A model generated the notes under the pieces. The model was not told the DNA's origin and searched no databases. It saw nothing but the letters and a program-made list of their open reading frames with translations. A DNA stretch of 64,000 nucleotides, from positions 25,754 to 89,753 of the forward strand of contig JARXAE010000008.1 of assembly GCA_029866005.1 (NCBI GenBank), in the 5' to 3' direction. The translations under genes were made by a program, and so were the position numbers. This DNA is from Fimbriimonas sp. (GTDB taxonomy: Bacteria; Armatimonadota; Fimbriimonadia; Fimbriimonadales; Fimbriimonadaceae). Each line of letters opens with the position of its first letter. The stretch's first letter is position 1. Positions 1-64,000 of the stretch are shown piece by piece.

Positions 1-1
1 C

Positions 2-952
2 TTGACCAAGCACGGAATGAAGTACGTTGTCGCCAAAGGTGGGCGAGGTGGACATGGCAACATGCACTACGTCAACTCCGTACGACAGGCACCGAACTTT
101 GCTGAAAAGGGCGGACCCGCTGAGAAAGTCAAGGTCAAATTGGAGCTTAAGCTTCTTGCTGATGTTGCTTTGATCGGACTTCCAAACGCCGGTAAGTCTA
201 CGTTGATCAGCTCAATCAGCGCAGCAAAGCCAAAGATTGCCGACTATCCATTCACAACCGTTGTTCCAAATCTTGGAGTTGTTAGTTTTCGAGACACCAC
301 TTTTACGGTTGCGGATATGCCCGGTCTGATCGAGGGCGCATCCCAAGGGATTGGACTCGGACACCAGTTCCTCAAACATGTTGAGCGCACCCGGGTTCTT
401 GTGCACGTTGTCGATATATTGCCAATCGACGAAAGCGATCCTGTTTCTAACTATGAGCTCATCGAGCGGGAGTTGGAAAAGTACAGTGAAGAAATTGCGG
501 CGAGACCACGGCTTATCGCTCTCAACAAAATTGATATGGTGTCGCCAGAGACCATTGCAGAGACCGTCGCAAAGTTTGAGAAATTTGGGCACCTAGTCTT
601 CCCAATCTCCGGATTCACAAACCGGGGGCTGACCGACCTCCTCAATGCGATGACGGATGTTGTCGAAGAGGCGCTTCCAGAAAGCGAGATTCCCGTCTTC
701 ATGCCTGCGCTTGAAAAGCAGGGTGAAGATCACTGGGAGATTGTCGAGGAAGAGGATTGCTATCGGGTGGTTGGCAAACGCCTGGAACGTATGATTGCGA
801 TGACCGATCTTGAGCGCAAGGATGCGGTTCGCTACATGCAACGCCGCCTTGAAAGGATTGGAGTTCTGGAGAAGCTCCGGCTCTGCGGAGCCCAGGAAGG
901 CGATACCGTCGTAATCGGCGAGTTCGAGTTCTCCTACATTGACGAATCATGA
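2..952 (+). CDS. obgE: GTPase Obg (5' end missing)
   Basis: Ribosome-associated GTPase of the Obg family, involved in large-subunit assembly and stress response. The visible part starts late in the glycine-rich Obg fold (RGGHGNMHYVN), so roughly the first 120 residues lie outside the window and the listed TTG is not a real start. The G domain follows: P-loop GLPNAGKST near visible residues 59-67, G3 DMPG near 100, G4 NKID near 175. The last 75 residues match the OCT domain seen in many bacterial Obg proteins. The stop overlaps the nadD start by 4 bp (ATGA), the start of an obgE-nadD-rsfS operon that is common in bacteria. Confidence 0.96.
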   Translation: MTKHGMKYVVAKGGRGGHGNMHYVNSVRQAPNFAEKGGPAEKVKVKLELKLLADVALIGLPNAGKSTLISSISAAKPKIADYPFTTVVPNLGVVSFRDTTFTVADMPGLIEGASQGIGLGHQFLKHVERTRVLVHVVDILPIDESDPVSNYELIERELEKYSEEIAARPRLIALNKIDMVSPETIAETVAKFEKFGHLVFPISGFTNRGLTDLLNAMTDVVEEALPESEIPVFMPALEKQGEDHWEIVEEEDCYRVVGKRLERMIAMTDLERKDAVRYMQRRLERIGVLEKLRLCGAQEGDTVVIGEFEFSYIDES

Positions 953-1536
953 GAATTGGCATTCTAGGCGGTACGTTTGACCCCCCGCACATCGGACATC
1001 TGTCCCTTGTGGAGGCGGCAGTTCAGGAACTAGAACTCGACGAAGTGATCGTTTTGCCCGCCAATAAAAATCCATTCAAAAAGGGGCGACCGGGTGCAAC
1101 CCCTCAACAGCGGATGGAAATGGTGAGCCTGCTCGCCAAGAAGAATCCTAAGATCGTGGTGAGCGACATGGAGATCACGCGCGGCGGTTTGAGCTACACC
1201 GTTGACACGCTCGGCGAATTGCAGATGGTCTATCCCGGCGAGTACTGGTTCATTATGGGAGCCGATGCTCTGAAGGGTTTTGGCGAGTGGAAGAATCCCC
1301 AACGAATCCTTCGGCAGTGCCGATTAGCGGTGGCGGCGAGGCCGCCAATCGTCCATGAAGAAGTTTTGCTAGGACTCGAAGACTATGTAAAAGCGCGAGT
1401 TGACATTGTTGAAATGCCACTCATCGACGCTAGCAGTTCGGACATCCGCGTGAAAGTTCAGCGAGGAATGCCCATCGGAAATCTCACAACTCCCGAGATA
1501 GTCGACTATATTAAGAAGAACAAGTTGTACAAATGA
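949..1536 (+). CDS. nadD: nicotinate-nucleotide adenylyltransferase
   Basis: Joins nicotinate mononucleotide with ATP to give deamido-NAD, a step of NAD biosynthesis in the cytoplasm. At 195 residues it has normal family length. The nucleotidyltransferase signature GGTFDPPHIGH sits at residues 7-17, and a SSSDIR motif near residue 160 corresponds to the family's ISSTxIR signature. It overlaps obgE and rsfS by 4 bp at each end, so the three genes are probably translationally coupled. The ATG that overlaps the obgE stop places the signature at the expected distance from the N-terminus. Confidence 0.96.
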   Translation: MRIGILGGTFDPPHIGHLSLVEAAVQELELDEVIVLPANKNPFKKGRPGATPQQRMEMVSLLAKKNPKIVVSDMEITRGGLSYTVDTLGELQMVYPGEYWFIMGADALKGFGEWKNPQRILRQCRLAVAARPPIVHEEVLLGLEDYVKARVDIVEMPLIDASSSDIRVKVQRGMPIGNLTTPEIVDYIKKNKLYK

Positions 1537-1874
1537 CATCACAAGAAACCCTCGAACTGATCCGCAATGCGGCAGATGACATGAAAGCCGAACGCATCGA
1601 AGTCCTCGATGTGCGCGCCAAGACCTCTATAGCCGACTACTTCATCGTTTGCTCTGGTACTTCGGATCGACACGTTGATGCTATCGCCGACCGTGTTTCC
1701 GAAAAGCTCGTCGAACACAAGCTCAAGCCGTTGCGGAGCGAAGGAGAGAGGAGCGGCTGGATCCTGCAGGATTACGGCGACGTGGTTCTCCACGTCATGA
1801 AAGAAGAACAGAGACAGTTTTACGACCTTGAATCGCTCTGGCAATCGGCTCAGGTAAACACAGATCTGGTTTAA
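1533..1874 (+). CDS. rsfS: ribosomal silencing factor RsfS
   Basis: RsfS (Iojap/YbeB family) binds ribosomal protein uL14 on the 50S subunit and blocks subunit joining when nutrients are short. The 113-residue protein has the family core: a helix, then the strand segment with SIADYFIVCSGTSDRHVDA near residues 31-50 and the later GWILQDYGDVVLHVM segment. It is the third gene of the obgE-nadD-rsfS operon, which is a well known arrangement. Its start overlaps the nadD stop by 4 bp, and the next gene follows after only 6 bp. Confidence 0.95.
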   Translation: MTSQETLELIRNAADDMKAERIEVLDVRAKTSIADYFIVCSGTSDRHVDAIADRVSEKLVEHKLKPLRSEGERSGWILQDYGDVVLHVMKEEQRQFYDLESLWQSAQVNTDLV

Positions 1875-1880
1875 ATCCCT

Positions 1881-2744
1881 ATGGATCCGAGCGCGCAAGT
1901 TGCCGAACTGAAAGCCGAAATCGCACGTTTGGCGGCGAAGATTTCGGCTTCTTCGGATAGCGACATTGTCGAGGCACTCAAGTTTAAGAGGGACGCCTTA
2001 GAAACCGAGCTTGTTCAAGCGATCCAAAAGGTTACTGAGGCTAAGGCTCTTGAAGATGCGATTTCAGAACCTGAGGTTGAGCTACCTGATGCGGATATTG
2101 AGAAGCTAATCCGAGCCGCGCGGGCGCACTTCGCAGCCGAACGCAAACCTGCACTCCGAGAAGCATTGGCGACCCTTGAAAAGGCAGCACCCAACCATCC
2201 TGACGTTTTAGAACTCAAAGCAGACCAGCTTATCGCTGCCAAAGACTTCGTTTCCGCAGTTCCGGTGTTAAAGAAGGCGCGAAAGATCTCTCCAAAGAGC
2301 AAGTCAATCGAAGAAAAGCTTGCGCAAGTGAGCCTGAAGGCTGCTTACGCAGGTTCGATTGAGTCTCAATTGAGAGCTGGGCTCTCGGATTCACCGTTTC
2401 TCAACGAGGGCGATATGAAGGCCTCCCCAACTGCTGCGACATTTGCCTCGATGTTCCTTCCGGGAGCGGGTCACATGTTTATCGGACAGACGACAAAGGG
2501 AGTCGTCTACCTGTGTTGCTGGTTCCTGTTCATGGTTCCGTTGCTGCAGATCTTCAAGAATGAGTTCATGCGGTCCGATGGCAAGAATTTCGAAGTCTCC
2601 ATGCCGATGATCTTCCTCGGCTTTCTGGCACTGATGACCTATATGCTCGCCCTATTCGAACTTGCGGCGATCGCTAAACGGGGCGGATCAAAGCGGGAAG
2701 TACCAACCAGACCGAAGCCACCGGTGGACCTCCCGTTTGAATGA
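1881..2744 (+). CDS. TPR-like/coiled-coil protein with TM2-like membrane domain
   Basis: Unknown function. Residues 1-60 are charged and helical, probably coiled coil. Residues 70-160 resemble two TPR-type helical repeats (AAPNHPDVLELKADQLIAAK and the repeat after it). The C-terminal third is membrane embedded: LPGAGHMFIGQTTKGVVYL at about 193-211 has the Gly-rich turn and following hydrophobic segment of TM2-type domains, and another segment lies at 242-264. The tail is short, basic and proline-rich. It begins 6 bp after rsfS and probably belongs to the same operon, although it is not a usual member. Function is not predictable from sequence alone. Confidence 0.8.
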   Translation: MDPSAQVAELKAEIARLAAKISASSDSDIVEALKFKRDALETELVQAIQKVTEAKALEDAISEPEVELPDADIEKLIRAARAHFAAERKPALREALATLEKAAPNHPDVLELKADQLIAAKDFVSAVPVLKKARKISPKSKSIEEKLAQVSLKAAYAGSIESQLRAGLSDSPFLNEGDMKASPTAATFASMFLPGAGHMFIGQTTKGVVYLCCWFLFMVPLLQIFKNEFMRSDGKNFEVSMPMIFLGFLALMTYMLALFELAAIAKRGGSKREVPTRPKPPVDLPFE

Positions 2745-2748
2745 ACTC

Positions 2749-3360
2749 CTAAAGTTCGTTCCGTCCTCGCCGAAGCTCGGCGATCAGCTTCTGCTGACTG
2801 ACTGTGAGGGTCAGATCGCTTCTGGTTCGCTCCAAAACGGCTCGTAGCGCATCCACCGCTCTACGCAAACCGTTCGTCAGCGAATCGGGAAAATCGAAGG
2901 TGACGAGTTCCTCGTAGATAGCGTCCATTTCGGCAAGAATTCGCTCTGCCTCGGGCATCTTCCCTTCCCGAATCAAGTCCAAGACGAACCGCCTGACTTC
3001 ACTGGCGGCCTCGCAGGCACCGTGAAGGTAGGCCATGGTCTGTGCGCCTAGCTCAGACGCCAAAGGGAGGGGATTGTTGAGGACGATTGCGAGCACGCAT
3101 GCAGCCTCGACCATTTCCTTCTCTGTATCGTGCAGATAGGAGGGATTGAGGGTGGGATGGAGGGCAATCAACTCGCGCACTGCCACAGCCTCGGCCTGCG
3201 CCTCCACAAGCAGGGACGACGCCTCGGCGAACTGATGGCGGTGGACATGACGAATCGACTTTGCGCTCAGCTGTCCAAGTTTGCGGCAACGAACAAGCAC
3301 TTGCTCGCGCGCCTCATGCATCGCCTGGGCATCTGCCCTTAGCTCATCCCAATGGTTCAC
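2749..3360 (-). CDS. translin-like protein
   Basis: All-helical 203-residue protein that resembles the translin superfamily, known from eukaryotes (RNA/DNA-binding octamers, C3PO complex) and from archaeal and some bacterial homologues. The best cue is the C-terminal block FPDSLTNGLRRAVDALRAV followed by LERTRSDLT, which matches the translin C-terminal helix pattern as I remember it. An Ala/Glu-rich helical core comes before it. The start overlaps the radC stop by 4 bp, so both are probably co-transcribed; a nucleic-acid role beside a repair-related gene would make sense but is inference. It converges with the TM2-like gene 4 bp away. Confidence 0.7.
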   Translation of the reverse strand: MNHWDELRADAQAMHEAREQVLVRCRKLGQLSAKSIRHVHRHQFAEASSLLVEAQAEAVAVRELIALHPTLNPSYLHDTEKEMVEAACVLAIVLNNPLPLASELGAQTMAYLHGACEAASEVRRFVLDLIREGKMPEAERILAEMDAIYEELVTFDFPDSLTNGLRRAVDALRAVLERTRSDLTLTVSQQKLIAELRRGRNEL

Positions 3361-4016
3361 ATCAGCTTCTGACGATTTAAACTGACAAATCGCCGCTCAC
3401 CAATGATGACGTGGTCGAGAAGTTGAATGTCTAGCAGCTGACCGGCTTCCTTGATCTTGGCAGTGACTTCGATATCCTCAGTCGAAGGCTCGGGATCGCC
3501 ACTGGGGTGGTTGTGGGCGACGATGAGGCTAACCGCACCTTCGCGGACGGCTTCGCGGAAGATTTCGCGGAGACCGACGATGGAGGCGTTGGCGGTGCCG
3601 ATGTGGATGGTGGCAACCCGCAGGATCACGCTCTTGGAGTCGAGATAGATGGCAACAAAGTGCTCCTGCCGCTCGTGCCGCAGATCGTCGAGAAGGTCGG
3701 CGACGTCCTGGGGGTCAGTAATTGTTTCGATCTCAAGCTCGCCTTTTCCCGCCACCCCGACTTTGCGCCCGAGGGTAAACATGGCAACCAGCCGCTTGGC
3801 AGTTGCAGGGTCAAGGTCAAATGACCTTTCAAGCTCATCTGAGGAGATGTCAGCGAACTTTCGGAGCTTCCGCCCCGCCAGCATCATCTCGCGGGAGACT
3901 CCGAGCCAACGGTCAACCTCCTCGTCATCCTTACTGACCGCGTACGCAAGCAACTCCATCGGAAGCATCGCCTGCATCCCGAGGGTCTTGAGTCGCGCGA
4001 GGGTTTCGGAGGCCAT
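3357..4016 (-). CDS. radC: RadC/JAB-domain protein
   Basis: RadC-family protein, historically annotated as DNA repair, with uncertain biochemical role. The helix-hairpin-helix-like N-terminal region (LPMELLAYAV) is followed by the MPN+/JAMM metal site HNHPSGDPEPSTED in the C-terminal half. The ORF track begins at 4040, but that stretch lies inside a perfect 28-bp palindrome, so I prefer the ATG at 4016 (MASETLARLKTLG), which gives a 219-residue protein of normal length. No strong ribosome site is seen for either start. It is followed by the translin-like gene with a 4-bp overlap. Confidence 0.92.
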   Translation of the reverse strand: MASETLARLKTLGMQAMLPMELLAYAVSKDDEEVDRWLGVSREMMLAGRKLRKFADISSDELERSFDLDPATAKRLVAMFTLGRKVGVAGKGELEIETITDPQDVADLLDDLRHERQEHFVAIYLDSKSVILRVATIHIGTANASIVGLREIFREAVREGAVSLIVAHNHPSGDPEPSTEDIEVTAKIKEAGQLLDIQLLDHVIIGERRFVSLNRQKLM

Positions 4017-4025
4017 GAAATAAGA

Positions 4026-4053
4026 ATAGTCCCGATGCATGCATCGGGACTAT
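4026..4053. terminator. perfect 28-bp palindrome between PEP-CTERM gene and radC
   Basis: The sequence ATAGTCCCGATGCATG and its continuation read the same on both strands over 28 bp with no mismatch. It begins 24 bases after the stop of the upstream PEP-CTERM gene on the minus strand and ends just before the preferred radC start. It could act as a terminator for the PEP-CTERM transcript, although the following bases (TCTTATTTC) are only a weak U-tract. As a perfect palindrome it could also bind a dimeric protein. Confidence 0.5.
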
Positions 4054-4077
4054 GGTTTTGCTTCGAAAATAGCCTGG

Positions 4078-5238
4078 TTAGGCTTTCTTGCGTCGCTTGA
4101 GGAGCCCGAGGACTCCGAGTCCGAGGGCGGCCATGGAAGCCGGTTCTGGGACAGGTTGGTTGAGCGAGAAGACGTAGAGTTGCCGGTTCGCGAAGTCGGT
4201 GACCGCAAGAGTTTGATTACTAGCAGCGTATGAGAAACCGTACGCACCGTTTCCGTTCGCAAGACTCAGTGCACTACTGTTCATATCAAACAAGTTAAGT
4301 GTCTGCAAAGCGCCAGCAGTTGTCATTGCTTTGAGAACACCAGATGCCGCCTGGCCGCCAGCCGTAGCATTCCTATCGTTGAAAATCACGAAAGAGTTAG
4401 CTCCGTTTGAAACGAAGGCTAACGAGTTGTTATCAACCGCGTTTGTGTACGTACCTGGAGCGTATGCGATGGTTGAGCCACCACCTACAAAAGTGTTGTC
4501 ACCGTTTCGAACCGCGCGCCCAACGCGATTGCCCTCTCGTGTGTACAGGTCTCCGTTTGTCGGATTGAACGCCATTCCGCGCCAAGTTGTTGATACCGTC
4601 GGAAAGTTGATGATCGCACCAGCGTTCTGGCCATTGATATAGTTTCCTGTGCTGGCATCCATGAGATGCCGACGTCCTCCGCCTAGAGCTAAGTAAGAAA
4701 CGCCTTGGTTGGAGCCTGCTCCGTTGAAACCTGGGTCGAATCCAACTGCGTTCCCTCGACGAGTTGCATCAGGTGTGCCTCCTCCGGTTTGCCAGTTCAA
4801 TGCTCCCGTTCCTGCATTGAAAGCACGAACACTGTTTAAATTGTTAGCCCCGTTGTCAAGGCTTGCCGCTAACGTACTTCCTTGTATGGCTAATTGCGTA
4901 ATGCCTCTGGTGTTAGCAGTATTGAACGTCCCAAACGCAGTTCCAAAAGAACCTGTTGACGTGAAATCTGTTGCTTGGTTAAAACCATTTAGAGCAAGGC
5001 TCACTGCGACTGGAGCGATTGCGGTGTTGGCCGTTACTCCCGAGGCATTGTAGCCACCAATGTAGGCCGTCGAACCGTTCCAAGCTACAGCACTTGGGTT
5101 CGATCCAACGAACTGTGCATTTGCTCCAACTGCCGTGGAGGAAAGATCCACTTGTCCGACCATGTACAGATTAACCTGGGAAAATGATGATGCCGAAAGA
5201 GCACTGAGTGCCAATATGAGACTGCTTCGTCTGAACAT
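4078..5238 (-). CDS. PEP-CTERM sorting-domain surface protein
   Basis: Exported protein of 386 residues. Residues 1-20 form a signal peptide (basic MFRRSS start, hydrophobic core, Ser/Ala-rich cleavage region). The last 25 residues are a textbook PEP-CTERM signal: VPEPASMAALGLG, a hydrophobic helix, then the basic tail KRRKKA. That signal directs processing by an exosortase and surface attachment or release. The body is rich in Asn, Gly, Ala and Thr with WD/propeller-like short repeats (for example LDNGANNLNSVRAFNAGTGA). No exosortase gene is in the window. Transcript ends are framed by a hairpin on the ispG side and the 28-bp palindrome on the radC side. Confidence 0.9.
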   Translation of the reverse strand: MFRRSSLILALSALSASSFSQVNLYMVGQVDLSSTAVGANAQFVGSNPSAVAWNGSTAYIGGYNASGVTANTAIAPVAVSLALNGFNQATDFTSTGSFGTAFGTFNTANTRGITQLAIQGSTLAASLDNGANNLNSVRAFNAGTGALNWQTGGGTPDATRRGNAVGFDPGFNGAGSNQGVSYLALGGGRRHLMDASTGNYINGQNAGAIINFPTVSTTWRGMAFNPTNGDLYTREGNRVGRAVRNGDNTFVGGGSTIAYAPGTYTNAVDNNSLAFVSNGANSFVIFNDRNATAGGQAASGVLKAMTTAGALQTLNLFDMNSSALSLANGNGAYGFSYAASNQTLAVTDFANRQLYVFSLNQPVPEPASMAALGLGVLGLLKRRKKA

Positions 5239-5289
5239 AAATTCAACTACCTAACCCGGCGGATTCGCCCAGGAACACCTAGATTATGG

Positions 5290-5316
5290 CAAAAACCTCA
5301 CAGACTGTGTTAGGTT
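5290..5316 (-). terminator. probable ispG terminator
   Basis: On the minus strand, just after the ispG stop, AACCT and CAC pair with GTG and AGGTT around a short loop (with a 2-base bulge), and TTTTT follows directly. The position and U-tract suit intrinsic termination of ispG before the PEP-CTERM promoter region. Confidence 0.5.
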
Positions 5317-5329
5317 AATTACCAGGTTT

Positions 5330-6625
5330 TCAGCTTTTTAGCAAGATCTGAGTCATCACCTTAACACCGCCTTCTGGCTCGACCCACTTGTTGTCTGCCT
5401 TAAGCAATTCGATCAGTTCCATGACGCCGTTCTCCTGCGGAATGTTGTTCTTGACGACGTCTCGCTTCCGATACAACGTGATCTTTCCGCCGGCCGCGCC
5501 GACGTAGCCATAATCCGCATCCGCCATCTCCCCAGGACCGTTGACGATGCAGCCCATGACGGCGATGTCGAGGCCTACTAGATGCTTAGTCGCCTCTCTC
5601 ACCTGATTCAAAACGATTGGCAAGTTAAACTTGGTTCGTCCGCAAGACGGGCAGGCGATGTACTCGACCTTGGTCTTCCGCAGTCCGAGCGACTGAAGAA
5701 TGTCGTAGCAAACCGGAATCTCGTTTTTGGGATCTTCGCTCAGACTAACCCGAATCGTGTCGCCGATTCCTTCCATCAGTAGCGTAGCGATCCCGGCGGT
5801 GGATTTGATTCGCGCATACTCACCATCTCCGGCCTCAGTGACTCCGAGATGCATTGGGTAGTGCATCCCTTCCTCTGCCATTCTCTTGACCATCAGGCGG
5901 TTCGCGGCGACAACGACAGGAACTCGTGAAGCTTTACAGGAAATGTTGAGGTTGGTGTATCCGTGCTTTTCGCAAAGCCGGAGGTACTCGAGGGCCGATT
6001 CCACCATGCCGTCCGGAGTGTCTCCATAAGTGACCAAGAGTCGCTCAGAGAGGGAGCCGTGGTTCACGCCAACCCGCATCGCCCGATCAAACTTCTTACA
6101 GGCTTCGATGACCGGCACCAGGCTCTCTTCGATGGCACGAAGCTCTTCGGTGGCTTCGTCGGCTGAATAGGCGAGCTCTTCTCGCAGGCGGGCAACTTCG
6201 TCCCCTTGTCTTCCTCGAACGTCGACAGCATCCCCAACCGCCTTTTTCGCTCGTGAGCCGTGGCGGACAAAGACAAACAGACCGGGATTGAGGCGAATTT
6301 CGTCGACGTGTTTGGCTGCTTCGACGGCGATGTCGGTTCCTTGGTGGTGGACATCTGCAGTCAGGGGGACGTATTGGTACCTTTCCGTCACCTTTGCCCG
6401 TATGGCTTCCAAACATTCCGCTTCTCCTAGCGAAGGAGTCGTTACCCGAACCAGTTCGCATCCCGAACGGTGGAGATCAATAATCTGTTCAACGCAAGCT
6501 TCAACGTTGCGGGTCTCTTCGGTGATCATCGACTGCACCATGACGGGGTGCCCGGCGCCAATGGTCAATGGTCCAATTCGGCATGGCGTCGTTTTGCGCC
6601 TCGGGTAGGTCGTGTCGAGATTCAT
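5330..6625 (-). CDS. ispG: 4-hydroxy-3-methylbut-2-enyl-diphosphate synthase (GcpE)
   Basis: Converts MEcPP to HMBPP in the MEP isoprenoid pathway with a [4Fe-4S] cluster. The N-terminal TIM barrel opens with [20 protein letters not shown] and contains LTADVHH. The C-terminal reductase-like part carries the cluster cysteines in [13 protein letters not shown] and [11 protein letters not shown], plus the family glutamate nearby. The ORF track begins at 6667, but I prefer ATG 6625 (MNLDTTYP), which is preceded by GGACAGG; ATG 6637 is an alternative. It diverges from the EF-G gene and is one of three MEP-pathway loci within 7 kb. Confidence 0.97.
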
Positions 6626-6819
6626 AGGCCTGTCCATAGTTTGACACGTCACCACTTTTCCGCACATTCAATAAATCTTCTTCCAAATCAAACAATACGG
6701 GCGTATATTGAAAACAAGACGACGCCGTCCCCGAGGTTCCCATCATTGGGTGACCAAGACGGGCACCCCGGTCTCGACGCCGCCCTAACGATAAATCCTT
6801 GCAAAAGGGGGAAAACTAG

Positions 6820-8919
6820 GTGCAGCGATATACACCCGAAAACATCAGAAACATCGCCGTTGTTGGTCACGGAGGTTCCGGAAAGACCATGCTTGTGGAG
6901 CACATGCTTTACACCGCCGGAGCCGCGGATCGAGTCGGATCAGTCGAAGCCGGTAACACTCAGAGTGACTACGATCCACTCGAGATCAGACGAAAGATTT
7001 CACTCTCATCAAGCGTCTTGCCCCTAGAGTGGCAGAACACAAAGATCAACCTGATCGACGTGCCTGGATATCCTGACTTCATCGGCGAACTCCACTGCGT
7101 TGCTCGCGCGGTTGAGGCGTTCATTCTTGTTGTCGACGCGAAGAGAGACCTTGATGTTGGCTTCGAACTGGCTTGGGAAGTCGCTGAGGAGTACGGACTT
7201 GCCAAGTGCATCTTTGTCAATAAACTCGAGCGAGATAGCGCCGACTACGAAGGTTTGATGGAGACTCTCCACGAGCTCTACGGTCGAGCCGTTGTCGGTG
7301 TTCAGCTACCTATCGGACACCAAGCCGCCTTTTCTGGCGTGCTTGACCTGCTCCGGATGAAGGTGTACAAAGGCAAGGATCGAGGAATTGAAATCGAAGA
7401 TGTTCCGAGTGGCTACGCCGAGGACGCTCTGTACCGAAGAGAGAAAATGATGGACGCCGCGGCAGAGGGGGATGATGATCTTGCAATGAAGTACCTCGAG
7501 GGAGAGGAACTTACCGAGGAAGAAGTCGAACACGGATTACTAGTGGGTGTTGAACATGGTCGCGTCGTGCCAGTGATGCTCGGCTCTGCGCTGAGCGGCA
7601 TAGGAGTCATGACCCTGCTGGATCACATCGTCCACGAGCTACCCTCGCCGACCGAGGCCCCCAAGGACGCAATGGGCGTATCAGTTCACAAATCAGGAGA
7701 ACCGTCGATTTCGATGAACAACACGAGCGGACCCGTAGCCGCTCTCTGCTTCAAAACAACCGCGGACCCATTTGTCGGGAAGATCAACTTCCTGAGAGTC
7801 TTTGACGGAACGATACGACAGGACGATCATCTGGCTAATGTCAACCGAGAGACAGACGAACGGATACACAATCTGTTCTTCCCCCACGGAAAGACTCAAG
7901 AGCCTGCAACTGAGGTCGGCGCGGGCGATATCTTTGCGGTTGCAAAATTGACTAACACCCATACGGGAGACTCCCTGGCTTCCACGAAAGCAAAGGTTCT
8001 CTTAGAGCCGATTCACCTTCCCGAACCGATCTACCGCATTGCAATCACGCCGGTGACTAAGGCCGACGAGGATAAGCTGCCCGGTGCACTTGCGAGACTA
8101 ATGGACGAAGACCCGACATTCCGATCCTTCAGAGACTCAACGGTTCACCAAGAGATCGTTGAAGGAATGGGTGATATCCATCTTGACTCAATTATCGAAC
8201 GTCTCAAGTCAAAGTTTGGCGTCAGTGTGACGATTAGTGAAGCAAGGGTCGCCTTCCGCGAAACTGTCCGCAGTAAGGCGAAGGCTCAAGGTCGCCACAA
8301 ACGTCAGACAGGCGGAAAGGGTCAATTTGGGGATTGCCACATCGAGGTCGAACCGCTTGGGCGTGGCGAAGGCTTTGTGTTCGAAAACAAGGTCGTCGGT
8401 GGTGCAATTCCTAAGAACTTCATCCCAGCAATTGAAAAGGGGATCCGCGAAGCGATGGAGCATGGATTCGTGAGCGGCAACCCTGCCACTGACTTCAAAG
8501 TGACGGTTGTTGACGGTTCGTACCATGACGTCGATTCAAGCGAGATGGCATTCAAGACTGCCGGAGCACTTGCGATTCGCGAAGCATTTGCCAAAGCGGA
8601 TGCGGTCGTGCTTGAACCTATCCTCGAAGTTGAGGTCGATGTCAATGACGAGAATGTTGGAGACGTTGTGGGAGACCTGAACGGACGAAGGGGACACTTG
8701 CTCGGCATGGATCCCATTTCAGCGGGAAAGAGTCGCATCCGGGCAACCGTTCCGATGGCGAACATGACCAAGTACGCGCTTGAGTTACGTTCGATCACAA
8801 AAGGTCGTGGGCGCTTCCGCCAGCACTTTGCTCATTATGCAGAGCTACCTTTCCCAGACCAACAAGCCTTGGTCACCGAGTATGCGAAGCATCGCTCGGA
8901 AGGGGCAGAAGCTCACTGA
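6820..8919 (+). CDS. fusA: elongation factor G-like GTPase
   Basis: EF-G family translational GTPase of 699 residues, cytoplasmic and ribosome-acting. P-loop GHGGSGKT is at residues 17-24 and the G3 DVPGYPDF near 79. Domain II and the C-terminal EF-G IV/V folds follow (for example HKRQTGGKGQFGDCHIEVEP and GRRGHLLGMDP). The opening (RNIAVVGHGGSGKT) and gapped alignment to canonical FusA suggest the EF-G-like/FusA2 branch, possibly not the main translocase. The G4 motif reads NKLE where NKxD is usual. It starts at GTG with AAGGGGG upstream. No rpsL, rpsG or tuf gene is next to it. Confidence 0.9.
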   Translation: MQRYTPENIRNIAVVGHGGSGKTMLVEHMLYTAGAADRVGSVEAGNTQSDYDPLEIRRKISLSSSVLPLEWQNTKINLIDVPGYPDFIGELHCVARAVEAFILVVDAKRDLDVGFELAWEVAEEYGLAKCIFVNKLERDSADYEGLMETLHELYGRAVVGVQLPIGHQAAFSGVLDLLRMKVYKGKDRGIEIEDVPSGYAEDALYRREKMMDAAAEGDDDLAMKYLEGEELTEEEVEHGLLVGVEHGRVVPVMLGSALSGIGVMTLLDHIVHELPSPTEAPKDAMGVSVHKSGEPSISMNNTSGPVAALCFKTTADPFVGKINFLRVFDGTIRQDDHLANVNRETDERIHNLFFPHGKTQEPATEVGAGDIFAVAKLTNTHTGDSLASTKAKVLLEPIHLPEPIYRIAITPVTKADEDKLPGALARLMDEDPTFRSFRDSTVHQEIVEGMGDIHLDSIIERLKSKFGVSVTISEARVAFRETVRSKAKAQGRHKRQTGGKGQFGDCHIEVEPLGRGEGFVFENKVVGGAIPKNFIPAIEKGIREAMEHGFVSGNPATDFKVTVVDGSYHDVDSSEMAFKTAGALAIREAFAKADAVVLEPILEVEVDVNDENVGDVVGDLNGRRGHLLGMDPISAGKSRIRATVPMANMTKYALELRSITKGRGRFRQHFAHYAELPFPDQQALVTEYAKHRSEGAEAH

Positions 8920-8928
8920 GTCGAAGGA

Positions 8929-8967
8929 GGTCAACTTGGAGAAGTTCACACTCCATAGAAGTTGACC
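8929..8967 (+). terminator. hairpin between EF-G gene and ispH
   Basis: GGTCAACTT at 8929-8937 pairs perfectly with AAGTTGACC at 8959-8967, and inside it GGAG pairs with CTCC around a 9-base loop. It starts 9 bases after the EF-G stop and ends 33 bases before the ispH start. Only pyrimidine-rich CCCCCTTCTC follows, so it may be a terminator or an ispH leader hairpin. Confidence 0.5.
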
Positions 8968-9000
8968 CCCCTTCTCACCCATCCAAAGTAAACTAGGACC

Positions 9001-9942
9001 GTGGAGAAAATACTTCTCGCCGCCCCTCGAGGATTCTGTGCAGGCGTCGCATTTGCGATTGAAGTCGTTGACCTTGCGCTGAAGGCGTATGGCGCGCCCT
9101 TGTACGTACGTCACGCGATTGTCCACAACGAATGGGTTGTGAAATCCTTCGAAGCACGAGGAGTGATATTTGTTGAGGATGTCAATGAAATTCCTAATGG
9201 AATGCCGGTTGTATTCTCTGCTCACGGCGTCTCACCCGAGGTAAGGCGAATTGCCTCCGAGCGAAACCTTACCATTGTCGATGCAACTTGTCCCTTGGTC
9301 ACCAAGGTTCATAACGAAGCGAAGCACTACGCAAAGAAGGACTTCTTCATGATCTACATTGGCCATCAAGGTCATGTTGAGGCAGAGGGGACGATGGGAG
9401 AAGCACCGGACCGGATGGTGTTGGTGGAAACTCCAGAAGATGCCGAGAAGCTGGAGATTCCTCACTACGACAATCTTGCCGTACTTTCTCAAACCACACT
9501 CAGTGTTGATGAAGTCACTTCAACAATGGCCGTTCTTGAGCGACGGTTTCCGCACATTCAGAGTCCTCCGAAAGGAGATATTTGCTACGCAACGACAAAT
9601 CGTCAAGCTGCAATTCGGGTGATGGCAGCCGAGTGCGACCTGTTCTTGATCGTAGGATCCACTACTTCGTCGAACTCGAACCGCCTCCGTGAGGTTGCCG
9701 AACAATTTGGGGCGGAGGCTCACCTTTTGATGTCGCCAGACCAAATAAAACCAGAGTGGAGAACTAATTTCAAGTGCATTGGCATCTCGAGTGGAGCCTC
9801 AACACCGGAAGTCTTGGTTGAGGAAATTATTGGTTCCCTCCTCGATGGCCGGGCAATTCCAGTCGAGGTTGTGGAGACGGTCAAAGAAGAGATCACCTTC
9901 CGTCCGAATCGCGACTTGATCGAACTGGCTCAATCTCGCTAA
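9001..9942 (+). CDS. ispH: 4-hydroxy-3-methylbut-2-enyl diphosphate reductase
   Basis: Last enzyme of the MEP pathway, reducing HMBPP to IPP and DMAPP with a [4Fe-4S] cluster. The three cluster cysteines are in APRGFCAGV (near residue 13), DATCPLVTKVH (near 98) and GDICYATTNRQ (near 198). The substrate-site residues IVHNEWVV and SAHGVSPEV are also seen. At 313 residues it is of standard length. Translation begins at GTG 9001. It lies between the EF-G gene and a tRNA-Gly, in the same 7-kb zone as ispG and ispDF. Confidence 0.97.
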   Translation: MEKILLAAPRGFCAGVAFAIEVVDLALKAYGAPLYVRHAIVHNEWVVKSFEARGVIFVEDVNEIPNGMPVVFSAHGVSPEVRRIASERNLTIVDATCPLVTKVHNEAKHYAKKDFFMIYIGHQGHVEAEGTMGEAPDRMVLVETPEDAEKLEIPHYDNLAVLSQTTLSVDEVTSTMAVLERRFPHIQSPPKGDICYATTNRQAAIRVMAAECDLFLIVGSTTSSNSNRLREVAEQFGAEAHLLMSPDQIKPEWRTNFKCIGISSGASTPEVLVEEIIGSLLDGRAIPVEVVETVKEEITFRPNRDLIELAQSR

Positions 9943-10144
9943 GCTCTGGCCCGCGTAAGGATTGGAGTCCAGCGGATTCAGAGTCCGTGTACTCAAAGTT
10001 TGATTTGACGAGGCTGAAATCACTTAACCAAGTCAGACTTACCTTGGTGATCAGGGAGGTAGTACCAGCCTCAGGATAAACCTACATTTACTCAGAATAT
10101 CGGCCTGGATTCAGCCTCGGATTAAGAAGGTCCGCAAACAAAAA
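9943..10144. other. intergenic gap, no gene seen
   Basis: About 200 bases between ispH and tRNA-Gly with stops in all frames I checked. It contains a small hairpin (ACCAAG pairing with CTTGGT near 10028-10047). It also contains CGGATTCAGAGTCCG near 9973-9987, which looks like a tRNA T-arm but has no partner arms. Downstream of the minus-strand tRNA there is no obvious U-tract terminator. Confidence 0.5.
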
Positions 10145-10219
10145 TGGAGCGGGCAACGAGATTCGAACCCGCGACCTACTCCTTGGCAAGGAGTCGCTCT
10201 ACCACTGAGCTATGCCCGC
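10145..10219 (-). tRNA. tRNA-Gly (GCC)
   Basis: Full cloverleaf on the minus strand. Acceptor GCGGGCA pairs with TGCCCGC, the D-arm reads TAGCTCAGTGGTAGAGC, the anticodon stem-loop CTCCTTGCCAAGGAG gives anticodon GCC, and the T-arm contains GGGTTCGAATC. A discriminator U and an encoded CCA end follow. Confidence 0.97.
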
Positions 10220-10286
10220 TCGCGGACTTATATGATACCGCCTTCTTAACGCACTGGGTCAAGTCTTGCAGTCATAATCCTTGCTA

Positions 10287-11018
10287 ATGAGTCCCCAACT
10301 TTCATCTCTGCTTGCCATCGTTCGGGAGCAGGGGGAGTTTGCATCTTCAACAGATCTGCGTTCGGATGTCAGTCTTAAAGGGGATGGAAGCGTTGTTACT
10401 GGCACCGACGTCGCCGTCGAGCGCGCTCTCCGTAAAAGTCTTCCGTGTCTTGCCGAGGGGACATCTTTCTGGGGTGAAGAGTTGGGATGGGAGACGATTG
10501 CCCCCGCTGGCATATGGCTCGTTGATCCGATTGACGGAACCTCAAACTACGCTTCCGGAAATCCGCTCTGGGGTATTTCTGTTGCTCTGCAGGACTCAGT
10601 TGGTCTTCGTCTCGGTTGCATCGTTTTACCGGAACTCGGTTTTGAACTTTGCTCAGAGCGCGGTGGAGGAGCCTATTGGAACGGCGAGCGGTTACCGTTT
10701 CTAAGCGCAACGGAAACCAAACCCCACGAACTCATTAGCGTCAATGATTCTGCCTTGCGACAACTTGACGGAAACGTGATCGGAAAGCCGAGACTCTGCG
10801 GAGCTTTCGTGGTTGATGGCGCATTCACGGTGCGCCGGTGGTTCAAGAGCCTGTATGGCGTGAATGAAAAGCTTTACGACGTCGCGGCAACGGTCCTCGC
10901 AGCTCGGGAAATTGGGCTTGACGCTCGCTACTGTGACGGCTCAGATTGGAATGAACGAGATCTTCTTACTAACGAAAACATCCGAATGCCGTGGGAAATC
11001 GGGTTCATTAACGGCTGA
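10287..11018 (+). CDS. inositol-monophosphatase-family phosphatase
   Basis: Mg-dependent sugar-phosphate phosphatase of the IMPase/HisN/CysQ superfamily, 243 residues from ATG 10287 (the ORF track starts two codons earlier at TTG). The metal-binding motif DPIDGTSNYASG is near residues 80-91, after the upstream metal-binding acidic EELGWE. The C-terminal LYDVAATVLAAREIG stands where the family has its final metal aspartate. Substrate could be inositol phosphate, histidinol phosphate or another phosphate ester; the neighbours do not decide. It converges with ispDF, overlapping by 11 bp. Confidence 0.88.
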   Translation: MSPQLSSLLAIVREQGEFASSTDLRSDVSLKGDGSVVTGTDVAVERALRKSLPCLAEGTSFWGEELGWETIAPAGIWLVDPIDGTSNYASGNPLWGISVALQDSVGLRLGCIVLPELGFELCSERGGGAYWNGERLPFLSATETKPHELISVNDSALRQLDGNVIGKPRLCGAFVVDGAFTVRRWFKSLYGVNEKLYDVAATVLAAREIGLDARYCDGSDWNERDLLTNENIRMPWEIGFING

Positions 11019-12138
11019 CAGAAGCCGTCGCAAAAGCACAGATTCCTTCCGCACGACCGATCGCACCCAATCCCTCATTAGTCGTGGCCTTGATGCTCAC
11101 GCGCTCCAATTCAACTCCAATGAGCTGGGCCAGCCGTTCTCGAATCTCCAACGACCGAGGCATGATTTTGGGCCTCTCTGCTTGAATAGCAATATCGATG
11201 TGATTGACGGTCCAACCCGCGCGGTGAACTCGCCGGACTGCTTCAACGAGAAAATCCGATGACGCTCGATTTTTGTTGGCCAGATCATCATTGGGAAAGA
11301 GCTGACCGATATCTCCGGCTGAAATTGCGCCGAGAAGAGCATCGACAACCGCATGGAGCACAACATCCGCATCGGAATGCCCCTCAAGACCAGTTTCGCC
11401 TGGAAAGAGGACACCACCAAGCCAACAGGGACGGTCTCCATCTGAGGAAAATCTGTGAATGTCATACCCGAGCCCTGTTCGACTTTCTGAGCCCAGCAAG
11501 GCGCGGGCTCGAGCCAAATCCTGAGGAGTCGTAATCTTGAAATTTGCTGGGTCACCCATCACGTGGTGAGTACGGTACCCGGCTTTCGCAAGCAGCTCAA
11601 CATCGTCAGTGACACCTTCGATGCCCTGAGTGATCGCCAGGGCAAACATTTCGGTTGGCGCACCTTGTGGGGTTTGGGTCGCAACGAGGTGCGAGCGGTC
11701 CAAGTGCTCGTCAATTTCAGGACCGTCGATAGTCTTTACGGTATCAACAACTGGTATCGCCGCCGCCACGGCCTTACCCTCGAAGATCTTCTGCGACACG
11801 CGATCGATGAGATCTGCTGAAACGAACGGGCGGGCGCCGTCATGAAACATGATTCCCTCGCATCCAATCTGGGAAGCCTTCCAGAGTCCGGCAACTGTCG
11901 AAGCCAGCCGAGTATCACCACCCAGAAGTACTTCTCCCTCGTTACCGACAAGCTGCCTCACTGAAGCAAAGTTTGCGTCACTACAAACTACGAGAACTTC
12001 CGAGATCAACGGATGATCTCGGAACGCAACAAACGAGTGCCACCAAACTGGCTTGCCTTTCAACAAGATCGCGAGTTTGTCGGAACCAAAACGCTGACCT
12101 GATCCAGCGGCGAGGATGACTGCCCCAAGCTTCATCAT
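11008..12138 (-). CDS. ispDF: bifunctional IspD/IspF enzyme
   Basis: Fusion of two MEP-pathway enzymes in 376 residues. Residues 1-220 are IspD (MEP cytidylyltransferase) with the nucleotide-binding AVILAAGSGQRFGSDK and the later FHDGARPFVS. Residues 222-376 are IspF (MEcPP synthase) with GLGYDIHRF, HSDADVVLHAVVDALLGA and the C-terminal KATTNEGLGAIGR. The intervening IspE step is not in the window; fused IspDF proteins are known in other bacteria. It overlaps the upstream PIN-TRAM gene by 4 bp, so they are likely in one operon. Confidence 0.97.
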   Translation of the reverse strand: MMKLGAVILAAGSGQRFGSDKLAILLKGKPVWWHSFVAFRDHPLISEVLVVCSDANFASVRQLVGNEGEVLLGGDTRLASTVAGLWKASQIGCEGIMFHDGARPFVSADLIDRVSQKIFEGKAVAAAIPVVDTVKTIDGPEIDEHLDRSHLVATQTPQGAPTEMFALAITQGIEGVTDDVELLAKAGYRTHHVMGDPANFKITTPQDLARARALLGSESRTGLGYDIHRFSSDGDRPCWLGGVLFPGETGLEGHSDADVVLHAVVDALLGAISAGDIGQLFPNDDLANKNRASSDFLVEAVRRVHRAGWTVNHIDIAIQAERPKIMPRSLEIRERLAQLIGVELERVSIKATTNEGLGAIGRAEGICAFATASVSR

Positions 12139-13298
12139 CGGCGTGGCTTTCGGGCTCGACCGTCAACAGGTTCACCCTCAACCTCGGCAAAGATGAGCTT
12201 CCCACGTTCAGTCTGAATGACCTGGGTGACCATGACCTCGAGAGTCTCGCCAATATGGCCCCGACCATTCTCGACAATGACCATCGTCCCATCCTCAAGG
12301 TAGGCGATTCCTTGACCAATCTGGTTACCCTCACGAACGATGCTTAGCTCCAAATGCTCCTGTGGTAGCACGTTTGGACGAAGAGCTAGGGCGAGGTCGT
12401 TGATGTTAAGTACCCGAACATCCTGAAGCGTCGCCACCCGATTGAGGTTATGGTCATTGGTTACCAAATCCCCTCCTAGAGCTGTGGCGAGCCGCACTAA
12501 GCGCGAATCAACTCCATCACCCTGTTCCGGTGCAAGACGGTCATGAATCCCTACCTCAATGTTAAACTCCGTCTGCATTAGCTTTAGAATGTCGAGACCC
12601 CGTCGACCACGTTGACGGCGAAGGGAGTCATGACTGTCCGCGATGTACTGTAGTTCTTCGAGAACGAACTGGGGAACGTAAATCTGCCCCTCGACGAATC
12701 CGACCCGAGCGACATCGTAGACTCGACCGTCGATAATAACATTGGTATCGAGAATCTTTATCCCGGTTCGCCTGGCGCGAACCTTGCCCCGGTACCACGG
12801 TAAGGACTCCTTCATCGTGTGAAGGGCATAGACGGAGAGGGCAGTAAAGAGAATTCCAATCCCCGTTACGGCAAGTGCAACAACCACCTTATTCGGAATG
12901 ATCGCTAAGAAGAAGTTGATGAAAAACGTGGCGACGAGAAAACCGATGACAGTCCCAACAAACCAAGTCAATTTTTCGCTGTCATCGGTCTGATCCCATT
13001 TGGAACCCAGACGCTCGGTGACTCGGATCAGCAAGGTCGCGATGAACCATCCGACGAGGACACCTGCCCCTACGAGAGGTAGTAGCCCAAAAAAACCTTC
13101 CGGGGCTTTGTACGAGGCGTCCGCAGAGGCACCCAAGCGATCGCCTACCCAATTTCCGCATAGTTCCAACCACTCTCTACCAAACTGAGCAAAGAGTAGC
13201 GCTGAACTCGTCGAGAAAACTGCGAGGATCAGCCACTGAAGCAACGTCCTCCGTTTTTCCGGGCTGACGTTTTTGGTGATGCGCTCTCCTTCGTTCAT
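12135..13298 (-). CDS. PIN-TRAM membrane protein (YacL-like)
   Basis: 387-residue protein with about four hydrophobic segments in residues 20-160, then a PIN nuclease-like domain (ILDTNVIIDGRVYD near 185-198, LVTNDHNLNRVA near 280) and a C-terminal TRAM-type OB domain (EDGTMVIVENGRGHIGE). This layout matches YacL-type proteins, which often stand upstream of ispD; here ispDF does follow with a 4-bp overlap. The PIN acidic residues appear retained, so RNase activity is possible but unproven. A basic tail (RARKPRR) ends the protein. Confidence 0.92.
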   Translation of the reverse strand: MNEGERITKNVSPEKRRTLLQWLILAVFSTSSALLFAQFGREWLELCGNWVGDRLGASADASYKAPEGFFGLLPLVGAGVLVGWFIATLLIRVTERLGSKWDQTDDSEKLTWFVGTVIGFLVATFFINFFLAIIPNKVVVALAVTGIGILFTALSVYALHTMKESLPWYRGKVRARRTGIKILDTNVIIDGRVYDVARVGFVEGQIYVPQFVLEELQYIADSHDSLRRQRGRRGLDILKLMQTEFNIEVGIHDRLAPEQGDGVDSRLVRLATALGGDLVTNDHNLNRVATLQDVRVLNINDLALALRPNVLPQEHLELSIVREGNQIGQGIAYLEDGTMVIVENGRGHIGETLEVMVTQVIQTERGKLIFAEVEGEPVDGRARKPRR

Positions 13299-14663
13299 CT
13301 ACTTTTGCTCCAAAACTTCGATTTTCGCGCCCGAAAGCACGGTAAACGCAAACGCTGTATCAACGTTCCCCTGAGACAGTTTAACATGGGTTGCCGAGAA
13401 TTCCGGAGCATTCGGAATACTATCGTACGGAACCCATTTCGATCCGGTAAATACTTCGACCCAGGCGTGATAGTAAAACGTCCCGTCAAAACTCACCAGT
13501 CCGCTCGCAAGTTTCGTCGGAAGCTTAGCCGCTCGGCACAATGTCGCAGTCAAGATGGCGTAGTCTCGGCAGACGCCAACCTTGGTCTTGAGCACCTCGC
13601 TCGCGTCGCGCAGAATCCCGATTCCGGCGTCTGGTGTCATGATTGCATTGACGAAGGAACGAATCTTCTCTGCCGCTTTACCTGCGTCCGTTGTTGACCC
13701 AACAACCTTTTTTGCAAGGGCGACCATCTTCGGGCTATTGCTTGGGATCAAGTGACTCGCTTTGAGCCAGTTGGGCTCGGCTTTGGCGCAAAGAGCGATA
13801 CTTTTCGAGGGAACCATGACAGGCTGAGTCACGCTGACGATCCATCCCGATTCCGCCTTCTCTGCTTTTTGATAGTCACCTGCAGCCATCCCTCTAAGGT
13901 TGTCTGCTGAGAGACGCACCTTAAGAAATTTCGTATTTTGAGGGTTCCTGATGGCTGGGCTTGGACGAATAGCGGTGACTTCCGCTAGGTCCGGTCGTGA
14001 ACCTGTATCCTTGATTTCTGACAGTGCCTCCGCCTTGGTAAGGGGTTTCATCTCGACCCCTATTGAGGTGCCAACCTTTACAATATCTCCCTTGGCAGAA
14101 AGATAAATCTTCGTGGTTAGTCTAGGATCTTCGACAATTATCGGAGCAATGAAAACCCCTTCCAACTCCTCTTTCTCCCCAAAGAACGCGCGGTTCTTCA
14201 TGAGCGCGACAGAGGTAGGGTCAAAAATGTAGAAGTTCAGTTCCTTCCCGCTGATCCCCGGCTGTGCTTGGAGCGCAGTGACAGGATCGTCAAAAATTCG
14301 GCCGTCCTTTGGCAGGGGAATTGTCGACTTCGAGAGCGCTCCGTTGTTGTTGACACTCGCTTCGATAGAAGTTGCAGCGAACCTAGCCTCGACCGTCTGC
14401 GTTCGACCTGCGCTCGAAGTCAAAAACTTCATCTTCACTGGTTGATTAGCCACGGTAATTGTTTCAGAGTCAACCTTCATCTCGACCTCTGATCCGATTA
14501 GTCCAATTCTCAAAACTGTAAAAGAATGTGACCGCTCCGCGCTCTTGCCTGCGAACACCACCGGTGACGACTCATACAGGGCATAGCCGACCCGCTGACC
14601 CTGGAGATAAACGCCAAAATATTGAGCTTCGAGCACCCCAGCAGCGAGAAAAAGCGTAACCAT
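13299..14663 (-). CDS. transglutaminase-like domain protein, secreted
   Basis: 454 residues with a short hydrophobic N-terminus ending near EAQYFG that looks like a signal peptide. A beta-rich region of unknown type fills residues 20-290. The C-terminal part is a transglutaminase core: Cys in GVCRDYAILTATLCRA, His in YYHAWVEVF and Asp in WVPYDSIPN, the expected catalytic triad. Bacterial proteins of this type may be proteases or peptidoglycan-related, and the substrate is unknown. The gene stops directly before the PIN-TRAM start and diverges from topA. Confidence 0.85.
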   Translation of the reverse strand: MVTLFLAAGVLEAQYFGVYLQGQRVGYALYESSPVVFAGKSAERSHSFTVLRIGLIGSEVEMKVDSETITVANQPVKMKFLTSSAGRTQTVEARFAATSIEASVNNNGALSKSTIPLPKDGRIFDDPVTALQAQPGISGKELNFYIFDPTSVALMKNRAFFGEKEELEGVFIAPIIVEDPRLTTKIYLSAKGDIVKVGTSIGVEMKPLTKAEALSEIKDTGSRPDLAEVTAIRPSPAIRNPQNTKFLKVRLSADNLRGMAAGDYQKAEKAESGWIVSVTQPVMVPSKSIALCAKAEPNWLKASHLIPSNSPKMVALAKKVVGSTTDAGKAAEKIRSFVNAIMTPDAGIGILRDASEVLKTKVGVCRDYAILTATLCRAAKLPTKLASGLVSFDGTFYYHAWVEVFTGSKWVPYDSIPNAPEFSATHVKLSQGNVDTAFAFTVLSGAKIEVLEQK

Positions 14664-14794
14664 AGACCCTTATTAGACGCACATCGGAGCAAGAACCATT
14701 CCAAAGAATTGCAACCTTTTATCAAAACTGGGTACGGTGTCCGCGCAAACACGACATCATAACTAACGCAGCAACGTAGACTCAAAAGGAATTT

Positions 14795-17458
14795 ATGGCA
14801 ACCAAACTGGTCATCGTGGAATCGCCCGCCAAGGCGAAAACCATCGGCGGGTACCTCGGAAAGGATTACGAGGTGCTTGCCAGCATCGGACATATCCGCG
14901 ATCTAGTGCCAAACGGCCGAGGTCTTCCGCCCGAGTTTAAGAAGAAGTGGTGGAGCGACTATGGCGTCGATGTTGATAACAACTTCGAGCCGTTCTATGA
15001 AGTCCCGGCCGAAAAGGCCGCTCAGGTCAAGAAGCTGAAAGATGCACTGAAGTCAAAGGACGAACTGATACTCGCGACTGACGAAGACCGAGAAGGTGAG
15101 GCAATCTCTTGGCACCTTCTCGAAGCATTGAACCCGGCTAAGAAGGTCAAAATCAGCCGCATCGCCTTCCATGAGATCACCAAGGAAGCGATTCAGAAGG
15201 CGATTAAGGAGCCGCGACAGATCGACATGGATCTCGTTGTTGCTCAGGAAACACGTCGAATCCTGGACCGCTTATATGGCTACACGTTGTCGCCGGTTCT
15301 GTGGAGCAAGGTCACCAAAAACCTCTCCGCCGGACGTGTTCAATCCCCAGCAGTTAAGCTTGTTGTCGAGCGAGAACAAGAAAGACGAATTTTCATCGAA
15401 GCCGAATATTGGGACTTGCGGGCTCAGTTCCGAGTCAAAGAAGGTTCGTTCACTGCTGATCTAAAGTTGGTGGATACGAAAAGACTTGCAGAGGGGCGAG
15501 ACTTCGAACCCACAACGGGTCAAACGAAAGGCGAAGTGCTTTGGGTCAATGCCGAAGAGGCAGCCAAGCTTGCCATCGCCGCCCAAAACGCCAAGCCGTA
15601 CGAGGTCGAGAGTCTCACTGAGAAAGAAGGCCGAATGAACCCATCGGCACCGTTCATGACCACGACGTTGCAACAGGATGCGAACCGCAAGTTCAGTTTC
15701 GCGGCAGATCGAACAATGCGGATCGCACAGACCCTGTATGAAGGCGTTGACATCGGTGGAGAGACCACCGGTCTCATCACCTACATGAGAACCGACTCAC
15801 TGACCCTCTCAGGAGAGGCTTTGAGCGGAATCCGTGGCTATATCGGCAAGCACTACCCATCTGCTTTGCCGAGCAAACCAAACCAATACCGCAGCAAGGT
15901 TAAGAACGCTCAGGAAGCGCACGAGGCAATCCGTCCAACCGACGTCAATCGCACACCTTCTTCCGTTCGTGGTCATCTCACCGACGACCAGTTCAAAATC
16001 TACAACTTGATTTGGCAGCGGACCGTCGCCTCTCAGATGATTCCCGCGACAGTATCTCGTACTGAAGCCCTGATAGGCGTTGAAAGCACTAGCGGGCACC
16101 TGACTTTCCAAGCCAACGGCTCCCAAATCCTCGACCCTGGCTTCCTGGCCGTTTATCGTGAAGGTCAGGACGAAGAAGAGGACAGCGGCGATAAGTTGCT
16201 CCCGAGAATGCAACAGGGGCAAGCAGTCGACCTGCTTGATCTTAACGCTCTTGAGCACCACACTTCGGCACCCTCTCGTTACACCGATGCGACCCTGATC
16301 AAACGGCTCGAAGAACTAGGAATCGGGCGACCTTCCACGTACGCGTCAATCATCTCTGTTATCGTCGATCGTGGATATGTGCGGAAGTCAGGCAAGACTC
16401 TGTTCCCAACCTGGCGAGCCTTCATGGCGATGGAGGTTCTTGATGTCCATTTCCGTGAGGTCATGGATTACCAGTTCACCGCTCTGATGGACGAGACATT
16501 GGACGAAGTCTCCGAAGGAAAAGCGAGCGCCAAAGATTATCTGCACTCCTTCTTCCTCGGAACCGAAGCGAAACCTGGTCTCAAGACCATGGTCGAAGAG
16601 CGCAAAACGCAGATTCCCTTCCCTGCCCCCATCATCGGTAATCACCCCGATTCGGGCGAGGTCATCATCGTTCGTAACGGAAAAGATGGCGGTGCGTTTC
16701 TCCAGCTGGGTGATAAAAAGCAGTATGCGAACGTGCCGGATGACTTAGCTCCGGCAGACTTGACCGTTGCCAAAGCAGTGGAGCTTCTAAACTCAAAAGC
16801 CTCCGGAGCTGAGTCGATTGGAGTCCACCCAGAAACCGGTCGAAACCTGCTCCTCAAGTTCCGTCAGGGGTACTACCTTGAAGCCGAGCGAACCGAGCAA
16901 GAGATCGAAGATAAGGTCAAACCGACGTGGATCTCATTGCCTGCCGGAGCTGATCCCAAGGAGCTATCGCAGGACGACCTCAACATTCTTTGCTCCTATC
17001 CGCGCGAAATCAGCAAAGATGTTTTCTTCAAGATGGGCAAGTTTGGTCCGTATGTGGAGAAAGGTGAGGAGCGCCGCACGATTGAAGACTGGCGGGCGGG
17101 TGCGACCATGACCCTCGACGAAGCCGAGGTCATTCTCGCTCAGCCGAAGACTTTCGGAGCGCGCAAGACAGCATCGGCCGGCCCCATCCTTGAATTCGGC
17201 ACCCTTGAGGGTTGCGCAGGAAACGTCCGAGTCCTGAGCGGGCGGTTTGGTCCGTACGTCACCGACGGCGAAACAAATGCAACCCTGCCTAAGGGTAAGG
17301 ATCCGGCGACAGTTACGGCCACTGAAGCTGCCGACATCCTTCAGCGAAAGCGCGATGCCGGTCCTTCAACTCGCAAACCCTTCAAGAAAGCACCAGCGAA
17401 AAAAGCACCCGCAAAGAAGGCGGCGGCGAAAAAGGCTCCAGCAGAAAAGAAGGCGTAG
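14795..17458 (+). CDS. topA: DNA topoisomerase I
   Basis: Type IA topoisomerase relaxing negative supercoils. The N-terminal Toprim domain shows VESPAKAKTIGGYLG and TDEDREGEAISWH. The active-site tyrosine is in GLITYMRTDS near residue 330. The C-terminal third has topoisomerase C-terminal repeats (KFGPYVEKGEERR, RFGPYVTDGETNA) instead of visible four-cysteine zinc fingers. The last 30 residues are a Lys/Ala-rich tail (repeated KKAPAK units), likely for non-specific DNA contact. At 887 residues it is of normal size. ATG 14795 is preceded by AAAAGGAA. Confidence 0.97.
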   Translation: MATKLVIVESPAKAKTIGGYLGKDYEVLASIGHIRDLVPNGRGLPPEFKKKWWSDYGVDVDNNFEPFYEVPAEKAAQVKKLKDALKSKDELILATDEDREGEAISWHLLEALNPAKKVKISRIAFHEITKEAIQKAIKEPRQIDMDLVVAQETRRILDRLYGYTLSPVLWSKVTKNLSAGRVQSPAVKLVVEREQERRIFIEAEYWDLRAQFRVKEGSFTADLKLVDTKRLAEGRDFEPTTGQTKGEVLWVNAEEAAKLAIAAQNAKPYEVESLTEKEGRMNPSAPFMTTTLQQDANRKFSFAADRTMRIAQTLYEGVDIGGETTGLITYMRTDSLTLSGEALSGIRGYIGKHYPSALPSKPNQYRSKVKNAQEAHEAIRPTDVNRTPSSVRGHLTDDQFKIYNLIWQRTVASQMIPATVSRTEALIGVESTSGHLTFQANGSQILDPGFLAVYREGQDEEEDSGDKLLPRMQQGQAVDLLDLNALEHHTSAPSRYTDATLIKRLEELGIGRPSTYASIISVIVDRGYVRKSGKTLFPTWRAFMAMEVLDVHFREVMDYQFTALMDETLDEVSEGKASAKDYLHSFFLGTEAKPGLKTMVEERKTQIPFPAPIIGNHPDSGEVIIVRNGKDGGAFLQLGDKKQYANVPDDLAPADLTVAKAVELLNSKASGAESIGVHPETGRNLLLKFRQGYYLEAERTEQEIEDKVKPTWISLPAGADPKELSQDDLNILCSYPREISKDVFFKMGKFGPYVEKGEERRTIEDWRAGATMTLDEAEVILAQPKTFGARKTASAGPILEFGTLEGCAGNVRVLSGRFGPYVTDGETNATLPKGKDPATVTATEAADILQRKRDAGPSTRKPFKKAPAKKAPAKKAAAKKAPAEKKA

Positions 17459-17500
17459 TCATCTAGGTGCGCACGAGTGGCGACCGTTCGCTCCCATAAT

Positions 17501-17947
17501 ATGAGTGTGGAACTCAAAGAGATTCAGCACGGCACTTCGGAGTATGAGAAGGCGGTTCAGCTCAGGCGTGAAGTGCTTCGGAAGCCGTTGGGACTCGAGT
17601 ACACCCCCGAGCAACTTGCAGCAGAGGCCACTGAACGGCATTTTGTGGGTGAGTGCGGTGAGTCAGGTTCTCCGGAGTATCTTTGCTCCGCCTGCCTTGC
17701 CGAAGAGGAGCCTGGGCTTGCCCGGATTCGACAAGTGGCCGTCAGAGAAGACTGTCAGGGGAAAGGTATCGGAAGAGATTTGATGGAGTTTGTCGAATCA
17801 GAGGCAAAAGCTGCTGGCTATACGAAGGTCATGCTGTGCTCTCGCCACTATGCAATCCCCTTTTATGAGAAGCTGGGTTACGAGTGTGTGAGTGATTGGT
17901 TCGAAGAGGTTGGAATGCCCCATCGGTCCATGATCAAATCACTTTGA
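17501..17947 (+). CDS. GNAT-family N-acetyltransferase
   Basis: Acetyl-CoA dependent acetyltransferase of about 148 residues; acceptor unknown. Motif A is clear (RQVAVREDCQGKGIGRDLM near residues 80-98, with the Q/RxxGxG/A loop). The later ALCSRHYAIPFYEKLGYE is typical of the ElaA/YjcF-like GNAT group. The ORF track opens at GTG 17477, but MSVELKEIQ from ATG 17501 is a more natural start. It begins 43 bp after topA on the same strand and overlaps the end of the convergent gene by 9 bp. Confidence 0.88.
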   Translation: MSVELKEIQHGTSEYEKAVQLRREVLRKPLGLEYTPEQLAAEATERHFVGECGESGSPEYLCSACLAEEEPGLARIRQVAVREDCQGKGIGRDLMEFVESEAKAAGYTKVMLCSRHYAIPFYEKLGYECVSDWFEEVGMPHRSMIKSL

Positions 17948-18334
17948 TCGCCGACGCCGTCGCGGCATCGATGGAAACTTGAGGCCAGATGCTCTCAGCA
18001 TCTGAACCGCCTTCATTACCGTTCCGAGTGTCGCTAGGGCTGGCGCGTAGCGTCCGAAATTAGCCGAACCCAACTGGGCAATCATGGCCAAAGAGTCTGC
18101 ACTTGTCGAGGTCTTTTCTCCCACATTCTTAACTGTGGTCTGAACGTTAGATGCGATGTCGTCGACCTTTGCGGAGATCGAGTCGAGACGATCCGAGATC
18201 CGATCTACTTTGGGCTTCAACTCCTTGCTGAGCTCAAGAACCTTCATAAGCCCGAAGATGAGCACCACGAAGAACACCGCGTTGATCACAAAGAACAACC
18301 CGGAGATCACTAACCACCAAGATGGAATTTCCAC
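17939..18334 (-). CDS. small membrane protein, DUF948-like
   Basis: 131-residue protein. One N-terminal transmembrane helix (residues 6-28) is followed by a heptad-like helical stretch (KPKVDRISDRLDSISAKVDD) of the kind seen in DUF948 and related stalk-like proteins. A short Ala/Leu-rich segment and a strongly basic end (PRRRRRSK) complete it. Function is unknown. It is divergent from the TMEM14-like gene, with a promoter-like sequence in the 128-bp gap. Confidence 0.7.
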   Translation of the reverse strand: MEIPSWWLVISGLFFVINAVFFVVLIFGLMKVLELSKELKPKVDRISDRLDSISAKVDDIASNVQTTVKNVGEKTSTSADSLAMIAQLGSANFGRYAPALATLGTVMKAVQMLRASGLKFPSMPRRRRRSK

Positions 18335-18388
18335 TACTTAATAATAGTCGGTATCGCTTTGTAGAGGCGTAGTCTCATTGGCTAAGTT

Positions 18389-18416
18389 TTGACCATGATT
18401 CGTCGTGCGCTACAAA
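18389..18416 (+). promoter_or_regulatory. candidate sigma-70-type promoter
   Basis: TTGACC and TACAAA are separated by 16 bases, 46 bases upstream of the small membrane gene at 18463. This is a plausible -35/-10 pair for that gene; no other support. Confidence 0.4.
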
Positions 18417-18462
18417 GTTTTGCCGGATGGTGAAGCGTGTTTAGCGAAGTAAACTCCTGATA

Positions 18463-18813
18463 ATGACTAAGACTATCAACGCCGCAATTGTGATTTATGC
18501 CGTTCTATGCATTGGGCTTGGCGTCGAGGCTTACATGGCCAAACAATCCCTCCCATCACTCATGGGTGGTGGGGGCATCGGCATCCTGGAGCTAGTCTCC
18601 TTGTTCATCTGGACGAAGAACCCTCGTGTCGGACGAATCATGTCGCTGCTCGTAGCCCTCGGCGGGATGGGACGGTTCATCAAACCGTTCTTTACCGAAG
18701 GCAAGATCTACCCAGCTGGAGTGATGGTCATCGCGTCGCTGGTTCTGATCGGTCTTCTACTGGCTGGTCATATGCAGGCGATGCAGGCGAAGCGGGATAA
18801 TCCCTCCGCTTAG
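18463..18813 (+). CDS. small four-helix membrane protein, TMEM14-like
   Basis: 116 residues with about four hydrophobic segments. A glycine-rich turn (SLMGGGGIGILELVS) and small-residue packing resemble the TMEM14/UPF0136 family, but the match is by pattern only. No charged catalytic residues are apparent. Its 3' end overlaps the convergent comF gene by 86 bp, an unusually long overlap, so either this protein or ComF may have an extended C-terminus. Confidence 0.65.
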   Translation: MTKTINAAIVIYAVLCIGLGVEAYMAKQSLPSLMGGGGIGILELVSLFIWTKNPRVGRIMSLLVALGGMGRFIKPFFTEGKIYPAGVMVIASLVLIGLLLAGHMQAMQAKRDNPSA

Positions 18814-19444
18814 CGGCAAAGCATGCGACGCCGACATAGCAGGCTCCGGCTTGCTTGAGCGCCCGGGCACACTCGCTGGCAGTCGCCCCGGTTGTGAAGA
18901 CATCATCAACCAGGAGTACTCGACACCCCTTCGGAATCGTGAGGGCTTCAAAAGCTCCCTCGAGGTTGTTTGCCCGCTCCTCGGCGTTTAGGTGAACTTG
19001 AGGAGTCGTACGACGGGTACGTACTAACCCCTCCTGTACCATCGAGTTCGGAAGCCGGGTACAGAGAGCGGTGGCTTGGTTGAACCCGCGCCACGCCAGA
19101 CGGGAACGATGGATTGGCACCGGTACGATGAAATCGACGGATGCAAAGTGCGCCGTGTAAACATCAAGGATTACACCTGCCATGCGATTTCCCAGAGCAG
19201 TCTCCCTGTGATACTTCAGGGCCTTTACCATCTCGGCGGCTGTTTGCTCGTAGGCATGAAATGCCCAAACCTCATCAACGTGGGCGATCGGCTGGATAAA
19301 GTGCAGTTCCTCTCGAATCAGTTCTTGCTGACATTGGTCGCAGACGACCGCAAATCCGATCGAGCCGCAGACCGCGCACTTCGACGGATAAAGCGCGTCA
19401 AAGAAGCTGCTCAATAAGGACTTGGCTACGTTCATCGAGCTCAT
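18728..19444 (-). CDS. comF: ComF-family phosphoribosyltransferase
   Basis: ComF/GntX-type protein, linked to DNA uptake in competent bacteria. An N-terminal zinc-finger-like CAVCG and CDQCQ pair (residues 18-36) is followed by a phosphoribosyltransferase domain with the PRPP loop VLLVDDVFTTGATAS near 170. The last 30 residues (from RRDYPASPASPAYDQ) go beyond the usual end and produce the long overlap with the convergent gene. The start is uncertain: ATG 19444 or 19435, both overlapping the end of the DUF1854 gene by 38-47 bp. No other competence genes are in the window. Confidence 0.88.
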   Translation of the reverse strand: MSSMNVAKSLLSSFFDALYPSKCAVCGSIGFAVVCDQCQQELIREELHFIQPIAHVDEVWAFHAYEQTAAEMVKALKYHRETALGNRMAGVILDVYTAHFASVDFIVPVPIHRSRLAWRGFNQATALCTRLPNSMVQEGLVRTRRTTPQVHLNAEERANNLEGAFEALTIPKGCRVLLVDDVFTTGATASECARALKQAGACYVGVACFAAKRRDYPASPASPAYDQPVEDRSEPATR

Positions 19445-19889
19445 CCAGGTTCAAAATCTCATAGCGTCCACCGTCGACGCTCGTGATCTGCCACCGACCT
19501 GGGGTCAGCTCGTGGGCATTATCGCGCCAGTTTCTTACATAGAAGTCGGAAGGTCCGCGAGTCGTTTCGACATCAAACCACCACATCGAAGCGTCGTTCT
19601 TCAGTGCCTTGATGCGGGTGATCGCGGGGGTGAAATAACGACGATCTAGTTCTTCATGGGCTAACTTTTGTGAATCGTTGTCCAGAGCCGCCAGAGACTC
19701 AATGATTCCAAATTCTTTGTTCTCTTCATCCCGAATCGAGATGAATGCCGCTGTATGCGAAAGCGGAAATGCGCGTACCAACCGCACGTTTTCCACCCAC
19801 TCGCCATTGATCTCAACATCCAAAAACAACGACCCCTCTCTGCGACGGAGTTCGATGTTGGCTGGATCAAGATAGGTGAGTCGAGACAT
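19398..19889 (-). CDS. DUF1854 protein
   Basis: 163-residue soluble protein that matches the DUF1854 pattern: an N-terminal NVRLVRAFPLSHTAAFISI block, then DEENKEFGIIESL, RRYFTPAITRI and a closing RWQITSVDGGRYEILNLDEL. Members of this family are often found by cyanophycin genes, but none are seen here, so that role is not supported locally. It follows the unknown 224-residue gene by 9 bp and overlaps comF, suggesting one minus-strand operon from the LuxR-type gene to comF. Confidence 0.75.
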   Translation of the reverse strand: MSRLTYLDPANIELRRREGSLFLDVEINGEWVENVRLVRAFPLSHTAAFISIRDEENKEFGIIESLAALDNDSQKLAHEELDRRYFTPAITRIKALKNDASMWWFDVETTRGPSDFYVRNWRDNAHELTPGRWQITSVDGGRYEILNLDELDERSQVLIEQLL

Positions 19890-19898
19890 CTTTCTAAA

Positions 19899-20573
19899 TT
19901 ATGGCCAAACGTAGGTGTTAGAACTCTGCCTTAGCCTCACTCTCTCAAGTAGTTTGCGTTTTCCATCTGTCCATTTGAAGGCTTGGCCATATGCTTCGTA
20001 AGTCTCGCCGAATTCGATACACATCAATGGCTTTCCCTTTGAGTCACAGCAAAACCAGCCTGTGACCGTTTTGCCGTCAAATCCGGAAAGCCCAGTCGCG
20101 ATTGAGACGTGCGTAAATTTTCCAGCCCGATAAATCACTGCATCTGAATATCCAATCACGCACGGAAACGGACTGTACGGAGACACAACCACCGAGTTGC
20201 CAACAACTTTGTAAGGTGGCCCAGCATCTGAGACATATACTTTTCCACGATCCTTGATGAATGTGAACTTGTTGGTGCCTGAATACGCTCCAGAAAAGTC
20301 TTGCTCAATTGTGCCGACAATGAGTTTCCCATACTTTTTCACATCCACCACCTCTTCCCGAAGCCCGGGTTGGAGCTTGTACCAAGTCGGCTTCCCCTCA
20401 ACAAAAAGCCGGTGTTCCCGCACCTCGGCGAGTTTAGGGGCCAGGACTATGCAAGCGACGATCATCAGCAGAACAGACGCCCAGCAAAAGCAAAAAGTGC
20501 CCTCCACCTCGAAAGGTAGAGAGCACGTTCGCGATTGAACAATCAGTCGTGGATCAAGCGTCGCCGCGAGCAT
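19899..20573 (-). CDS. unknown protein with one N-terminal membrane helix
   Basis: Not recognised. After a doubtful 25-residue leader there is a hydrophobic helix (CFCWASVLLMIVACIVLA), then a mostly beta, Gly- and Val-rich domain of about 170 residues probably outside the membrane. The C-terminus carries several aromatic and Gly turns (TVTGWFCCDSKGKPLMC). The listed start overlaps the LuxR-type gene by 20 bp; a later internal start just before the helix is possible. Stable secretion or anchoring is the only inference. Confidence 0.6.
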   Translation of the reverse strand: MLAATLDPRLIVQSRTCSLPFEVEGTFCFCWASVLLMIVACIVLAPKLAEVREHRLFVEGKPTWYKLQPGLREEVVDVKKYGKLIVGTIEQDFSGAYSGTNKFTFIKDRGKVYVSDAGPPYKVVGNSVVVSPYSPFPCVIGYSDAVIYRAGKFTHVSIATGLSGFDGKTVTGWFCCDSKGKPLMCIEFGETYEAYGQAFKWTDGKRKLLERVRLRQSSNTYVWP

Positions 20574-20829
20574 GGCCGAAGCTTGGCTCGAACGGAATCA
20601 GACCCAACCGGGTTGCGGCGCGGAACGCCTGAACACGGTTATTCACCTGAAGCTTGTCGTAAATATTGGCAAGATGGAAATCAACGGTTCGCTTCGAGAC
20701 ATACAGAACGTCAGCTGCTTCCTTGCTGCTGTGACCCTGTGCAATCAAACTTAGAACTTCGATTTCGCGTTTTGTTAGTCGTACTGATCGGCTTGCGCCC
20801 TCAGTTCGTACAGTCGTTGTTATTGGCAT
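20554..20829 (-). CDS. stand-alone LuxR/GerE-type HTH regulator
   Basis: 91-residue DNA-binding protein made of almost nothing but a GerE helix-turn-helix: RLTKREIEVLSLIAQGHSSKEAADVLYVSKRTVDFHLANIYDKLQV at residues 17-62. No receiver or ligand domain is attached. A stand-alone GerE domain could act as a dimeric regulator or need a partner. The start at ATG 20829 is preceded by GAGGGG at a good distance. It opens a minus-strand gene row and diverges from a methyltransferase. Confidence 0.85.
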   Translation of the reverse strand: MPITTTVRTEGASRSVRLTKREIEVLSLIAQGHSSKEAADVLYVSKRTVDFHLANIYDKLQVNNRVQAFRAATRLGLIPFEPSFGHARGDA

Positions 20830-21025
20830 AACCCACCCCTCACTTTCTCTTTCAACCGCCTACACAAAGTTCTTTCCACACGACGGGTCGAAATATGAGA
20901 TGGAAATTGACAAATATCACAGCTAGGTGTACTGACAGGTAAGAACCTGGCATCATTGCTGGGGTGCCTATTCAGGTTATTGGAATCCTTAGTCGGTTCT
21001 TTAGGGGTCTGGTAGCCTCTTTGAC

Positions 21026-21775
21026 ATGGGCGCGCAGACTTGGGATCCACAGCAGTATCGACAAAATGCGGGATTCGTAGCATTTTATGGCGCATCTGTC
21101 TTGGACTTACTCGGAGACGTTTCGGGTCAAAGAATTTTAGATTTAGGCTGCGGAGATGGTGTTTTGACTGCTTCTTTGGTTGAAAAGGGGGCTTCAGTCC
21201 TAGGCGTGGACTCTTCTCCGGAGATGATTGGCGACGCAATCGCCCGTGGTTTGGAAGCATCGGTGATGGATGCGACGGCTGTATCTTTTGACGAGGAATT
21301 CGATGCCGTGTTTTCCAACGCCGTTTTGCACTGGATTCGTGACCATGAGGCAGTTCTCGCTGGAGTTCATCAGGCACTGAAACCCGGGGGGCGTTTCATC
21401 GGCGAGTTTGGAGGGCACGGAAACATTGCTGCGGTGCGAACTGCTTTACTTGCTGGTATTGCCTTCCAAGGGATTGATATCAAGGACCGCTACTATCACA
21501 ACTTCCCTACCGATTCTGCTTTTCGTTCGCGGTTAGAGTCCAACGGATTTACCGTTGACTCTATCGAGATCATTCATCGTCAAACTCCGCTTCCAGAAGG
21601 TGTTCGAGGCTGGTATGTCACCTTTGCCAAAGCACCATTGGCGGGACTCTCCGAGACTCAAGTGGAGGCTGCGATTAGCTACGCTGAGGATCTCCTTCGA
21701 CCATCGCTATGCGATGGCAGCGGTGTATGGTCGGCAGATTACGTCCGACTCAGATTCGTCGCCCACCGATCATGA
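21026..21775 (+). CDS. class I SAM-dependent methyltransferase
   Basis: 249 residues. The Rossmann-type SAM site is clear: motif I ILDLGCGDGVLT near residues 35-46, acidic ribose-binding LGVDSSPEM, then DAVFSNAVLHWI and the post-motif LKPGGRFIGEFGGHGN. The family resembles trans-aconitate/small-molecule methyltransferases; the acceptor is unknown. It overlaps mnmE by 4 bp (ATGA). A good -35 box (TTGACA near 20909) lies about 115 bp upstream, without a convincing -10. Confidence 0.87.
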   Translation: MGAQTWDPQQYRQNAGFVAFYGASVLDLLGDVSGQRILDLGCGDGVLTASLVEKGASVLGVDSSPEMIGDAIARGLEASVMDATAVSFDEEFDAVFSNAVLHWIRDHEAVLAGVHQALKPGGRFIGEFGGHGNIAAVRTALLAGIAFQGIDIKDRYYHNFPTDSAFRSRLESNGFTVDSIEIIHRQTPLPEGVRGWYVTFAKAPLAGLSETQVEAAISYAEDLLRPSLCDGSGVWSADYVRLRFVAHRS

Positions 21776-23064
21776 CAACGTTCGATACAATCTGCGCCCC
21801 CATAACAGCTCCAGGTGGTGCTGTTTCAATCATCAGACTTAGTGGCCCAGAGGCTTGGGAGGTCGCGGCAAGTACTTTCAAGAACTTCCCTTCCCAGCCC
21901 GAATCACACCGCGCTTACTATGGTCAGTTCAGCAACGGGGACGACGGGCTCGTCCTCGTTTTTGCTAAAGGTCACTCTTATACCGGCGAAGAGTCAGCTG
22001 AATTCAACACCCACGGTTCACCAGCATCAGTCGCAACTCTGATCGCACTTCTAGAACGGAACGGCGCGCGCCTCGCACGTCCCGGCGAGTTCACCGAGCG
22101 AGCCTTTCTCAACGGCCGTCTGGATCTTTCGCAGGCGGAAGCAGTCAACGATACTGTGCGCGCGATGACAGATCGCCAACTCTCTTTGGCCAACGAGCTT
22201 CGAGAAGGAGGGCTTCGAAGCGCGATAACTGGGGCCTCGGAATTTTTGATCTCCGCCCTAGCTGCCATCGAAGCAAGCGTCGACTTCAGCGAAGAGATCG
22301 GTGAAGTTGATCCCATTTTGCTTCAGCAACGGATTAATCAGGCATCCGAAATCCTCACTCCTCTGATCATCAACGGCCATGAGGGTCGATTCATCCGAGA
22401 GGGAATCCGGATCGCCATCGTCGGCCCTCCAAACGCCGGAAAGTCATCCCTGCTCAACCGAATCCTGGGCGTCAACCGCGTCATCGTGACCGATGTCGCC
22501 GGAACAACCCGCGATTATGTGGAGGAAACCTGCATCCTGGGCGGACTACAATGCAACCTAATCGACACCGCCGGCCTGAGGGAATCCGATGACAAAGTAG
22601 AGTCTCTTGGAATTCAGAGAGCCAGGGCGATCGCGGCGAAAGCCGATCTTATCTGGTACGTCTTCGACGCTTCCATCGGCTTGTCTGAGGTTGATCAGAA
22701 TGAACTTGCCCAATTCAGCGCCTCGGTTGTACTAATTGCCAATAAGGCGGATTTAGGCGAGTCTACTGTGGGGATTCCGATATCCACATACACTGGCACT
22801 GGGATCGACCAGCTCGTCATGCAACTCAAAAAATGGTCAGGCGACGTTAGCGGTATCGTTCCAAACCGACGGCATGTCGAACACTTGCAGTCAGCTGTGA
22901 ACTCCCTCTCAGCCGTGACAGATGGTATTAACGCAAACCATCCCCCAGATCTTCTTGTTACTCATCTCCGCTCGGCCCTGCACGAGTTGGGTCTCATCAC
23001 AGGAGAAACTGCCGACCAAGACTTACTTCAAAGAATCTTCCGGGATTTTTGCATCGGCAAGTAG
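21772..23064 (+). CDS. mnmE: tRNA uridine-34 modification GTPase MnmE
   Basis: With MnmG it installs the carboxymethylaminomethyl group at the tRNA wobble uridine. The true start is ATG 21772 (MTTFDTICAPITAPGG), not the ORF-track 21709, giving 430 residues. The N-terminal tetrahydrofolate-binding domain has the typical FEGDS/GEFTERAFLNGRLDL region. The inserted G domain shows GPPNAGKSS, TTRD, DTAG and NKAD. The C-terminus ends with the conserved FCIGK that carries the active cysteine. mnmG is also in the window, about 24 kb away. Confidence 0.97.
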   Translation: MTTFDTICAPITAPGGAVSIIRLSGPEAWEVAASTFKNFPSQPESHRAYYGQFSNGDDGLVLVFAKGHSYTGEESAEFNTHGSPASVATLIALLERNGARLARPGEFTERAFLNGRLDLSQAEAVNDTVRAMTDRQLSLANELREGGLRSAITGASEFLISALAAIEASVDFSEEIGEVDPILLQQRINQASEILTPLIINGHEGRFIREGIRIAIVGPPNAGKSSLLNRILGVNRVIVTDVAGTTRDYVEETCILGGLQCNLIDTAGLRESDDKVESLGIQRARAIAAKADLIWYVFDASIGLSEVDQNELAQFSASVVLIANKADLGESTVGIPISTYTGTGIDQLVMQLKKWSGDVSGIVPNRRHVEHLQSAVNSLSAVTDGINANHPPDLLVTHLRSALHELGLITGETADQDLLQRIFRDFCIGK

Positions 23065-23165
23065 TCCACGCGTCATAAAATCAAACCACATCCTCCTACG
23101 TTGCGCTCAGACCGAAACCACTTTGAGCATGTAGGCGTACAATGATTTGATAGTAGAAGACTCAT

Positions 23166-25763
<2,598 letters not shown>

Positions 25764-25789
25764 TCTTGTCTTAAACAAAATTGGCTAAC

Positions 25790-25827
25790 GTCTGTGCACC
25801 ACTGGTTCAAACCTTTGGTGCATAGAC
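25790..25827 (+). promoter_or_regulatory. long hairpin just before the phosphoesterase ribosome site
   Basis: GTCTGTGCACCA at 25790-25801 pairs with TGGTGCATAGAC at 25816-25827 over 12 bp with one G-U pair, and the loop can form an extra GGTT/AACC. It ends directly before the strong ribosome site GAGGGA of the next gene and 26 bases after clpB. No U-tract follows, so a leader or mRNA-stability hairpin is as likely as a terminator. Confidence 0.5.
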
Positions 25828-25838
25828 GAGGGAATTTG

Positions 25839-28250
25839 ATGGCGGCAAAACCGACTTGGATCACTTTAACGATGGCTCTTGCGATTGCGGGGACGGCGTT
25901 CATCGGCTGGAAAGCGAAAAGTGGAGAACTTCCAGGAGTTCGACCAGACGGCTCGATCAAGATTCCAAATGGCTGGACAGTCAACAAAGTTGGCAAGCTC
26001 ATTGAACTTCCAGGCGACTTTCCACAGGATGTCGCTTTCCTTTCCGATGGTCGCCACGCGCTTGTGAATACCGCTGGATTCAATGACCACACGCTCAACC
26101 TGATTGACTTGCAGACTGGTCAGGTGGCGCAGACGATTACAGTTCCGACCGCTTGGATTGGTCTCGACGCTGAAAATGAATCGGAAATCCTTCTCTCAGC
26201 TGGTCAGCCCAAATCGGGTGAGATGATCCACCGCTTTAGTTTCGACAGCGGAAAGCTCATCACCAAAGAGCCTTGGCTTGATGGATCAATCTCTGCAAAC
26301 GAGCGCTTCGTTTCTTCAATCGTCCGCACGAAAGACCGAATTTACGTACTTAACATCCAGACCGATGAACTGATCACGCTCGACGCTCAGTGGAATCCAG
26401 TTCGGAAAAACCGTCTTCGATATCGCCCTTACGCGTTGGCGCTTTCGCCAGATGGTAAAGAGATTGCGGTCTCGAACTGGGGTGATAAGTCCGTCTCAAT
26501 CTATGACACCAAGACGATGTCGATGTCCCGCTACGCCGAAGTCGGCCCTCTGCCTTCTTCCTTGCAGTATGCGAAAGATGGTCGGCTCTTCGTCACAGTT
26601 TCTGGATCGGATTATATCGCAGTGATTCAGGGCGATAAACCAATCAGCAAAGTCAATGTCGGCTTCGGGCTCGCCCAGCCTGTGGGCAGCAGCCCAGTTG
26701 CGTTGAGCCTTTCCCGAGACGAATCTCGCCTTTACGTCGCCAACGCTGGCAACAACGCGGTTGCTGTCCTGGATATCAGCAAGCCTAAACCAACCTTAAC
26801 CGGACACATTCCGACTGATCGATATCCAACCCTCGTAAGAGAAACACTTGACGGAAAGAGGCTGATTATTGGAACTGCGAAGGGCGAGTATGGCCCCAAC
26901 GCAGGTTCCAAGGTGGACACGACTGTGAAGGGTGTTCGCGGGCAGCAGTACAACATTCCTTACCGCTACATTTCGACGATGCTCAAGGGACGTTTGACTC
27001 TCCTTGACGTCCCTACCAACCAAGACCTAAAGGCATACACTCAAACCGCCCGCGAAGGTGCTTTATCCCGCAAACGCGAAGCCGACGAGCTCCTGATCAA
27101 ACAAAAAGCGGCGATGGACGCGATGAAATCGATTAAGCACGTGATCTACGTCATCCGTGAAAATCGAACCTATGACCAGGTCTTTGGAGACATGAAGCAA
27201 GGCAACGGCGATCCTTCCCTTTGCCTATTTGGCGAAGAAGTCACCCCCAACTCGCACCAGCTCGCCAAAGACTTCATCCTGTTCGACAACTTTTACGCCG
27301 ACGGTGAGTGCTCGCAGTGCGGTCATCAATGGACCGATGCGGCTTACGCTAACGACTACTGCGAAAAGCAGTGGGTACTCGGATACTCTCGAAGATCACA
27401 GATCCGCAGCGACCTACGACTGACCTCATCTCCCGGCGAATACATTTGGACGCAGGCCCGAAAGCAAGGACTCAAGGCGCGAGTCTACGGTGAATACGTC
27501 GACGTGCAGGAAGATCACGATTCGCTCAACTCAGCAGAAATCAAGGCTGATCCCGAGAAGTATGGATACAGCGCAACGTGGGAGAAGATTTTCGCCACTG
27601 GCGGCAGAGATACCGAGAAGATCGACGACTTTCTCAGGGAATTCAAAGAAGCCGAAAGAACTGGGATTCTGCCAAACCTGATGGTAATGGCTCTCCCCGA
27701 CGACCATACCAACGGGTTTAGCCCTGGCAGCTATTCTCCCAAAGCAATGGTTGCAGATAATGATCTCGCCGTTGGACGCCTGGTTGACGCGGTCTCGCAT
27801 TCGCGGTTCTGGAAAGACACCGCGATCTTCGTCATCCAAGACGACGCTCAAGATGGACCGGATCACGTTGATGCCCACCGTACGGTTGCACATTTCATCT
27901 CACCATACACCCGTCGTGGAGTCGTTGATTCGATGCACTACACCACTTCGTCAATGCTAAGAACAATGGGGCTCATCCTCGGAACCGCTCCGCTGTCTCA
28001 GTACGATGCGATCGCCCCGCCGATGATCATGGCGGCGACCTCAAAGCCTGATCTTCGTCCGTTCAAAGTCGTCCAACCCAAGTACAACGTTAACGAAAGG
28101 AACCCCGAGACCGGAAAACTAGCGGAGTGGTCTAAGACTCTGGACTTCTCCGAGGTCGATCGAGCCGATTTTGATTCCCTCAACCGACTGCTTTGGGCGG
28201 GTTACAAGCCGGGAGTTCCGTATCCGGCTCACTTTGCTGCAGCAAAGTAG
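25839..28250 (+). CDS. beta-propeller/phosphoesterase fusion protein, exported
   Basis: 803 residues from ATG 25839, which has GAGGGA six bases upstream. A signal anchor or signal peptide (residues 8-24) comes first. A YVTN/NHL-type propeller fills about 40-400 with repeated strands such as LSPDGKEIAVSNWGDKSVSIYD and LSRDESRLYVANAGNNAV. The C-terminal half is a phosphoesterase of the phospholipase C/acid phosphatase type (PF04185-like): HVIYVIRENRTYDQVFGD, FDNFYADGECSQCGHQWTDA and later the VIQDDAQDGPDHVDAHR metal-ligand region. Phosphate scavenging at the cell surface is plausible; substrate unknown. Confidence 0.88.
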   Translation: MAAKPTWITLTMALAIAGTAFIGWKAKSGELPGVRPDGSIKIPNGWTVNKVGKLIELPGDFPQDVAFLSDGRHALVNTAGFNDHTLNLIDLQTGQVAQTITVPTAWIGLDAENESEILLSAGQPKSGEMIHRFSFDSGKLITKEPWLDGSISANERFVSSIVRTKDRIYVLNIQTDELITLDAQWNPVRKNRLRYRPYALALSPDGKEIAVSNWGDKSVSIYDTKTMSMSRYAEVGPLPSSLQYAKDGRLFVTVSGSDYIAVIQGDKPISKVNVGFGLAQPVGSSPVALSLSRDESRLYVANAGNNAVAVLDISKPKPTLTGHIPTDRYPTLVRETLDGKRLIIGTAKGEYGPNAGSKVDTTVKGVRGQQYNIPYRYISTMLKGRLTLLDVPTNQDLKAYTQTAREGALSRKREADELLIKQKAAMDAMKSIKHVIYVIRENRTYDQVFGDMKQGNGDPSLCLFGEEVTPNSHQLAKDFILFDNFYADGECSQCGHQWTDAAYANDYCEKQWVLGYSRRSQIRSDLRLTSSPGEYIWTQARKQGLKARVYGEYVDVQEDHDSLNSAEIKADPEKYGYSATWEKIFATGGRDTEKIDDFLREFKEAERTGILPNLMVMALPDDHTNGFSPGSYSPKAMVADNDLAVGRLVDAVSHSRFWKDTAIFVIQDDAQDGPDHVDAHRTVAHFISPYTRRGVVDSMHYTTSSMLRTMGLILGTAPLSQYDAIAPPMIMAATSKPDLRPFKVVQPKYNVNERNPETGKLAEWSKTLDFSEVDRADFDSLNRLLWAGYKPGVPYPAHFAAAK

Positions 28251-28270
28251 CGGTATCTTATCAGTTAAGC

Positions 28271-29266
28271 ATGCCGCACAAGCGCGTTGAAGAACCGTTT
28301 GACTCGGATGCCCTGGTTCAGGGTATCCGAGACTACATTGCTCGCGTTGCCTACAAAGTTGGATCGAAGGCGATCAACCCACCGCACCGCATCAAATTTC
28401 ACTGGCCACCACATCCCGTCAGCTACGAATACCACGTGCTCGCCTCGGATTGGACGGGTCGAAGTACGTTCAACGCGTACGGCGAAACGTTTGATGTTGA
28501 AATAGCCCGAACCCCTTTCGGGGTGTTTGGTCGCTGCCCCTCGGTTTGGCATGAGGCGAGAGCTGAGAGCGAATCCGAAATGCTCAAGGCGCTCGAACTG
28601 GCGGCAGAGCCGTTGTTCAAAAGACAGTTTGCAATCGCTAAAGCTCTCGAGCATGAGTCACGGTACAGCGGAGAAATCAGGCAACTTGCTCCTCTCGATA
28701 TCCTCAAACTGTTCTATTGCGAAGATCGTGATGTGGCAAATGCGGCTCACGAGTTCGTGGAAGTTTCGCATTACCGCACCTGCTACTTCCCCGCCCTTTG
28801 TGAGATCCTAGAGGATCGCAAACATCCTTGGCGCCGGTCTGCCCAGTGGTGCGTTCTAGATCTCTTTGAAGATCTGCCCGCATACATCGACTCAGACCAA
28901 GATAATGATCGAGCCGTTTCCGTCATTAAGGGCCTCCTCTGGGATGCCGAAGATGACTACGCCCGTTCGATCTACAAAGCCGGCGTCGTCCTTGGTGGCC
29001 ATCTTCCCCACCGTCGAGGGGGTCAAGCTCTCCTCGATTGCCTCTCGGCCCCATCCTTGGTTGGTCGTCGTTCGGCAATCCACGGTCTGTTTCACGTTTG
29101 CGAGTGGGTACCGGACATGGAGCCAAGAGTAGTCCAGGCTTTACGCGAGCACGCGAAACGAGAGACGGATCCCCAACTCAGTATCTTCGCATTTGCAATG
29201 GCGGAAGACATCGTCAAGGGTGGTCTCGACCACACGCCAGAACCCGTCTTCGCATTCGAAAGCTAA
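28271..29266 (+). CDS. HEAT-repeat-like protein
   Basis: 331 residues from ATG 28271 (MPHKRVEEPFDSD); the ORF track includes 26 upstream codons that lie inside the previous gene. The first third has a small beta-rich domain with PHRIKFHWPPHPVSYEYHV, not recognised. The rest is helical with HEAT-like pairs around the phrase PWRRSAQWCVLDLFEDLP and GRRSAIHGLFHVCEWVPDMEPRVVQALREH. Such repeats usually serve protein binding. It lies between the phosphoesterase gene and gcvT on the same strand with short gaps. Confidence 0.75.
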   Translation: MPHKRVEEPFDSDALVQGIRDYIARVAYKVGSKAINPPHRIKFHWPPHPVSYEYHVLASDWTGRSTFNAYGETFDVEIARTPFGVFGRCPSVWHEARAESESEMLKALELAAEPLFKRQFAIAKALEHESRYSGEIRQLAPLDILKLFYCEDRDVANAAHEFVEVSHYRTCYFPALCEILEDRKHPWRRSAQWCVLDLFEDLPAYIDSDQDNDRAVSVIKGLLWDAEDDYARSIYKAGVVLGGHLPHRRGGQALLDCLSAPSLVGRRSAIHGLFHVCEWVPDMEPRVVQALREHAKRETDPQLSIFAFAMAEDIVKGGLDHTPEPVFAFES

Positions 29267-29290
29267 GAACTAACCCGGTATCCTAAGGAC

Positions 29291-30376
29291 ATGTCCGACG
29301 CCGCGATGTTGCGAACGCCCCTCTACGATGCCCACCTAAAACTCAATGCCCGCATGGTGCCGTTCGCTGGTTATGACATGCCTGTTCAGTATGCCAGCAT
29401 CATTGCCGAATCGAAGGCAGTTCGTGAGGGAGCGGGAATGTTTGATGTCTCTCACATGGCAAGAGTCTCGTTTTGCGGTGAGGGAGTAGAGGCATTTCTT
29501 GAGCAGATTACGACGAACGATGTTTCCAAGCTTGGCGACGGTCAAGGGCAGTATTCGATGATGCCAAATCTTGAAGGCGGAATCGTGGACGACATCATCG
29601 TCTACCGAATCACCGCCGATCATTTCGAGGTTGTTTTCAACGCATCGAACCACCAGAAGGACGTCGAATGGTCAAAGAAGTTTATGCCTTCGACCGTGAC
29701 GATGAACGATACCACCGCCGATACCGTCATGGTCGCCGTTCAGGGTCCAACGGCTCGACAAATCGTTGCCCAGCTGTCTGATAACCCAACTGCCGTCCAA
29801 GCGGCAGCCCTGTTCGAGGTAGTCAAGTGCAAAGTTGCCGGAGTCGATACCTTCGCGGCATGCAGTGGCTATACGGGCGAAGATGGCTTCGAGCTGATCT
29901 ACGGCAAAGATGAAGCAGAGACAGTGTGGAATGCGCTCCTCGCCGCCGGCGTCACTGCCTGCGGTCTTGGCTCCCGAGACACTCTTCGCGTCGAAGCCGG
30001 ACTACCCCTTTACGGCCATGAGCTCACCGACGAACTGTCTCCGATCGCTGCTGGACTCGGTTGGGTGATCAGCAAAACCAAAACATTTAACGGCTCCGAT
30101 GTCATCAACAAGGCTCGAGAAGAAGGAACGAGCACCAAGCTTCAGGGGATCAAGCTCGATACTAAGCGACTGATTGCGCCTGGAATGAAGGTCTACCTCG
30201 GCGAGGAAGAAATTGGTGAAGTCTCAAGCGGAGTTGTTTCCCCCCTCCTCGACACTGGAATCGCCTTTGCCCTCCTGCGCGCGGATGTCAAGCAAGGAAC
30301 GGCAGTAACCATCGAAGTCCGCGGGAAGCGAGAACCGGGAACCGTAGCCAATAAGCGATTCTTTAAACGAGCATGA
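29291..30376 (+). CDS. gcvT: aminomethyltransferase (glycine cleavage T protein)
   Basis: T protein of the glycine cleavage system, transferring the aminomethyl carbon to tetrahydrofolate. The 361-residue sequence has the family start TPLYDAHLKLNARMVPFAGYDMPVQYAS, the folate-site region RVSFCGEGVEAFLEQ and VQGPTARQI, and CSGYTGEDGFELIYGKDEAE. The C-terminal OB-like domain includes RGKREPGTVANKRFF. gcvH and gcvP are not in the window. It overlaps the BON-domain gene by 4 bp. Confidence 0.96.
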   Translation: MSDAAMLRTPLYDAHLKLNARMVPFAGYDMPVQYASIIAESKAVREGAGMFDVSHMARVSFCGEGVEAFLEQITTNDVSKLGDGQGQYSMMPNLEGGIVDDIIVYRITADHFEVVFNASNHQKDVEWSKKFMPSTVTMNDTTADTVMVAVQGPTARQIVAQLSDNPTAVQAAALFEVVKCKVAGVDTFAACSGYTGEDGFELIYGKDEAETVWNALLAAGVTACGLGSRDTLRVEAGLPLYGHELTDELSPIAAGLGWVISKTKTFNGSDVINKAREEGTSTKLQGIKLDTKRLIAPGMKVYLGEEEIGEVSSGVVSPLLDTGIAFALLRADVKQGTAVTIEVRGKREPGTVANKRFFKRA

Positions 30377-30696
30377 GGTACTTCTTGCTGCTTTCATTGC
30401 TCAGCGTGGTCGGATGTAATGCCGCCGACCAAGCTGACCTCAAGAAAGACGCCACTAAGCTCGCCGAAAGCTCGACTCGGTCCCTCGGGAACGCGGGGCT
30501 TGCCGCAAAAGCGAACACCGTCCTCAATCTCCGAAAGGGGCTAGACACAAGCACCTTCTCAGTCGAATCGGAAGCCGGAACGATCACTCTCAAGGGCACG
30601 ATTCCAACGACTAAAGCGAAGAAACTGATCCTCGAACTCGTTCGAGAAACAAAAGGTGTCGAGAGAGTTGTCGACAAAACGGTCATCAAACCCTAA
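30373..30696 (+). CDS. BON-domain lipoprotein
   Basis: 107 residues. The N-terminus MRYFLLLSLLSVVGC has a lipobox (SVVGC) for lipid attachment. The C-terminal 65 residues are one BON domain: VLNLRKGLDTSTFSVESEA, then TITLKGTIPTTKAKKLIL and GVERVVDKTVIKP. BON domains in OsmY-like proteins bind membranes or phospholipids. ATGA overlap with gcvT suggests co-transcription though the functions are not obviously linked. Confidence 0.85.
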   Translation: MRYFLLLSLLSVVGCNAADQADLKKDATKLAESSTRSLGNAGLAAKANTVLNLRKGLDTSTFSVESEAGTITLKGTIPTTKAKKLILELVRETKGVERVVDKTVIKP

Positions 30697-30742
30697 CATT
30701 CTTGAAACTAGTTTCGCTTGCGATTCATACTTAGAAACAGCC

Positions 30743-30955
30743 ATGAAACTCCTCCTTCCAATCCTTGTCTTATCCATCGGCCTTGCCGGATGCGGTTCTT
30801 CAGCATCCTCGACGACGGCCGCCCCGGCTCTTGATACCACCCCTCCTGCCGTCGGACAGAAGAAGTGCGATGCATGCTCCACAAACGTTGCCGTGGCCGA
30901 CACGGTTGAAAAAGACGGAAAGACGTACTGCAAAACCTGCGCAGACCTGCACTAA
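30743..30955 (+). CDS. small lipoprotein with a CxxC...CxxC zinc-ribbon pattern
   Basis: 70 residues from ATG 30743, not the longer ORF. The lipobox LAGC is at residues 15-18 (LSIGLAGCGSS). A Ser/Thr/Ala/Pro linker follows, then KCDACSTNVAVADTVEKDG and YCKTCADLH: two CxxC pairs that would suit one zinc or an iron-sulfur site. It is close to the BON lipoprotein and may be in the same transcript. Not recognised as a named family. Confidence 0.7.
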   Translation: MKLLLPILVLSIGLAGCGSSASSTTAAPALDTTPPAVGQKKCDACSTNVAVADTVEKDGKTYCKTCADLH

Positions 30956-31020
30956 GCTTCGGACCGGGCACGGATGTAGCAATCCCTCTGTGCCATATGC
31001 CAAAATTGATGTCCCCCTGT

Positions 31021-31107
<87 letters not shown>

Positions 31108-31113
31108 ATTGAG

Positions 31114-32646
31114 TTAATCTGAATTTCTCCTCACCTTTCGGTTGGGGTTAGGTCGGGAGAATCGGCTACCGTGCCGACGATACACCTCTTCTTTGTGTTT
31201 TCGATTCTCTGCACCGTTCTTGATTCCGTAGATCAGCTTCTTCATCGATGCCGATTGCTCCTTGAATGGCACAATCGGCATCGGGTGCGGATCGAGATCG
31301 AAGAGCTGATTCCGATAGTTCTTGATCTCCTCAGCAGTGAACTCCGATAACTCCGGGATCCAGTGTTTTACGAACTTGCAGTCCGGATCTTGATCCAAGA
31401 GTTGCTTGTCGGGCGAATAGACACGGATTGTGTTGATCCCCACAACTCCTGCCTGCATTTGGACTTGCGACCAGTGAATGCCTGGCTCATAGTCATAGAA
31501 CACTTCTGCCATTGCTCTCCCCAAGGCTCGCCAGTCGAGGTGTAGCCCGTAGACCCCATACGACAAGCACATTGACCGCATCCGAAAGTTGATGAATCCT
31601 GTTGCCTGCAAACATCTCATGCAGGCATCAATCATTGGTTCCCCGGTTCGCCCCTCAAGCCAGGCATGAAGTCGTGCCTGGTCTTGAAGGAATTCAATGT
31701 TCTCGAACGCAGGATTCAGAGCGTGATCGGGCATGTCGGGCTGATCCTCCAGACGCTGGATGAAGTGATCACGCCAGTGCAGCCTCGCGGTAAAGCTCTT
31801 TAGTGAGAGGTAATGCCGACGCTGACCTGCATCAGGCTTGCCATCCGGTAATGGGTTCTGCAACTCAAACATCTTCTGTTTGGCGGTTTTGTAAACACAG
31901 CGAACTGAGAGTGTTCCCCAAGCCAAGTGAACAGACAAACGGGAACCGTGAGTGAGCGCACTGTTCGGAGACGAGATTCCGCCTCGGTACTTGACGCTCC
32001 GCTCGTTGAGAAAGTCCTGGAGAGTATCGTGAGCTGCTTTCTCTGTGACTGGCTGAAGTCGGCTTTCAAAGTCCAGCAAACGGTGCTTTTGATTGAGTTC
32101 GAAGCGAAACTCGGAAATCTGGTCAGCGTGCCACTTCGATAGCACTCCATCAACTTTCATTCCGATCAGCTCTTTTGGCACGGGTTTCAGCCTCGCTGCC
32201 ATGTGGTCGTTCCAAACCTTGATCCGGTCGTCGCGACTCTTCAATCCCCGTTTAACTGTAGAACCGGGCAATTCAATCCATCTCACTCCAGCGGATTGAC
32301 ACCACTCCTTGATCGCAATGTCTCTACGAAACGTCGCTTCCGTTCCATGCTCCATGTGCGAGATGAGGATATCGATGCCCAACTCCTCATGAAGCTCGTC
32401 TAAAGTCCGAACCACTTCTCCGACACACTCAATAAAGGGCACGCCTTGCTTTGCATATCGCTCTCGAACACCATCGAGCGACTGGGCAACGGCAAACTGA
32501 TGCATATCGCCAAACTCATAGGTTGCCATCAGAGAAGGCTCCCAAATGTAGACGGGAGCAAACTCGATCATATTCTCATTAAGCCAGTTCAGCACCTCGT
32601 TATCGAAGAATCGGAAATCGCGCTTGTGAAGATAGAGTGCTCGCAT
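31114..32646 (-). CDS. photolyase/cryptochrome-family protein
   Basis: 510-residue flavoprotein of the photolyase/cryptochrome superfamily; DNA repair by light or photoreception. The N-terminal Rossmann half starts MRALYLHKRDFRFFDNEVL, and the FAD-binding helical half has ISSPNSALTHGSRLSVHLAWG, ARLHWRDHFIQRLE and MRCLQATGFINFRMRSM. Trp/Asn/Asp residues of the FAD pocket (HWSQVQMQAGVVGINTIRVY) are conserved. Whether it repairs CPD, 6-4 or ssDNA lesions cannot be told from sequence here. It ends 7 bp from tRNA-Leu. Confidence 0.9.
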   Translation of the reverse strand: MRALYLHKRDFRFFDNEVLNWLNENMIEFAPVYIWEPSLMATYEFGDMHQFAVAQSLDGVRERYAKQGVPFIECVGEVVRTLDELHEELGIDILISHMEHGTEATFRRDIAIKEWCQSAGVRWIELPGSTVKRGLKSRDDRIKVWNDHMAARLKPVPKELIGMKVDGVLSKWHADQISEFRFELNQKHRLLDFESRLQPVTEKAAHDTLQDFLNERSVKYRGGISSPNSALTHGSRLSVHLAWGTLSVRCVYKTAKQKMFELQNPLPDGKPDAGQRRHYLSLKSFTARLHWRDHFIQRLEDQPDMPDHALNPAFENIEFLQDQARLHAWLEGRTGEPMIDACMRCLQATGFINFRMRSMCLSYGVYGLHLDWRALGRAMAEVFYDYEPGIHWSQVQMQAGVVGINTIRVYSPDKQLLDQDPDCKFVKHWIPELSEFTAEEIKNYRNQLFDLDPHPMPIVPFKEQSASMKKLIYGIKNGAENRKHKEEVYRRHGSRFSRPNPNRKVRRNSD

Positions 32647-32771
32647 CGCTGAACGCCGAACTTTGACTACGCTTCCTGTGGATCACTAGTCAGCAATTCA
32701 GCTGAGATCCGAACAGCATGATTGAGTCGTGAGCACTCGGGAAGGTCTAGACGCTACAATCACCAACGAAC

Positions 32772-33230
32772 ATGACAAAAAGCGAAATTCTCGAAAACCT
32801 AAACGGTTCATTCTCCCTGCTGGAGAAGGACCTGAATGCCCTCCCTGAAGAGCTTTTCACAAAGTGCATGGGCGGCAAAGCCAGAACGGTCGCCGACATC
32901 ATTTTTGAAATCATCGAGGTTAACGATCACGTAGGGGCAACCATTCGAGGCGAGGTCCCACCCGCCTGGCCATACGAGGGTTGGGTTACGGCCCCGTCTG
33001 ACTTTGGGATCAAGGATGTTGTGATCGCCGGAATCCTTGCCTCTCGGGATCGGTTTGTCGGTGGGGTGGAGGCAATGTCCGAAGAAGAGCTCAACGGGAC
33101 AGTTCAAACCGAGCGTGGCGAATCAACCAGAGCATCTCGTTGCCGATTTATCGCCCTCCATAACTGGTATCACTCGGGTCAGCTTAACTTCATCCAATCC
33201 CTCGCCGGCGACGATAAATGGAATTGGTAA
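32772..33230 (+). CDS. DinB-like protein
   Basis: 152-residue four-helix-bundle protein of the DinB/DfsB-type fold, often thiol S-transferase-like. One metal-type histidine stands in EVNDHVGATIRG and a second in LHNWYHSGQLNFI near residue 130, the expected His positions. A possible -10 (TACAAT) is at 32755-32760, but the -35 is unclear. A second, more divergent DinB-like gene is 3 kb downstream (36045). Confidence 0.8.
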   Translation: MTKSEILENLNGSFSLLEKDLNALPEELFTKCMGGKARTVADIIFEIIEVNDHVGATIRGEVPPAWPYEGWVTAPSDFGIKDVVIAGILASRDRFVGGVEAMSEEELNGTVQTERGESTRASRCRFIALHNWYHSGQLNFIQSLAGDDKWNW

Positions 33231-33238
33231 TATCCGAG

Positions 33239-33796
33239 TTAGACTGGCGAGAGAGGGTGTCGCACCACCTTTCGCCCGACGATAATCAGAGCAAACACCC
33301 CGAGAACGTATTCAGTCATGTGGGCAAATGCAACCGACATGATCCGTCGGTTGCTCTCAAACTTCGCATCCTTGGGCTCGATCGGAAGGAATCCGGTTCC
33401 CACGTATGAAACGGCAAGAATCCCGATCATCACAAGCCACAAGATCACACATGCCCGAAACATCCAACCTCTAATTATTGAGGTGGAAACCGGCTGGCTC
33501 CGACGCAGATTCAGAGCCGCAAGCACGACCCCGGCGATTGCGCCAAACCACCAAGACGCCCCGATCCCCCAGACCAGGGCCATCACCCATGGCGATTGGG
33601 AATCTACCACATGTGGGTGGTGCACGGTAAAGTACTCGACGGCCACATTAGCCGTAATCAGATCGAGTGCGATTCCTAGCAGGCAGGCAAGGAGGATGCA
33701 TTCCACGACAATCTGAATTGGCTGTCGAGACTTGAACACAACTTCAAGTATCTCTCCAGCACTTCGCCATAGAACCTCGCGGTAATGTAAATTCAT
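33239..33796 (-). CDS. unknown integral membrane protein
   Basis: 185 residues from ATG 33796 ([10 protein letters not shown]); the ORF track's upstream extension seems false. It has about four membrane segments (near residues 30-50, 72-95, 115-135, 150-172) with a basic C-terminus ([12 protein letters not shown]). No family recognised. Its start codon and that of the divergent TolB-like gene share a CATG tetranucleotide, so one of the two starts may be further inside. Confidence 0.65.
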
Positions 33797-34688
33797 GACT
33801 CTTTGGGTTACCGCCATAGCCTTGAGCCTCACCCAGCCAAAGCCCATGCAAAAGAGCTACCTTGAAATCCTAAACATCAGCCAACCTAAGCGGAGGCAGA
33901 TCGTTCACACCTTCGAGGAGCACATCGAAGCCCCTAACTGGACACCTGACGGGAAGTGGCTCATCTACAACTCCAAAGGACGGCTTTTCAGAATCAGCCC
34001 CAAAGGAGGCACACCAACACCCATAGACACCGGCTTTGCAGTGCGCTGCAACAACGATCACGGAGTATCACCTGACGGCAAATCTATCGTAATCAGCGAC
34101 CAGACCCACGAGGATGGGTCTTCGCGCATCTACACGCTCCCGATCAGCGGCGGCAAACCAATACTCATCACCCCAAAAGCTCCATCTTTCTGGCACGGGT
34201 GGTCACCCGATGGCAAAACTCTTACCTACTGTGCTCAACGCAACCTTCGCTACGGAATCTTCACCATTCCCGCTGCTGGTGGCGAGGAAACTCGGCTTAC
34301 CGTGAGCGATGGACTCGACGATGGTCCTGAGTACTCGCCGGATGGAAAGTACATCTACTTTAACAGCGATCGCTCCGGCATCATGCAAATCTGGAGGATG
34401 ACACCTAACGGATCTGACCTCACGCAAACCACGAACGACGACTTCGGGAATTGGTTCCCACACATCTCTCCAGACGGCAAATCGATGGTGATCCTCAGCT
34501 ACGACAAGTCGGTGATCGGACATCCACCCAATCAAGAAGTCCAACTTCGCCTTCGAGACATGAAAACCGGCTCAATCCGCCCACTCATCAGCCTTTTTGG
34601 CGGACAAGGCACTATCAACGTCCCGTCATGGTCGCCCGATAGCACCCAGTTCGCCTTCGTCAGCTATGAACGACCTAACGCCGACTGA
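33795..34688 (+). CDS. TolB-like beta-propeller protein
   Basis: 297-residue protein with six PD40/WD40-like repeats marked by the recurring SPDGK or [77 protein letters not shown] and [13 protein letters not shown]. This gives a likely six-bladed propeller, similar to the C-terminal TolB domain. No signal peptide is convincing with the listed start; an internal Met is possible. Homologues are often annotated as cytoplasmic or periplasmic binding propellers. Confidence 0.82.
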
Positions 34689-36009
34689 CGAGGAACTCAA
34701 CCGCCTCAGCACCCTTTGCAGAGACGACCACGTTTTGGCTGGCCTTGACCTGGAGAGTCGAAAGGGTCTTCCACGAATCCCCAAAGCGGCCAATGACTCT
34801 CCACTTTCCAAGTGCCAATTTCCCTTTCCAAGAATCCTTCTTCCCAGCCGGAACCGCCACAATCGGTGCTGGTCGCCAATTTTCTCCAAAACGTGGGTGC
34901 GGAGCCTGACCACTGGTGGCAACATCGTAAAACGATGCGATCTCGCTCGTAAACTTCTCCAACACGCCTTTGCTGTACCACCAGCAGTGCCCACCACTCC
35001 CAGTCTGACGAGTCAGTGACGGGTGCTTTGCAACATCCTCCGCCTTCTGGTCGGGACCATCCCCCACCAATCTGATCCCCGCGATCAAGTCCTTGTTACG
35101 AGTGCCCATGAACCCGACCTGCTCTTTCCAGTCTCGTTCGAACGAGAGATAGTTCATCCTGTACACCTGAGGCACATACTCATCCCAAGTTGGCGAGTCC
35201 GTCCATCGACTCCACGCTGGCCAGTCAATCAAATAGTTGTCCAACGCCCAGGGATGAGGTCCTGGGGAAAGCGAGATAATAAAGTCCTTGCCTGCCGCCT
35301 CTCTCACCTCACGAACGAACCGCTTTGAGAACGCCTGAACCTTCTCGGTGCGCCAACGCACCCATTCGGGTTCCTTAGGATCTAACGGAGGACGCTGGCC
35401 GTCATGTTCGGCAGCGTAGAGCTTTTGCGTGAACTCATCATAACCCATGTCGATGTAGGGCCAAACGATTCGGTCATCCAACTGGATTCCATCTAGGTCG
35501 TACTTCTTGATCGCCTCTTTCACGATCCCAAGCAGTAGTTTCTGAGCATCCGGATGCAGCGGATTCATCCAGACAAATCCGTTTTTGGCTACTTCGTTGC
35601 CGTTTTTATCGAGACTCAGCCAATCCTTGCGCGCCCGAAGTTCGTTCTGCGTATCTTTCCAAGCCGCCATGAAGCCGTACTCAAACCATCCAACAAAAAT
35701 CAGCCCATTGCGATGCGCAGCATTCAGCGTCTCGTCCAAAAGGTCTCGCTGAACAGACCCGCTTGGAGAATTTGAAACTTTGAGCGGAACTCCGGTCGCA
35801 TTGCGCATCACTTCTGATGGAAACTCCGTGTATCCGTTCTTCCAACACTCGACGTACACCGTATTGAGCCCGATCTCCCGGAGCTTCTTCATCGAAGCCA
35901 CTGTATGTGCTGGGGTGCTGATCGCTTCGTTGGCGGTGGTCGTCATCCAGGTTCCTCGCACCTCGGCTGGTGCCGAGCCTAAGATGAATGCGACGAGACT
36001 TGAAATCAT
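34675..36009 (-). CDS. glycosyl-hydrolase-10-like (GHL10/DUF187) protein, secreted
   Basis: 444 residues from ATG 36009 ([17 protein letters not shown]), which gives a signal peptide; the ORF track starts earlier at 36051. The GHL10 barrel begins [17 protein letters not shown] and has [34 protein letters not shown] and [16 protein letters not shown]. Homologues include YngK-type proteins thought to act on polysaccharide or peptidoglycan. A C-terminal beta-rich tail of about 70 residues follows. It converges with the TolB-like gene, overlapping by 14 bp. Confidence 0.85.
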
Positions 36010-36044
36010 TATCAGGGAGTATATCTGGGTAATGTTGAGGAAGA

Positions 36045-36536
36045 ATGCCAATCAAACGCGCCCTCAAGGGCCAATACCGAGCTGCACTAGCAATGCTTCG
36101 TGAAACAATTGAGCTATGCCCAGCCGAAACCTGGATTGCCGGAGAGCACCCACGCAACTTTTGGCGAATCGCTTACCATGCGCTCCATTTCACTCATTGT
36201 TATGCAATGCCGACAGCAGAAGACTTTGTCCCCTGGGAGCTTCATCGCGACTGCACAGACCTTTGGGACGATGCGAATCCACCGATCCTGGAACCATACA
36301 CACAGGAACAGATTCTGGACTACCTCAGCTTCATTGATGAGAGCATCTCGAGTTGGGTTGATCGGCTGGATCTCGATAGTCAAGAATCCGGTTTCAGTTG
36401 GTACCCAAACCTACCCAAGCTCGACCATCAACTCCTCAATTTACGTCACTTGGCCGGACACGCCGGTCAACTATCCGAACTCGTTATGCAGGCGGGGATT
36501 CACGAAGTCAGGTGGAGCACGAGAGTTCCGCGGTAG
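36045..36536 (+). CDS. DinB-like protein
   Basis: 163-residue helical-bundle protein of the DinB_2 type. Metal-type His residues lie in RIAYHALHFTHCYAM (residues 42-56) and LNLRHLAGHAGQLSEL near residue 133, and a typical acidic helix lies between them. It is not clearly homologous to the other DinB-like protein at 32772 beyond the fold. It diverges from the GHL10 gene and lies 85 bp before the subtilase gene on the same strand. Confidence 0.78.
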   Translation: MPIKRALKGQYRAALAMLRETIELCPAETWIAGEHPRNFWRIAYHALHFTHCYAMPTAEDFVPWELHRDCTDLWDDANPPILEPYTQEQILDYLSFIDESISSWVDRLDLDSQESGFSWYPNLPKLDHQLLNLRHLAGHAGQLSELVMQAGIHEVRWSTRVPR

Positions 36537-36620
36537 GTCTTTGGAATCATTACCGAATATGTGCCAGCTTTCGGATGCAAAATGTTTGTATTCCGCAGCG
36601 TTGCGGAATAAGTTAATTCC

Positions 36621-37958
36621 ATGCAATTGAGATTCTTGACCTCCGCAAGCATCGTTCTTGGCCTAGCCGCGTGCGGCCTAGCACAGTCCAAATTCATCGG
36701 CCCCCTCAACGGTCCCACCTTCATGCCGGGTGAAGTGATCGTGAAGTTCAAGGAGTCAACCTCACCTCGAGCGCGACAAGCACTTTCGAAGCGATTTGGA
36801 GCGATGAATTCCGCATCACTTGCCGCTCCATCGTTCAACTCAACTTCCGCAACGGACACTGTCGTCCTGAGAATCTCTGGAGATGTCAAAAACACCATTG
36901 ATGATCTGCGATCAAACGGAGATATCGACTACGCTGAGCCTAACTGGGTTTATCGAACCCAGGTTATCTCGAACGACACGCGATACACCAACGGCACCCT
37001 TTGGGGAATGTACGGAGCAGCGACTCCTTTGTTCAAAAATCAGTTCGGTAGCAACGCCGCAGCAGCTTGGAATGCTAACAAAACTGGATCAGCTAACGTC
37101 TATGTCGGAATCATCGATGAAGGGGTCATGTTCAACCATGAAGATCTGGCCGCCAACTTCTGGCTCAATACCTTCGACCCAACCGATGGTATTGATAATG
37201 ACGGCAACGGATACGTTGATGACACCCGCGGATGGGACTTTGCCGGTGGCAACAATACCGTTTACGACGGAACTTCAGATGACCACGGCACCCACGTTGC
37301 CGGAACCATCGGAGGAGCCGGAGGTAACGGTAAGGGAGTTGCTGGAGTTTGCTGGAAGGTCAAGATGATCTCCGCAAAGTTTCTTGGAGCGTCTGGCGGA
37401 AACACCGCCAATGCAGTCAGAGCAATCGACTATATTACCGACTTGAAGGTTCGCCACGGTCTTAACATCGTTGCTACCAACAACTCATGGGGCGGTGGCG
37501 GATATAGCCAAGCGCTGGCCGACGCGATCACACGTGCAAACAACGCAGGGATTCTGTTTATTGCCGCTGCTGGCAACAATGGAACGAACAACGACAGCGT
37601 CGCGAATTACCCGAGTAACTACACCATGGCAAACGTCATTGCAGTCGGTGCTTTGACGAATACCGGAGCTCCGGCTAGCTTCTCCAACTTCGGACGTACG
37701 CAGGTTGATCTATTTGCTCCTGGCAGTGGAATCTGGTCAACTGTACCGGGCACCGGTAACACATCGGCGTACGCATCATACAACGGAACGTCGATGGCGA
37801 CTCCACACGTCACTGGTGCGGCAGCCCTCTACAAGGCGATCAATCCTACGGCAACTGCAGCTCAAATCAAGTCTGCGATCCTGTCCAGAACTACTGCCAC
37901 CTCCACGGTCAGCACCCGGTGTGTCACCGGTGGTCGGCTCAACGTCGGCGGCTTCTGA
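36621..37958 (+). CDS. subtilisin-family serine protease, exported
   Basis: 445-residue S8 protease. The N-terminus MQLRFLTSASIVLGLAACGLA is a signal peptide that may even carry a lipobox (LAAC). An inhibitor-I9-like propeptide follows (PGEVIVKFKESTSPRARQAL, DLRSNGDIDYAEPNWVY). The catalytic triad is all there: Asp in VGIIDEGVMFNHEDL, His in DDHGTHVAGTIGG, and Ser in NGTSMATPHVTGAAAL, with oxyanion Asn in AAAGNNGTN. It ends with an intrinsic terminator, so the gene is probably transcribed alone or with the DinB-like gene. Confidence 0.94.
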   Translation: MQLRFLTSASIVLGLAACGLAQSKFIGPLNGPTFMPGEVIVKFKESTSPRARQALSKRFGAMNSASLAAPSFNSTSATDTVVLRISGDVKNTIDDLRSNGDIDYAEPNWVYRTQVISNDTRYTNGTLWGMYGAATPLFKNQFGSNAAAAWNANKTGSANVYVGIIDEGVMFNHEDLAANFWLNTFDPTDGIDNDGNGYVDDTRGWDFAGGNNTVYDGTSDDHGTHVAGTIGGAGGNGKGVAGVCWKVKMISAKFLGASGGNTANAVRAIDYITDLKVRHGLNIVATNNSWGGGGYSQALADAITRANNAGILFIAAAGNNGTNNDSVANYPSNYTMANVIAVGALTNTGAPASFSNFGRTQVDLFAPGSGIWSTVPGTGNTSAYASYNGTSMATPHVTGAAALYKAINPTATAAQIKSAILSRTTATSTVSTRCVTGGRLNVGGF

Positions 37959-37971
37959 GCTCTGCTAATTT

Positions 37972-38013
37972 CCCCCCAACTTCCCAGAGGGAAAATGGGG
38001 GGATTCTTTGTTT
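37972..38013 (+). terminator. intrinsic terminator of the subtilase gene
   Basis: CCCCCC-AACTTCCC pairs with GGGAAAATGGGGGG around a 3-base loop (AGA), followed by ATTCTTTGTTT. It starts 14 bases after the subtilase stop. Confidence 0.85.
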
Positions 38014-38037
38014 GGATCATCTAAAAGGGATGCGAGC

Positions 38038-39063
38038 TCACCGAGTTGACTGGCGTTGCACAAACTCCATTTCAAAAGTCTCAAGTGCGCTTGGAAGATT
38101 TGGATTAGCGATTCGCTCTATCAGCCGCTCCCAAGCACGCGGGATCACCTCTCCGATCGGCGATCTCAAAGTCGAGATGGCGATTTCAAAGTCCTCAGCG
38201 TCCGGATGAGATCCGTATCCCATGACTTGACAGTCCTCCGGAACTCGTTTTCCGGCGGCTTTAACGGCTCTGACGGCGCCCATCGCCAGCATATCAGTCA
38301 TCGCGACGAAGGCATCTGGAACCCCAGATGCGGCAACATACTCGCTTACCGCCTTGCATGCTCCAATCCGCGACTCCTCTTCAACGATCACGAATCGGGT
38401 GTGTAAGCCAGCTCCTTGCATGGCCGCTGTGTATCCGGCCCGGCGGCGCTCATATGGGAAGTCTCGCACTTGCCAGTCCATCGTGATGTAAACAACGTTT
38501 TGGCACCCAGAATCAATCAGTCTCTTGGTTGCCATTTGTACCGAGTCAGTCGCGTTCCACGCCACCGCATCGCCGTTATCGACCAACTCGTACCCAATCA
38601 CTACCACCGGGGTTGTTTTTCCCTCTGCCGTTTCGCGATACCGCTCGACCGCTGCTCCAGAGTCCATCGCGAGAATTCCATCAACGGGCCACATGTTGGG
38701 TGCCACCGCCTGATCCGAAAGACCAGACTCTCGATCCAGTGGAACAATCATCAGTTCGTAACTAGTACGTTTCGCCTCTCGGGAAATCAGTTGTAGCATC
38801 CGGATGTAGCTCACAATGGGGCGGTCAACGGGCATCCATATCGCAATCACGTTGGTCTTGCCGCTACGAATCGCTTGGGCGTGTCGATTCGGTGAGTATC
38901 CCACCTCTTTGGCAGCGTCACGAACCTTTTGCCGCGTCGATTCCGGTAGCTTGACCGTTGGGTTGCCGGTCATCACGTGCGAAACTGTTTGAATTGACAC
39001 ACCTGCTACCGCCGCTACGTCATGCAAGGTGATTCGCTTCGAAGTTTGCTTTTTAGGTGGCAT
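38038..39063 (-). CDS. LacI-family transcriptional regulator
   Basis: 341 residues. The N-terminal HTH is complete: ITLHDVAAVAGVSIQTVSHVM at residues 11-31 with the hinge helix SPNRHAQAIRSGKT. The rest is the periplasmic-binding-protein-like effector domain (WPVDGILAMDSG, DAFVAMTDMLAMGAVRAVKAAGKRVPED). The effector is probably a sugar. The gene diverges from the GH127 gene across an 81-bp gap that contains an 18-bp perfect palindrome, its likely operator, which overlaps the possible -10 of lacI itself; it likely controls GH127 and itself. Confidence 0.92.
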   Translation of the reverse strand: MPPKKQTSKRITLHDVAAVAGVSIQTVSHVMTGNPTVKLPESTRQKVRDAAKEVGYSPNRHAQAIRSGKTNVIAIWMPVDRPIVSYIRMLQLISREAKRTSYELMIVPLDRESGLSDQAVAPNMWPVDGILAMDSGAAVERYRETAEGKTTPVVVIGYELVDNGDAVAWNATDSVQMATKRLIDSGCQNVVYITMDWQVRDFPYERRRAGYTAAMQGAGLHTRFVIVEEESRIGACKAVSEYVAASGVPDAFVAMTDMLAMGAVRAVKAAGKRVPEDCQVMGYGSHPDAEDFEIAISTLRSPIGEVIPRAWERLIERIANPNLPSALETFEMEFVQRQSTR

Positions 39064-39086
39064 TATTCACTATCCAACCGCAAGGT

Positions 39087-39104
39087 TTATGATAATTATC
39101 ATAA
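39087..39104. promoter_or_regulatory. perfect 18-bp palindrome, likely LacI operator
   Basis: TTATGATAATTATCATAA reads the same on both strands with no mismatch, in the gap between the divergent lacI-type gene and the GH127 gene. The site lies 24 bp from the lacI start and 41 bp from the GH127 start, so it could cover promoters of both. The AT centre differs from the CG centre of many LacI sites. Confidence 0.65.
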
Positions 39105-39144
39105 CAGGTTTGATGACCACGGTGCGCGGTAATCTGTTATTAGC

Positions 39145-41010
39145 ATGCCTTCAAGCCTTCCCCTCAAGCAGTTCCGTTCCGTCGGAGGATTTTGGGGGCA
39201 TTACCAGAGTGCACTGGCGTCGAAAGGGTTAATCCATCAATGGAACCAAATCGTCGAAACTGGTCGTCTCCAGAACTTCCTTGACGTTGCCGACGGAAAA
39301 TCTGGAACCCATCAAGGGTATCGATTCAACGACAGTGACGTTTACAAATGGCTGGAAGCTGCCGCCTACTCTCAGGTTCTCAATCCTAATGCAGCTGTAG
39401 AAGCCGCGATAGAACAAGCCATTCAAGCGATCATTGCCGCTCAGGCCCAGGATGGCTACCTTTTTACACTCATCCAGCTTAACAAGCCTGATTGGAAATG
39501 GCGCAACCTCGTCCACATGCATGAGATGTACTGCCTTGGCCACCTCATCGAAGCCTGCATCGCCCTCAACCAATTGGGCGACTCCCGACTGATGCCCGTT
39601 GCCCTCAAAGCCGTTGAGTGCATCACCAACACTTTTGGCCCTGACAAGCGCGTTGGATCATGCGGTCACCCAGAAATTGAAGTCGCCCTCTACCGACTTT
39701 GGCAAGAAACTGGTCAGAAGAAGTACGCCGAGCTTGCCGATTGGATGATCGATTGCCGGGGCCAGCGCCCGTCTCCCTTCGAAGAAGAGTTCAACAACCC
39801 CTCCGAGAACTGCATCGTCGACCTTGATCGATGCTGCGAGTGGAAGGGGGGCAAGTACTACGGTGAGTACCTCCAAGACGACAAACCGATTCGCGAACAA
39901 GACACGATTGTTGGACACTCTGTCCGTGCAGCCTATCTCTACTCCGCCGCCCAACTCTCGGCTGCTCGCCGCAAGGATCAGAACCTACAAAGCGCACTCG
40001 ACCAAATTTGGGCGAATCTAACTGAAAAGCGAATGTACGTCACTGGAGGAATCGGGTCGACCGGCGACGGCGAAGGATTTACTGCTGATTACGATCTTCC
40101 CAATCTTAACGCTTACGCCGAAACCTGCGCCGGAATCGCATTGGCAATGTGGGCGCGCCGATCATTTGAGTCGAACCCCTCGACCGACGCTATTGATGTT
40201 CTAGAAAAGGTGATTTTCAATGGGATCTTAAGCGGAACGTCACTTGATACCACCAGCTACTTCTACGACAACCCTCTGGAGAGCCGTGGCAACACCGAAC
40301 GACAGCCTTGGTTCGGATGTGCCTGTTGCCCGCCGAACCTTGCTCGTCTCATTGCATCAATCACTGACTACGCGATTCAATCCGACACCAAGACCCTCTA
40401 CATTGGCTTCCCTCTCGAATGCGAGTTCATGTTAGCCAACGGTCTCGAGGTCAGCATCAAAACACAATATCCCCACAAGGGCGAAGCTGAGATCAAAGTT
40501 AAGGCTTTAAAGCCCACCCGATACCGACTCGCGCTGAGAATTCCTGACTGGGCCGAAGAAGTCACCACCACGCTTCCCGGTGCCCAACCCGCCGAATACG
40601 AAGAAGGCTTTGCGGTTTTTGATGAAGTGTGGGAAGGCGAGCGAACTCTTGCGGTGGAGTTCGAGATGGAACCAAGAATTCTTTCCTCGCACCCTAAGGT
40701 GCTTGAAAACCTTGGGCGAGTCGCAATCCAATACGGACCGACTATTTACTGCGCAGAGAGTCTCTCAGAAAGCGATGCGCCACAACGCATCAACTTAGAC
40801 CTCAGCGAGGATATCCAACTCGGCTCCGCCCGTTCTAAGGGCGGCGCCCCAACACTTGAAGTTCAAGCCCTAAGGCAATCGGACGACGACGGCCCTCTTT
40901 ACGAATATGACCAAGAGCCGAAGATAGTTCAAACAGCACTTAAACTCATCCCCTACCGGGAGTGGAACGGGAGTGGAAAGAGCTATATGCAAGTGTGGTT
41001 GAGAGTCTAA
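39145..41010 (+). CDS. GH127 family glycosidase (beta-L-arabinofuranosidase-like)
   Basis: 621-residue member of the DUF1680/GH127 family, whose characterised members cleave beta-L-arabinofuranosides. The family start is PLKQFRSVGGFWGHYQSAL, the (alpha/alpha)6 barrel follows (GHLIEACIALNQLGD, RMYVTGGIGSTGDGEGF), then the zinc-site/nucleophile motif FGCACCPPNLARL near residue 395. A beta-sandwich region follows. No signal peptide, so substrates are probably imported oligosaccharides, though no transporter is in the window. The LacI-type gene is divergent and likely controls it. Confidence 0.9.
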   Translation: MPSSLPLKQFRSVGGFWGHYQSALASKGLIHQWNQIVETGRLQNFLDVADGKSGTHQGYRFNDSDVYKWLEAAAYSQVLNPNAAVEAAIEQAIQAIIAAQAQDGYLFTLIQLNKPDWKWRNLVHMHEMYCLGHLIEACIALNQLGDSRLMPVALKAVECITNTFGPDKRVGSCGHPEIEVALYRLWQETGQKKYAELADWMIDCRGQRPSPFEEEFNNPSENCIVDLDRCCEWKGGKYYGEYLQDDKPIREQDTIVGHSVRAAYLYSAAQLSAARRKDQNLQSALDQIWANLTEKRMYVTGGIGSTGDGEGFTADYDLPNLNAYAETCAGIALAMWARRSFESNPSTDAIDVLEKVIFNGILSGTSLDTTSYFYDNPLESRGNTERQPWFGCACCPPNLARLIASITDYAIQSDTKTLYIGFPLECEFMLANGLEVSIKTQYPHKGEAEIKVKALKPTRYRLALRIPDWAEEVTTTLPGAQPAEYEEGFAVFDEVWEGERTLAVEFEMEPRILSSHPKVLENLGRVAIQYGPTIYCAESLSESDAPQRINLDLSEDIQLGSARSKGGAPTLEVQALRQSDDDGPLYEYDQEPKIVQTALKLIPYREWNGSGKSYMQVWLRV

Positions 41011-41537
41011 CCAGGCATCAAGTTGGGAGAATACTGAGTGCTTGGCAGATGGCAAAGATCTGCCAGTCTAGTCACCAAAACCCCGACGGCATCGCCAAAT
41101 TCTGCCGTCGACACTGGGCCATTATTTCCCGTCACTAACGGTCCGAGCGGCATCACGAGTCCCTTGGAAACGAGGAACTTGAGCTGAGTTGCGTCGCAAT
41201 CCTTTCTCAGTCTCGTCGCATCAAAACTGGCCGGTCGTGGGCTGCGCTTGAACTGCTTTGCACTGGCATTCGCCAAACGAGCAAACTCCGTTAAGATTTC
41301 GTTCTTTGTGACGGGTTCACCACCCCCGACGAGCAACACCGGAGAGACCGATGGCAACTTGAGCCCCTTTGCCAAAACCGTCCAAGCTCGGTCCAACACT
41401 TTATGCGCTTCTGAGCGAGTCACCGGAGCCGTTGTCGATTTGACGACCTTTGGAGTTGGCTTCTTAAACTCAGAGATGTCCTGAGCGTTGCCCCCTATCG
41501 AAGCAACAACGGCGAGCAGAACAATTAGTTTTTTCAT
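41007..41537 (-). CDS. secreted protein with SLH-like segments
   Basis: 176 residues. Residues 1-18 are a signal peptide (MKKLIVLLAVVASIGGNA). The rest has stretches like VTRSEAHKVLDRAWTVL and GPVSTAEFGDAVGVLVTRLADL whose spacing resembles S-layer-homology repeats, but the classic SLH Trp and TRAE are absent, so I only call it SLH-like. It follows mreB with a 4-bp overlap, suggesting expression with cell-shape genes. Confidence 0.65.
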   Translation of the reverse strand: MKKLIVLLAVVASIGGNAQDISEFKKPTPKVVKSTTAPVTRSEAHKVLDRAWTVLAKGLKLPSVSPVLLVGGGEPVTKNEILTEFARLANASAKQFKRSPRPASFDATRLRKDCDATQLKFLVSKGLVMPLGPLVTGNNGPVSTAEFGDAVGVLVTRLADLCHLPSTQYSPNLMPG

Positions 41538-42553
41538 AAGGAAGTCAAAGCCCCACTATTGCGTATGTTATCCAAATCCTCGATCGCCATGCCGGTTCCC
41601 GTAGCTACACAAGTGAGAGCATTCTCGGCGACCCTGACGTCCACTTGTGTTACGTCCTGTAAGTAGCGATCCAATCCTCGAAGCAACGCGCCTCCACCCG
41701 TGAGTGTAATCCCGCGTTCAATCACGTCACTTGCTAGCTCAGGAGGAGTCTCCTCAAGCACCTGGCAAAGCTTCTCAGCGATCTGCCGAACTGGCTCATT
41801 CAATGCCTCTCGAATCTCGATCGACGAAATCTCAATGGTTTTAGGCAAACCGTGAATCATGTCACGCCCCCGAACCTCCATCCTCGCCTCCTGACTTGCT
41901 GGATAAGCCGTACCAAGTTTGATCTTGATTTCTTCGGCTGTCATGTCTCCAATCATCAAGTTGTATGCGTTTCGCACATGTCGAATGATCGCCTCATCCA
42001 TTTTGTTACCTGCGACGCGGATGCTGGATGAGATAACAATTCCACCCAGCGAGAGAATGGCGATATCCGTGGTTCCTCCACCGATGTCAACGACCATATT
42101 CCCGCCCGGCGAATTGATCGGGAGACCAGCCCCGAGCGCCGCGACAAACGGCTCTTCAACCGTCATCGCGATCCCTGCCCCAGCTTCCTTTGCAGCCTTG
42201 ATGACGGCGCGGCGCTCAACATTTGTGACTGCTGCCGGAACACAGATAAGCGTTGTGGGAGCAAATCGAAATGGCAGTCTCGTGCCGCAAGTCTTTTGAA
42301 TCACATGCTCGAGCATCTTTAGCGTAATCGTATAATCCGCGATGACGCCATCTTTCATCGGACGTACGGCTCGAATATTGCTTGGAGTGCGCCCCAGCAT
42401 CTCCCGTGCGTCGTTTCCGACGGCTAAAATCTTGCCCGTTGTAATGCTCTCTGCCACAACGGTTGGTTCGGATAGGACAATCCCTTTTCCGCGCCGGTAC
42501 ACCAAAAGGTTTGCGGTTCCGAGGTCGATTCCTAACTGGGGGACAAATCTCAA
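41534..42553 (-). CDS. mreB: rod-shape-determining actin homologue MreB
   Basis: 339-residue actin-fold protein that organises lateral wall synthesis. The phosphate-1 motif LGIDLGTANLLVY is at residues 7-19, and phosphate-2 VVDIGGGTTDIAIL near 158. ERGITLTGGGALLRGLD near 288 is the adenosine motif. The membrane-binding N-terminus is short. mreC and mreD do not follow; instead a secreted protein does. murA lies 21 bp upstream on the same strand, so murA-mreB is probably one wall-synthesis transcript. Confidence 0.95.
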   Translation of the reverse strand: MRFVPQLGIDLGTANLLVYRRGKGIVLSEPTVVAESITTGKILAVGNDAREMLGRTPSNIRAVRPMKDGVIADYTITLKMLEHVIQKTCGTRLPFRFAPTTLICVPAAVTNVERRAVIKAAKEAGAGIAMTVEEPFVAALGAGLPINSPGGNMVVDIGGGTTDIAILSLGGIVISSSIRVAGNKMDEAIIRHVRNAYNLMIGDMTAEEIKIKLGTAYPASQEARMEVRGRDMIHGLPKTIEISSIEIREALNEPVRQIAEKLCQVLEETPPELASDVIERGITLTGGGALLRGLDRYLQDVTQVDVRVAENALTCVATGTGMAIEDLDNIRNSGALTSL

Positions 42554-42574
42554 CTTAGCCTCAGGTTACCTGCT

Positions 42575-43831
42575 CTAACCCTCTTGAACCCGCGAAGCTT
42601 CTGCGCCTAACTCGGTCAACTTTCGCTCAATCGAATCGTATCCTCGATCAATCCAATGAATGTTCTGCACGAGGGTTTCTCCCTCGGCCACGAGCCCCGC
42701 TAAGCACAATGCCGCTCCGGCTCTGAGATCACTCGCCTGAACTTTTGCTCCCCGAAGTTTGTCAACTCCGACAATAAACGCTGATCTCCCTTCCTGCCGA
42801 ATATTTGCTCCCATTCGGCTCAGTTCTGGTAGGTGCCCGGTGCGTGATTCATAGATAGTTTCCTCCACCACTGAAGTCCCTTTAGCAACACAAAGTGCCG
42901 CCGCCATCGGCTGTTGCACATCCGTCGGAAATCCTGGGTGGGGCATGGTTTTTATATTGACCCCTTTTAGTCGATTGGGGGCGTTAACCGTGACCGAAGT
43001 CTCCGTTGTCTCAACTTCTGCCCCGGCCTCTCGCAACTTATTGACAACTGCGGTCTGATCGTCGGCATTAATCTCTCTGACCGTCACATGTCCGCCAGTC
43101 ATCGCTCCCGCGATGAGGAAGGTGCCTGCCTGGATTCGGTCCGCAGGAATCTTATATTCCGAACCCCGGAGTTGCTCGACTCCTTCGACGGTGATCATTG
43201 AGGAGCCCTGACCCGAAATCTTTGCTCCGAGTGAAATCAAGAATTCCGCGAGTGCAACAATTTCCGGCTCCATCGCCGCGTTTTGGATGATGGTCGTACC
43301 ATGAGCCATGCTCGCCGCGCACATGATATGTTGCGTTGCTCCGGCGCTTGGCATGTCCAAATAGACCTCAGCACCTTGGAGGACTCCGGCGGAAGCCTCG
43401 TAGACTCCGCCGTTTAGTTCGATCTTGGCGCCCAATGCGTGAAGTCCTTTCAGGTGGAGGTCCACTGGTCGAGCCCCGATCTTGCATCCGCCTGGAGCCG
43501 CCATTCTCAACGACCCAACCCGCGCCACCAACGGGCCGAGCATGTAAAACGAGGTCCGAATGAGCCGAACCATATCCTCATCTGGTTCGGCTGAGTGCAG
43601 ATCAGAACAGTCAAGCCGGAGATCACTTCCCCTCCATTCTGCCTTAGCTCCAAACGCCTCCAACAGCTGAACCTTGATTTGGGTATCGCTGATTACCGGG
43701 ACGTTCTTCAGCAGAACCGGAGTCTGAGCCAACGGAACCGCAGAAAGTACTGCTAACGCGATGTTCTTGCTTCCTGCAACCTCGATGACTCCTGAGAGCC
43801 GTTTCCCACCCTTAATCAATAATGCGTCCAT
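42575..43831 (-). CDS. murA: UDP-N-acetylglucosamine 1-carboxyvinyltransferase
   Basis: First committed enzyme of peptidoglycan synthesis, adding enolpyruvate to UDP-GlcNAc. 418 residues with the EPT fold. The N-terminal KGGKRLSGVIEVAGSKNIALAVL is the substrate-binding start. The loop normally holding the fosfomycin-target cysteine reads GGCKIGARPVDLHLKGLHALGA, so the Cys is present near residue 116. The C-terminal part has HPGFPTDVQQPMAA and ESRTGHLPELSRMGANI. It starts the murA-mreB row. Confidence 0.97.
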   Translation of the reverse strand: MDALLIKGGKRLSGVIEVAGSKNIALAVLSAVPLAQTPVLLKNVPVISDTQIKVQLLEAFGAKAEWRGSDLRLDCSDLHSAEPDEDMVRLIRTSFYMLGPLVARVGSLRMAAPGGCKIGARPVDLHLKGLHALGAKIELNGGVYEASAGVLQGAEVYLDMPSAGATQHIMCAASMAHGTTIIQNAAMEPEIVALAEFLISLGAKISGQGSSMITVEGVEQLRGSEYKIPADRIQAGTFLIAGAMTGGHVTVREINADDQTAVVNKLREAGAEVETTETSVTVNAPNRLKGVNIKTMPHPGFPTDVQQPMAAALCVAKGTSVVEETIYESRTGHLPELSRMGANIRQEGRSAFIVGVDKLRGAKVQASDLRAGAALCLAGLVAEGETLVQNIHWIDRGYDSIERKLTELGAEASRVQEG

Positions 43832-43914
43832 GAGCTAGATCCGACCCGTCCGTGGGGATCACCTAAGTTAGGGATTTTACCCCCGCCGAGCAACCCCGCC
43901 CCATGGAGAAGCAT

Positions 43915-44457
43915 TTAGCTAGCTAATGGCAAAGACTGGAGTTCCGGGAAATATGGCAAGAAATCCCGCCATTCATCTCTTCCCTGAGCCTTCATGTAGG
44001 TTGGCAATGAAAGATAGGGAACAAACGAGGGGCGCTTTGGCTTGCGCGCCAACTTCATGTTGGCCTGTTGTGGAGTCTTATCCGCCTTCTTCAAATTGCA
44101 GCGGCGGCAACAAGCCACCAAATTGTCCCAAGTGTGCGGACCGCCTGCCCAACGAGGAACCACGTGGTCAATCGTCATCTCTTTAGCCTTAACGCCACAG
44201 TACTGACAGATATGGTTATCCCGAGCCAACACTGCATGTCGCGACAACCGCAACTGCGGATGCGGACGACGTACCAAATACTTCATCCGTAAAACTGCCG
44301 GCGAATCGATCTCACCATGCGTTGTATAGATCGGCTCATCTCGCTGAACCAATACATCCGCCTTGCCAAGCATCAACAAAGCCATCGCCCGCCGAGCATG
44401 ACACACGTTCAAAGGCTCATAGTTACTGTTTAAAACTAGTACTTCTTGCACTGCCAT
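43915..44457 (-). CDS. HNH endonuclease
   Basis: 180-residue HNH protein of the widespread stand-alone type. The N-terminal half (VLVLNSNYEPLNVCHARRAM) is followed by the HNH core: CQYCGVKAKEMTIDHVVPRWAGGPHTWDNLVACCRRCNLKK at about residues 89-129, with a CxxC...CxxC zinc frame. Not IscB-like (no RuvC). Upstream on the same strand is an unusual structured leader with a terminator (44482-44609), so its expression may be attenuated. Confidence 0.9.
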   Translation of the reverse strand: MAVQEVLVLNSNYEPLNVCHARRAMALLMLGKADVLVQRDEPIYTTHGEIDSPAVLRMKYLVRRPHPQLRLSRHAVLARDNHICQYCGVKAKEMTIDHVVPRWAGGPHTWDNLVACCRRCNLKKADKTPQQANMKLARKPKRPSFVPYLSLPTYMKAQGRDEWRDFLPYFPELQSLPLAS

Positions 44458-44481
44458 CTTAATTCACTTTTAACAAGCTAA

Positions 44482-44520
44482 AACGCACACAGCCCAGTCA
44501 CGCAATGTGCTGGGCTGTGT
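44482..44520 (-). terminator. intrinsic terminator in the HNH leader
   Basis: On the minus strand ACACAGCCCAG pairs without mismatch with CTGGGCTGTGT around a 12-base loop, followed by GCGTTTT. It lies only 30 bases upstream of the HNH start, so it would end a transcript before the gene rather than after one. Confidence 0.65.
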
Positions 44521-44609
44521 TGATTCGGGCGGCGGCGCGGGAGATTCGGCGTATAGCCGTATCCCGCCACATCTGTGGCGGAACGCTCACCCCCCTCCGT
44601 ATCAACACA
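44516..44609 (-). ncRNA. structured leader or small RNA, riboswitch-like arrangement
   Basis: The two ends pair perfectly (TGTGTTGAT with ATCAACACA, 9 bp). Inside lie a hairpin CGCCAC-AGAT-GTGGCG and a second one with GGGA/TCCC and CGGC/GCCG helices, plus G-rich GGAGGGGGG facing C-rich bases. The last five bases of the closing helix (ACACA) are also the first five of the following terminator stem, so the two cannot form together. No known aptamer family is recognised. It could also be an independent small RNA with its own terminator. Confidence 0.45.
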
Positions 44610-44870
44610 CGTTTCATCTTGCTATTCTTGTTTGACGATTGCTGTGCGCAAAAAGAAGCAACAAACAATCTTCGAAACTGCTGGGTTAACGAACATTTTA
44701 TGGTCCTGCCAAGAACCACACCATGTTCCCCGTCAAAGTATTGGCTGTTTGAACCTAAATGCGACCGGACCGAAGAAGACCAGCACGCTCTCCCAGAAGC
44801 CCCTTCCGCTGCAGGGATTACCAGTTTCGTTTACCAGCTACAGCCTTTACTAGGTCGGGAAAGTCAGCTC

Positions 44871-45167
44871 ATGAGGAAAACCAAAGGTGTCATGGTAGAT
44901 CAGAACGATTTTCGGGGACAGCGGATCGCACGAGCAGAGTTTGCGAGGCGCGGAATAGACATTTCTCGCTCCGACCTTTATGTTATGCACGGTGTGCTCT
45001 ATATGCGAGGCGAAGTCAAAGCAATGCCAAACGCCACCTTTTTTGACATAGCAGCAGAGATGGGTCTCGTCACAAAGATCTTGCGTCAGCGTCCAGAGAT
45101 TCGAGATCTCGTCCTGGAAGTCAAGATCGCAGGCGAGACTACTGAGCCGATCGAAGCAGCCGCATGA
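44871..45167 (+). CDS. small protein, possibly BON-like
   Basis: 98 residues from ATG 44871, where GGGAAAG lies upstream; ATG 44892 (MVDQNDF) is an alternative with AAAGGTG upstream. The longer ORF from 44505 covers a non-coding-looking region and I reject its first part. The protein RRGIDISRSDLYVMHGVLYMRGEVKAM followed by ILRQRPEIRDLVLEVKI has the beta/alpha order of a BON domain, but the match is weak. It converges with folC, overlapping by 29 bp. Confidence 0.55.
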   Translation: MRKTKGVMVDQNDFRGQRIARAEFARRGIDISRSDLYVMHGVLYMRGEVKAMPNATFFDIAAEMGLVTKILRQRPEIRDLVLEVKIAGETTEPIEAAA

Positions 45168-46407
45168 TTTCACCAACTGCATAAAAACTCCCCGAAACGA
45201 GATACCCCTCCGTACCCTCAGCGTGGTCAGCCGCCTTTATGGCGGCGACCGTGCTGTCAAAGGTACTGGTCTGAAGTCCTAGCTTTTGAATCGTAATCGA
45301 AAGCTCGTTAGGAGTCATCGAACGGGGATTATCAACTGGGACAACCCAGAACTCCTTGACGAAGGGAGCGATCCTTGGATAAAACTGCTCCGGATCATGC
45401 CCCTGAAGCATTCCGGTGACACAGATCAAGTCCCGCTTACCGTCCTGTGCCAGCATTGCAGCGAGCACTTTCGCCGAATCCGGATTGTGTGCACCGTCAA
45501 ACACCCACTCCGAATTCCGATACTCCAACCGCTGGTAACGACCAGGAATTGCTGCAGTTGCAAACCCTCGCTGAACTGCTTCAGGGTCTCGCAGGGCACC
45601 ACCAAGCTCGATTGCAGCGTAGGCAACTGCGGCATTGTGCTGTTGAACTGCCCCAAAAAGGCTGGGCTCAAGCTCAATTCGTGAAGTCGGAGTTTCAATG
45701 GTAACCGTCCCGCTTGGATTGACTTTGTAGTTGACTTCGATTCCTACCCTCCAAATATCAGCCCCAACCTCCGCCGCCTGCTTCTCGATCACCCGAAGCG
45801 GACCTGGATCCATTTCGCCGATCACGGCAGGCTTTCCTGGCTTGAGAACCCCTGCCTTCTCGAAGGCGATCTCTTCAACCGTGTTCCCCAGAATGCTCAC
45901 ATGATCGAGACCGATGCTCACAATCGCCGAGCAAGCAGGGTCGATGATATTGGTGGCATCCAGCCGCCCTCCTAATCCGACCTCCAATGCGACAAATTCG
46001 CACCCGTTTCGCCTCCAGCACTCGAGCCCAAGTGCGGTCTTGAATTCAAACTCTGTTACTCCGCCATACTCTGTCTCACTCAGGCTTTCTCCGATAGGCT
46101 TCAAGGACTCAGTGATTTCAGCAAGTTGGCTCTCCGAAATGTAATCTCGGCCGACCTGAATCCGCTCTCTTGGATCGACAACGTAGGGGCTAAAGAAGGC
46201 ACCTGTCGATATTCCCTGCTCCACCAAAGCGCTCTGAATCATCGCCGTCGTCGAACCCTTACCATTTGTTCCGGCAACATGAATGAACTTTTGCTCAGAA
46301 GGAAGCAGCGAAGCCCGCCGAGCAAACTCTTCCATGCGGTCTAGTCCCAGCCTCCAACCGCGAGGAGACAGGCTTGCGATGTATTGAACAGCCTGATCGT
46401 AAGTCAT
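45139..46407 (-). CDS. folC: folylpolyglutamate/dihydrofolate synthase
   Basis: Adds glutamates to folate; Mur-ligase fold of 422 residues from ATG 46407 (MTYDQAVQYIASLSPRGWRLGLDRM). The ORF-track extension to 46638 overlaps another gene and is not real. P-loop HVAGTNGKGST near residues 43-53, FFSPYVVDPRERIQ after it, ALEVGLGGRLDATN near 145 and the C-terminal EWVFDGAHNPDSAKVL near 295 are all present. It overlaps the small membrane gene by 4 bp and lies in the mnmG row. Confidence 0.96.
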   Translation of the reverse strand: MTYDQAVQYIASLSPRGWRLGLDRMEEFARRASLLPSEQKFIHVAGTNGKGSTTAMIQSALVEQGISTGAFFSPYVVDPRERIQVGRDYISESQLAEITESLKPIGESLSETEYGGVTEFEFKTALGLECWRRNGCEFVALEVGLGGRLDATNIIDPACSAIVSIGLDHVSILGNTVEEIAFEKAGVLKPGKPAVIGEMDPGPLRVIEKQAAEVGADIWRVGIEVNYKVNPSGTVTIETPTSRIELEPSLFGAVQQHNAAVAYAAIELGGALRDPEAVQRGFATAAIPGRYQRLEYRNSEWVFDGAHNPDSAKVLAAMLAQDGKRDLICVTGMLQGHDPEQFYPRIAPFVKEFWVVPVDNPRSMTPNELSITIQKLGLQTSTFDSTVAAIKAADHAEGTEGYLVSGSFYAVGEIMRLLRSAQ

Positions 46408-46625
46408 TGACCGCGCCGTGCTTGCTCCTCGTCCATTAGCTTGTTGAGATAAACGAAACCACCGACAACAAGGGCCAGCAATACAGCCGACAACAAAATT
46501 TCGCCTGGCCGCACCAGTTTCAGAACGTAGCGACCTTGGGGAGAATAGCGAGCAAAAATCGCAATGAGCAGTCCAAGTCCCGCCATCGAACCGTACAGAA
46601 CTCCGAATAGCTTCCAACCCCTCAA
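46404..46625 (-). CDS. small two-helix membrane protein
   Basis: 73 residues with two hydrophobic helices (residues 6-25 and 42-60) and a charged tail MDEEQARRGQ. No family recognised. It overlaps folC and mnmG by 4 bp at each end (ATGA on both sides), which argues that it is translated as part of this row. Confidence 0.75.
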   Translation of the reverse strand: MRGWKLFGVLYGSMAGLGLLIAIFARYSPQGRYVLKLVRPGEILLSAVLLALVVGGFVYLNKLMDEEQARRGQ

Positions 46626-48511
46626 GCCCGACCCCCAACTCGACCCTTCAAATATCCAATCAGCAACGCAATATCCGTCGGCCTCACCCCTGGGATCCGC
46701 GAGGCTTGCCCCACTGTCGTGGGGCGAATCCTGCTGAGCTTCTCTTTACTTTCAAAGCTCAAACTGTTCACCGACTCGTAATCCCAATCATTCGGAATCC
46801 GAAGTTCATCCAGCTTCTGTGCCTTCTCGGCCATTCGCTTCTGCTGAACGACATAGCCGCTGTAGAGAGCCTGTAACTCGATTTGATCTCTCGCCTCTCC
46901 GCTGGTAGGAATTCCGAGTTCGATTCCCATTTTTGAGGCAATCTCCTCCACCTTTTCTAGCCTAATTTCAGGTCTTCGCATCAAATCAAACAGCGAAGTC
47001 TTCTGCTTGGAAGCATTCAACCCGAGCTCACCAAAGACATCCTCATCTGCAATCGAAACATAATTGGATTCCAAAGCAAAGAGTCCTCGCTGAATGATTT
47101 CCTGCTTGCGGTTGAACCGCTCCCAACGAGGATCATCGCACAGTCCTACGCTTCTGCTCAACGGAGTCAGCCTCTCATCCGCATTATCGTGCCTTAGTAG
47201 AAGACGATGTTCCGCCCTCGCCGTCAACATTCGATACGGGTCCTCGACCCCTTTCGTGGTGAGATCGTCAACCATCACGCCAATGAAGCTGTTCGTCCGA
47301 GAAAACTCGACAGGCTCATCATCGCGCGCCCACCGCGCGGCGTTGATTCCTGCGACGATTCCTTGTCCGGCGGCCTCTTCATATCCACTTGTACCGTTCA
47401 ACTGCCCGGCCAAAAACAGACCTGGACACAGTTTTGACATCAACTGTGGGGTGAGCTGTAGCGGGTCCGCCATGTCGTACTCAACCGCGTATCCTGGTCG
47501 GAGCATCACCATGTTTTCAAGCCCCCGCATGGTCTTGAGAAGTTCTTCTTGAACCCAAGCTGAGAGCGAAGTCGAGACCCCCTGAACGTAAACGTCCTCA
47601 CCGCTCCAAGTCTCTTGCTCAAGAAAGACCGGGTGCGAATCCTTGTCCGCAAACCGAACGATCTTGTCCTCAATACTTGGACAATATCGGGGCCCGACTC
47701 CCTCGATTTGTCCGCTGAACATTGCGCTTTCCTGAAGGTTGTTCTGAATCACTTCATGGGTACGAAGGTTGGTGTGAGTCTGCCAACAAGGCAAGAGCGG
47801 CCGCTCGGGGAACGAACGGTCGTGCAAAAAGCTCATTGCCCCCGCATCCTCCTCGCTCTCCATCAACTCTGTCTTCGAGAAATCAATCGAAGACAAAGCG
47901 ATTCTCGGCGTCGTCCCTGTCTTAAACCGCCTCAACCTAACGCCAAGCGAACTCAAGCATGCTGACAACCCAACCGCCGCCGCATCCCCGTGCCGAGCCG
48001 CTACCGTCTGCTTCTTTCCTTCGTGACACAAACCATTGAGGAACGTTCCCGTCGTCAAAACAACCGAGCGTGCTTCGATAACCGAACCATCTAGTAGCTC
48101 GACTCCTTTCACCCCAAGGTCGGTCCAGAGCACCCGTTCAACCGCCGCCTCGATCACCGTCAAGCCATCCTGCCGAGCAAAGACTCCCTGCATGAGGACC
48201 GGATATAGATCCTTACAAACGTGCGCCCGGAGTGTCTGCACCGCCGGCCCTTTTCCAGTGCCAACCCGCCGAATATGAGTCAGCGCAAAGTCCGTCGTCA
48301 CCCCCATCTGCCCGCCTAAGGCGTCCACTTCTCGAGCAATATGGCCCTTCGCCGGACCCCCGATGGAACAGTTACATGGCAAGTGACCAATGCGGTCTTT
48401 CCGCATCGTAATGCAAGCCGTGCGGAGTCCCATCCGAGCTGAGGCTAGTGCCGCCTCAATCCCGGCATGCCCGGCGCCAACCACGATCACATCAAACCGG
48501 TTCACTCCCAC
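46622..48511 (-). CDS. mnmG: tRNA uridine-34 modification FAD enzyme MnmG
   Basis: Partner of MnmE in wobble-uridine modification. 629 residues. The FAD-binding start FDVIVVGAGHAGIEAALASARMG is at 5-27, and GQLNGTSGYEEAAGQG near 355 is the family signature. The C-terminal helical domain carries SRIPGVRPTDIALLIGYLKGR. It overlaps the small membrane gene (4 bp) and the fRMsr-like gene (10 bp), so GAF-mnmG-small protein-folC look co-transcribed. Confidence 0.97.
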   Translation of the reverse strand: MGVNRFDVIVVGAGHAGIEAALASARMGLRTACITMRKDRIGHLPCNCSIGGPAKGHIAREVDALGGQMGVTTDFALTHIRRVGTGKGPAVQTLRAHVCKDLYPVLMQGVFARQDGLTVIEAAVERVLWTDLGVKGVELLDGSVIEARSVVLTTGTFLNGLCHEGKKQTVAARHGDAAAVGLSACLSSLGVRLRRFKTGTTPRIALSSIDFSKTELMESEEDAGAMSFLHDRSFPERPLLPCWQTHTNLRTHEVIQNNLQESAMFSGQIEGVGPRYCPSIEDKIVRFADKDSHPVFLEQETWSGEDVYVQGVSTSLSAWVQEELLKTMRGLENMVMLRPGYAVEYDMADPLQLTPQLMSKLCPGLFLAGQLNGTSGYEEAAGQGIVAGINAARWARDDEPVEFSRTNSFIGVMVDDLTTKGVEDPYRMLTARAEHRLLLRHDNADERLTPLSRSVGLCDDPRWERFNRKQEIIQRGLFALESNYVSIADEDVFGELGLNASKQKTSLFDLMRRPEIRLEKVEEIASKMGIELGIPTSGEARDQIELQALYSGYVVQQKRMAEKAQKLDELRIPNDWDYESVNSLSFESKEKLSRIRPTTVGQASRIPGVRPTDIALLIGYLKGRVGGRA

Positions 48512-48951
48512 CTCTCCGCCAAAACTTCTGCGAGCGAAGTCAAAAGAGATTCATCTGAAGTATCAAAAGCCCCAACCGTGTGCCCGTCAATGTCAATCTG
48601 ACCCAAAACTTCGGAGCCCTTTCGAATTAAAACCACAATCTCCGAACGAGTCTGCAGAGAGCAAGCCAGATAGTTACTTAACTCTCGAACATCGTCAATG
48701 ACCTGGTTGGCATCCTCCGCCACCGCCGTTCCACACACGCCCCGCCCAACCGGAATCTGCGTATGGTCCGTCGCCGCCCCAACATAGGCGTCAAGTTTCA
48801 GCATCGACCCCTCCAGCCGGTAGATTCCGCTCCAGTTATAGGTGTCCAAGGTGTCCAGTTGCTGCATCGCAAATAGCCTCAACTCGTAGCCCGACAAAGC
48901 CGAGCCCCTGACCGCCTCAACTATCGCATGCGAAACCTCTTGGGAAACCAC
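48502..48951 (-). CDS. GAF-domain protein, free methionine-(R)-sulfoxide reductase-like
   Basis: 149-residue single GAF domain similar to fRMsr/MsrC, which reduces free methionine-(R)-sulfoxide. The conserved blocks are IPVGRGVCGTAVAED with Cys73 and NYLACSLQTRSEIVVLI with Cys97, followed by GQIDIDGHTVGAFD. Two of the family cysteines are therefore present. The start is a GTG at 48951. It leads the mnmG row on the minus strand. Confidence 0.83.
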   Translation of the reverse strand: MVSQEVSHAIVEAVRGSALSGYELRLFAMQQLDTLDTYNWSGIYRLEGSMLKLDAYVGAATDHTQIPVGRGVCGTAVAEDANQVIDDVRELSNYLACSLQTRSEIVVLIRKGSEVLGQIDIDGHTVGAFDTSDESLLTSLAEVLAERWE

Positions 48952-48980
48952 TAATCTATTATGAACGCAAGTACAAATAA

Positions 48981-49046
48981 CTCCCCCGAATGGGGCGAGT
49001 CGGTGAGACTCCGGTCGACCCGTTGGGCTGCTGTAATCGGAAAGCC
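48981..49046 (+). promoter_or_regulatory. block resembling a cobalamin riboswitch core
   Basis: The sequence holds, in order, AATGGGGCGA, GGTGAGACTCC, GACCCG and CTGTAATCGG with AAGCC after it. This follows the order of the conserved B12-riboswitch core (AA..GGGAA, GGTG..A.TCC, CCCGC, CTGTAA). The 5' arm is a short hairpin only, and the final AGCCAGGAGACC box is not found, so it may be a degenerate or truncated element, or chance. Confidence 0.3.
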
Positions 49047-49067
49047 TTTTGATATAATCAGGAAGGA

Positions 49068-49355
49068 ATGATCCGAAAAATCAACGGCTGGTCGAAGGCG
49101 TTTGTTCTAGTCTTTTTTCGAACGCTCCTCGGAATGATTGCCTTTGCGATCATCCAAGCCCTTTTGCGCAAGGCCCTTCAGCCGATTTCAGATCCAGTTT
49201 TCGATTGGGCGGGAGCCAAAGGAACCATCCCTCGCTGGATCGCGGTCCTAGGAATCTTTGCTCTACAGTTTTGGCTCAGCTACAAGATCCTCGTGCTCAT
49301 CATAAACTTCTTCTTCGACAACGATGAGAACTCGTATCTCGCAAATCGCCGGTGA
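49068..49355 (+). CDS. small membrane protein
   Basis: 95 residues with two or three hydrophobic segments (residues 10-32, 58-82). The N-terminus is basic, and an acidic-polar end (DNDENSYLANRR) follows. Not recognised. AGGAAGG lies just upstream of ATG 49068, a good ribosome site. The B12-riboswitch-like block precedes it, so a corrinoid or cobalt role is possible, but nothing in the protein itself says so. Confidence 0.7.
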   Translation: MIRKINGWSKAFVLVFFRTLLGMIAFAIIQALLRKALQPISDPVFDWAGAKGTIPRWIAVLGIFALQFWLSYKILVLIINFFFDNDENSYLANRR

Positions 49356-49376
49356 TGTAAGAAAGAGGACCCGTTC

Positions 49377-50330
49377 CTAAAGTCTAACCCGCAGTCCCGA
49401 CCGTGCACTTTCCAGCGCCGCCTCGGCAACCCGCAAAGCTGCAACCCCATCCGCCAAGGAAACCGCCACCGGAGCCTCGCCCCGAATCGCCGCTACAAAC
49501 GCCTTCATCTGCCCAAAAAACGGATCATCGTCCGGCATAAAGTGCCCGTCGACGCGTCCCATCCCTCGAACCGTTCCTGCTGTTCGGGAATCCCATTCGA
49601 GCATCCCAGAGGAACCGCAAAACTCAAACGACATTCCCGGGTCTTCAGGATCCATCCAGGTCGACTCCACATGCGCCACCGCCCCCGAAGCCATGGTCAG
49701 CGTCGCCAAACCGTAGTCCACTCCCGAACCAGTTTTTGCCCCAACTGATCGAGCGACAACTTCCGTCACCGCTCCAAATGTCCACAGCAAGAAATCAAAA
49801 TCATGAACCCCAAGATCGATGAACACCCCGCCCGATTTCGAATGATCCTCAAACCAAGCCCGTCCTGCGCCCGGTAGACCGCCACCGCGCGACATCCGCA
49901 ACGCCGCCGGAAGCCCAATCTCGCCCGCCTTAACCAGCTCATGAGCGCGGAGGTACATCGGGAACCATCTCAGAACCTGCCCGACTGTGCACACCAGTTC
50001 TGGTATCGATGATGCCGCCTCAGAAATCGGTAGAGCCTCCGCCGTCGACAATGTCACCGGCTTCTCAATAAACACGTGCTTCCCGGCGTTAAGCGCCGCC
50101 ACCGCGTAATCCGCGTGCAGGTCACTCGGAGTTACCACTGCCACCGCATCGCTCTTCTCCAAAAGCTCATCAAAGGAAGCAAACGATGAACCCCCAACTT
50201 CCGAAGCAAACGACTCGGCCGAGGCGGACACAACATCAAACGCCCCCACCGAAACCTCGGGCAACCGCATCAAATGCCGAGCGTGAACCCGCCCCAGCCG
50301 CCCTGCTCCCACAAAACCAACCCGAATCAT
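49377..50330 (-). CDS. Gfo/Idh/MocA-family oxidoreductase
   Basis: 317-residue NAD(P)-dependent sugar-type dehydrogenase. The N-terminal Rossmann motif is RVGFVGAGRLGRVHARHL at residues 2-19. HVFIEKPVTLS near 89 has the conserved EKP. The C-terminal substrate domain includes GGVFIDLGVHDFDFLLW near 167, matching the family GxxxDxGxHxxD pattern. The substrate is unknown. No inositol or sugar-catabolism genes are adjacent. Confidence 0.9.
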   Translation of the reverse strand: MIRVGFVGAGRLGRVHARHLMRLPEVSVGAFDVVSASAESFASEVGGSSFASFDELLEKSDAVAVVTPSDLHADYAVAALNAGKHVFIEKPVTLSTAEALPISEAASSIPELVCTVGQVLRWFPMYLRAHELVKAGEIGLPAALRMSRGGGLPGAGRAWFEDHSKSGGVFIDLGVHDFDFLLWTFGAVTEVVARSVGAKTGSGVDYGLATLTMASGAVAHVESTWMDPEDPGMSFEFCGSSGMLEWDSRTAGTVRGMGRVDGHFMPDDDPFFGQMKAFVAAIRGEAPVAVSLADGVAALRVAEAALESARSGLRVRL

Positions 50331-50439
50331 GGACTCATTATGACAAGTTCCCTAGTGGTCAAAGACCGGATCCCTCGGGTTCCGCGATCCCGATCAAAAC
50401 AGTGGAACGAATCCATCGACTGATCCGTACCGAACATAG

Positions 50440-51378
50440 ATGAATCGTGCGGATCAGCCGGGTCAAATCCCAGGACTCAAGGGGCCATCTGTGTTGGAAC
50501 GCGCGCTATTTCCGCTCAGGCTCGTCTTCCGGCCCGGCCATAAAAACATCCCCTACAACTGCCTGAACCCTCGCGTTGTCCGCGAACTTCTCGCGCTACG
50601 ACGCAGTTGGACCGTCATGGTCTCGCGCCAAAAAGGGGTACTCAAAGACAATGAGCTGAAGACGATGCTGAACGTTTACGGCTCAGCCTGGTTCAAAGAA
50701 TTTTGGCTCCTATTCGGACTTCTCCTCGTTGGGATGCTCGTCATCATGGGTGTCTCAACCGTCGCATTCGGCATCACCGGTGCGGTTGTCTCTTCGCTTC
50801 TGACTTATGCTGGATACGTGTGGGTGGTCGGCTCAACGATGAACGTAATCCGCCCCGGCGAACTGGAGAAGCTGCTTCCCTACCTCCGCCTCGACGGAGC
50901 CGATAGGGCCTACCTGGAAGCCACCGGTGCGCTTGCGAACGCTACCCTCGAACATTCACAGAGAGTCGAGATACTCAGCATCCTCAACCGCCTGCTCGAA
51001 CAAGATTATGCCCTTCAACAGCAGCTCGGAGTGGCTTACTCCACTTCGCACTTAGAAAGCCAATCTGATCTCGCAACGCTTCAATCAAAGGTGGCTGAAA
51101 CGGCGGGGTCTGCACTTGGAGAAGTCTATGCCGAAACTCTTCGGTACGCCCAAGAAAGAAGCAAGTTTGCCGAGCAAGCTGAGACGAAGGAAGAGCTCAT
51201 TCACGCGACGAGAGCACTCATCCTTCAAAAACTCTGGAGTATCCGAACCTCATTCTCCCATCCCGGTGACTCCAGTTCAGCAGAACTTTCCGCATCTCTT
51301 GCTCTGGACGCTGTTAACTTCGACAGCCACAGCCTCATCCGCGCCCTCAACGAAGTCCAGTCTCTTCAAGGCGAATAG
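50440..51378 (+). CDS. unknown membrane-anchored helical protein
   Basis: 312 residues. One strong hydrophobic hairpin (residues 84-130, two helices) stands between a basic N-terminal part and a long helical, Gln/Glu/Ala-rich C-terminal domain (IL SILNRLLEQDYALQQQL and the LATLQSKVAETAGSALGEV region) that may form coiled coils. No family recognised. It is convergent with a small membrane protein gene six bases further on. Confidence 0.65.
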   Translation: MNRADQPGQIPGLKGPSVLERALFPLRLVFRPGHKNIPYNCLNPRVVRELLALRRSWTVMVSRQKGVLKDNELKTMLNVYGSAWFKEFWLLFGLLLVGMLVIMGVSTVAFGITGAVVSSLLTYAGYVWVVGSTMNVIRPGELEKLLPYLRLDGADRAYLEATGALANATLEHSQRVEILSILNRLLEQDYALQQQLGVAYSTSHLESQSDLATLQSKVAETAGSALGEVYAETLRYAQERSKFAEQAETKEELIHATRALILQKLWSIRTSFSHPGDSSSAELSASLALDAVNFDSHSLIRALNEVQSLQGE

Positions 51379-51384
51379 CGAACT

Positions 51385-51852
51385 TCATTCTTCAATACAA
51401 CGAAGTCGACGCTTTAAAGCCGACGCAGACTTTATTCGCATAGTCAACCCGTACGACTCAAGCCCGGGATACCCGCTATACGTGGCAAATCCAAGCAGAA
51501 GCAATGCGGGAATCTGCATCAAAATCCACCATCCACGATCTCCGACCGCCAACAGCTTTCCCAGGACAATTGCAAAGAGAATCCATCGGCTGGTCCCGTG
51601 AAACACTCCGAGGTAGCCATATCTCAGGAACAGTACAATGTCTGTTCCGTGCTTCACGAGGAATCGCTGATCCAGTTTTCGATAACACGGCGACAAAAGA
51701 ACAAACGCGGAGCAGACGCCGAATAGTGCGGCAGACTGGGCCAACCCAATCGGCTTGCCTTGGAGTACAGAACCAGACGAAGTGACCCAAGTCGAGGCCA
51801 AGATGATGGATATCCTGACACAGGTCAACCTCCAGAAATGTATCGCTTTCAT
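51385..51852 (-). CDS. unknown membrane protein
   Basis: 155 residues from ATG 51852, which overlaps the upstream gene's stop by 4 bp; the ORF-track extension to 51960 is rejected for that reason. About four hydrophobic segments are seen (near residues 10-25, 38-52, 80-105, 110-130), ending in a basic tail. Not recognised. The overlap suggests it is made together with the membrane protein upstream. Confidence 0.6.
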   Translation of the reverse strand: MKAIHFWRLTCVRISIILASTWVTSSGSVLQGKPIGLAQSAALFGVCSAFVLLSPCYRKLDQRFLVKHGTDIVLFLRYGYLGVFHGTSRWILFAIVLGKLLAVGDRGWWILMQIPALLLLGFATYSGYPGLESYGLTMRIKSASALKRRLRCIEE

Positions 51853-52322
51853 TGCGCCACCAGTTTCCTCATTTTCCGGAGCCTGATGAGAACCGGCGAG
51901 TAGCCGGCTCCGAGTGCGACCCAAAGAATCGTCCAAGGAAAAATGCCGAGTAGTCTCCAATAGTTTCCTTCGATCACGGGGACAATGTTTGAGCCAATAA
52001 AGGTTCCTACAAGTGTAGGTACAAATCGTCGCATCGGTCTGCGAAGTCCGGCATCAAACCACCTAAAGACTTGGAAGCGGTGCCGAGACGCGAAAATCAG
52101 GTCTTCGAAGTACTTGACCGTCAACATCGCTCCCCCGATCGCACTGAGGAAGGCGTAGACCCACACCGGATCGTTCGTCGAAGGCTTTGCAGCAGGTCCG
52201 AGCGCCCGAAAAAGACCCACAAAGCAAACCCAAGCAACTGCGCAAAGCATCACGCGAATCAGCACGAAGCCCAATGCTGCCAGCTTTTCACTTAAAGTTG
52301 CATCATCCAGCACCGGATTCAT
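51849..52322 (-). CDS. unknown membrane protein
   Basis: 157 residues with about four hydrophobic segments and a basic loop (RRPMRRFVPTL) in the centre. Not recognised. A TAAAAT sits only about ten bases before the start, too close for a normal -10 and leader. It pairs with the downstream 155-residue membrane protein through a 4-bp overlap, a possible two-component membrane complex (inference). Confidence 0.65.
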   Translation of the reverse strand: MNPVLDDATLSEKLAALGFVLIRVMLCAVAWVCFVGLFRALGPAAKPSTNDPVWVYAFLSAIGGAMLTVKYFEDLIFASRHRFQVFRWFDAGLRRPMRRFVPTLVGTFIGSNIVPVIEGNYWRLLGIFPWTILWVALGAGYSPVLIRLRKMRKLVAQ

Positions 52323-52620
52323 GCAGCCATTTTACGCCAAAGTAACGTAATTGCCGCTGCATGCCCCGGCATTTTCAAAGTCTTGGTTGACAAAACCGCT
52401 TGTTCGTTGCTTAGAAGTTGATGATGTAAGGAATCCTGTTAAAGGCGCACACGAGTCCCCACCCTCAACCAAGATCACCGTCATTTGACCATGCAAAACA
52501 CCGACCCAACGTGACCCAACTTTTCAAGAATAAATGATAAACATTGAACCTAAAGACCCATCATTTCGCCCGACTGTTCTCTCTAAACTTAGAACTCAAA
52601 CCCAAGAACCCAGATCCGCC
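52323..52620. other. intergenic gap of about 300 bp
   Basis: No ORF with a sensible protein is seen. It holds a good TTGACA at about 52385 on the plus strand, with TTAGAA 18 bases later, but no gene follows it in that direction. GTTGGGTC occurs twice on the minus strand close together (near 52510). No hairpin with a U-tract was found at the carB end. Confidence 0.4.
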
Positions 52621-54276
52621 TTATGCCAAAACGAAGTACTCGTCAAGCCGCTTACAGGTGCTCTGACTCGGATCGTCGTAGATCTCCAACGCCCTCACCA
52701 ACGCCGACGCCGTATCGATCGAAGTGACACACGGAACTCCGGTCTCGATACAAGCTCGCCGAATCTGGGCCGCCTCGCTCTCACTCGTTTCGGTGAGCGA
52801 GGCCGTATTAAGCATCATCGAAACCCCTCCTGACTCGATCAATTCCAGCAGATTCGGCGAGCCCGCCTGAATCTTCTGCACAACCTCACAGTCCACGCCA
52901 TGCGAGGCTAAGTAAGCCGCCGTCCCTGGAGTGGCAACCACCCGGCGACCGTTCGCCAGCAATCGACGACCGATGTCCACCGCCTGGTCCTTGTCCTGAT
53001 CGCGCACAGTCAGACAAACCGCGCCGTCACCCTTGAAGTTGACGCCCGCCGCGACAAACGCCTTGTAGAGAGCCGCCTCGTAAGTCGAGTCAACTCCCAA
53101 AATCTCGCCTGTCGACTTCATCTCCGGTCCAAGCATTGGCTCCACCTTGCGAAGCTTCTGGAAAGAGAAGACTGGAGCCTTCACCGCGTACACAGACGAT
53201 GGCCCGGTCGGTGCCGAGTCCAAGACCCCGCCCTGGAAGATAGGCGCCCACTTTGCGCCATTGTCACCAGCATACGAGCGTCCCGAAGTCCCTAAAGACC
53301 ACAAGCCTGTTGTGTAACCCAACGAAACTAGGGACTCGCCCATCATGCAACGAGTAGCCACGTCGACCATTGGAATGCCCGTCACCTTACTCAGGAACGG
53401 AACCGTCCGCGAACCCCGCGGGTTGACCTCAAGAACATAGGCTTCGCCATCGACGATCACAAACTGGATATTCACCAACCCTCGAGCTCCAAGCTCGCGA
53501 GCAACCCCGATCCCAATCGAGACCATCTGCTCAATCTCGGACGCGGACAACGAAACCGGCGGATAGATCGCCATCGAATCGCCGCTGTGAACGCCTGCAC
53601 GCTCGATGTGCTCCATAATCCCCGGCACCAAAACGTCCGTTCCGTCCGAAATGAGATCAACCTCGGCTTCCTTTCCGAGCAGATACTTATCAACCAGAAC
53701 CGGTTGACCAGGGTTGGCGGCTTCCGCTTCGTTATAGAACCCCTCCAGCTGAGACTCTGAGAAGACGATCTCCATCGCCCGTCCGCCTAGCACAAACGAA
53801 GGGCGAACCAAAACGGGATAGCCGACTTCAGCCACGACCTCTCGGGCTTCAGCCAAGGATCGAACCGCCCGCCCCTGAGGCCGTTTCACGCCCAGTTTCT
53901 CCAGCAAAGCGTCAAACTGCTCCCGGTCCTCTGCCGCCGCGATAGCCTCAGGCGAGGTCCCCAAAACCTTCTGTCCCCGACCTTCCAGCCCCTCAGCAAG
54001 GTTAATGGCCGTCTGACCACCAAACTGGCAAACGACGCCGATCGGCTTTTCGTGGGCGATAACGTCCAGAACGTCTTCAAGGGTCACAGGCTCGAAGTAG
54101 AGCCCGTTGGACGTGTCAAAGTCGGTGGAAACCGTCTCGGGGTTGTTGTTGACCAGAATGGCCTTGTAACCCATGTCACGCAAAGTCCAAACGCAGTGAA
54201 CGCACGAATAGTCAAATTCTATTCCCTGTCCAATACGAATCGGGCCGGAGCCAAGGACGAGAACTGTTTCAGCCAT
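52621..54276 (-). CDS. carB: carbamoyl-phosphate synthase large subunit, C-terminal half
   Basis: 551 residues that match only the second half of CarB (normally about 1070). It starts at SGPIRIGQGIEFDYSCVHC, equivalent to the start of the second synthetase domain in E. coli, with NNNPETVSTDFDTS, the ATP-grasp FVLGGRAMEIV and EVNPRGSRTVPFLSKVTG. The last 130 residues are the MGS-like allosteric domain. It should phosphorylate carbamate in pyrimidine/arginine synthesis together with a separate N-half. The N-half and carA are not in the window. It starts in a TAATG overlap with a SpoU methyltransferase gene. Confidence 0.93.
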   Translation of the reverse strand: MAETVLVLGSGPIRIGQGIEFDYSCVHCVWTLRDMGYKAILVNNNPETVSTDFDTSNGLYFEPVTLEDVLDVIAHEKPIGVVCQFGGQTAINLAEGLEGRGQKVLGTSPEAIAAAEDREQFDALLEKLGVKRPQGRAVRSLAEAREVVAEVGYPVLVRPSFVLGGRAMEIVFSESQLEGFYNEAEAANPGQPVLVDKYLLGKEAEVDLISDGTDVLVPGIMEHIERAGVHSGDSMAIYPPVSLSASEIEQMVSIGIGVARELGARGLVNIQFVIVDGEAYVLEVNPRGSRTVPFLSKVTGIPMVDVATRCMMGESLVSLGYTTGLWSLGTSGRSYAGDNGAKWAPIFQGGVLDSAPTGPSSVYAVKAPVFSFQKLRKVEPMLGPEMKSTGEILGVDSTYEAALYKAFVAAGVNFKGDGAVCLTVRDQDKDQAVDIGRRLLANGRRVVATPGTAAYLASHGVDCEVVQKIQAGSPNLLELIESGGVSMMLNTASLTETSESEAAQIRRACIETGVPCVTSIDTASALVRALEIYDDPSQSTCKRLDEYFVLA

Positions 54277-54896
54277 TAAAAAGAGAGTTTACCGTCCGGG
54301 TTGAGCAACCGTGCCGACTCTTCGCGCAAAGGCTGAAATCCCATCTCATCCGCATAGCATCGCGCCATGTGTTGAACCACGATTCCCGTCGCAGTCGCAA
54401 CGTTTAAAGATGCCATTACCCCAAACATCGGAATCGCCACTATACCATCGCACTGATCCGCCAACTGCCCAGGGAGCCCCATCATCTCGGAGCCGACTAC
54501 CAGGGTGCAGGGCCAAGTGTATTCAAACGTATCAAACGCCACAGCCCGTTCGTTGAGAGTCAGAGCCACGCACTGTCGCCCCGCCGTCTTCGCCAAAGAA
54601 ACCGCCTCAAACTCGTTAGCCCAGACCCAAGGTTGCCACTGATCCGCTCCACGGTGACCACTGAAGTCTTCTGCCCCATCCGACTCCTTCGAGAAGGTCA
54701 CCCGCTCCAACATAAATGCTTCTGCCAACCGCAGAATTCCACCATGGTTAACCTCTTTTCCCAGAGGGCAAACAACAAGTTCGATTGGCATACGCGGCCG
54801 CTCGTGATACCCCTCCCGCAAGGACTCCGAAGAGGACCACGCCCAACGATTCAAAGCCCGCATCCGGCGGACACGCTCGCGGTAGTTGATGCGCAT
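54276..54896 (-). CDS. SpoU/TrmH-family RNA methyltransferase
   Basis: 206-residue SPOUT-class 2'-O-methyltransferase. Motif 1 is VNHGGILRLAEAF near residue 48, motif 2 LVVGSEMMGLP near 137 and motif 3 IPMFGVMASLNVATATGIV near 155, all canonical. A basic N-terminal tail (RERVRRMRALNRW) may bind RNA. Target could be tRNA or rRNA; not decided. It ends in a TAATG overlap with the carB half, and a long hairpin lies just upstream of its start. Confidence 0.9.
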   Translation of the reverse strand: MRINYRERVRRMRALNRWAWSSSESLREGYHERPRMPIELVVCPLGKEVNHGGILRLAEAFMLERVTFSKESDGAEDFSGHRGADQWQPWVWANEFEAVSLAKTAGRQCVALTLNERAVAFDTFEYTWPCTLVVGSEMMGLPGQLADQCDGIVAIPMFGVMASLNVATATGIVVQHMARCYADEMGFQPLREESARLLNPDGKLSF

Positions 54897-54911
54897 GTAA
54901 GTATTGTGAAC

Positions 54912-54969
54912 GGTGAGCCAGGAGCGGTGAACAGCAAAGAAATCAACCGTTCACCGCTCACTACTCACC
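54912..54969. repeat. long imperfect hairpin between divergent genes
   Basis: GGTGAG and GAGCGGTGAAC pair with GTTCACCGCTC and CTCACC, separated by a 4-by-4 internal loop, around a 16-base loop. It lies 16 bases upstream of the SpoU gene start on the minus strand. The GGTGA-rich composition resembles dispersed REP-like units in some genomes, which I cannot check here. Confidence 0.5.
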
Positions 54970-55076
54970 CCAAACCCAGCAAACCTACCGTGCAACATTG
55001 TTGCCAGGTAGGGAAATTGCCAGGTGAGCTGACTAAGTGCGCACGGACGCGAACCAGGAAAGCCGGGGTGATATGG

Positions 55077-55280
55077 ATGTCACGACGAAATATGAAGGTT
55101 GTTAAACTTCTCGAACCAGAAATGTGCCTGCAATGCAGATTCGCACAGATCGCGGATGTCGAGACCGCTACGGCCGGCAAGCAGAGAATGATCTACTGCC
55201 GACGGCTGGACTGCGACAACTGGGATATGAGCAGTGCCGAACAAGCCACGGATGTTCAAGTTCAGGACGAAGCCGCTTAA
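55077..55280 (+). CDS. small cysteine-rich protein
   Basis: 67 residues from ATG 55077 (MSRRNMKVVKL); ATG 55092 is also possible. It has MCLQCRFAQIADVE, then YCRRLDCDNWD, that is CxxC followed by CxxxxC, a zinc-ribbon-like metal site. The rest of the long ORF 54633-55280 is a shadow of the SpoU gene and the hairpin. A strong intrinsic terminator follows 73 bases later, which supports a real short transcript. Not recognised. Confidence 0.65.
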   Translation: MSRRNMKVVKLLEPEMCLQCRFAQIADVETATAGKQRMIYCRRLDCDNWDMSSAEQATDVQVQDEAA

Positions 55281-55353
55281 AGACAGCGATCCGGCTGCTA
55301 CACCGGAGGGTTAGAAAAAATAAGACTTAACAACGAAAGGGGTTAGTGTTTTA

Positions 55354-55389
55354 GGGATGTGAATGGAGGGTTCACATCCCATTTTTTTT
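55354..55389 (+). terminator. strong intrinsic terminator
   Basis: GGGATGTGAA pairs perfectly with TTCACATCCC (10 bp) around a 7-base loop, followed by A and eight T. It is oriented to end the transcript of the small cysteine-rich gene. Confidence 0.9.
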
Positions 55390-55482
55390 CTCGAATCTTC
55401 ATTCCCGTCTAACCGCCGAACACTTCGGGCGCTGGATAGCGGACTTACTGGCCGCAAGAGTGCATAAACATAGCAAGGATTT

Positions 55483-55557
55483 TGGTGGGCGGTGAGGGAT
55501 TCGAACCCCCAACCCTCTCGGTGTAAACGAGACGCTCTACCGTTGAGCTAACCGCCC
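55483..55557 (-). tRNA. tRNA-Val (UAC)
   Basis: Cloverleaf on the minus strand. The acceptor GGGCGGT pairs with ACCGCCC, the D-arm is TAGCTCAACGGTAGAGC, the anticodon arm TCTCGTTTACACCGAGA gives anticodon UAC, and the T-arm holds GGGTTCGAATCC. Discriminator A and encoded CCA follow. Confidence 0.97.
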
Positions 55558-55682
55558 TTTCGCACCCTCTACTGAACTTCGGCATACCCTCCGAGCGTAT
55601 ATACTCTGGATGCCTCCCGGTCGGGTGGAGCAATGAAGATACCCGAAGGACTGCCGACAATCAATATTGGAGGTTGTGGAAA

Positions 55683-57338
55683 ATGATACAAACGCTGTAC
55701 AATGGCGGTTCCAGGATGAAAAATGTGCTCACTGCCCTGGCGCTATGGATGGCGCTGTGTGCCGGAGCTTTCGCCCAAGTGCGGAATGCAACGGTGACCT
55801 ATACCTACCTGGGTGTCCAGCTTCGTGGATACCGTGTGGGCGAAGAGTTCATGATCCCACTTGATCGCATCGTTGAACTCGGCTGGTCTGCGAACTCAAG
55901 TGCAGTTGGAGCGAAGATATCCGCCGAAGGCAAAACCTTCCAGGTCGCAACCAGGCAAATTGAAGGGAGCACTTGCGTTGCGCTGCGAGATCTGATCCAA
56001 AAGATGGATGGCACTTCTACCTGGATGCCGGGCGGTTACGACGCTCTTGAGGTCGTGAGCTCAATCAAGTCAGTTTCTGTCAAGTCTGGTGAAATCTCGA
56101 TCAGCGCTGGACTCAAAATCAGACCGACGATTTCCCTGATGGGCACAAACGACCCGAAGGTCGTTATCGATCTCGAGGGAGCTCGACTATCACCGAGCAT
56201 CGAACTCGATTTGGATTCCTCCGCCAAGGTGAGTCAGTACAGACCCAATAACGTCAGAATTGTGCTCGATTTGCCGTTCACTCCACTTTTGCCCCAAGGG
56301 CAACTGGCAAATGCTCAGAACATTGTCATCGATTTTAATCCCGCCGAACGAATCTCTACGGATCCAGTGAAAACTGACCCTCCCAAGGTAGCCCCGCCTA
56401 AGGTGGATCCAGTACCAACGCCCCCCTCAGGTGACCTTGCGGTTCAAAAAAGAACCGAAAGTGAACTATCGACTGAGTTGTTTATCACCGTTCCAAAACC
56501 AGGCTGGAAAGGTATCGCCACAGTGCGACGCCCGGAACGAGATGTAGTCGAAATCGCGATGCCGACGATGAATGCCAAACTCGGCGATGTCGAAAAGGAT
56601 CTGAGCAAGCATATCAAGTCCGTTCAACTACGACAAGACACAGGACTCACCGTACTCAGTTTTAAGCTTTCTGCGCGAATGGGCGCGGTGATGGAGCCAT
56701 CCACAGAGGGGTTCAAACTTACTTTCGTGCATCCCACTGGGAACGGTAGCCTTAGGGGCAAAGTTATTGTGATTGACGCGGGTCACGGCGGAAAGTTCCC
56801 CGGTACAGGAAGCGGTCAATACACCGAAAAGGTACTGAGCCTAGCTATGGCAAAAACGGTGAGGAGGGCACTGGAAGCGGAGGGCGCCCAAGTCATCATG
56901 ACGCGGGAGACAGATACCAACTTCCGGGAGAGCTTAGCCGACGATCTGATCTACCGGTCGGAAGTTGCCAATCGCAACAGTGCAGACATCTTTCTATCCT
57001 TCCACTACGATGATTCCGGCTCCAAAAAGACGCCGCCGAGCGGAACGAAGTCAATCTATCATGGTGGTCGCGACGCGGACAAGTATCTTGCTCAGTGTAT
57101 TCAGGAGTTCATTAAATCTGAAGGGCCACTGCCAAACCTTGGTGCCGTTGATGACCACAAGTTTGCTCAAGATAGCGGCTTTTCGGTGTTGCGAAACTCC
57201 AAAATGCCCGCCATCTTGATGGAATGTGCCTTTGTACGCAACCCCAACGACCGAAAGGTCATTTTGACCGAACAATTCCGAGAGGGCATAGCAAAGTGTG
57301 TCGTCAAGGGACTTAAACTATTCTTTGGACAAAAATGA
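55683..57338 (+). CDS. N-acetylmuramoyl-L-alanine amidase with AMIN domain, exported
   Basis: Cell-wall amidase cleaving the MurNAc-L-Ala bond. Start ATG 55683 has GGAGG nine bases upstream; residues 12-32 form a signal peptide (MKNVLTALALWMALCAGAFA). One AMIN-type beta domain is near 125-225, then a Pro-rich linker (KTDPPKVAPPKVDPVP). The C-terminal Amidase_3 domain has zinc ligands in IDAGHGGKFPG, YTEKVLSLAMA and LSFHYDDSG, and catalytic Glu in AILMECAFVRN. It overlaps the GerMN gene by 4 bp; a septum or peptidoglycan-turnover role is likely. Confidence 0.92.
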   Translation: MIQTLYNGGSRMKNVLTALALWMALCAGAFAQVRNATVTYTYLGVQLRGYRVGEEFMIPLDRIVELGWSANSSAVGAKISAEGKTFQVATRQIEGSTCVALRDLIQKMDGTSTWMPGGYDALEVVSSIKSVSVKSGEISISAGLKIRPTISLMGTNDPKVVIDLEGARLSPSIELDLDSSAKVSQYRPNNVRIVLDLPFTPLLPQGQLANAQNIVIDFNPAERISTDPVKTDPPKVAPPKVDPVPTPPSGDLAVQKRTESELSTELFITVPKPGWKGIATVRRPERDVVEIAMPTMNAKLGDVEKDLSKHIKSVQLRQDTGLTVLSFKLSARMGAVMEPSTEGFKLTFVHPTGNGSLRGKVIVIDAGHGGKFPGTGSGQYTEKVLSLAMAKTVRRALEAEGAQVIMTRETDTNFRESLADDLIYRSEVANRNSADIFLSFHYDDSGSKKTPPSGTKSIYHGGRDADKYLAQCIQEFIKSEGPLPNLGAVDDHKFAQDSGFSVLRNSKMPAILMECAFVRNPNDRKVILTEQFREGIAKCVVKGLKLFFGQK

Positions 57339-57844
57339 AAACGTCTCGCCGTAGCTTCCCTTGGACAATCCTAGCCACTGCCGCAGTCGCGGGTGCCAGC
57401 TTTGTCGGCATTGCCAGCTATGTGAACGGCAACCGCACTCAGTCGCTTCAGTCGGACGAAGTTCCCGTATCGGTTCAAGATGTGACGCCAGGCGGAGGAA
57501 CCGCAAAAACTCATTCGAGTGCCCAAGGCGATGAACACATGAATAAGCCTTCAGAGGCCGACATGTGGGTGACTCAGGTAGATCTTAATCAAGCAGTGAA
57601 GAATGCCGGATTCGAAAGCGCCAGGGTCGTCGGATTGCAAATCGAAAACCATATTGCCACCGTCGATATGAACTCCGCCATAATCGACACTCTAGGCTCT
57701 TCGGGCGAGGGAGAACTCATTGATACGCTAAAGTTAGCCCTCAAAAAAGATAAGCGGGTCAGACACTTTCAAATTAGGATCGACGGCGAAGTCCAAAAAA
57801 CGCTAGGGCATACCGATCTCAGTTCACCCGTTTCGGTGCGCTAG
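57335..57844 (+). CDS. GerMN-domain protein, membrane-anchored
   Basis: 169 residues. An N-terminal signal anchor (residues 9-28) is followed by a Ser/Gly-rich linker and a GerMN domain: ATVDMNSAIIDTLGSSGEGELIDTLKLAL near 107-136 then HFQIRIDGEVQKTLGHTDLSSPV. GerMN domains occur in sporulation GerM but also in non-spore formers next to amidases. It overlaps the amidase start by 4 bp (ATGA), so they likely work together. It converges with the M50-like gene, overlapping by 26 bp. Confidence 0.85.
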   Translation: MKTSRRSFPWTILATAAVAGASFVGIASYVNGNRTQSLQSDEVPVSVQDVTPGGGTAKTHSSAQGDEHMNKPSEADMWVTQVDLNQAVKNAGFESARVVGLQIENHIATVDMNSAIIDTLGSSGEGELIDTLKLALKKDKRVRHFQIRIDGEVQKTLGHTDLSSPVSVR

Positions 57845-58556
57845 AAGCTTTATTGAGGCCAATAACAGCCATTACCACACCGTAAATCCCCAATACAGTC
57901 CATAGCAGCGCCCAACCGGCAGCTGGAATTCCAGTCTCCTTGGCGAGCAGGGCCGCGTCCGTATTCTCCGCCCTTGCTCCGGTTAGAAGCAAGAGGTCTC
58001 GCAGTGACTTGAACCCGTTTATGCATTGCTGAACACCCAGAAACTGAGCGACGAGCAATATATCCTTGGGCTGAAGCTTGGCGGCAAGAACCATAAGGAA
58101 TACTCCCCAAAAGATTCCTATCGGCCAGCCGACGACATCTCCACGCACCCAGGCGATATTGACCAGCAAGATCATGACGCCAAGCATCTGGCACCATTTC
58201 CGAGCAGCTCGTTCATGGATTGAGGAACGAACCATGAACGCTCCAAATAGTGAAGCTCCTATGTAGCCAGCGGAGAATATCAGCGGTACAAAGCCGCCGT
58301 AGGTCACCGTCAGACCTTCTGAGTTTCGAAACACAAGAATCTTATCGACACTTCCTCCAGTCAGCACTGCCGCGAGAGCGTGAAACATCTCATGGAGATG
58401 CGTATTGAGGTAATCGAAAGGTAGCAGGATGCCACGAATAATCGGGATGAATGGCAAAACGACGGACGCCATCACCGCAATCAAAAAGGCATTAGTCGCT
58501 GGATTTCGTTTCAATCGCTTCCCTCTTCGCTGCTCTTCGTTTGCCAAAGAAGTCAT
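57819..58556 (-). CDS. M50B-like membrane metallopeptidase
   Basis: 245 residues with about six hydrophobic segments. Near residue 55 is HLHEMFHALAAVLTGGSVD, which carries the HExxH zinc motif and the following Gly-rich turn of the M50B (peptidase_M50B-like) group. A later QQCINGFKSLRDLLLL may hold the third ligand. The N-terminus overlaps the PAP2 gene end by 65 bp, so the true start might be further in (for example Met29), but then the first helix is still kept. The protein target is unknown. Confidence 0.75.
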   Translation of the reverse strand: MTSLANEEQRRGKRLKRNPATNAFLIAVMASVVLPFIPIIRGILLPFDYLNTHLHEMFHALAAVLTGGSVDKILVFRNSEGLTVTYGGFVPLIFSAGYIGASLFGAFMVRSSIHERAARKWCQMLGVMILLVNIAWVRGDVVGWPIGIFWGVFLMVLAAKLQPKDILLVAQFLGVQQCINGFKSLRDLLLLTGARAENTDAALLAKETGIPAAGWALLWTVLGIYGVVMAVIGLNKASSAPKRVN

Positions 58557-59064
58557 AGAGCATACAAATCAGTACGGCTGCAAATGCCCCACAGATCCAG
58601 CCCAAGATCACTTGATAGGGATAATGGACACCGTTATAGATCCTGCTGAGAGCAACCAAAATGGCAAGAATCAGCCAGGGAATCCCGCCCCAACGAAGGG
58701 CAATCAGCATGCAAATCGCTACCGCCAACATATTCGCGCTGTGTGCGCTTGCGGTGCCGGCGGACTCGGACTTTCCGATTCGAAGTATCAACTCGTCCAG
58801 ACCAGGGTCGTTACAGGGTCTGGGTAAAGGGATCGTCTTTTTAAGAATGTTTGTGAGCAAATCCGCGATCGGCCAAGAAAGCAAAGCACACACCGCGCCT
58901 TTGCGTGTATCCTTTCCTGCCGCGATCATCGCTCCTAGGCAAATCAGCAAGATGAGCTTTACCCACCACTCTTGCAGACCCTCACTGAAGAAGCGCATGG
59001 AACCTTCCAGGCCAGACGACCATCTATTGATCCAGTGGAAAACCGCGCGATCAATCTGTTGCAC
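58492..59064 (-). CDS. PAP2-family phosphatase
   Basis: Membrane lipid-phosphate phosphatase, 190 residues from GTG 59064 (the ORF track's TTG 59118 overlaps a divergent gene). Motif C1 KKTIPLPRP and C2 SAHSAN are present, and C3 reads SRIYNGVHYPYQ where the usual SRxxxxxHxxxD has Asp; here Gln replaces it. Six hydrophobic segments fit the family. A role in undecaprenyl-phosphate recycling would suit the murB/amidase neighbours, but the Gln leaves activity open. Confidence 0.82.
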   Translation of the reverse strand: MQQIDRAVFHWINRWSSGLEGSMRFFSEGLQEWWVKLILLICLGAMIAAGKDTRKGAVCALLSWPIADLLTNILKKTIPLPRPCNDPGLDELILRIGKSESAGTASAHSANMLAVAICMLIALRWGGIPWLILAILVALSRIYNGVHYPYQVILGWICGAFAAVLICMLYDFFGKRRAAKREAIETKSSD

Positions 59065-59090
59065 GCGCGTAGTGTACTTTGAGGGCGTAG

Positions 59091-59405
59091 ATGAATAGGC
59101 TCGCAACCTGGCTATCAAGAAAGACCTGGTTCCTCACGATTCACTGGATGAGGCGACCGTGGATGCGTCGTTTGCACATGGCTCCGCTTCGCTGGATGCC
59201 CGCCTCAAAGCACCAGGGGTTCCTGGATAGTTATCGCAGTCAGAATCGGCTGGCGCGCCGAATCGGCTTACCCCTGTTGAAGACGACATACTTGATGTTG
59301 CTTGCGGTATTCGCGCTCCAGATCACCTATTTCGTGGCCTTGAAAATGTTTGAGAGCGGCTGGCTCACCCCTCCGCAACTAGAAGATCGGCGAATTACGG
59401 ACTAA
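59091..59405 (+). CDS. small membrane protein
   Basis: 104 residues with a Trp/Arg-rich amphipathic start (MRRPWMRRLHMAPLRWM) and one clear transmembrane helix (KTTYLMLLAVFALQITYFVALKMF, about 68-91). Not recognised. The start is 26 bp from the PAP2 start on the other strand; the end overlaps murB by 11 bp in the convergent direction. Confidence 0.65.
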   Translation: MNRLATWLSRKTWFLTIHWMRRPWMRRLHMAPLRWMPASKHQGFLDSYRSQNRLARRIGLPLLKTTYLMLLAVFALQITYFVALKMFESGWLTPPQLEDRRITD

Positions 59406-60348
59406 TGGGCTGGAAGTTCGTCCAGTCGCCGATGTACATCACTTCTTCTTCGAGGTCGACCTCAAACTTGGCTTTGACTTCGCACTTTGCGTATTCGGCA
59501 AGGGAGCGGAGTTCAGCGGCCGTTGCGCCGGCGACGTTGAGGAGAAAATTGGCGTGCTTCTTGCCGATCATGGCTCCGCCTAACCGAAAGCCCTTCATTC
59601 CGCACTGTTCGATCAAAAATCCAGCCGGAACGACATTGTTCTTTCGCATCCCATCGCTCAGGCCCTCGATCTCACTCGCGAGTTTGGCGTCAATGACGTT
59701 CTTAAAGAAGCTACCTGCGCTTGCACTGGGGGGCTGTTTGCCGATTCGCTGCCGCTGATACTCGCGAGCCTCGTCATAAGATTTCTTGGCATCGCCCTTC
59801 GGAAGCCTGAATCGAGTTCTCGCAATGACGGCCGAGCGGGGACTTTCACAACGAAGGACAGAATCGCGGTAGCGGAACTCCATCCAGCTAGGATCGACCC
59901 AATCGGCTTTACCATCCTGAACGATTTCAAGTTCGATCAGGAACTCGCTGATGTTGCTCCGGTAGGCTCCGGCGTTACTGACCAGGGCTCCCCCAACGGT
60001 ACCTGGAATTCCCACCGCAAACTCCAAGCCCACCAGACCAGCTTGTGTCGATTTCAGCCACAGATCTTGGAAAGCGACTCCAGAATCGGCAATAACAACA
60101 TCACCGTCAATTTGGATTGCCCGCGTCTGATTAACTAAGACCAGACCTTTGACGCCGGAATCAGAAGGCAGGAAGTTTGAGCCCCACCCTAGCGGAGTCA
60201 CTTTGACGCCTTCTAGCTGACAAGCAGCTGCAATCTCGACGAGTTCAGGTGTGCTAGTGGCTTTTGCGAAAAGCTCAGCCTCCCCACCGGCTTTAAGTGT
60301 TGTCAGAGTTTTCAGCGGTACGGAACGACTGACAGATTCCCAGTTCAA
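59395..60348 (-). CDS. murB: UDP-N-acetylenolpyruvoylglucosamine reductase
   Basis: Second step of UDP-MurNAc synthesis, an FAD enzyme. 317 residues of the normal type II-like size. The FAD domain has TLKAGGEAELFAKA, GLEFAVGIPGTVGGALVSNAG and EFRYRDSVLR. The substrate-binding part has ASAGSFFKNV (Ser as acid) and IEQCGMKGFRLGGAMIGKKHANFLLN. It overlaps tsaB by 4 bp, and in turn tsaB overlaps an unknown gene; murA is in the other block 16 kb away. Confidence 0.96.
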   Translation of the reverse strand: MNWESVSRSVPLKTLTTLKAGGEAELFAKATSTPELVEIAAACQLEGVKVTPLGWGSNFLPSDSGVKGLVLVNQTRAIQIDGDVVIADSGVAFQDLWLKSTQAGLVGLEFAVGIPGTVGGALVSNAGAYRSNISEFLIELEIVQDGKADWVDPSWMEFRYRDSVLRCESPRSAVIARTRFRLPKGDAKKSYDEAREYQRQRIGKQPPSASAGSFFKNVIDAKLASEIEGLSDGMRKNNVVPAGFLIEQCGMKGFRLGGAMIGKKHANFLLNVAGATAAELRSLAEYAKCEVKAKFEVDLEEEVMYIGDWTNFQPISP

Positions 60349-60908
60349 GTTTGACCTCCCACCCGACTCAGCGGCTGCTTAGGTAGCGAGATACTCGGGT
60401 CGATCAGATAAACAGGAACAAGTGCTTCGGGAGCCATTCGGTCAAGATGACCCAATAACGAAGCAAACCGCTTAGCATGAGGATAGACTGGGTCTTCGAT
60501 TGAAGGGCCAAATCCGAGATAATCGCACTGTGGCAGCGACTCGTTTCGAGTCACCTCACCTCCAGGAGGGCGAATAAACCACTCTCCACGCCTGCTTGGA
60601 AAGACCACGGTCTTGCCAACCGAGATCAGATCAAAAGCCAAAGCCCCTGCACATTCGCCGTTCGCGGCCCAAGCCAGAGTTTTTGCAAGCGTTACGCCTA
60701 CGCGCGTACCGGTGAACGAGCCTGGCCCCAGGTCGGCCAGAAACAGCGTCCCTTGCAAAACATCCAACCCTGACTGCTCCAGCAATTGAAGACACGCATT
60801 TGATGCTTCCTGCCGAGATTCCAATTCTCCCGAAAAGAGGGTCTCACCTTCGGTGCTAAACACGGCCACTGAGACGAACGGGCTGCTTGTCGATACGGCG
60901 AAGATCAC
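60345..60908 (-). CDS. tsaB: tRNA threonylcarbamoyl adenosine protein TsaB
   Basis: 187-residue TsaB, partner of TsaD in t6A37 tRNA synthesis. The ASKHA start MIFAVSTSSPFVSVAVFS is followed by LADLGPGSFTGTRVGVTLAKTLAWA near residues 58-76, the classical motif. It lies between murB and an unknown exported protein gene with 4-bp overlaps on both sides. tsaD, tsaC and tsaE are not in the window. Confidence 0.93.
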   Translation of the reverse strand: MIFAVSTSSPFVSVAVFSTEGETLFSGELESRQEASNACLQLLEQSGLDVLQGTLFLADLGPGSFTGTRVGVTLAKTLAWAANGECAGALAFDLISVGKTVVFPSRRGEWFIRPPGGEVTRNESLPQCDYLGFGPSIEDPVYPHAKRFASLLGHLDRMAPEALVPVYLIDPSISLPKQPLSRVGGQT

Positions 60909-61921
60909 TTTTTCTCATCGAGACGGATCGAGTTGATGAAGTTAGTGAAGGCCTTCTCCTCACTCTTGAAGACCGCCTTCTTCGTTTGAACGTACGAGGC
61001 GAACATGTACTGAGGATTGAGTTGAGCGATCAGAACGTCGCAAGTCATGAGGTCCTCTCCCTTGTGAGATAGTCCAAACCGCCAAACGTATTGCCGTTGT
61101 TGCATATCCTTTCGCACTGGCACTAGTCGATCAATCCGGTTGACCGCACCCTTAAACAGTTTCGCGGTGGCGGCGGGCTTTTCGGCAAAAGACTTCGTCA
61201 ACGGCGTAATTTTCTGGGTGTAACAGTCAATGATGACGGGCTGACTGAGCCCTGGAAAGGTTACACTTGCCGAGCCCTCTCCAAGTTTTGTAGCCACACT
61301 TCCCTTTGGCAGACGCAGCAAGTATGTAGAACCGCTAATCACGATGGGATGCTGCACCGGGATTGCCACGATGGTCCCAGGAAACTGTTCGGCAATCTCG
61401 ATTTTTCGTTCCGTCGGCACTGTTGGCTTCGCCGCTTCCCTCACCTCGGTCTCCCTCATCGTGCTCAGGACACGTGTTAGCTGAGGTTCCACCGAGGCGA
61501 AAACGTCGCTTGGCGAGGACAGCAGAAGCACCATCTTGCTTTTCGTTTTTCGAAAGAATACGCCCCGTATCGTTGTCTCATTCTCTTTCTTGCTCTTCGT
61601 GAAGACGAACGGGGAGCCAAGCGCATCGACTGTCCACTGCCTCTCAATGCTGGACCCAGACCTTGTAAGAATGTCCTTTTGAGCGATCAGGAACCCTTCT
61701 GGATCAGTTGATTCGTCAATCACGTAGCCGACGTCTAACTTGCCAACGACTTTGCTGTCTTTGATCGGAACTCTTGCCGAGATCGAAAGATTGGAATCTT
61801 TTGGATTCAGCTTCCAAGCCTTTGGGATTTCAAGAATGAGTCCAGCAGATTTGATTTCAACCTTCCGCATCGGTTCAGTCTGGGCAGTGAGCGCGAATGC
61901 GATGAGCGGCAACAAATTCAT
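60905..61921 (-). CDS. unknown exported protein
   Basis: 338 residues. The N-terminus (MNLLPLIAFALTAQT) is a short signal peptide. The mature part is soluble and beta/alpha mixed, with two related-looking halves that each contain an IPKAWKLNPKDSNLSI- or RLPKGSVATKLGEGSASV-type strand and a C-terminal helix ending KAFTNFINSIRLDE. Not recognised. It overlaps tsaB by 4 bp, thus it may be co-transcribed with tsaB-murB. Confidence 0.65.
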   Translation of the reverse strand: MNLLPLIAFALTAQTEPMRKVEIKSAGLILEIPKAWKLNPKDSNLSISARVPIKDSKVVGKLDVGYVIDESTDPEGFLIAQKDILTRSGSSIERQWTVDALGSPFVFTKSKKENETTIRGVFFRKTKSKMVLLLSSPSDVFASVEPQLTRVLSTMRETEVREAAKPTVPTERKIEIAEQFPGTIVAIPVQHPIVISGSTYLLRLPKGSVATKLGEGSASVTFPGLSQPVIIDCYTQKITPLTKSFAEKPAATAKLFKGAVNRIDRLVPVRKDMQQRQYVWRFGLSHKGEDLMTCDVLIAQLNPQYMFASYVQTKKAVFKSEEKAFTNFINSIRLDEKK

Positions 61922-61962
61922 AAAGGTCCCTAAGGATTATGGACGTCTTGAAAGCCTGTTAG

Positions 61963-62559
61963 TTATCTCAGCCTCGCGATCTCTTCTCCGACCATGCTCA
62001 AAACCTTCCCTCGATGGCTGATTTGGTGCTTCTGCTCTGCAGTAAGATCGGCCATGGTGCATTTTTGCTCTGGCAAGAAGAATATGGGATCGTATCCAAA
62101 CCCGCCGGCCCCACTACGATGATCCGAGATTTCTCCTTCGCAAGTCGCCTCAAAAACCTGACACGGATAGCCTGGACCGATGAGAGCCACATTGCAACGG
62201 AAGCGCGCAGCTCGTGTCTCCGCGCCTCTCAGCTTTTCCAAAATCATTGCCATCTTTTCTGGGAACGGAAGATCCTCTCCTCCGAATCGCTTGCTGTAGA
62301 GCCCGGGTGCGCCGTCTAGCGCGTCAATTTCAAGCCCGGCATCGTCTGCAACGCACCACTCACCGGTGAAATCAAAGGCTGACTCAGCCTTGATACGTGA
62401 GTTTTCATTGTAAGTCGTCCCCGTCTCTTCAGGCTCGGGGGCTCCCTCATAGTCAGCGAGGGTCACAATTTCCATCTCTGGAAACCGTGCACTGAGGATT
62501 GTATGCATCTCTCCTGCCTTTTTCAGGTTATGGGTCGCGATAACGAGCTTTTGGATCAT
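61963..62559 (-). CDS. rdgB: non-canonical purine NTP pyrophosphatase RdgB/HAM1
   Basis: Hydrolyses dITP/XTP to the monophosphate so they do not enter DNA. 198 residues from ATG 62559 ([18 protein letters not shown]), which overlaps rph by 4 bp; the longer ORF is rejected. The substrate-site blocks [54 protein letters not shown] and [10 protein letters not shown] are all conserved. The rph-rdgB order is common in bacteria. Confidence 0.96.
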
Positions 62560-63266
62560 AAGCCGAGGACTTCGCGCTGGGCCGCGAAAAGTTCGTCGCA
62601 TCCGCCTTTCGCCAATTTGAGCATTCGACCGAGTTCGTCTGCGGCAAAAGGCTCGGCTTCGGCAGTTCCTTGAACTTCTACAAATTTTCCTGCCCCGGTC
62701 ATGACAACATTCATGTCGGTTTCAGCCACCGAATCTTCGTCATAGTTCAGATCTAGCACCTCGGTACCCCGATAGATGCCGACGGAGATCGCAGCGATCT
62801 GATCTTTCAGAACATCCTTCTTGAGAAGCCGCTTCCCTTTCAGTAGCTCCAGGGCATCGTAAAGCGCGATGTACGCAGCGGTGATCGATGCACAACGCGT
62901 TCCTCCGTCTGCGCGAATGGCATCGCAATCAATCGTGATCGTTCTCTCCCCGAGGTTTTCAAGATCTACAACGGCACGCAGAGCGCGACCAATCAGCCGC
63001 TGAATCTCCATCGAACGACCGTTCGGCTTCATTAGATCTCGGTTATTGCGTTGCCGACCCGAGCGAGGAAGCATTGAATACTCAGCTGTTACCCAGCCCT
63101 GTCCCTTACCTTTCAAGAAGGGAGGAACCCGCTCCTCGACAGTCGCCGTCACCAGCATATGCGTATCCCCTAGCTGAAGTAGGCAAGAACCTTCGGCAAA
63201 CTTTGCAAAGCCTCGCTCGAAGGTGTAGGGGCGAAGTTGGTCCGGCTGGCGTCCGTCAGGTCTCAT
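62556..63266 (-). CDS. rph: ribonuclease PH
   Basis: Phosphorolytic 3'-5' exoribonuclease trimming tRNA and rRNA ends. 236 residues, normal length. The blocks [19 protein letters not shown], the phosphate/RNA-binding [25 protein letters not shown] and [23 protein letters not shown] near 115-140 are diagnostic; [18 protein letters not shown] follows. It overlaps rdgB by 4 bp. An unknown membrane protein gene starts 13 bp upstream. Confidence 0.96.
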
Positions 63267-63278
63267 TCAGCAAAGAGG

Positions 63279-64000
63279 CTACCCTTTTGAAAGGTCACAC
63301 ACGATGAGTTTGTACGATGCATCCTGGAACAAGATCTCATCGCTGATTTCGAGTTTCGCACTGGTCGACCTGTGATCAACTATGAAAACGTAAACCTTTT
63401 TGAATCCCAGCGGGACAAGTCTCTGAGCGATATTCTCGCGCCAGATCTTGTAGTCCGCCTGCCTTGTCTCAACATTTCCTGACTTTTCGCGCATCGGAAT
63501 TGGTAGCGCTTGCTGAAGATTCCTCTTGACTAGGACCGGTTGCTGAGTTGGGTACGAGAAAAGACCTTGGACATGCATGGGCTTTTCCGGCACGCCGACA
63601 AATTGAAGCATGTTGTAGTTGGGATACCAAGTATCACGATGTGTGGACTGATCGAAATTTAGACTTAGGACGGTGACGACTGAGTTTTGCGGAATGATTC
63701 TTAAGATTGACCTTGCCCTAGCGGCCTCAACGTTGCTTTGATTCATTGCGGCGCCACAAGCTACGAAGTGTAGTAGAGTGATCAAAAAGCTCACAACCAG
63801 AGTTGCTTTCCGTAACTGTGCTGTGAGTCGAATGCTTGAAAGTGAGATGAGCAACGCAAAGAAAATCGCCGGAATCCGAGCGTCAAAGTTGCCCCCGATG
63901 CTGAGGCCCATTGGACAAATAGCAAAAAGGACACCCGTTGCAATCAGAACGGTTACAGCACCTCGGTTGACGTCGATTTTCCTGAGAACGGCTAGCGCCC
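63279..64000 (-). CDS. membrane protein, 5' part beyond the window
   Basis: The reading frame stays open to the window edge, so the ATG at 63911 is not necessarily the start. Upstream of it the frame codes for a hydrophobic helix (AVTVLIATGVLFAICPMGL). Two or three more helices follow, then a soluble C-terminal domain of about 150 residues with an N-terminal NSVVTVLSLNFDQST-like strand and a C-terminus YKLIVCDLSKG. Not recognised; a multi-pass membrane protein with a large outside or cytoplasmic tail, similar in layout to some glycosyltransferases. Confidence 0.6.
   Translation of the reverse strand, partial: ALAVLRKIDVNRGAVTVLIATGVLFAICPMGLSIGGNFDARIPAIFFALLISLSSIRLTAQLRKATLVVSFLITLLHFVACGAAMNQSNVEAARARSILRIIPQNSVVTVLSLNFDQSTHRDTWYPNYNMLQFVGVPEKPMHVQGLFSYPTQQPVLVKRNLQQALPIPMREKSGNVETRQADYKIWRENIAQRLVPLGFKKVYVFIVDHRSTSAKLEISDEILFQDASYKLIVCDLSKG

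Follow-up and report, generated by a model that had tools for sequence, protein, structure and literature searches.

Control of transcription by a translated leader peptide is already known in several forms. In the pyrBI (pyrL) attenuator of Escherichia coli, the leader open reading frame (ORF) spans an intrinsic terminator, and the closely coupled ribosome represses that terminator (PMC4824070, PMC5021804). A polyproline pause ahead of such a terminator restores termination and cuts readthrough; in this EF-P-dependent coupling, described with engineered reporters, Pro-Pro precedes an intrinsic terminator in a translated region and stalled ribosomes lower readthrough (PMC5021804). Attenuators of the trp, his, and ilvB1 type combine a short translated leader, regulatory codons, and a terminator (for ilvB1, see PMC13236596). 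In mycobacteria, leaderless short polycysteine upstream ORFs (uORFs) precede an operon, and their elongation speed sets downstream expression; control is exerted on downstream translation through contiguous Cys codons (cited in PMC9031893).

Here we describe the leader of an HNH endonuclease gene in a 64,000-nucleotide stretch of Fimbriimonas sp. DNA (the window; Table 1). With a probability of about two in three, we read it as a leaderless leader-peptide transcription attenuator of the pyrBI type, with the terminator embedded in the uORF, in which smooth translation would turn HNH on and pausing would cause termination. Compared with pyrBI, the target is a nuclease and not a pyrimidine enzyme, and the leader is apparently leaderless, with a conserved WPPxWxDTIIR core and rare AUA codons. 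For a nuclease target, there are no grounds for assuming the UTP-sensing control by U-rich polymerase pausing that operates at pyrBI. The mycobacterial uORFs share the putative leaderless design, but here the uORF contains an intrinsic terminator and has another core. Unlike trp-, his-, and ilvB1-type attenuators, the locus has neither a conserved antiterminator nor an amino acid biosynthesis target, and its leader ORF extends into the terminator. Pro-Pro occurs here as a PPxW motif, which is missing in sister families. New here are the leader family and its target, the combination of a putatively leaderless uORF with an embedded terminator, and the preference for AUA; a literature search for leader peptides of Armatimonadota found none described.

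Table 1. Features of the HNH leader region (window coordinates)
Feature	Position	Strand	Remark
Promoter-like stretch CGTCAAACAAGAATAGCAAG	44618..44637	-	Directly before the uORF start; -10 match in the window weak
Putatively leaderless small ORF (leader peptide) MKRVLIRRGVSVPPQMWRDTAIRRISRAAARINTAQHIA, 39 aa, then stop	44498..44617	-	Homologous uORF in 75 loci; selection on the core
Conserved leader-peptide core VPPQMWRDTAIR, with rare Ile codon ATA	44549..44584	-	Family consensus WPPxWxDTIIR
Predicted intrinsic terminator hairpin, 11 perfect pairs, 14 with a bulge	44487..44520	-	Inside and overlapping the uORF end
Terminator tail GCGTTTT	44480..44486	-	Read from the sequence
Closing helix, 5' strand (uORF codons 3-6)	44601..44609	-	Only in G000 and G018; not conserved
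Closing helix, 3' strand, overlapping the terminator 5' arm	44516..44524	-	Pairing exact in the sequence
HNH endonuclease gene, 180 aa, PLMP-like N-terminal and HNH domains (IshB-like)	43915..44457	-	Single copy

The structural elements that a sequence-only reading had proposed for this leader are all present in the window. On the minus strand, TGTGTTGAT is the exact reverse complement of ATCAACACA, giving the 9-bp closing helix, and ACACAGCCCAG (44520-44510) is the exact reverse complement of 44497-44487, giving the 11-bp terminator stem. The T-rich tail directly follows this stem, bases 44516-44520 are common to both helices, and 29 nt separate the stem from the HNH ATG (44457). The 128-nt leader had a predicted folding energy of -67.2 kcal/mol (z = -5.35 by RNAfold), and none of 200 shuffles was as stable. 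When the two states of the window sequence were compared in RNAfold, the two were nearly equal, at -67.2 kcal/mol for the terminator and -66.2 kcal/mol for the closing helix. Until the terminator 3' arm is made, the lowest-energy fold is the one with the closing helix, and by this prediction that helix would form first during transcription. Of the dinucleotide shuffles, 0.34% produced a perfect helix of at least 9 bp between the 5' part of the leader and the terminator 5' arm, and 3.6% contained a perfect 9-bp helix at any position. The closing helix is thus a genuine and somewhat unusual feature of the window sequence.

The same reading had taken the two mutually exclusive helices for a transcription-attenuating riboswitch. 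Across 39 aligned leaders, 31.3% of the closing-helix cells were paired, compared to 30.8% in shuffles, so the helix is specific to the window lineage, which comprises the window genome (G000) and G018, the one other genome with the helix in a near-identical leader. A separate energy test of the closing helix gave a mean z of -0.01. In the same 39 leaders, the terminator had changes on both sides in 14 of 14 pairs and 89.7% of its cells paired, values that none of 500 shuffles reached. The terminator was also the sole consensus structure of this alignment, in which no aptamer-like fold emerged. A search of the window against Rfam returned only tRNAs, and the leader, as claimed, matched no known aptamer. 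An aptamer riboswitch, suggested by helices that exclude each other in this single sequence, is hardly credible for a nonconserved closing helix in a region that has no aptamer consensus and no Rfam match, and that is coding and under purifying selection. What is supported is a transcription attenuator before HNH, with a conserved and covarying terminator in a unit tied to that gene. An independent minus-strand small RNA, put forward as the alternative, is unlikely because the conserved content of the leader is coding. We also considered a hairpin CCGCC..GGCGG formed by the PPxxWR codons and rejected it, as it is absent from the consensus fold and its pairs break where the codon changes.

Missed in the riboswitch proposal was a coding uORF. 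We anchored a small ORF on the HNH strand in 75 loci (67 nonredundant) of the Fimbriimonadia (Armatimonadota), a group of soil and water bacteria. The typical peptide reads M-x12-W-P-P-x-W-x-D-T-I-I-R, followed by a variable tail, with a median of 13 codons from start codon to core; in sister families, the corresponding position is occupied by M-x13-R-W-S-T-G-S-W-F-G-T/M. All 11 third-position differences between the cores of loci L057 and L064 were synonymous, and L057 and L058 differed in their cores by seven synonymous changes and one nonsynonymous change. Beyond the core, close pairs showed no synonymous bias, and the tail looked neutral as a protein. These comparisons indicate that the core is under purifying selection at the protein level, and it could equally be part of a functional small protein. 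A uORF profile gave strong matches in 61 genomes, every one directly before the HNH gene. No convincing second copy was found elsewhere in the genomes (the best off-site match had an E value of 0.004 and an internal stop), and inspection by eye revealed no uORF in other Armatimonadota classes or in Chloroflexi. In most sampled members of those other Armatimonadota classes (L152-L163 and L123-L125), a terminator lies approximately 30 to 90 nt upstream of HNH, at times right after the stop codon of the upstream gene, without a recognizable uORF.

A strict pattern search identified a terminator-like hairpin with a T-run in 63 of 67 relatives. In the Fimbriimonadaceae, the distance from the uORF start codon to the stem has a median of 92 nt (interquartile range, 90 to 94), and that from the stem to HNH varies between 8 and 101 nt (standard deviation, 20). 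Of 51 Fimbriimonadaceae uORFs, all have their stop codon past the terminator 5' arm, 49 also clear the complete stem, and 45 end no more than 20 nt from the HNH start codon; in most relatives the uORF frame crosses the terminator and ends at the HNH start codon. This frame is open through the terminator in 51 of 67 leaders, compared to 36 expected from shuffles (P of about 2.5e-5, uncorrected for phylogeny), and the other two frames are open in 34 and 40 of 67. In the window, as in G018, the uORF already stops inside the terminator loop, at a distance of 40 nt from HNH, making translational coupling less likely in this lineage. Relative to L003, the two leaders of the lineage (L001 and L002) have one extra terminator-loop base, which ends the uORF there. 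These two leaders are nearly identical, turning alike at the promoter-like stretch (from CGTCAAACAAG on), and the DNA upstream of this stretch is unrelated. Many Fimbriimonadaceae terminators (L010-L029) share the loop-proximal sequence GTGTGCGTGTGCA, although terminators need no such sequence.

Initiation signals differed between the two genes. Just before the uORF, a -10-like hexamer (at least 4 of 6 matches) was present in 70% of 67 relatives, compared to 38% in shuffles, and a Shine-Dalgarno (SD)-like sequence in 15%. Before HNH the proportions were reversed (-10-like, 19%; SD-like, 81%). This pattern fits a single transcript from one promoter that carries first a leaderless uORF and then HNH with its SD sequence. 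With at most 30 nt between stem and HNH in 24 of 63 leaders, there is also little room for a second promoter. The -10 box of the window lineage itself is weak. These signals bear on the view that the uORF simply encodes a small protein and has a terminator of its own, HNH being expressed through leaky readthrough or its own promoter with no regulation by the uORF. Purifying selection on the peptide core would fit such a gene, and terminators after genes are common. The view is nevertheless rather improbable, as -10 enrichment at HNH is slight, the uORF occurs only before HNH, the terminator lies within the frame at a fixed distance, and the protein beyond the core is unconserved, yet its frame remains open to HNH.

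For the pyrBI-type attenuator that we favor, we infer the following sequence of events. Transcription would begin at the uORF ATG or a few bases before it, and a ribosome would load at the 5' end. If unpaused, the ribosome would trail RNA polymerase closely and block the hairpin at about +92, allowing readthrough into HNH. In most relatives, the same ribosome would reach its stop codon no more than about 20 nt from the HNH start, so that translation of HNH may be coupled. A pause at the W-P-P-x-W-x-D-T-I-I-R core, in which Ile is almost always encoded by the rare AUA, or failed loading would instead let the hairpin fold and end transcription. On comparative evidence, a coding, HNH-linked leader ORF lies upstream on the HNH strand, and a terminator lies between the leader start and HNH. 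As in pyrBI, the leader ORF of relatives runs through the terminator; that of the window stops within the loop.

The leader was slightly and unspecifically more complementary to the terminator 5' arm than shuffles were (mean z of -0.65 in 67 leaders), leaving room for an antiterminator and thus for control of the opposite sign. Under trp-type control, low levels of charged tRNA-Trp or of the AUA-reading tRNA-Ile would stall the ribosome at the core, allowing an antiterminator to form and so turning HNH on. The tandem rare AUA and Trp codons, placed at a fixed distance before the terminator, are in line with such a design. A search for a common antiterminator, however, gave scattered pairing positions and no such helix in the consensus fold, and no conserved antiterminator that would exclude the terminator was found. 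The uORF also crosses the terminator, whereas in amino acid attenuators more than 20 bp separate the end of the leader ORF from the terminator (PMC4824070). We consider trp-type control unlikely.

The rare codon in the core is constrained in its own right. At the two core Ile positions we counted 62 ATA, 3 ATC, and 0 ATT codons, and ATA makes up 4.9% of Ile codons in long ORFs around these genes (background usage was taken from the long ORFs of the retrieved loci). The third positions of the core Pro, Asp, Thr, and Arg codons vary freely, and the constraint therefore acts on the ATA codon and not on the whole stretch. Before the core, 21 of 40 Ile codons are ATA, an enrichment smaller than that in the core. 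A conserved -10 element in the core stretch GATAATACG was considered and is unlikely: ATA stays when its neighbors change (ATC ATA, GCG ATA, and ATA GGC), and no -35 element is evident upstream of the stretch. AUA codons are read only by lysidine-modified tRNA-Ile, and both TilS and EF-P are encoded in the genome. A doubtful but specific extension would make the leader a codon-specific sensor, in which tandem AUA codons behind a Pro-Pro/Trp nascent-peptide pause in a leaderless uORF tie the expression of an ancient IscB-related nuclease to the state of AUA decoding or to an attack on translation; tRNA damage, antibiotics, or phage would be the equally tentative candidates for such an attack. 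Sister families lack the Pro-Pro and AUA features and have the core W-S-T-G-S-W instead, and the pause signal is thus not constant.

The HNH gene is retained in 97 of 101 relatives from throughout the phylum, in most cases as a single full-length copy. Its product matches Pfam HNH_5, and NCBIfam guided_IscB in two stretches, below the model cutoff; the alignment of its PLMP region to TbaIscB is weak. The predicted structure (mean pLDDT of 85.8) matches the HNH part of Cas9 and IscB and also IsrB. As IsrB has no HNH domain, the latter match must come from the PLMP-like N terminus (for the PLMP domain, see PMC9581776). We call the protein IshB-like, with a PLMP-like N-terminal domain and an HNH domain and without RuvC. 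IshB was reportedly defined by Altae-Tran in 2021. The size of about 180 aa and the PLMP-like and HNH domains agree with IshB; the differences here are a vertically kept, single-copy gene and the putative leader-peptide attenuator. In IsrB, the PLMP domain contacts the terminal omega-RNA hairpin that adjoins the SD sequence (PMC9581776), and a PLMP-like domain in the HNH protein might point to the leader RNA as an omega-RNA-like partner. We saw no omega-RNA at the HNH leader, which offers a single covarying hairpin and coding sequence and no scaffold like the 262-nt one of omega-RNA. The gene also lacks a mobile-element pattern, being present as one full-length copy per genome in nearly all of the 101 genomes, and a partner RNA is very improbable. 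A literature search on IshB retrieved nothing specific.

Next to the leader, the sequence-only reading had dismissed a long plus-strand ORF as a shadow. This holds for the part over the HNH leader but not for 44871-45167, which is a conserved gene (38 of 41 genomes). The listed 220-aa ORF consists of this gene of approximately 98 aa and a shadow extension over the leader. The gene lies divergently upstream and shares 29 nt with the terminal part of the minus-strand ORF 45139-46638; in relatives, it is mostly found at other genomic places. The HNH gene and leader of L087 (JADZEW010000001.1), one of the retrieved loci, are of the Fimbriimonadaceae and almost the same as in L086; the record title, Methanoregulaceae archaeon, is probably wrong.

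IscB-like HNH nucleases have been discussed as a step toward Cas9. A conserved leader that ties expression of a stand-alone, vertically inherited IshB-like protein to translation would provide a testable handle on when the nuclease is made. The leader moreover provides a natural example of a terminator retained within a reading frame at fixed spacing, with one rare codon under selection.
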